Counted from the first letter of the stretch, positions 1 through 19,702 are shown. The stretch is DNA of 19,702 bases from a bacterium (GCA_024278345.1 JAJRTK010000050.1:1-19702); one strand, 5' to 3'. A program made the numbers and translations. The notes: a model not told the origin generated them from the sequence alone.

Positions 1-168
1 GATGGTCACCATCAGGCGTCCCACGAAAACGCCGACAAAACGGATGGTCACCATCAGGCGTCCCACGAAAACGCCGACAAAACGGATGGTCACCATCAGG
101 CGTCCCACGAAAACGCCGACAAAACGGGTCGTGAGCGTCGGGAGACCCACCAAGACTCCGGCCATGCT
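1..168 (+). repeat. 42-bp tandem repeat array, three perfect copies plus one degenerate
   Basis: Three identical 42-bp units lie at 1-42, 43-84 and 85-126, and a diverged fourth unit lies at 127-168. The unit length is a multiple of three, so the array is translated in one frame as MVTIRRPTKTPTKR per copy; the fourth copy keeps only GRPTKTP. Each perfect unit opens with the near-palindrome GATGGT-c-ACCATC. The array runs into the window edge, so the total copy number is unknown. The lack of any difference between the three copies suggests recent expansion. Confidence 0.95.
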
Positions 169-760
169 TCCCCGGACCAAGGTCTGCGCGGAGAACCGAC
201 AGTACTTGTCGAAAGCGAAGATGTATCGCAAGAAGGGAGAACTTGAGATCGCCGTGGAGCTGGCTGGCAAGGCTCGCCCCCACGGAGATTGCCAGATCCT
301 CTTCCTTGAAGCATGTGGCCTGATTGCCGACATCCAGATCTTCAAGTTGAAGAACTTTGACAAAGGGATCAAGGCCACGAAGAAAGGCCTCAAGATCGAT
401 GCAAGGCAAACATTTCTCTGGTTCTTACAGGGGTATGCCCAGTATCAGGTCAGTAGCTATCGAGAAGCCATAGATTCACTCCGCGAAGTGCTCAAGCACT
501 ATCGGGTGGTTCCCGTTCGGGAAGAGATCTTGATGCAGACCAGGTATTTCATTGCGGATGCAGCAGATCGTCGCGCAACTAAGGGCCTTGGCTCGGACAA
601 GCAGGCAAACCAGAGGTTGCTTCAGGAAGCCATCACAAGTTGGAATGAGTTCGAGGATTTTTGCTTTGACGTGGAATGTCCCAACGATTTGGTTGATCGG
701 GCTGCAAGGCGGGCGACGGATCTGAAGCAGAAACTGTCGCTCCAGTGGGTCGATCGCTAA
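2..760 (+). CDS. TPR-like protein with basic N-terminal repeats, 5' end incomplete
   Basis: This frame stays open from the window edge to a TAA at 758-760 (252 codons seen). The first 42 residues are three copies of a 14-residue Arg/Lys/Thr/Pro repeat, followed by a decayed copy to about residue 56. The rest is helical and TPR-like: residues about 65-91 (an NRQYLSKAKMYRKKGELEIA-type helix pair) and about 137-167 (WFLQGYAQYQ then YREAIDSLREVLKHY) show the expected small/aromatic spacing. No signal peptide or membrane segment is visible in the part present. Each repeat contains an in-frame ATG, so the true start cannot be fixed; ATG 164 is an alternative that would skip the repeats, but it has no clear ribosome site. 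The gene runs into the beta-propeller and ABC genes on the same strand. TPR domains usually scaffold protein contacts; its partner here is unknown. Confidence 0.75.
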   Translation: MVTIRRPTKTPTKRMVTIRRPTKTPTKRMVTIRRPTKTPTKRVVSVGRPTKTPAMLPRTKVCAENRQYLSKAKMYRKKGELEIAVELAGKARPHGDCQILFLEACGLIADIQIFKLKNFDKGIKATKKGLKIDARQTFLWFLQGYAQYQVSSYREAIDSLREVLKHYRVVPVREEILMQTRYFIADAADRRATKGLGSDKQANQRLLQEAITSWNEFEDFCFDVECPNDLVDRAARRATDLKQKLSLQWVDR

Positions 761-806
761 GGGTGAATGAAGAGTAATTGCTTGAGCAAGAGAGGAATTG
801 CCAAGA

Positions 807-2084
807 ATGATGAGACGTAGGCTCGGAACCCGATCCTTCTTTATCGTGGTCGTGACTTTGGTACTCGTGGCCAAACCGAGCGCTAGCTTTGGCGGGTCGA
901 ATCTCCAAAGTTGCCGGCTTTTTGTTCCCGATGGTCAGCGGATCGCTCACTATCAGCTCTTGGCGCCACAACTCAGCTATGGTGGAAGTTTTCTGGCCTA
1001 CGAGACGCTCCGTGGTGATCGACGGGAGATTCACATTTCCAGCACCGCGAACTGGAAACGGCACGAAGTGCGCGTTGGCAAGAGCATCTTCAGGAGCCGC
1101 GAAAGCTTTGAAAGCGAGTTGGACTGGTTTCCGTCGCTGGATTTGCAGGAATGGTTTATCTTCGTCACGGGCGAGAAAAATAATTTCGACGTTTACTTGG
1201 GAAACGCGTCAAATCCAAAGACGACCTATCCCGTTGTGAACTGGAGATCCAACGATCACCAGCCGGTCTTTTCCCCGAACGGCAAAGACCTGGCCTTCAT
1301 CTCGACGAAGGGCCGAAGCGAGGGAACCGATCTCTATGTGATCCTGGATATCGACGGAAAATTGATGAATCCAGCGTCCGCGGCGCCAGAGCCCGTTCGA
1401 TTGACACGATCTGCCAACGGAGTTCTCTACCCTGCCTGGTCACCAGATGGCGCGTTTTTGAGTTATACTTCAGAGGAAGCAGAGGATGGCGTACTCAACG
1501 ATGGGATCAACGTGATCCAGTTTGGGAAGATCCGGGGAACTTTGGTGCCAGGAAGGGATGCCAGCGGCAGCATTCAACCGATCCGCGCCAGCGGGGCCAA
1601 GATCTCAAAGCGATTCTTGCACCTCGATGAAGTCGCGGCAAGTTGGTCGCCTGACAGCAGGTATTTGGCATTCTACTACAGCGAGCACACCACCGCCCGC
1701 CGGAGTGGGCGCAGGGATCCTAACGAAAAAGTAAAGCATCAAATTGGTATATTACGGGTCAAGAGGTTTGAAAACGACGTGGTTTTTTCCAGCATCGACA
1801 ACTTCAGTCTCGATGCCCAAGTTTTGGACCCGAACGTGGATTCTTTTCTCAGGGGTCCGGTGTGGAGCCGCAACTTCAGTGCAATGCTTGTGGTCAAAGA
1901 CAGTCCCGCGGACGACAATCCCGTGTTGGTCATCTCTGTCCCGTCTGGCAGCGCTTCGGCGTTTCATGAGACGAAGCTCAACAGGGACATTGCATTAGGG
2001 CCGGGCATCCAAGGGTCGGACGTCGTAATATTTTCGGCCCATGATCGGCAGACGACAAGTATTTACCGTTGCGTGTTGAGATAG
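807..2084 (+). CDS. secreted TolB-like (PD40/WD40-type) beta-propeller protein
   Basis: A 425-residue protein with an N-terminal signal peptide: an Arg-rich n-region (MMRRR), a hydrophobic core at about residues 9-22, and a small-residue exit (KPSASFGG). The body holds repeated PD40-like blades recognisable by the pattern P-x-[FW]-S-P-[ND]-G/S-x-x-[LI]-[AS]-[FY]: around nt 1259-1306 (VFSPNGKDLAFIS), 1430-1475 (AWSPDGAFLSYTS), 1636-1686 (SWSPDSRYLAFYYSE) and a weaker one near 1855-1900. These resemble the TolB propeller, but no TolB N-terminal domain is evident, so it is not classical TolB. I chose ATG 807 because AGAGAGG at 789-795 sits 11 nt ahead; the in-frame TTG at 798 would be only 2 nt from it, and ATG 810 is also possible. 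It probably acts in the periplasm, and its position just before a binding protein suggests a link to that importer. The ligand is unknown. Confidence 0.8.
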   Translation: MMRRRLGTRSFFIVVVTLVLVAKPSASFGGSNLQSCRLFVPDGQRIAHYQLLAPQLSYGGSFLAYETLRGDRREIHISSTANWKRHEVRVGKSIFRSRESFESELDWFPSLDLQEWFIFVTGEKNNFDVYLGNASNPKTTYPVVNWRSNDHQPVFSPNGKDLAFISTKGRSEGTDLYVILDIDGKLMNPASAAPEPVRLTRSANGVLYPAWSPDGAFLSYTSEEAEDGVLNDGINVIQFGKIRGTLVPGRDASGSIQPIRASGAKISKRFLHLDEVAASWSPDSRYLAFYYSEHTTARRSGRRDPNEKVKHQIGILRVKRFENDVVFSSIDNFSLDAQVLDPNVDSFLRGPVWSRNFSAMLVVKDSPADDNPVLVISVPSGSASAFHETKLNRDIALGPGIQGSDVVIFSAHDRQTTSIYRCVLR

Positions 2085-2123
2085 CCCCTACCGGTATGGG
2101 GCGTAGGCAGGAGAGATTCCACC

Positions 2124-3932
2124 ATGGGGCGACACGGTCACTATTCCTTGCAAAGAAGCGAGCACAGAATGAAAAGACGAGCGATGTCGGGAGTCCTGTT
2201 CGGCGCTCTCCTATTGGCCGGAGCCGCCCATACGCTGGCCGCGGATCGCGGCGGGCACATGAACTACAGCGGTCGCTTGAATCTCAGCGCGTTCGAACCG
2301 ATAACAAAGATGAATTCCGCGACGACGCGCTTTTGTGCGATGATTTTCGAGCAACTGCTTGAAAGAAAGAAAATCGGCACCGGTGTTCGGTGCAGAATGT
2401 GCAAGGACTACGACGCAAACGACAAGCTGATTACCTTCTACTTGCGCCAGGACATCAAATGGCATGACGGGGTTCCCTTCACTGCTTACGACGTGGAGTT
2501 CACCTACCGGCTCATCTCCAATCCCAAGACGGGGAGCGTGTTGCGGAAAGAATTCCAGTTCATTGAAGATGCCACGGTACTCGATGACCATTCCATCAGT
2601 TTTAGCTTCAGACACCCCGTGCCCAACGCCGATGCCTATTTTCTCTCCCTTCCCATCGTTCCGCGCCATAAATTCAGCGTATTCCTTCCCTCCTTGGTGG
2701 AAGACAAGAAGCCGGGAACCGTGCGAGAAGCGCGGCTCAACGCTATCCAGGTCTATGCTGGACCGAGTCCCAAGGAACGAAAACTGTTCAGGATCCCCGT
2801 GGGTGCTAAGTTGACCGTGCTCAAGTCGGATAAACGGTGGGCGGAAATCAAAATTATCGCCAAGGGGCCTGTGGGAAAACAGGGTTGGGTTCTGCAACAT
2901 CGCCCCGAAATCAACGAGATCGATGATGCCGAATTCATGACTTGGCCCATCGGTACGGGTCCTTACAAGTTCAATGGTTCAACGGTGAGCGGTGACGCTA
3001 ATCTCAAGGTCAATGAAGATTACTATGGGCGGAAGGGGTATATCCGCACCATCAGAAGAAAACGATCCCAAGATCCGCGCACCATGGTCAACCGCCTCAC
3101 CAACGAGGTGTTGGATCTTCTTCCGGAAACTCCTCTCGAAGATCTGGCCCGCATCCAGCAAAGTGGTGTTTGCAAGTTGATTTCCTACGCCTCATTGCGA
3201 TTCGCCGGACTCATGTACAATTGTCGAAACCCCAATTTGGCAAAGAAAGAGTTTCGGCAGGCTCTGACCTATGCCAGTAACCGTGTTCAGTGGCTTGACA
3301 CATTTTACCAGAAAAAGGGGTATCTCATCGCCGGCCCGGCGGCGCCGGATTCTTGGCTCTATAACACGGAGCTTCGACCGCTTCCCTTCGACCTCGCCAA
3401 GGCCAAGAAACTCCGGGCAAGCGCTGCGGGGAGGAAGCCAGTCAAGCTCAAGCTGGTTATCTCGAGTGATCGGCCGTCCCAGGACATGGATTTCGTGGCG
3501 GCATACAAGAATGCCATGGCGCAAATCAACGTCAACATCGAAATCGTTCCCCTCGAGCGCCTGGTTTTCTCTGAAACCCTTGCCAAGGGGAGGTTTGATA
3601 TAGCCTTTCAGGAGTACATCCTGAACTATGGCTACAATTATCGGCCTCTTTTTGAACCAGATGGGGACCAAAACTACGGCCACTACGACAATCAAGAACT
3701 GGGGGAAATTTTTCGGGCTTGGCGCCGGGAAACGGACTTTGAGGCAATCCGCACTCTGGCAAACAGGAGCCAGCAGATCCTTGCCGATGATTGCCCCTGG
3801 ACCTTTCTTTGGACCTTGAAGAACATTGCGGCCGTCCACAACAAGATCCGGAATATCCGGCACGAGAACATCGATCCCTACCGTTTCTTCACGTGGGTCC
3901 ACCAGTGGTGGATTCCCGAGGAAGCCCAGTGA
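2124..3932 (+). CDS. peptide-type ABC transporter substrate-binding protein (SBP family 5) with inserted SH3-like domain
   Basis: A 602-residue periplasmic binding protein of the DppA/OppA type. Family marks are the LRQDIKWHDGVPFTAYDVEFTY block (W113 onward), the IGTGPYKF block (about residues 276-283), and the C-terminal lobe with a LAKGRFDIAFQEY-like segment. A signal peptide follows MKRRAMSG (hydrophobic core, then HTLA-AD). Residues about 206-261 (nt 2739-2906) do not belong to the usual fold: VYAGPSPKERKLFRIPVG, then LTVLKSDKRWAEIK and GKQGWV match the bacterial SH3 (SH3b) pattern, inserted just before the GTGPY motif. ATG 2124 is preceded by AGGAGAG (2110-2116) at 7-nt spacing; ATG 2169 would give a more typical signal peptide but lacks a clear ribosome site. 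A CxxC pair (C90, C93) lies ahead of the WHDG block. The gene sits directly before two permeases and two ATPases. Peptide is the family substrate; the real ligand is not shown. Confidence 0.9.
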   Translation: MGRHGHYSLQRSEHRMKRRAMSGVLFGALLLAGAAHTLAADRGGHMNYSGRLNLSAFEPITKMNSATTRFCAMIFEQLLERKKIGTGVRCRMCKDYDANDKLITFYLRQDIKWHDGVPFTAYDVEFTYRLISNPKTGSVLRKEFQFIEDATVLDDHSISFSFRHPVPNADAYFLSLPIVPRHKFSVFLPSLVEDKKPGTVREARLNAIQVYAGPSPKERKLFRIPVGAKLTVLKSDKRWAEIKIIAKGPVGKQGWVLQHRPEINEIDDAEFMTWPIGTGPYKFNGSTVSGDANLKVNEDYYGRKGYIRTIRRKRSQDPRTMVNRLTNEVLDLLPETPLEDLARIQQSGVCKLISYASLRFAGLMYNCRNPNLAKKEFRQALTYASNRVQWLDTFYQKKGYLIAGPAAPDSWLYNTELRPLPFDLAKAKKLRASAAGRKPVKLKLVISSDRPSQDMDFVAAYKNAMAQINVNIEIVPLERLVFSETLAKGRFDIAFQEYILNYGYNYRPLFEPDGDQNYGHYDNQELGEIFRAWRRETDFEAIRTLANRSQQILADDCPWTFLWTLKNIAAVHNKIRNIRHENIDPYRFFTWVHQWWIPEEAQ

Positions 3933-4020
3933 GGGAGTTGCTGCCGAGTCGAACCGTGCGGCATTAGCGGGCATCTCGAAAGGGTGGGAGTTCGCTGGAG
4001 TTCCAACGATTATCGTGGGC

Positions 4021-4026
4021 GAGGGA
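4021..4026 (+). promoter_or_regulatory. Shine-Dalgarno site fixing the GTG start of the first permease
   Basis: GAGGGA at 4021-4026 lies 6 nt before GTG 4033. The reading frame is open back to 3826, inside the binding-protein gene, so this site decides the start and removes an implausible overlap of about 100 nt. Confidence 0.6.
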
Positions 4027-4032
4027 AAGTTA

Positions 4033-5067
4033 GTGTCCTCATCATCATCAGCCATCGAACTTGCGAAACCCCACGGCGGTACGGATGGGAAGGGAGCGGC
4101 ACGGTCTCTGGGCCGCCGGATCTTGTGGTTGTTGTTACAAATCGGGCGAATCGCGGTGGAAAATCTTGTGGTCTTCATCACGACGACACTCATTGTTTTC
4201 GCCTTGATTCGCTCCATCCCGGGCGATGAAGCCCTTTGGAGCTTGGGACCGGGCGCGGCGGCCCCGGAGGTGGAGTCCGTAGGCCACACCCGGAGGACCG
4301 ATCAGTCCTTCCTCCGGCAGTATTCCAGTTGGGTCTATGCCACATTGACTCTCAACCTTGGCATTTCGTCAGGTTTTCCCAATGCGGAAAGAATCAAGTT
4401 CGGAACTTGGGTGACTTGTAGCCTGACTTTGGGCGCAATCCTCGTCGTTGTGTTGATAGGGGTTCCCATCGGCCTTGCTTCGGGGCTTTATCCTGAGAGC
4501 TGGCTGTGGAATCAGGTCAGTTTTCTTGTGTACCTCGTGAGTATGGTGCCGATCTTTCTGCTGGCTTACGCGAGTTTTTTCTTTTGGCCGTTTCCACCAG
4601 TTTTGACGGATATCGATATACTGGTACGCCTAAATCCTCAGTATTCGGAGACCTATTTGTACGTGGCTATCTTTTCGACCATGGCCATCGTCTTGGCAGT
4701 TGGAGACGGGACGATTACGGAGTTGGTTCGTGCAGTACGGGAAGAAGTGGGACGAATTGCTGACTCGGAGTTCATCCGGGCTGTGCGGGCCAATGGCGGG
4801 GCTGTGTGGAAACATCTTGCCCGGAACCTGCTGGTCCCGATTTTGACGGTTTTGAACCTCCGAATCCTCTATCTTTTGGGAGGCGCCGTGGTGGTGGAGT
4901 CGGTCTTTGAGTACCCAGGGTTGGGACAGTTGACGGTAGAAGCGGTGAAGGATCGAGAATATGGCCTTGTCTTTGCCATCACAGTCGTGTCCGTATTGTT
5001 GGTTCTCCTTGTGACGGTCATCAACAAGTTCCTCATCCTTTTCCTCGATCCGCGGGCGAGGGACTAA
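4033..5067 (+). CDS. ABC transporter permease, DppB/OppB type
   Basis: A 344-residue inner-membrane permease of a peptide-type importer. The first membrane segment (about residues 44-64, VFITTTLIVFALIRSIPGDE) has the family's F-x-x-x-R-x-x-P-G-D ending. The cytoplasmic coupling loop (EAA motif) is at about residues 247-270 (FIRAVRANGGAVWKHLARN), followed by the conserved EYPGLGQL. About six membrane segments are visible, as in the family. The stretch between the first and second membrane segments lacks the usual LG-LDQP-type motif and is divergent. Start GTG 4033 is supported by GAGGGA six nt upstream. A 100-nt gap separates it from the binding-protein gene, in which I see no clear structure. 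The stop is 2 nt from the next permease start, so the two are probably translated together and form the channel heterodimer. Confidence 0.9.
   Translation: MSSSSSAIELAKPHGGTDGKGAARSLGRRILWLLLQIGRIAVENLVVFITTTLIVFALIRSIPGDEALWSLGPGAAAPEVESVGHTRRTDQSFLRQYSSWVYATLTLNLGISSGFPNAERIKFGTWVTCSLTLGAILVVVLIGVPIGLASGLYPESWLWNQVSFLVYLVSMVPIFLLAYASFFFWPFPPVLTDIDILVRLNPQYSETYLYVAIFSTMAIVLAVGDGTITELVRAVREEVGRIADSEFIRAVRANGGAVWKHLARNLLVPILTVLNLRILYLLGGAVVVESVFEYPGLGQLTVEAVKDREYGLVFAITVVSVLLVLLVTVINKFLILFLDPRARD
5058..5063 (+). promoter_or_regulatory. Shine-Dalgarno site for the second permease, inside the end of the first
   Basis: GAGGGA at 5058-5063 lies within the last codons of the upstream permease, 6 nt before GTG 5070. 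It supports the GTG start and coupled translation. Confidence 0.55.
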
Positions 5068-5069
5068 GC

Positions 5070-6056
5070 GTGCTGGCAACGGTGTACACAGACCGGCGCG
5101 ACGGCGGGATTTGGTACCGGCTGGTCCGGAGCGGGCGGCTTCGGGGGATCCTCAATGTCGTCTTGGGCTCAGTGCTTGTTTTGACGCTTCTTCTGCCCTA
5201 TTTGGCCAACATGGCCTCTTTTCTGGATGTGTCAGCGGATCCAAAGCCGTTGGAGCGCTTGCAGCCGCCAGACTGGAGTCTCCTGGCTCTTTGGCTGGAC
5301 AATCGCCCAACCGCCAAATCGGAACCTGGGAACCCCTTCGCTACCCGACCAAGAGCACGGCCTGAAACCGATGCCAACGGGTCTCCAAGGGCATTTCATC
5401 CATTGGGCACGGATTCGGCGGGACGGGACCTGTTTTCCTACATCATCCTGGGAGCCCATTCGGCCTTTCTTCCCGGACTCTATGCCGTCTTCCTTTCCCT
5501 TGGGCTAGGCTGCCTGTTCGGCGTGCTTTGGGGATACTACGGCGGCTGGCGTAGCTCGCTGGTTCAGGCCATCATCAAGATCGTCCACTCGATTCCAAGG
5601 CTTTTTCTGCTCCTGGTGGTGGGGGCTGCATCGAACTTCGGTATCTACTCCATCATGACGGCCCTTGGAATCGTGAGTTTCCCCAAGATCTCAGAGCTTA
5701 TCCGTGGCCGGATTCTGAGCCTCGAGAAGCAGGAATTCATCACGGCGGCCCGGGAAGTCGGCATGGGCGACCTCGCCATTCTAGTGAAGCACATCCTGTG
5801 GTACAATTGCCGGCACATCCTGTTCATCCAGGCCTCATTTGGGATGGCGGATGCGGTGCTGACGGAGACGACACTCTCCTACCTGGGCTTCGGGGCCCAG
5901 GCGAGCTGGGGGCAAATGGTGGCAACTGGAGACGACTATCTGTTCAACGGGGAACTTTGGGCAAGCGCTGTTCCGGCAATCGCCGTTGTGATGACCATCA
6001 CGGGTTTTTGCCTCATCGGGGACGGCCTTTCCAGAATCTTCAAGCTCAAGAGTTGA
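5070..6056 (+). CDS. ABC transporter permease, DppC/OppC type
   Basis: A 328-residue inner-membrane permease and partner of the preceding DppB-type protein. One N-terminal membrane segment (about residues 27-49) is followed by a periplasmic loop ending in the hallmark HPLGTDSAGRDLFS (H110 onward), then about five more membrane segments. The EAA coupling loop is at about residues 222-243 (EFITAAREVGMGDLAILVKHIL), and the conserved TLSYLGFGAQ-W-G-M block follows. Start GTG 5070 has GAGGGA at 6-nt spacing. The periplasmic loop before HPLGTD is rather long, with a Pro/Arg-rich stretch. The 151 nt before the next gene (6057-6207) show no convincing terminator. Confidence 0.92.
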   Translation: MLATVYTDRRDGGIWYRLVRSGRLRGILNVVLGSVLVLTLLLPYLANMASFLDVSADPKPLERLQPPDWSLLALWLDNRPTAKSEPGNPFATRPRARPETDANGSPRAFHPLGTDSAGRDLFSYIILGAHSAFLPGLYAVFLSLGLGCLFGVLWGYYGGWRSSLVQAIIKIVHSIPRLFLLLVVGAASNFGIYSIMTALGIVSFPKISELIRGRILSLEKQEFITAAREVGMGDLAILVKHILWYNCRHILFIQASFGMADAVLTETTLSYLGFGAQASWGQMVATGDDYLFNGELWASAVPAIAVVMTITGFCLIGDGLSRIFKLKS

Positions 6057-6207
6057 TCGCCTCTTCCCCGGCATTTGGATGGCTGTTTTGCGGTGACTGC
6101 GGATGATGGGACAAAACTGGTGTCCGGGAGTCGATGAAAGGCGAGCAGCGCGAGCGGCTGCGAGTGATGGGAGCGGAGTACAACCCAAGAAGGAAAAGCG
6201 GCATTCC

Positions 6208-7275
6208 ATGCGCAAACCTCTTCTGTCGATACGAGATCTCAGGACCTATTTCCACAGTGAACAGGGGCTGATCCGTGCCGTGGACGGAGTGGATCTCGAT
6301 GTCTATCAGGGTGAAATTCTGGGCATCGTGGGAGAGTCGGGATCCGGGAAAACGATGACCGTGTTCTCCATTCTGGGGCTTGTTCCGGCTGCACCGGGAA
6401 TCGTTTCGGGCTCCATTGTTTACGACGGCGAGAATCTGCTGGACCAGCTAGGGCGATACTGTTCTTTGGAAAAGAGCGAAGAAGGGATCATTGTGCGGAA
6501 GAGTGTCCGAGCCTGGCGCCGGCATTTTTCTCGGCGGCTGGTTCCCATCCGAGGCAGGCGGATCTCCATCATTTTTCAAGAGCCCGTGACGAGCCTCGAT
6601 CCGCTCTACAGCGTGGGCCAGCAGATCGCGGAGAGCTTGATTCGTTCCGGTCACTGTTCCTCGCGCCGCGAAGCGCGAGCCGAGGCTGGAGAATGGCTCG
6701 AAAAGGTCGCCATCCGTTCCCCGGACGTCATCGATTCCTATCCGCACCAGCTTTCCGGCGGGATGTGCCAGAGGATCATGCTGGCCATCGCCCTGGCCAG
6801 GCGACCGAACATTCTCATCGCTGATGAGCCCACCACCGCCCTCGACGCCAGCATCCAGCTCCAGATCCTCAATCTTCTTCGGGACCTTCGGGATGAACTT
6901 GGAATCACCATCATCCTCATCACTCATGACATGCACATCATCTCTCACTACGCCGACCGAGTCGCAATTTTTTATGCCGGGCGGGTCGTGGAGAGCGGGG
7001 ACTGTTCTCGGATCATGGCTGGCAGCAACGGGCGGCATCGGAGGCATCCCTACACCGACGGCCTGCTGCGCTCGATTCCGGTTCTTCGGGGGAATGAGGA
7101 AGCGAGAGAGCTCATTCCAATTCGCGGGGAGACTCCCTCTTCTTTGGTTCTCCCGCCTGGCTGCAAGTTCGAGCCCCGCTGCCAAGAATCAGTCGAAGCA
7201 TGTCTGGAAGAGCCGCCCCTTGTCGAGGTTGCACCCGAAACTTGGAACCGTTGTTGGTTACGGATGGAAACGTGA
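6208..7275 (+). CDS. ABC transporter ATP-binding protein, DppD/OppD type
   Basis: A 355-residue cytoplasmic ATPase for the adjacent permeases. Walker A is GESGSGKT (residues 42-49), the Q-loop lies in IIFQEP, the signature is LSGGM (from residue 182), Walker B is ILIADEP (202-208), and the switch His is in ITHDM. The C-terminal oligopeptide-transporter domain carries four cysteines, C319, C325, C332 and C349; in solved relatives such cysteines hold a [4Fe-4S] cluster. The frame extends back to ATG 6103, but the extra 35 residues look non-conserved and the family start matches MRKPLLSIRDL at 6208. AAGAAGGA at 6187-6194 is a usable but distant ribosome site (13 nt). The stop overlaps the next start (GTGA). 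Confidence 0.92.
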   Translation: MRKPLLSIRDLRTYFHSEQGLIRAVDGVDLDVYQGEILGIVGESGSGKTMTVFSILGLVPAAPGIVSGSIVYDGENLLDQLGRYCSLEKSEEGIIVRKSVRAWRRHFSRRLVPIRGRRISIIFQEPVTSLDPLYSVGQQIAESLIRSGHCSSRREARAEAGEWLEKVAIRSPDVIDSYPHQLSGGMCQRIMLAIALARRPNILIADEPTTALDASIQLQILNLLRDLRDELGITIILITHDMHIISHYADRVAIFYAGRVVESGDCSRIMAGSNGRHRRHPYTDGLLRSIPVLRGNEEARELIPIRGETPSSLVLPPGCKFEPRCQESVEACLEEPPLVEVAPETWNRCWLRMET

Positions 7276-8264
7276 GTCTGCTCAAAGTTGAAAACCTGTC
7301 AAAGTCCTTCAAAAGAGGTGGCCTCCTGGCAGCGTTCGGCGGCCGGAAAGCCCCCCCATTACAAGCGGTCCAAAACGTCAGTTTTTCGTTGGACCAGGGC
7401 GAGACTCTTGGGTTGGTAGGTGAATCCGGGTGCGGTAAGACGACTCTTGCCCGCTGTCTTTTGCTCTTGACCCGCCCGGACGAAGGCCGCATTCTTTTTC
7501 GCGGCCAGGAGCTCATGGAGCTTCCGTCTCGAGAGGTCAGGAAGCTCCGCGGCGAGATGCGTCTCATTTTCCAGAACCCAGATGCTGCCTTGAATCCCTA
7601 CATGCGGGTGGAGGCAATCCTTGATGAAGCTCTTGCCTACCAGACCTCCTTGCGCCGAAAGCAGCGACGGGAGCGTATTGCGGAGCTCTTGGATCTGGTC
7701 AACCTTCCGGCCTATTACGCCAACAACTATCCATACCAGCTTTCAGGAGGAGAAAAACGGCGAATCACCATTGCCCGGGTCCTGACGGGCAACCCAAGCC
7801 TCATCATCGGTGATGAGCCTGTTTCGGCCTTAGACGTCTCCATCCAGGCGCAAATCCTGAATCTACTGGAAAAACTCCAAGCTGAACGGTCCATTTCCTA
7901 CATTTTCATCAGCCACGACATTGGCGTCGTCAAGTACATGAGCCACCGCATCGCCGTGATGTACCGCGGCCGGATGGTGGAGCTTGGTCTCAAAGCTCAC
8001 TTCAACCAGACAACGCCGCAACATCCCTACTCGGAGCTGCTCTTCAGTTCGGTACTGCTGGACGAAAAAGCCGATTCCCTTGGCACGGAGGCCATCGAGG
8101 CGCTGGAAATGAAGTCGGAGTCATCGGTGGGATGCCCCTTTGTTGCTCGTTGCCACAGGGCGAAGCGGTTGGGCATGCCCAGAGAGTGTCATGAGCTGGA
8201 GCCCAGGCTGGAATCCGTCGAGACGGAGCATTCCATCGCTTGTCACTATCCCTTTGAAGAGTGA
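7272..8264 (+). CDS. ABC transporter ATP-binding protein, DppF/OppF type
   Basis: A 330-residue second ATPase of the importer. Walker A is GESGCGKT (50-57), Q-loop Q101, signature LSGGE (157-161), Walker B LIIGDEP (177-183) and switch H215. The C-terminal domain has four cysteines (C288, C294, C306, C324) matching the Fe-S-binding arrangement known in this family. I place the start at GTG 7272, overlapping the upstream TGA as GTGA, with GGATGG just ahead; longer starts would overlap the DppD-type gene by tens of bases. Between the first strand and Walker A sits the usual DppF-type insertion (FKRGGLLAAFGGRKAPP). This is the last gene of the block and converges on lpxC, with only 32 nt between the stops. 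Confidence 0.92.
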   Translation: MSLLKVENLSKSFKRGGLLAAFGGRKAPPLQAVQNVSFSLDQGETLGLVGESGCGKTTLARCLLLLTRPDEGRILFRGQELMELPSREVRKLRGEMRLIFQNPDAALNPYMRVEAILDEALAYQTSLRRKQRRERIAELLDLVNLPAYYANNYPYQLSGGEKRRITIARVLTGNPSLIIGDEPVSALDVSIQAQILNLLEKLQAERSISYIFISHDIGVVKYMSHRIAVMYRGRMVELGLKAHFNQTTPQHPYSELLFSSVLLDEKADSLGTEAIEALEMKSESSVGCPFVARCHRAKRLGMPRECHELEPRLESVETEHSIACHYPFEE

Positions 8265-8296
8265 TGGGGCTCCGTGAGCTCGGCCTCGTGGAAGTC

Positions 8297-9088
8297 CTAA
8301 GGGTGTTTCCAGATCGCCCGAACCAGCTTGGCATGGAGGGCGTGCCCCCCTTGGACGACCGTTAGGCGCCCCATGAACGGCCTTCCCAGGAGCGCCAGAT
8401 CTCCCAGCAAATCGAGGATCTTGTGACGCACGGGCTCGTCGGGGAACCGGAGAGGAGGATTGATGGGGCCATCCTCTCCGAAGACCAGGGCGCAGTCAAG
8501 GCTACCTCCCTTGATAAGTCCACGGCTACGGGCCTCTTCGACTTCCCGAAGAAGAGTGAAGGTTCGGGCCGGTGCAATCTCCTTCCGGTAGGCGGCTGGC
8601 GAGTGGCGGTAGAAAAACTGCTGGATGCCGATGGCGGTGCCGGGGAACTCGATCCGGTAGTCGATTTCTAGACAATCAGAGGGGACAGCCTGGACACTGG
8701 CAGCCCCGAGCCGGATTTCCAGGGACCGGGAGAGGCGGAATGGCTCCGGGGGAAAGCGGTTCTCTGGAATGCCGTCAAGAAAAGGGAGAGCCGATCCGTC
8801 CAGGATGGGGATTTCATTCCCTTGGCAGAACACCAGGGCCGACCAGTGGCCCATGGCCGTCAGCGCCGAAAGAAGGTGCTCCACCGTGGCGATGCGAGCC
8901 CCTTCACGCCCAAGGACCATGGATAGCTCCGTTGATGCAACGGATGCCGGAATTGCGGCTACGTCGCCCCTGGAAGTGCGAAAGGTGATGGCCTCCCGGA
9001 GATCTGTGGCCAATTGGACAGCGACGGCACATGGGTGACCGGTGTGAAGGCCGATTCCTTTGAATTGGAGGGAGGATTCCGTCAACAT
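8297..9088 (-). CDS. lpxC: UDP-3-O-acyl-N-acetylglucosamine deacetylase
   Basis: The zinc deacetylase that catalyses the committed step of lipid A synthesis in the cytoplasm. Hallmarks are KGIGLHTG near the start, TVEHLLSAL (E70 general base, H71 zinc ligand), EIPILDGSALPF (92-103), ARTFTLLREVE (174-184), and VRHKILDLLGDLAL with H222 and D226 as the other zinc ligands, plus the C-terminal GGHALH (H249). At 263 residues it is shorter than the roughly 300 typical, mostly through tighter loops, but all catalytic residues are present. I chose ATG 9088 over longer starts because GLHTG then falls at the expected distance and a purine-rich GGGAAAAGGG precedes it. The start lies inside the last codons of rlmN (ATGTTGA, 7-nt overlap), so the two are probably coupled. 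Its presence implies an LPS outer membrane. Confidence 0.95.
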   Translation of the reverse strand: MLTESSLQFKGIGLHTGHPCAVAVQLATDLREAITFRTSRGDVAAIPASVASTELSMVLGREGARIATVEHLLSALTAMGHWSALVFCQGNEIPILDGSALPFLDGIPENRFPPEPFRLSRSLEIRLGAASVQAVPSDCLEIDYRIEFPGTAIGIQQFFYRHSPAAYRKEIAPARTFTLLREVEEARSRGLIKGGSLDCALVFGEDGPINPPLRFPDEPVRHKILDLLGDLALLGRPFMGRLTVVQGGHALHAKLVRAIWKHP

Positions 9089-10134
9089 GGGGACCCTTTT
9101 CCCGGCTCGTCGATATCCAAATAGACCAGTTGCCCGCAAGCGGCCTGCACTTCCGTTCCGGCGCTGTAGCGGACAGTCGTGACAATCCCGGTGCGGGTCA
9201 GGTAGTGTCGAAAAGCTTCCACGACATCCTTGGCGGGGCGCTCAAATGGTAAGAGCGGACTTTCGTTAAAGGGAATGAGGTTGACCTTGCACTTGATTCC
9301 GCGCAAGAGCTTCCCCAAGGTTCTGGCGTGGTGGAGAGAATCGTTGACGCCGGCCAGGAGCGGGTATTCAAAGGTCACTTTGTCCCCCCGATTTCTGGAA
9401 AAACAGCGGGCGGCATCCAGGAGTTGTTCCAGGGGATAGCGTTGGTTGATGGGCATGAGTACGTCTCTCAGAGAATCGTGGGGGGCAACAAGGGAGATGG
9501 CGAGGCGCACCTTGGGATGCTCCTTTGCCAGATTCCGTATTCCAGGCACGACGCCAGCCGTGGAAACCGTGATCCGCCGCGGCGCTAACGCCATGCCCCG
9601 CGGGTGGGTCATGATCTCCAGGGCACGGCTGACAGCAGGCCAGTTGTCGAAGGGTTCTCCCATCCCCATGAAAACCACGTGATCCGCCTTTCGGTCGGAA
9701 TGCCGTTCCATCGCCCAAAGCTGCTCGAGAATCTCCCAGGTTTGGAGGTTTCCCCGAAGCCTAAGTTGGCCTGTGACGCAGAATTGGCACTTGCGACCGC
9801 AACCTATCTGGCTGGAGAGGCACGCGGTCGTCCGATCCGAGGTCTGGATGAAGACAGACTCGATCTGAAGGCTTTCCCCTTCATGAGAAAAAAGAACTTT
9901 GGTGGTTCCTCTTCCATCGGTGCGCACTCCTGCCAGCGCAAGCCTGGGAATGGACGCTTGCTCCGCCAGGATCTGCCGCAGCCGGTGAGGGAGGTTGTGC
10001 ATGGCGTGGACTGACTCCACACGGCGGCGGTAAAGCCAATGAAAAAGCTGGCGACCCCGATAGGGAGGGAAGCCCAACTCCGCCGTCAACTGCTGGAGCT
10101 CAGCGATATTCATGGAGGTCAAGGGAAAAGGCAT
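9082..10134 (-). CDS. rlmN: dual-specificity RNA methyltransferase RlmN (23S rRNA A2503 / tRNA A37 C2-methylation)
   Basis: A radical-SAM enzyme that methylates C2 of A2503 in 23S rRNA and, in relatives, A37 of tRNAs. With the start at 10134 (350 residues) the [4Fe-4S] motif is C112-x3-C116-x2-C119 (IGCGRKCQFC). The catalytic cysteines of the ping-pong mechanism are C105 (ACLSSQ) and C333 (QAACGQL). GMGEP (157-161) and PRRITVSTAGVVPGI are the SAM-binding and core motifs. The segment before AACGQL reads SAGTEVQ rather than the common RGDDID. An in-frame ATG at 10170 is an alternative start with a weak GAGCGGA site; the conserved region begins near MNIAELQQL (ATG 10113). Cfr cannot be excluded by motif alone, but pairing with a housekeeping gene favours RlmN. 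Confidence 0.9.
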   Translation of the reverse strand: MPFPLTSMNIAELQQLTAELGFPPYRGRQLFHWLYRRRVESVHAMHNLPHRLRQILAEQASIPRLALAGVRTDGRGTTKVLFSHEGESLQIESVFIQTSDRTTACLSSQIGCGRKCQFCVTGQLRLRGNLQTWEILEQLWAMERHSDRKADHVVFMGMGEPFDNWPAVSRALEIMTHPRGMALAPRRITVSTAGVVPGIRNLAKEHPKVRLAISLVAPHDSLRDVLMPINQRYPLEQLLDAARCFSRNRGDKVTFEYPLLAGVNDSLHHARTLGKLLRGIKCKVNLIPFNESPLLPFERPAKDVVEAFRHYLTRTGIVTTVRYSAGTEVQAACGQLVYLDIDEPGKGSPC

Positions 10135-10297
10135 GGTTCTCGGTAATCCCTCTTTTTCTTGGTGTTGCATTCCGCTCTCATCGGGCGCCGGCCGGCGCCC
10201 GCCGTTCGCCATTTTCGCACCGCCTACCGCCTCGCTGCGACCCTTGGTGAGAGTTCCCGATTGAAGGCCAGATCCCCCTTTTCCGGCATCTCTTCCA

Positions 10298-10327
10298 TTG
10301 ACGGTGGAACCGGTGGGTCGATAGACT
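10298..10327 (+). promoter_or_regulatory. candidate sigma70-type promoter for the exosortase block
   Basis: TTGACG at 10298-10303 and TAGACT at 10322-10327 are separated by 18 nt, in the 266-bp intergenic region (10135-10400) between the divergent rlmN and exosortase genes. The -35 matches five of six bases and the -10 four of six. I found no clear promoter pair for rlmN in the same stretch. No transcript evidence is available. Confidence 0.3.
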
Positions 10328-10400
10328 GGTTTTTGGGATAACCGCCGAGCAGTGCGGCTCGCGATAATGGATAGCCACTCATAGCGATTCTGAGGATTTC

Positions 10401-10985
10401 ATGACCGACGAGAAAATGGCACTGGATGCCGATCCCCCCGCAAGTACGATTGGTTTCAAGGTTAGAGGCTTCCTGCATCGCAATCGGGACGTCGTTCAGT
10501 TTTGCGTCCTGTTCACGTCTCTGACGCTGGTGTTGAACCTGATCTACAATCGGTACGAGCAATCCGAGTTCATGCTCTGGTATTCGACTCTCAACGCCAA
10601 GCTTGTGCATGCGACCTATGAATGGCTTGAGCTCAAGACCTTCATCAGCCGCTATACGGTGACGGTCGAGGGTTTTAGCATGAGCATCGCTCCTGTTTGC
10701 ACCGCCGTTTCAACGATGATCATCTATTTTGCCTGCATCGCGGCTTATCCTGCCAGTTTCGGAAAAAAACTGTTGGGCCTTCTGATTGGAATTCCCTCAC
10801 TGGCGCTTCTGAACTTTTCCCGCCTTCTGCTCTTGGGTTACCTTGGGTATACAAACCAGGAACTCTTCGATTTCGTCCATCTCTATCTGTTTCAGGTGAT
10901 CTTTATCGCGTTCGTCATCGTCCTGTGGCTCACCTGGATCGACAAGATTGTTCAAGATGCAAGGCAAGCTCCTGTTCCTGCTTAA
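10401..10985 (+). CDS. exosortase/archaeosortase-family transmembrane protein
   Basis: A 194-residue integral membrane protein with about five to six hydrophobic segments. The exosortase catalytic triad is visible: C100 in IAPVCTAV, R141 in LLNFSRLLLLGYLG, and H160 in FDFVHLYLFQVIF. Exosortases process and probably transfer surface proteins carrying a C-terminal tripartite sorting tail (for example PEP-CTERM). Here the Cys is followed by T-A instead of the more common [TSN]-G. It is a short, single-domain form without the C-terminal EpsI-like domain. ATG 10401 has TGAGGA at 10391-10396. The next gene overlaps its 3' end by 29 nt. No CTERM-type substrate is encoded in this window. The family assignment is fairly sure; the subfamily is not. 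Confidence 0.8.
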   Translation: MTDEKMALDADPPASTIGFKVRGFLHRNRDVVQFCVLFTSLTLVLNLIYNRYEQSEFMLWYSTLNAKLVHATYEWLELKTFISRYTVTVEGFSMSIAPVCTAVSTMIIYFACIAAYPASFGKKLLGLLIGIPSLALLNFSRLLLLGYLGYTNQELFDFVHLYLFQVIFIAFVIVLWLTWIDKIVQDARQAPVPA

Positions 10986-11484
10986 GTTTTTGTTCCTGGT
11001 TTCCGTGGCGATGTTGGGTTGGCTCCTTGTGGCACCTGGCTATCTCCGAATCCTGGGCCAGGAGTCCGCTGCGATCCTCAATGCACTGGGCTACACCGTT
11101 CTTTCCACAGGTGTCACTCAACTCCAGATCGTCTTTCAGCTTGACACAACCCACAATGTGAGCTTTGCCGCGATCTCCTCTACTTTGAATCTGGTGGTTT
11201 TCGTTGCTCTGGTCGTTGCCACGCCGGGCACTCCCTGGCGTCGTCGCTTGGCCTCCCTTGTTTTGGGAACGCTTCTTCTCCACCTGGCCCACGTTGGGTA
11301 TTTGTTAGGCGTCTTCACTGTCAACTACACTTATGAACCAACGAGCGCCGTGAGTCGAGCTTTTGCCTCCATCACGGACATGCTCCACCTCCTTCTGCCC
11401 TTTCTGCTTTGGGCAGTCATGGAGGCGCCCCGACTTTTCCGCAAACGGCCAACAGCACCACCTGCGTTCGACGGCGTGGGATAA
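10957..11484 (+). CDS. small membrane protein, possible catalytically degenerate exosortase relative
   Basis: A 175-residue protein with about four membrane segments (roughly 7-29, 76-90, 97-121, 141-156), overlapping the exosortase gene by 29 nt. I do not recognise it by name, although small exosortase-associated membrane proteins are known. Reading it against the upstream exosortase shows a matching layout. ISSTLNLVVFVALVVATP lines up with CTAVSTMIIYFACIAAYP, both ending in Pro. RRRLASLVLGTLLLHLAHVGYL follows, as KKLLGLLIGIPSLALLNFSRLL does, and DMLHLLLPF lines up with DFVHLYLFQ. At these positions the Cys is I73 and the Arg is G114, while H144 is kept after an 11-residue longer loop. If this alignment holds, it is a pseudoenzyme partner. 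ATG 10957 is preferred; TTG 10948 is possible. Confidence 0.7.
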   Translation: MQGKLLFLLKFLFLVSVAMLGWLLVAPGYLRILGQESAAILNALGYTVLSTGVTQLQIVFQLDTTHNVSFAAISSTLNLVVFVALVVATPGTPWRRRLASLVLGTLLLHLAHVGYLLGVFTVNYTYEPTSAVSRAFASITDMLHLLLPFLLWAVMEAPRLFRKRPTAPPAFDGVG

Positions 11485-11502
11485 ACGGCTGGACACCCCC
11501 CT

Positions 11503-11506
11503 GGAG
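11503..11506 (+). promoter_or_regulatory. Shine-Dalgarno site fixing the hydrolase start
   Basis: GGAG at 11503-11506 lies 6 nt before ATG 11513. The frame is open back to 11363 inside the upstream gene, so this site decides the start. Confidence 0.5.
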
Positions 11507-11512
11507 AACCGT

Positions 11513-12424
11513 ATGCCCACAGGACCCATGACCGCTATCTTTGAAGGAGTGGAACGCTCCACCGTCCAGAGTGCCGACGGAGTCACCATCGCCTACGAAC
11601 GGATCGGTGATGCCGACCGGTGCATCGTCCTTGCCAACGGCCTGGGTGGGCGTCTCTACACCTGGAAACCCATCGTCGATGCTTTCCGGGACAACTACCG
11701 GATCCTCACCTGGGACTACCGCGGTCTTTTCGGTTCGGATGCGCCTGATATCCGCCGGCACATGAGCGTTCACTTCCATGCTCAGGACCTTGTGGCAATG
11801 CTGGACAAGGAAGGAATCGATCAGGCGTGCCTCATGGGCTGGAGCATGGGGGTCCAGGTTTCCTTGGAGACCGCAACGCTCTTCCCCGAGCGCGTCAAGA
11901 GCCTTGTTCTTATCAACGGCACCCACGGGCACACCATGGAAACGGCCTTCCAGCCGCTCTTCCGGGTTCCCTGGCTTCCCGGCGTTCTCCACGCCATCAT
12001 TGATCGGGCGCGAGAGCGACCCCCCTGGCTCCAGCTCATTCAGGCGCTCCTGCGAAATCAAGTGTCCAACCAGGTCATTGGTGGTTTTCTGGCCTGGGCG
12101 TGGAAGAATCCCACTTTCGCCATCGCCTACCGGCAGTATTTTGAGGATATTTTTCAAGAAGACAACTTTCCCAACTACCTGAGCCTATTTCAAGAGCTGG
12201 ACGGCCACTCGGTCATCCACCACCTGCGAGACATCGAACAGCCCGCTTTGGTGGTAAGTGGTGCCCTGGATGTTCTCACGCCCGCCTATCAGTCAAGCGA
12301 AATGGCGCGCCGCCTTCCCGATGTCGAGCACCTGAAACTCCCATTTGGCACGCACTTTGTGCTCCTAGAGTTTCCTGAGAAGGTCGTGGGTCGCATCAAT
12401 CAGTTCTTAGCCAAGAACGGCTAA
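11513..12424 (+). CDS. alpha/beta-fold hydrolase
   Basis: A 303-residue soluble alpha/beta hydrolase. The oxyanion region is ANGLGG (41-46), the DYRG turn is at 68-71, the nucleophile elbow is GWSMG with S111, the acid is D253 in SGALDVLTP, and the histidine is H281 in FGTHFVLLE, so the Ser-Asp-His triad is complete. No signal peptide or membrane segment is seen, so it probably acts in the cytoplasm or at the inner face of the membrane. A cap region (about residues 143-220, rich in Trp, Leu and Arg) would set the substrate, which cannot be read from sequence. Its place between the exosortase pair and two lipid-type membrane enzymes suggests an ester or thioester lipid substrate; that is inference. 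The gene starts 28 nt after the previous stop. Confidence 0.88.
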   Translation: MPTGPMTAIFEGVERSTVQSADGVTIAYERIGDADRCIVLANGLGGRLYTWKPIVDAFRDNYRILTWDYRGLFGSDAPDIRRHMSVHFHAQDLVAMLDKEGIDQACLMGWSMGVQVSLETATLFPERVKSLVLINGTHGHTMETAFQPLFRVPWLPGVLHAIIDRARERPPWLQLIQALLRNQVSNQVIGGFLAWAWKNPTFAIAYRQYFEDIFQEDNFPNYLSLFQELDGHSVIHHLRDIEQPALVVSGALDVLTPAYQSSEMARRLPDVEHLKLPFGTHFVLLEFPEKVVGRINQFLAKNG

Positions 12425-12485
12425 AAAGGGACGTTTTATTTGACCGGTTGGGGGACTCGCCCTTTCATCCTTGAGCCCCGCGGTG

Positions 12486-12513
12486 GTGGGCGCAGCTGCG
12501 GAGTGCAGCCCAC
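12486..12513 (+). other. inverted repeat in the gap before the CarS-like gene
   Basis: GTGGGC (12486-12491) and GCCCAC (12508-12513) form a 6-bp stem around the perfect 10-bp palindrome CGCAGCTGCG (12491-12500). There is no T-run, so a Rho-independent terminator is unlikely; an mRNA processing or attenuation structure is possible. It lies within the 114-nt gap 12425-12538. Confidence 0.3.
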
Positions 12514-12538
12514 AGGACAACTTCAACGAGGGTTCACC

Positions 12539-13201
12539 ATGCTGCTGCTCACCTATTTTCAGGCTCTTCCCTGCCCTTGGCCGATGGACTGGGCCGCGGG
12601 CTTCACCGGCAGCTTCTTACTCGTGCTGAAGATCCTGTATCTGGCGCTTCCGCCGACATTGGCTGGGATTCTTCACATGGCGGCGGCGAAGCTCGATCTC
12701 CTGCCATCCTTGAACCGACCCGTGGATGGCGGTTACACCTGGCGAGGACGGCGGATCTTCGGTCGGAACAAGACATGGCGGGGCCTTCTGCTCATCCCTG
12801 TTCTGACGGCCCTTTTTTTCTATGGTCAGGCTTGGAGCTTCAAATGGTGCCAGTGGGCCAGAAGTATGAGCTTTTTCGACTACACTTTTCCACGGAGCTA
12901 CTGGACCCCCCTGACCGCGGGATTTGTGTACGGCCTTGGGTATGCCCTGGCGGAGCTTCCCAACAGTTTTGTGAAGCGCCAGCTTGGAATCGGCCCCGGC
13001 CAGGAGGCAGCCAACGAGGTCCGGTGGGTATTTCTCCTATTGGATCAAGGCGATTCGGTGCTGGGATGCCTTTTGGCGCTCTGCCTTTTCTGGTGCCCGC
13101 CGTGGAAGCTGTTCTTCCTCATGCTCCTAGTGGGAACGCTGCTTCACCTTGCCATGAACTTTCTGCTCTACCTGGCGGGGCTTCGCAAGCGTCCTGTCTA
13201 A
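12539..13201 (+). CDS. CDP-archaeol synthase-like (CarS/DUF46 family) integral membrane protein
   Basis: A 220-residue membrane protein with about five hydrophobic segments. It carries the marks of the CarS family, which in archaea transfers CMP from CTP to unsaturated archaetidic acid: RPVDGGYTWRGRRIFGRNKTWRG (residues 60-82, cytidylyltransferase loop with GRNKTWRG), ELPNSFVKRQLGI (139-151), and LLLDQGDSVLG (167-177) with the conserved Asp. It resembles bacterial CdsA in topology, but GRNKT-G and LPNSFxKR are the CarS form. ATG 12539 is preceded by GAGGG at 12528-12532. Bacterial members are known from genome surveys; their true substrate is uncertain. The neighbouring UbiA-like gene makes a polyprenyl or ether-lipid substrate attractive, but unproven. 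Confidence 0.8.
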   Translation: MLLLTYFQALPCPWPMDWAAGFTGSFLLVLKILYLALPPTLAGILHMAAAKLDLLPSLNRPVDGGYTWRGRRIFGRNKTWRGLLLIPVLTALFFYGQAWSFKWCQWARSMSFFDYTFPRSYWTPLTAGFVYGLGYALAELPNSFVKRQLGIGPGQEAANEVRWVFLLLDQGDSVLGCLLALCLFWCPPWKLFFLMLLVGTLLHLAMNFLLYLAGLRKRPV

Positions 13202-13236
13202 GGCCTCGGAAAATTGCCTATCGGGATCGCTGGAAC

Positions 13237-13243
13237 GGAGAAG
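13237..13243 (+). promoter_or_regulatory. Shine-Dalgarno site supporting a TTG start
   Basis: GGAGAAG at 13237-13243 lies 6 nt before TTG 13250. The competing ATG 13268 has no comparable site. Confidence 0.5.
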
Positions 13244-13249
13244 ATAATT

Positions 13250-14170
13250 TTGGCCAATCGGACTGAGATGCCTGGGTTGCCGGCACGTCTTCGGACTTAT
13301 TTTCGGGTGATGTTTCCCCTTTGGGTGAACGTGCCCGCGGGACTTCTCATGTTCTGGAGTTTTTCCGTGGCGGTTCGGGCGGCCCAAGGTTTGCCCATGA
13401 GCTTTGGTTTAGTTGAGCTTCGCGGCGCCGTGACAGTACTCTTGTGCATGTTGTTGCCCAGACTTCTCGATGAGCTCAAGGACGAAGATATCGACGCCAG
13501 TCTCTTCCCCCACCGGCCACTGGTCACCGGTGAAGTGCTTTATTCAGATATTCGTTTCTTGACACTCGGGGCGATTCTTCTGGCAGTGGGCCTCAATTTG
13601 GGAGGCGGGCCGTCCACTGCGGCATTTCTACTCTTTTTTGCGCTTCTGGTTCTGTCGTGGCAATGGTGGATGTTCCCCCAGTTCGTTGCCTCACGAACCG
13701 GGCTCGTGCTCTTAACCCACCAGCCGCTTGCGCCAGCCTTGCTTCTATACGTTTACGCGCTCAATCTGGAGGCCACCGGGGCAACTCCCGATTTCTACGT
13801 GGCAACCTTGCTCTGTGTGATATTCTGGTTTCCCCTGTTCGCCTGGGAGATCGGGCGGAAAGTCCGCTCCCCTCAGGACGAGACGGAGTACTGGACTTAT
13901 TCGAGGATGTGGGGACCGCGGGCCGCGGCGTTGGTCCCAGTATTGGCCCTCACCTTGGCCGGAGGATTGATGGCGGCGTCCTGGAAAAAGCTAGGCGCCG
14001 GAACGGGATTCGCTGCGGGTCACGTCCTGTTGATTCTTGTCATGGCCGCCGGTTCGATGCCCTTCCTGGTGGCTCCGGCGGAACGTCGTTGTCGGGTTCG
14101 CAGCCTCGTGGAGGGCTATATTTTCGGGTTTCACCTTCTGACAGCCGGATGGTTAACCTTCCAGGGCTGA
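13250..14170 (+). CDS. UbiA-superfamily prenyltransferase-like membrane protein
   Basis: A protein of about 306 residues with eight or so membrane segments. The first Asp-rich motif is DELKDEDID (D74-D82) followed by the HRPLVTGE block (R89-P90), in place of the textbook NDxxDxxxD-RP. The second is EIGRKVRSPQDE-TYS (E200 onward), corresponding to the DxxxD motif of the family. These bind Mg-diphosphate of a prenyl donor in UbiA, MenA, chlorophyll synthase and archaeal DGGGP synthase. The DELKD/EIGRK variants place it in an uncharacterised bacterial branch. TTG 13250 is favoured by GGAGAAG; ATG 13268 and TTG 13214 are alternatives. Donor and acceptor are unknown. The CarS-like enzyme just upstream would fit as the next step if the product were a prenylated glycerophosphate. 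Confidence 0.82.
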   Translation: MANRTEMPGLPARLRTYFRVMFPLWVNVPAGLLMFWSFSVAVRAAQGLPMSFGLVELRGAVTVLLCMLLPRLLDELKDEDIDASLFPHRPLVTGEVLYSDIRFLTLGAILLAVGLNLGGGPSTAAFLLFFALLVLSWQWWMFPQFVASRTGLVLLTHQPLAPALLLYVYALNLEATGATPDFYVATLLCVIFWFPLFAWEIGRKVRSPQDETEYWTYSRMWGPRAAALVPVLALTLAGGLMAASWKKLGAGTGFAAGHVLLILVMAAGSMPFLVAPAERRCRVRSLVEGYIFGFHLLTAGWLTFQG

Positions 14171-14204
14171 ATCTCAAGAAGCGTTTCCAGATGTCGCGAG
14201 GATC

Positions 14205-14211
14205 GAGGAGG
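14205..14211 (+). promoter_or_regulatory. strong Shine-Dalgarno site for a TTG start
   Basis: GAGGAGG at 14205-14211 lies 5 nt before TTG 14217, making the TTG start of the RND-type gene well supported. Confidence 0.65.
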
Positions 14212-14216
14212 CTAAG

Positions 14217-16517
14217 TTGGAGCGGTTGGTTCGGTTTTTTTTTGAGTTGATTCTGAGGTTCCGTTTGCTCGTGGCGCTGGGGCTCGCTTTGGCCACAGCC
14301 TGGTTCGCCTTCGAGTGCCGTGACCTTCGGATCGATTTTTCGGTGGAGCAGTATTTTCCCCACAACGACCCAGACAAGGAATTCTACGACCGGTACAAGG
14401 AAATTTTTCCCGACGAAGATACCGTGGGATTCGTCTTGGTAGAGGGTGAACTCTTTCAGCCCAAGAGCTTGAAAACTCTGGATCGGATAACGCGGAAACT
14501 CGAAGGACTGCTGGACATCGTCGAGAGCGTGACGAGTCTGACGAATGTGCAAACAGTGCGAAGCCTAGATGGCATCCTGGACACCGGCGGCAAGCTCCTT
14601 GCAAATTTTGGTCTTCCGCCCGATCAGATGGAAAAGGTGCGAAAAGAGATCCTGGGAGACCCTCTGTTGGCGGATCGCTTGATTTCGAAGGATGGCCGAA
14701 TTGCCGTCATCAGAGTGGGCCTTCGCCTCGACCGGAACACCGAGGAAGGGCGCGAGGCATTTGTGACGTCGCTCCACCAGGCAATGGCGGAGTTCCAAGA
14801 CAAAGGCTTCCGTATCACCGTGACGGGGCTGCCTGTAGTCAGAGCCGAGATCGTGAGGATGCTCGAAAAGGATCAGCAGCTCTTTGGCCTTGTCTTCTTG
14901 CTGGTGGTCATCTTGCTAGGGCTCTGTTTCCGCTCCGTGGCGGATGTCAGCGTTTCCGTGGGCGTGATCCTTCTCTCGGTGGTCTGGACCCTGGGCATGA
15001 TGGCGTACATGGGGTATCCAGTGACTTTCTTGTCCACGGTCACCCCCATCATCATCATGATCGTGGGGATCTCCGATGCCATCCATGTCATCGGTTGCTA
15101 CCGAGACCTCATTCCCCGGACCTCCAACGCGGAGGAAGCGCTCCTTCAAACCTTCCAGGAAATGTCCAGCGCCTGCCTTCTAACAAGTGTCACAACGGCT
15201 ATCGGTTTCTTGGCGCTCTTGGCTATGAATATCGAAGTGGCGGGACAATTCGGGCTGGCCACGGCATTTGGAGTTATGGCAGCGTACGTGCTGAACATGC
15301 TTTTCCTCCCGGTGGTCTATTCTTTTCTCCCGGCGCCCAAACAGAAAGTTGCGATGCTTGCTCCGACGACAGGAGATGTGGCCAGGTTCCTCTCGACGAC
15401 AGTCTTCTGGATCGAGAAGCGCCAGATTCCAATCTTGGTTGGGTTCGCCACATTTGCCTTGGTCTGCGGGATTTCGGCATCGAAGCTGGAAGCCCTGAGC
15501 TTGATGTATGGGGATTTAAAGGAATCCACCGACCTTTACAAACGAAACCAGTACGTGGACGAAAGATTCGGAGGCACACTTCCCTTGACCATTTTGTTCG
15601 AGGCGACCGGGGAGGATGACGAAGTCGTCTTGCGACCCGAGACGCTTCGTGCGATGAAACATCTGGCGGAATCACTGGAACGGGAGCCGGAAATCGGTGA
15701 CGCAGCCTCCATCGTGGAGCTCGTGGAAAAAGCGAATGCCGTGTTGCACGATGAAGAACCTGGCTCGCGGGCAATCCCAGATTCGGCCGCTCTTATTATG
15801 TCCGAGATCCAGCTTCTTGATCGGTCCCTCTACGCCGATCTTCTCTCGAGTGATTATCGGGCAGCGCAGGTTCGAGCACGGATCACGGATTGCGGATCGA
15901 AAAAGATGGCCGAAATCTTGCGCCGGCTCCGGCAGGAGATCGCAAAGATCCAAATCCCCGGGTTGAGTGTGGCCGCTACCGGCACCACCGTCTTTGTTCA
16001 GCGCGTGTTCGACGAGGTCGTCTACAGTCTGGTGGGCAGTTTGGGACTGGCGCTCATTCTAATCTTGGGGGTACTCGCGGCATTACTACGGAATTGGAGA
16101 TTGGTGACGGTAGCAATGATCGCCAATGCGTTGCCCGTACTTTTCGTCTTTGCGGCCCTCTGGTGGACAGGAAATTCCCTCAAGCCCGAAACCGTGCTCC
16201 TAGCGAGCATTGTTCTAGGTCTTGCCGTGGACGACACGATCCACGTGGTGGCTCGCCTGCGGATTGAGCGCCAGCGTTCCCAAAACCTGCCCGATGCACT
16301 TCGTGCCACCCTTTCCCGCACGGGGCTAGCAGCGGTGATGACGACGGCGATTCTTTCTGGCGGTTACATTTCGCTCTGTCTAGCCAGTTTTTACGGGTTA
16401 CATGATATGGGGGTCATGATATCAAGCGCCCTGCTGGTGGCATTGGTTTGCGATCTGATCTTATTGCCCGCGTGTCTTCTAGTGCTGGAGAAAAAGCCCA
16501 CAAAGAACCTGCCCTAA
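14217..16517 (+). CDS. RND-superfamily (MMPL/SSD-type) exporter
   Basis: A 766-residue inner-membrane transporter with the duplicated RND plan: one membrane segment (about 14-31), a large periplasmic domain, five more membrane segments, then the same again. The proton-relay region of the first half has VGISDAIHV (D287) in the fourth-segment position; the second half has LGLAVDDTIHVVARL (D672-D673). It is shorter than AcrB-type drug pumps and fits the MMPL/COG1033 group, which moves lipids and hydrophobic compounds (MmpL, HpnN-like). TTG 14217 follows a strong GAGGAGG. It is the last gene of the + strand block, 46 nt after the UbiA-like gene, so export of the lipid made by its neighbours is a reasonable guess. 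No periplasmic adaptor or outer-membrane channel is present in the window. Confidence 0.88.
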   Translation: MERLVRFFFELILRFRLLVALGLALATAWFAFECRDLRIDFSVEQYFPHNDPDKEFYDRYKEIFPDEDTVGFVLVEGELFQPKSLKTLDRITRKLEGLLDIVESVTSLTNVQTVRSLDGILDTGGKLLANFGLPPDQMEKVRKEILGDPLLADRLISKDGRIAVIRVGLRLDRNTEEGREAFVTSLHQAMAEFQDKGFRITVTGLPVVRAEIVRMLEKDQQLFGLVFLLVVILLGLCFRSVADVSVSVGVILLSVVWTLGMMAYMGYPVTFLSTVTPIIIMIVGISDAIHVIGCYRDLIPRTSNAEEALLQTFQEMSSACLLTSVTTAIGFLALLAMNIEVAGQFGLATAFGVMAAYVLNMLFLPVVYSFLPAPKQKVAMLAPTTGDVARFLSTTVFWIEKRQIPILVGFATFALVCGISASKLEALSLMYGDLKESTDLYKRNQYVDERFGGTLPLTILFEATGEDDEVVLRPETLRAMKHLAESLEREPEIGDAASIVELVEKANAVLHDEEPGSRAIPDSAALIMSEIQLLDRSLYADLLSSDYRAAQVRARITDCGSKKMAEILRRLRQEIAKIQIPGLSVAATGTTVFVQRVFDEVVYSLVGSLGLALILILGVLAALLRNWRLVTVAMIANALPVLFVFAALWWTGNSLKPETVLLASIVLGLAVDDTIHVVARLRIERQRSQNLPDALRATLSRTGLAAVMTTAILSGGYISLCLASFYGLHDMGVMISSALLVALVCDLILLPACLLVLEKKPTKNLP

Positions 16518-16574
16518 GCCCGGAACTCTTATCACGGATCGTCACGAGGCGGTCCTAGATGAGAGTTCTGGGCT
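16517..16574. terminator. probable bidirectional terminator between convergent genes
   Basis: Arms 16517-16533 and 16558-16574 pair as a 17-bp stem with 15 of 17 matches (core AACTCT / AGAGTT, ends AGCCC / GGGCT), with a 24-nt loop. It fills the gap between the RND gene stop (16515-16517) and the GNAT-like gene stop (16573-16575) and overlaps both stop codons. There is no strong T-tract on either side, and the loop is long. Confidence 0.55.
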
Positions 16575-17688
16575 AAAGCTCCTTTCGGTAAAGGACGTAT
16601 TCGCGGCTGGCCGCACCGGTTTTACTGTAGACCGTGGGTCCTTCCAGAGCCAGTGCGCCAATGGCCTCGCGATAGCCCAGCTCGAATGCTTTGTCGAAAA
16701 CGGGAGCCAAAAAGGTCTCCACCATTCCTTGGCGGCGGAACTCTTTTTTTAGAGCCATGGTGTGAAAAATCAAGCGCCGGGTTCCCCTGCGAGTTTTGCG
16801 AAAGAAGCTGAACTTTGAAAGAAGCCCGCTCCGGCCGTTCATGGCGCGGAGGGCCTCCGAATGGTCGGGATAGAGATAAGCCAGCGCCACGGGATCTCCC
16901 CGGGGCGAGACCACAAAGCAGACAAGCTCCGGATCGACGAGATGCCGCATTCCACTGTACAACGCCTGGAACTCCCCCATATCGATGGGGCTGTAGCCGG
17001 GATGTTCATGGAATGCCTCCACCAATAGGGCGTGGAGCTTCTCTAATTCCTCCTCGAAGCAATCAAGGTCGATGGGGGCCAGCCGAAAGCCTTCTTCCAA
17101 GATTTCGGGCCGGGCCATCTGGGTCGCGGCTGCACGCATTCCCAAGAGTTGCGCCTCACTGAGGTCCCAAGAATACCAGCGGCCCTTGGGAAGGAATCCA
17201 AAGTCGTCGAACAGCTCTGGGTAGTAACTGGGGTTGTAGGGCTCGCCATAGAAAGGCAAACGTCCAAAGCCGTTGGTCATCAAGCGGTAGGAATGCCAGA
17301 TGGAGAAGTTCATGGGGCCCCAAACTTCTTCCAGGCCACGATCCTGAAGCCACTGGCAAGCGGCGGATAGAACAGCATCGCTCCCTTCGCGCCACCTTAC
17401 GGATTCGTAGAATCCCACGACACCCACCGGCCTACCACCAGGCCGCAAGCGCTTGTTCCAAATGGCCGAACAGCGTGCCACAGGGCGATTCCCGTCAAAA
17501 GCAAGAAAACTGCGCATCGCTCCGTACTGGAAGAAAGGATTCTCCTCCGACAAGAGTCGCCGAAGCTCTTTTTTGAACGGGGGAATCCAAAGTCCGTCTC
17601 CTCGGTAGACCTCCCACGGAAGATCGATGAACTCTTTTAAGAGCTTGTCACTGCAGTCAAAGCTTTCCACACGCATCGGTTGGCCCAT
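16573..17688 (-). CDS. GNAT-superfamily acyltransferase-like protein
   Basis: A 371-residue soluble protein of a family usually annotated as GNAT-like of unknown substrate. The N-terminal part has the typical W-x-VYRGDGLWIPP block (about residues 25-38), NPFFQYG, and FLAFDGNRPVARCSAIWN, a GNAT-like strand set. The middle has GPMNFSIWHSYRLMTNGF followed by PYNPSYYPELFDDFGF. The C-terminal part has MALKKEFRRQGM-ETFL, the R/Q-x-x-G/A acyl-CoA pyrophosphate loop, and the terminal YVLYRKEL. ATG 17688 and ATG 17676 are both possible; neither has a clear ribosome site. It lies downstream of comM with 129 nt between. Nothing here identifies the acyl donor or acceptor. Confidence 0.8.
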   Translation of the reverse strand: MGQPMRVESFDCSDKLLKEFIDLPWEVYRGDGLWIPPFKKELRRLLSEENPFFQYGAMRSFLAFDGNRPVARCSAIWNKRLRPGGRPVGVVGFYESVRWREGSDAVLSAACQWLQDRGLEEVWGPMNFSIWHSYRLMTNGFGRLPFYGEPYNPSYYPELFDDFGFLPKGRWYSWDLSEAQLLGMRAAATQMARPEILEEGFRLAPIDLDCFEEELEKLHALLVEAFHEHPGYSPIDMGEFQALYSGMRHLVDPELVCFVVSPRGDPVALAYLYPDHSEALRAMNGRSGLLSKFSFFRKTRRGTRRLIFHTMALKKEFRRQGMVETFLAPVFDKAFELGYREAIGALALEGPTVYSKTGAASREYVLYRKEL

Positions 17689-17817
17689 CGAGTTCGGGGA
17701 ATCAGTTCAAGCCGCTCTAGCAGCTTCTAGAGATCGCCCCACCATCATAGTCGAGCCTCGGAAGAGGCGCAATCCGCACCGTGGCGTGATCTTCTTTTCC
17801 CAGGAATCTGCTCCGCG

Positions 17818-19335
17818 CTAAAGAGTGTAAAGCTCGTTGGCTCGGTAGCTCATGGCCTCCAGAAGATGTTTGGGCTCGATCTCATAGCCTTCCTCCAGAT
17901 CGGCTATGGTTCTGGCGACCCTCCAGACACGGTGGTACCCTCTGGCACTCAGCCCAAAGCGACTGCTTCCTTGACGAAGGCAACGGGCGGCTTCCTTGGA
18001 AAGTGGCGCGTATTCGTGAAGTTGGCGCTGTCCGAGACCTCCGTTTGAACCGGCCTGCCCCCTGGCCATTCGCCGCTTTCGACCTGAAACCACCAGCCCT
18101 CGAAGCTCAGCCGAAGATGCTGCCGGGGCCGCCGGCTCCAGACTTCCCAAATCTACTGAGTGCAGGCGAAGAATTAGATCGATCCGGTCAAGCAGAGGCC
18201 CGGAAATGCGGCCGAGGTATCGACTGACTTCCCTGGCGCTGCAACGGCATCCCCGATGTCCGCCGTCTCCGAAAAATCCGCACGGACAAGGGTTGAGCGC
18301 CGCGATCAAAAGAAAACGCGCCGGGAGGATCACGGAGCAACGAGCGCGTGTGATATGCACAAAGCCCTGCTCCAAAGGCTGTCGGAGAACCTCCAGAGTG
18401 CTTCGCCGAAATTCCGTAAGCTCATCCAAAAAAAGGACGCCGTTGTGAGCAAGACTCACTTCTCCCGGGCGCGGAAGACTGCCACCGCCCACAAGTCCCA
18501 CATCTGAGATAGAGTGGTGGGGGGCTCGAAACGGCCGGTCTAAGACCAATGGGATCTCAGGTTTTAGCATTCCGGCCGCGCTGTAGACCTTCGTGGTTTC
18601 CAGGATCTGCTCCTCTGTCAACCGAGGAAGTAATCCAGGAAGTCTTCGAGCGAGCATGGTTTTTCCCGATCCTGGCGCACCGAGCATTAAGAGATTGTGT
18701 CCTCCAGCCGCGGCAATGACGAGGGCCCGCTTGGCGCTTTCCTGGCCCAGAACCTGAGCCAAATCAGGCTGTCGCTGGCCAACGGGAGAATCATATTTCG
18801 TGGAACAGGTTGTTGGTGTCAGTGCCGATTCCCCACTGAGGTGATCGACGGCCTCTTTCAGATTTGCCACGCCGAACACGCGGACGCCACTCACGATGGC
18901 TGCTTCTTCCACACAGGCCTTTGGCAACAAGAGGTCCATGCCTTCCTGGCGTGCCAGGACAGCCGCTGCAAGAGCGCCTCGGGTGGGCCTTACCTCCGCC
19001 CCCAAAGCAAGCTCGCCAAGAACAAGGGAGCGCTTTCCAAAATCTAGAGGGAGTTTCCCCGAGGCGGCAAGGATTCCCAAGGCGATGGGAAGATCGTACA
19101 GGGCACCTTCTTTCTTCAGGTCGGCGGGAGCCAGACTGACCACCACGCGATCCATGGGGAAATCGTATTCGCAGTTTTGGATCGCGGATTTCACCCGATC
19201 TCTCGATTCTCGGACCGCGGCATCTGGAAGCCCAATGGTTGCATAAACTGGCATTCCGTAAGAGATGTCCACTTCGACGCTAACTTTTTGTGCATCGACT
19301 CCAACAATAGCGCAAGAGCTCACACTGGCAAGCAT
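17818..19335 (-). CDS. comM: YifB/ComM-family Mg-chelatase-like AAA+ ATPase
   Basis: A complete 505-residue protein. The N-terminal Lon-like ChlI domain has VEVDISYGMPVYATIGLPDAAVRES (20-44) and LAPADLKKEGALYDLPIALGIL (69-89). The AAA+ core has Walker A GAPGSGKT (219-226), RPFRAPHHSIS (268-276), Walker B VLFLDE (300-305), and LLDRIDL as sensor region. The NPCPCG and HRGCRCS cysteines (C350, C352, C363, C365) form the family's zinc-binding-like insertion. The C-terminal LSARGYHRVWRVARTIADLE block is also intact. ComM is a hexameric helicase that drives branch migration during integration of transformed DNA; most bacteria carry a homologue. ATG 19335 has AAGGAG (19341-19346) at 5-nt spacing. 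Confidence 0.95.
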   Translation of the reverse strand: MLASVSSCAIVGVDAQKVSVEVDISYGMPVYATIGLPDAAVRESRDRVKSAIQNCEYDFPMDRVVVSLAPADLKKEGALYDLPIALGILAASGKLPLDFGKRSLVLGELALGAEVRPTRGALAAAVLARQEGMDLLLPKACVEEAAIVSGVRVFGVANLKEAVDHLSGESALTPTTCSTKYDSPVGQRQPDLAQVLGQESAKRALVIAAAGGHNLLMLGAPGSGKTMLARRLPGLLPRLTEEQILETTKVYSAAGMLKPEIPLVLDRPFRAPHHSISDVGLVGGGSLPRPGEVSLAHNGVLFLDELTEFRRSTLEVLRQPLEQGFVHITRARCSVILPARFLLIAALNPCPCGFFGDGGHRGCRCSAREVSRYLGRISGPLLDRIDLILRLHSVDLGSLEPAAPAASSAELRGLVVSGRKRRMARGQAGSNGGLGQRQLHEYAPLSKEAARCLRQGSSRFGLSARGYHRVWRVARTIADLEEGYEIEPKHLLEAMSYRANELYTL

Positions 19336-19379
19336 GCTTTCTCCTTCACAGTTTCAGTTGTCCGTGGCAATAAGAAAGA

Positions 19380-19440
19380 AGCGTGCCAGTATCTACAGAA
19401 ATCTTCTAAATCTTCTAACGTATTAGTTTTTAATATATTT
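19380..19440 (-). promoter_or_regulatory. AT-rich stretch, likely comM promoter region
   Basis: The sequence from about 19380 to 19440 is strikingly AT-rich for this window (TAATATATTT and the direct repeat AAATCTTCT-AAATCTTCT). It lies 45-105 nt before the comM start. Several -35/-10 pairings can be drawn on the minus strand (for example TTAGAA-N17-TAGATA), none close to consensus. Confidence 0.35.
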
Positions 19441-19473
19441 CAAGCCAACGGAACACTATCTGTGGCCCCCGCG

Positions 19474-19548
19474 GTGTCAAGTTCTTTTCCAGTTTTGACA
19501 ACGCGCTTGACACTCGCCAGAACATTCATGAATTGGCAAGAATCTGGC
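19474..19548. promoter_or_regulatory. cluster of inverted repeats upstream of comM
   Basis: GTGTCAAG (19474-19481) and CTTGACAC (19506-19513) form a perfect 8-bp inverted repeat. GCCAGA (19516-19521) and TCTGGC (19543-19548) form a second, enclosing the perfect palindrome ATTCATGAAT (19524-19533). TTGACA recurs at 19495-19500 and 19507-19512. They could be operator sites for comM or a termination structure for the possible gene end at 19569; no T-run is present. Confidence 0.35.
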
Positions 19549-19568
19549 TCATCTTCTACAGTGAGGCC

Positions 19569-19702
19569 TTAGCATCCGAACAAGGAACCACGGATCAGCG
19601 GCACCACCTGGAGCCATCGTTTCTGCCGGCATTTTTTCAAGTCGTGGAGGGTGGTATCGCGCAGGTCGCCTGCCGGAGTACGTCTTATGCCTACGGGGGC
19701 CC
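19569..19702 (-). CDS. possible 3' end of a gene cut by the window edge
   Basis: On the minus strand one frame is open from the window edge for 43 codons to a TAA at 19571-19569. The peptide has protein-like composition (for example DLRDTTLHDLKKCRQKRWLQ and ends IRGSLFGC). I do not recognise it. A second minus-strand frame is also open over much of this stretch, so coding here is only possible, not shown. If real, it lies upstream of comM in the same direction. Confidence 0.3.
   Translation of the reverse strand, partial: APVGIRRTPAGDLRDTTLHDLKKCRQKRWLQVVPLIRGSLFGC

Follow-up and report, generated by a model that had tools for sequence, protein, structure and literature searches.

The six codirectional genes at positions 10401-16517 of the window, the 19,702-nucleotide stretch of DNA analysed here, probably form two adjoining units of separate function, namely an XrtH exosortase pair and a piece of a lipid pathway. 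The first would be an ordinary XrtH exosortase with a non-catalytic partner, present as a second copy besides a phylum-wide pair encoded on contig C202 of the same genome. The second, made up of CarS-like, UbiA-like and MMPL genes together with a convergent GNAT-like gene, would be part of a bacterial polar-lipid pathway, the rest of which would lie on contigs C85 and C235. The lipid half is the more interesting half of the run. The gene identities, co-occurrence and conserved motifs on which this view draws were established by computation.

The window is one entire contig (G000:C517) of the metagenome-assembled genome (MAG) of an uncultured bacterium (6.06 Mb in 550 contigs, 87.9% complete). 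Relatives were sampled as seven other genomes of the host phylum, none of them from the host genus or family. The initial annotation had described a six-gene run with short gaps, and all six genes were indeed present on the + strand at 10401-16517, followed by a convergent gene. In order, the features are:

10401..10985, + strand, XrtH-type exosortase of 194 aa (TIGR04177, PF09721; Cys100, Arg141 and His160 intact)
10957..11484, + strand, exosortase partner membrane protein (weak XrtH match; start given by the ORF tool TTG 10948)
11513..12424, + strand, alpha/beta-fold hydrolase (PF00561; ORF tool start 11363)
12539..13201, + strand, CarS-like CDP-lipid synthase (PF01864; ORF tool start TTG 12440)
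13268..14170, + strand, UbiA-like transferase (PRK13592; ORF tool start TTG 13214)
14217..16517, + strand, MMPL/RND exporter of HAE3 type, 766 aa (PF03176)
16573..17688, - strand, GNAT-like acyltransferase of 371 aa (PF00583), convergent with the six-gene run

Revised starts were ATG at 10957, 11513, 12539 and 13268, and TTG at 14217 with GAGGAGG upstream, which resulted in intergenic gaps of -29, 28, 114, 66 and 46 bases between genes 1 to 6. As these genes are codirectional, their gaps do not exceed 114 bases and no terminator-like site was found in the gaps, one operon would fit. The start of the hydrolase gene at ATG 11513 is preceded by GGAGA. The hydrolase itself matched Abhydrolase_1 (PF00561) at 75.3 bits and its best NCBIfam matches were far under their cut-offs, for which reason no specific substrate was assigned. 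The GC-rich spacer that follows it (12425-12538) folded no better than shuffled sequences (z 0.89) and had no second copy in the 0.5 Mb of host sequence searched. Elsewhere in the window, a 42-base unit is present in three perfect, in-frame copies at the contig end (1-127), where the resulting MVTIRRPTKTPTKR repeats open a TPR-containing frame; these repeats are possibly the reason for the contig ending here. Positions 2124-8264 hold a peptide-type ABC importer operon encoding two permeases, two ATPases and a binding protein with an internal SH3_3 match.

The exosortase passed the XrtH model TIGR04177 (91.1 bits, cut-off 86) as well as PF09721 (31.5, cut-off 25.7), and Cys100, Arg141 and His160 were invariant across an alignment of 16 homologues. 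Its AlphaFold model had a pLDDT of 88, and its profile had no match among PDB sequences. The partner gene begins 29 bases within gene 1 and encodes a cysteine-free protein that is itself a weak XrtH match (24.5 bits). Profile-profile comparison of partner and exosortase gave a probability of 90% and an E value of 1.4e-6, the latter referring to that one comparison. In the AlphaFold model of the partner (pLDDT 92) three strands are followed by three helices, the element order of the exosortase, and a Foldseek search of this model against the PDB returned nothing at E <= 0.001. On account of the missing cysteine, the repeated element order and the profile kinship, the partner looks like a non-catalytic relative of the exosortase. 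The model for the XrtH-associated membrane protein, NF041730, matched neither the window partner nor that of C202, and with a phylum relative it scored 20.8 (cut-off 35).

Such an exosortase pair is ordinary and already known in kind: outside the host, the partner directly follows XrtH in 14 of the 16 loci read, as it does in the window and on C202, and the host carries a second pair. Of the two loci in which no partner was listed, one is ended by a contig edge and the other yielded none by the ORF filter. XrtH-like matches were found in 22 of 386 genomes, including 8/8 of the host phylum. The C202 copy is 38-46% identical to the phylum copies and the window copy 30-39%; in the exosortase tree the latter was unplaced, on a long branch, and there was no starred set. 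A third exosortase-like protein and its neighbour are encoded on the minus strand of contig C373 (L011 = G000:C373) at 344-2509 and 2975-5392; the former is a 721-aa frame with a weak likeness to XrtK, under cut-off, and the neighbour weakly resembles VIT-domain proteins of XrtN and MSEP-CTERM systems.

The system in the window shares with the known XrtH and NF041730 system the passing of the XrtH cut-off, the Cys/Arg/His residues and a partner directly 3', and differs from it in the sorting tails of the host, which are of a looser VPxL type. A search of the host with TIGR04174 (IPTL-CTERM) gave nothing over cut-off, and it was weak matches to this model that pointed to the actual tails. These include VVPGLGAAG, VSVPALGSLG, VVPGLSWPV and LPGAVEVIGQAPWSLFF, and the C202 locus encodes a protein with the C-terminal end VVPGLGAAGVVVLLLLFGLLLNPVCWRKLTS which, by our own reading of the sequence, appears to be composed of repeated BNR-like motifs. 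A simple filter yielded nine tail candidates in 0.88 Mb of host sequence that had partly been picked for weak tail matches, and about six of these look like sorting tails. A tail profile recovered its four training sequences and one more weak match. Tripartite-tailed proteins, a search for which was advised in the initial annotation, exist in the host genome; none was found within the window.

The genes of the second unit were compared with curated models and solved structures. The CarS-like protein exceeded the cut-off of PF01864 (44.6, cut-off 22) and fell under that of the equivalog NF003114 (61.7, cut-off 148). Its nearest solved structure is CDP-archaeol synthase (5guf, E 6e-7), with which it shares the stretches SFVKRxLGI, LLDQxD and G(R)NKTWRG/GDGKTIEG. 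The UbiA-like protein matched PF01040 under cut-off (22.3 bits, cut-off 34.2) and the prenyltransferase model PRK13592 at 103 bits, other prenyltransferase models giving low scores. Its alignments contain the motifs DELKDEDID...FPHRPL and EIGRKVRSPxDExEYxTYS, and its family profile picks up DGGGP synthase (6m31, E 7.5e-8). The MMPL exporter matched PF03176 at 146.5 bits and TIGR00921 at 229 bits, the latter under the cut-off of 351.9, and in other genomes an MMPL homologue shares a run with UbiA and a PigC-like gene. The convergent GNAT-like gene (PF00583, 21.9 over the cut-off of 20.7) has relatives adjoining UbiA in the loci L002, L003 and L188, of which the L003 relative is 27% identical (E 2e-41) and the L002 relative matches at E 2e-9. 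It seems that this gene is also part of the lipid set; a ceramide synthase would be one tentative identity for its product. No match to UbiA, CarS or the partner was obtained by tblastn against plasmids.

Further members of the set are encoded elsewhere in the host. A search with a PigC-like ligase profile gave two strong matches, at 766 and 567 bits. One contig, C85 (G000, L116), carries a PssA-like gene and a PigC/RedH-like ligase, and another, C235 (G000, L117), carries on one strand and in this order a ligase, a PigE-like aminotransferase-reductase fusion, a LolA-like protein and Psd. Among named models, the host PssA best matches archaetidylserine synthase (83 bits, under cut-off); against the "protein sorting system archaetidylserine synthase" model it scores 45 bits, likewise under cut-off. 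Psd passes TIGR00163 (193, cut-off 112).

The same combination of genes recurs in other genomes. Among 28 UbiA-like loci, a PigC/RedH-like ligase was present in 19, a BtaA-like gene in 12, MMPL in 7 and LolA-like in 5, followed by GNAT and PigE-like (3 each), CarS and Psd (2 each) and PssA (1). A single family (f123) contributes many of these loci, and some lie on short contigs, so that the counts are neither independent nor complete. Two loci, L002 and L096, have CarS adjoining both UbiA and a PigC-like gene. The loci L002 and L003 were reached via UbiA-like relatives, and a wider profile search yielded many more. L002 holds a PigE-like fusion, two PigC-like ligases, PssA, CarS, GNAT, UbiA and an ICMT/PEMT-like gene, and L003 holds PigC-like, UbiA, GNAT and Psd genes. 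Within the host phylum, XrtH was found in all 8 genomes, UbiA-like in 2 and CarS in 2. Outside it, four genomes of the 386-genome sample carried a UbiA-like gene, all four without XrtH. Across L002, L003, L025, L096, L169-L188, L116 and L117 the set comes with MMPL/LolA-like export genes and with head-group genes that differ from locus to locus (BtaA-like, PssA, Psd, CarS, PEMT-like). A compact cluster of PigC-like, PigE-like, PigC-like, BtaA-like, Psd and UbiA genes in L187 (G397:C27, 26-10447) unites both head-group branches. Recurring as it does in several distant lineages, the UbiA-like/PigC-like set looks like an undescribed bacterial lipid pathway. A literature search for the gene set found no description of it, and one for exosortase H gave nothing relevant. 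That the run takes part in the synthesis and export of a lipid, as proposed in the initial annotation, is made plausible by the occurrence of its CarS-like, UbiA-like and MMPL genes in a recurrent set whose other members the host encodes.

The likeness to PigC and PigE raises the alternative that the product of the UbiA/PigC/PigE-like set is a secreted secondary metabolite and not a structural polar lipid. It would arise through a prodigiosin- or tambjamine-like condensation on a fatty amine and be exported by MMPL, the exosortase being a chance neighbour. The ligases have the PPDK_N and PEP-utilisers domain order of prodigiosin PigC/RedH, and the fusion resembles the aminotransferase-reductase PigE. 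In NCBIfam the C85 ligase matches the RedH/PigC models at 337 and 321 bits and the fusion matches PigE at 301 bits, scores that are all far under the curated cut-offs. The PigC likeness is moreover not specific, since the same C85 ligase scores 706 bits on the generic phosphoenolpyruvate synthase model, above its RedH/PigC scores. Unlike in the prodigiosin system, the neighbours are lipid head-group genes (PssA, Psd, BtaA-like, PEMT/ICMT-like, PlsC), which recur with the set, as does a LolA-like gene, and we consider a secondary metabolite quite improbable as its product.

The archaeal ether-lipid pathway (GGGPS, DGGGPS, CarS) offers a second comparison, as among solved structures the UbiA-like protein is nearest to DGGGP synthase and the CarS-like protein to CDP-archaeol synthase. 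An archaeal-lipid reading of these two genes was tested through a search of the host for GGGPS (PF01884), and no match over cut-off was found in this 87.9% complete genome, compared to 5 of 14 control genomes. The pathway differs further in that PigC-like and PigE-like partners are foreign to the archaeal one. In bacteria of the FCB group GGGPS is present along with DGGGPS, and no CarS was detected in their MAGs (PMC7852524).

For the polar-lipid pathway favoured here, we infer the substrates, the step order and the export as follows. The hydrophobic core of the lipid would be built by the UbiA-like protein together with the PigC-like and PigE-like enzymes, and CarS would convert the phosphorylated lipid to a CDP-lipid. 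Serine would then be added by PssA and decarboxylated to ethanolamine by Psd, leaving the head group with an amine; transport of the lipid to the outer envelope would fall to MMPL together with the LolA-like protein. In other lineages a BtaA-like enzyme may stand in place of the CarS/PssA branch.

The adjacency of the two units suggests that such a lipid could be the protein anchor. To our knowledge, the acceptor to which bacterial exosortases attach their substrates is not settled. The window XrtH could cleave a C-terminal tail and link the protein to the CarS/UbiA/PssA/Psd lipid at its amine head group, with MMPL moving the lipid or the lipidated protein, as a bacterial counterpart of ArtA and archaetidylethanolamine. 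In archaea, archaetidylethanolamine is supplied by steps of the UbiA, CarS, PssA and Psd types, and its free amine has been proposed to resolve the acyl enzyme of ArtA; ArtA-dependent maturation in Haloferax requires PssA and PssD, and artA-pssA-pssD synteny is seen in Methanosarcina (PMC7157517). Besides this ArtA-PssA-PssD precedent, the exosortase pair and the lipid genes are adjacent and codirectional, the host PssA and Psd stand by PigC-like genes of the same set, and the host encodes tripartite-tailed proteins. By a rough estimate, chance alone would place an exosortase locus <2 kb from any of three lipid loci with a probability near 1% at a genome size of 6 Mb, a value that counts against the view of separate units.

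Nevertheless, both units occur together in no other genome examined. CarS, UbiA, GNAT, MMPL and PigC-like genes were near XrtH in 0/16 loci of other genomes, and an exosortase (E <= 1e-4) was present at 0/28 of their UbiA-like loci. These counts leave the attachment of proteins to the lipid, as put forward in the initial annotation, unsupported. Within this sample of other genomes the pair and the lipid genes were never adjacent, which is the outcome that the initial annotation itself had named as refuting its reading. Further, the host PssA (C85) and Psd (C235) are on contigs away from the window exosortase, lipid sets are found in genomes without XrtH, and the pair on C202 has a tailed protein close to it and no lipid genes. 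The archaeosortase A and PssA/PssD system likewise has an exosortase-superfamily peptidase by CDP-lipid metabolism, with PssA and Psd in the genome; it differs from the present case in that here CarS-like, UbiA-like and MMPL genes are the neighbours, PssA and Psd lie elsewhere and the adjacency is unconserved. We therefore regard the lipid as an unlikely acceptor of the exosortase, which would be a neighbour of the lipid genes and not their client. By analogy with the archaeal system, which is a real precedent, and with a sample free of same-genus genomes, a lineage-specific link may nonetheless exist.

In its joining of an exosortase pair with lipid genes the arrangement is new; it is similar to that of archaea and rests on one MAG. 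If the locus works as a unit, it would name a candidate exosortase acceptor, and gene deletion combined with mass spectrometry could then address the question. Should it not, the recurrent set of UbiA-like, PigC-like, CarS or BtaA, PssA-Psd and MMPL-LolA genes points to a bacterial lipid pathway.
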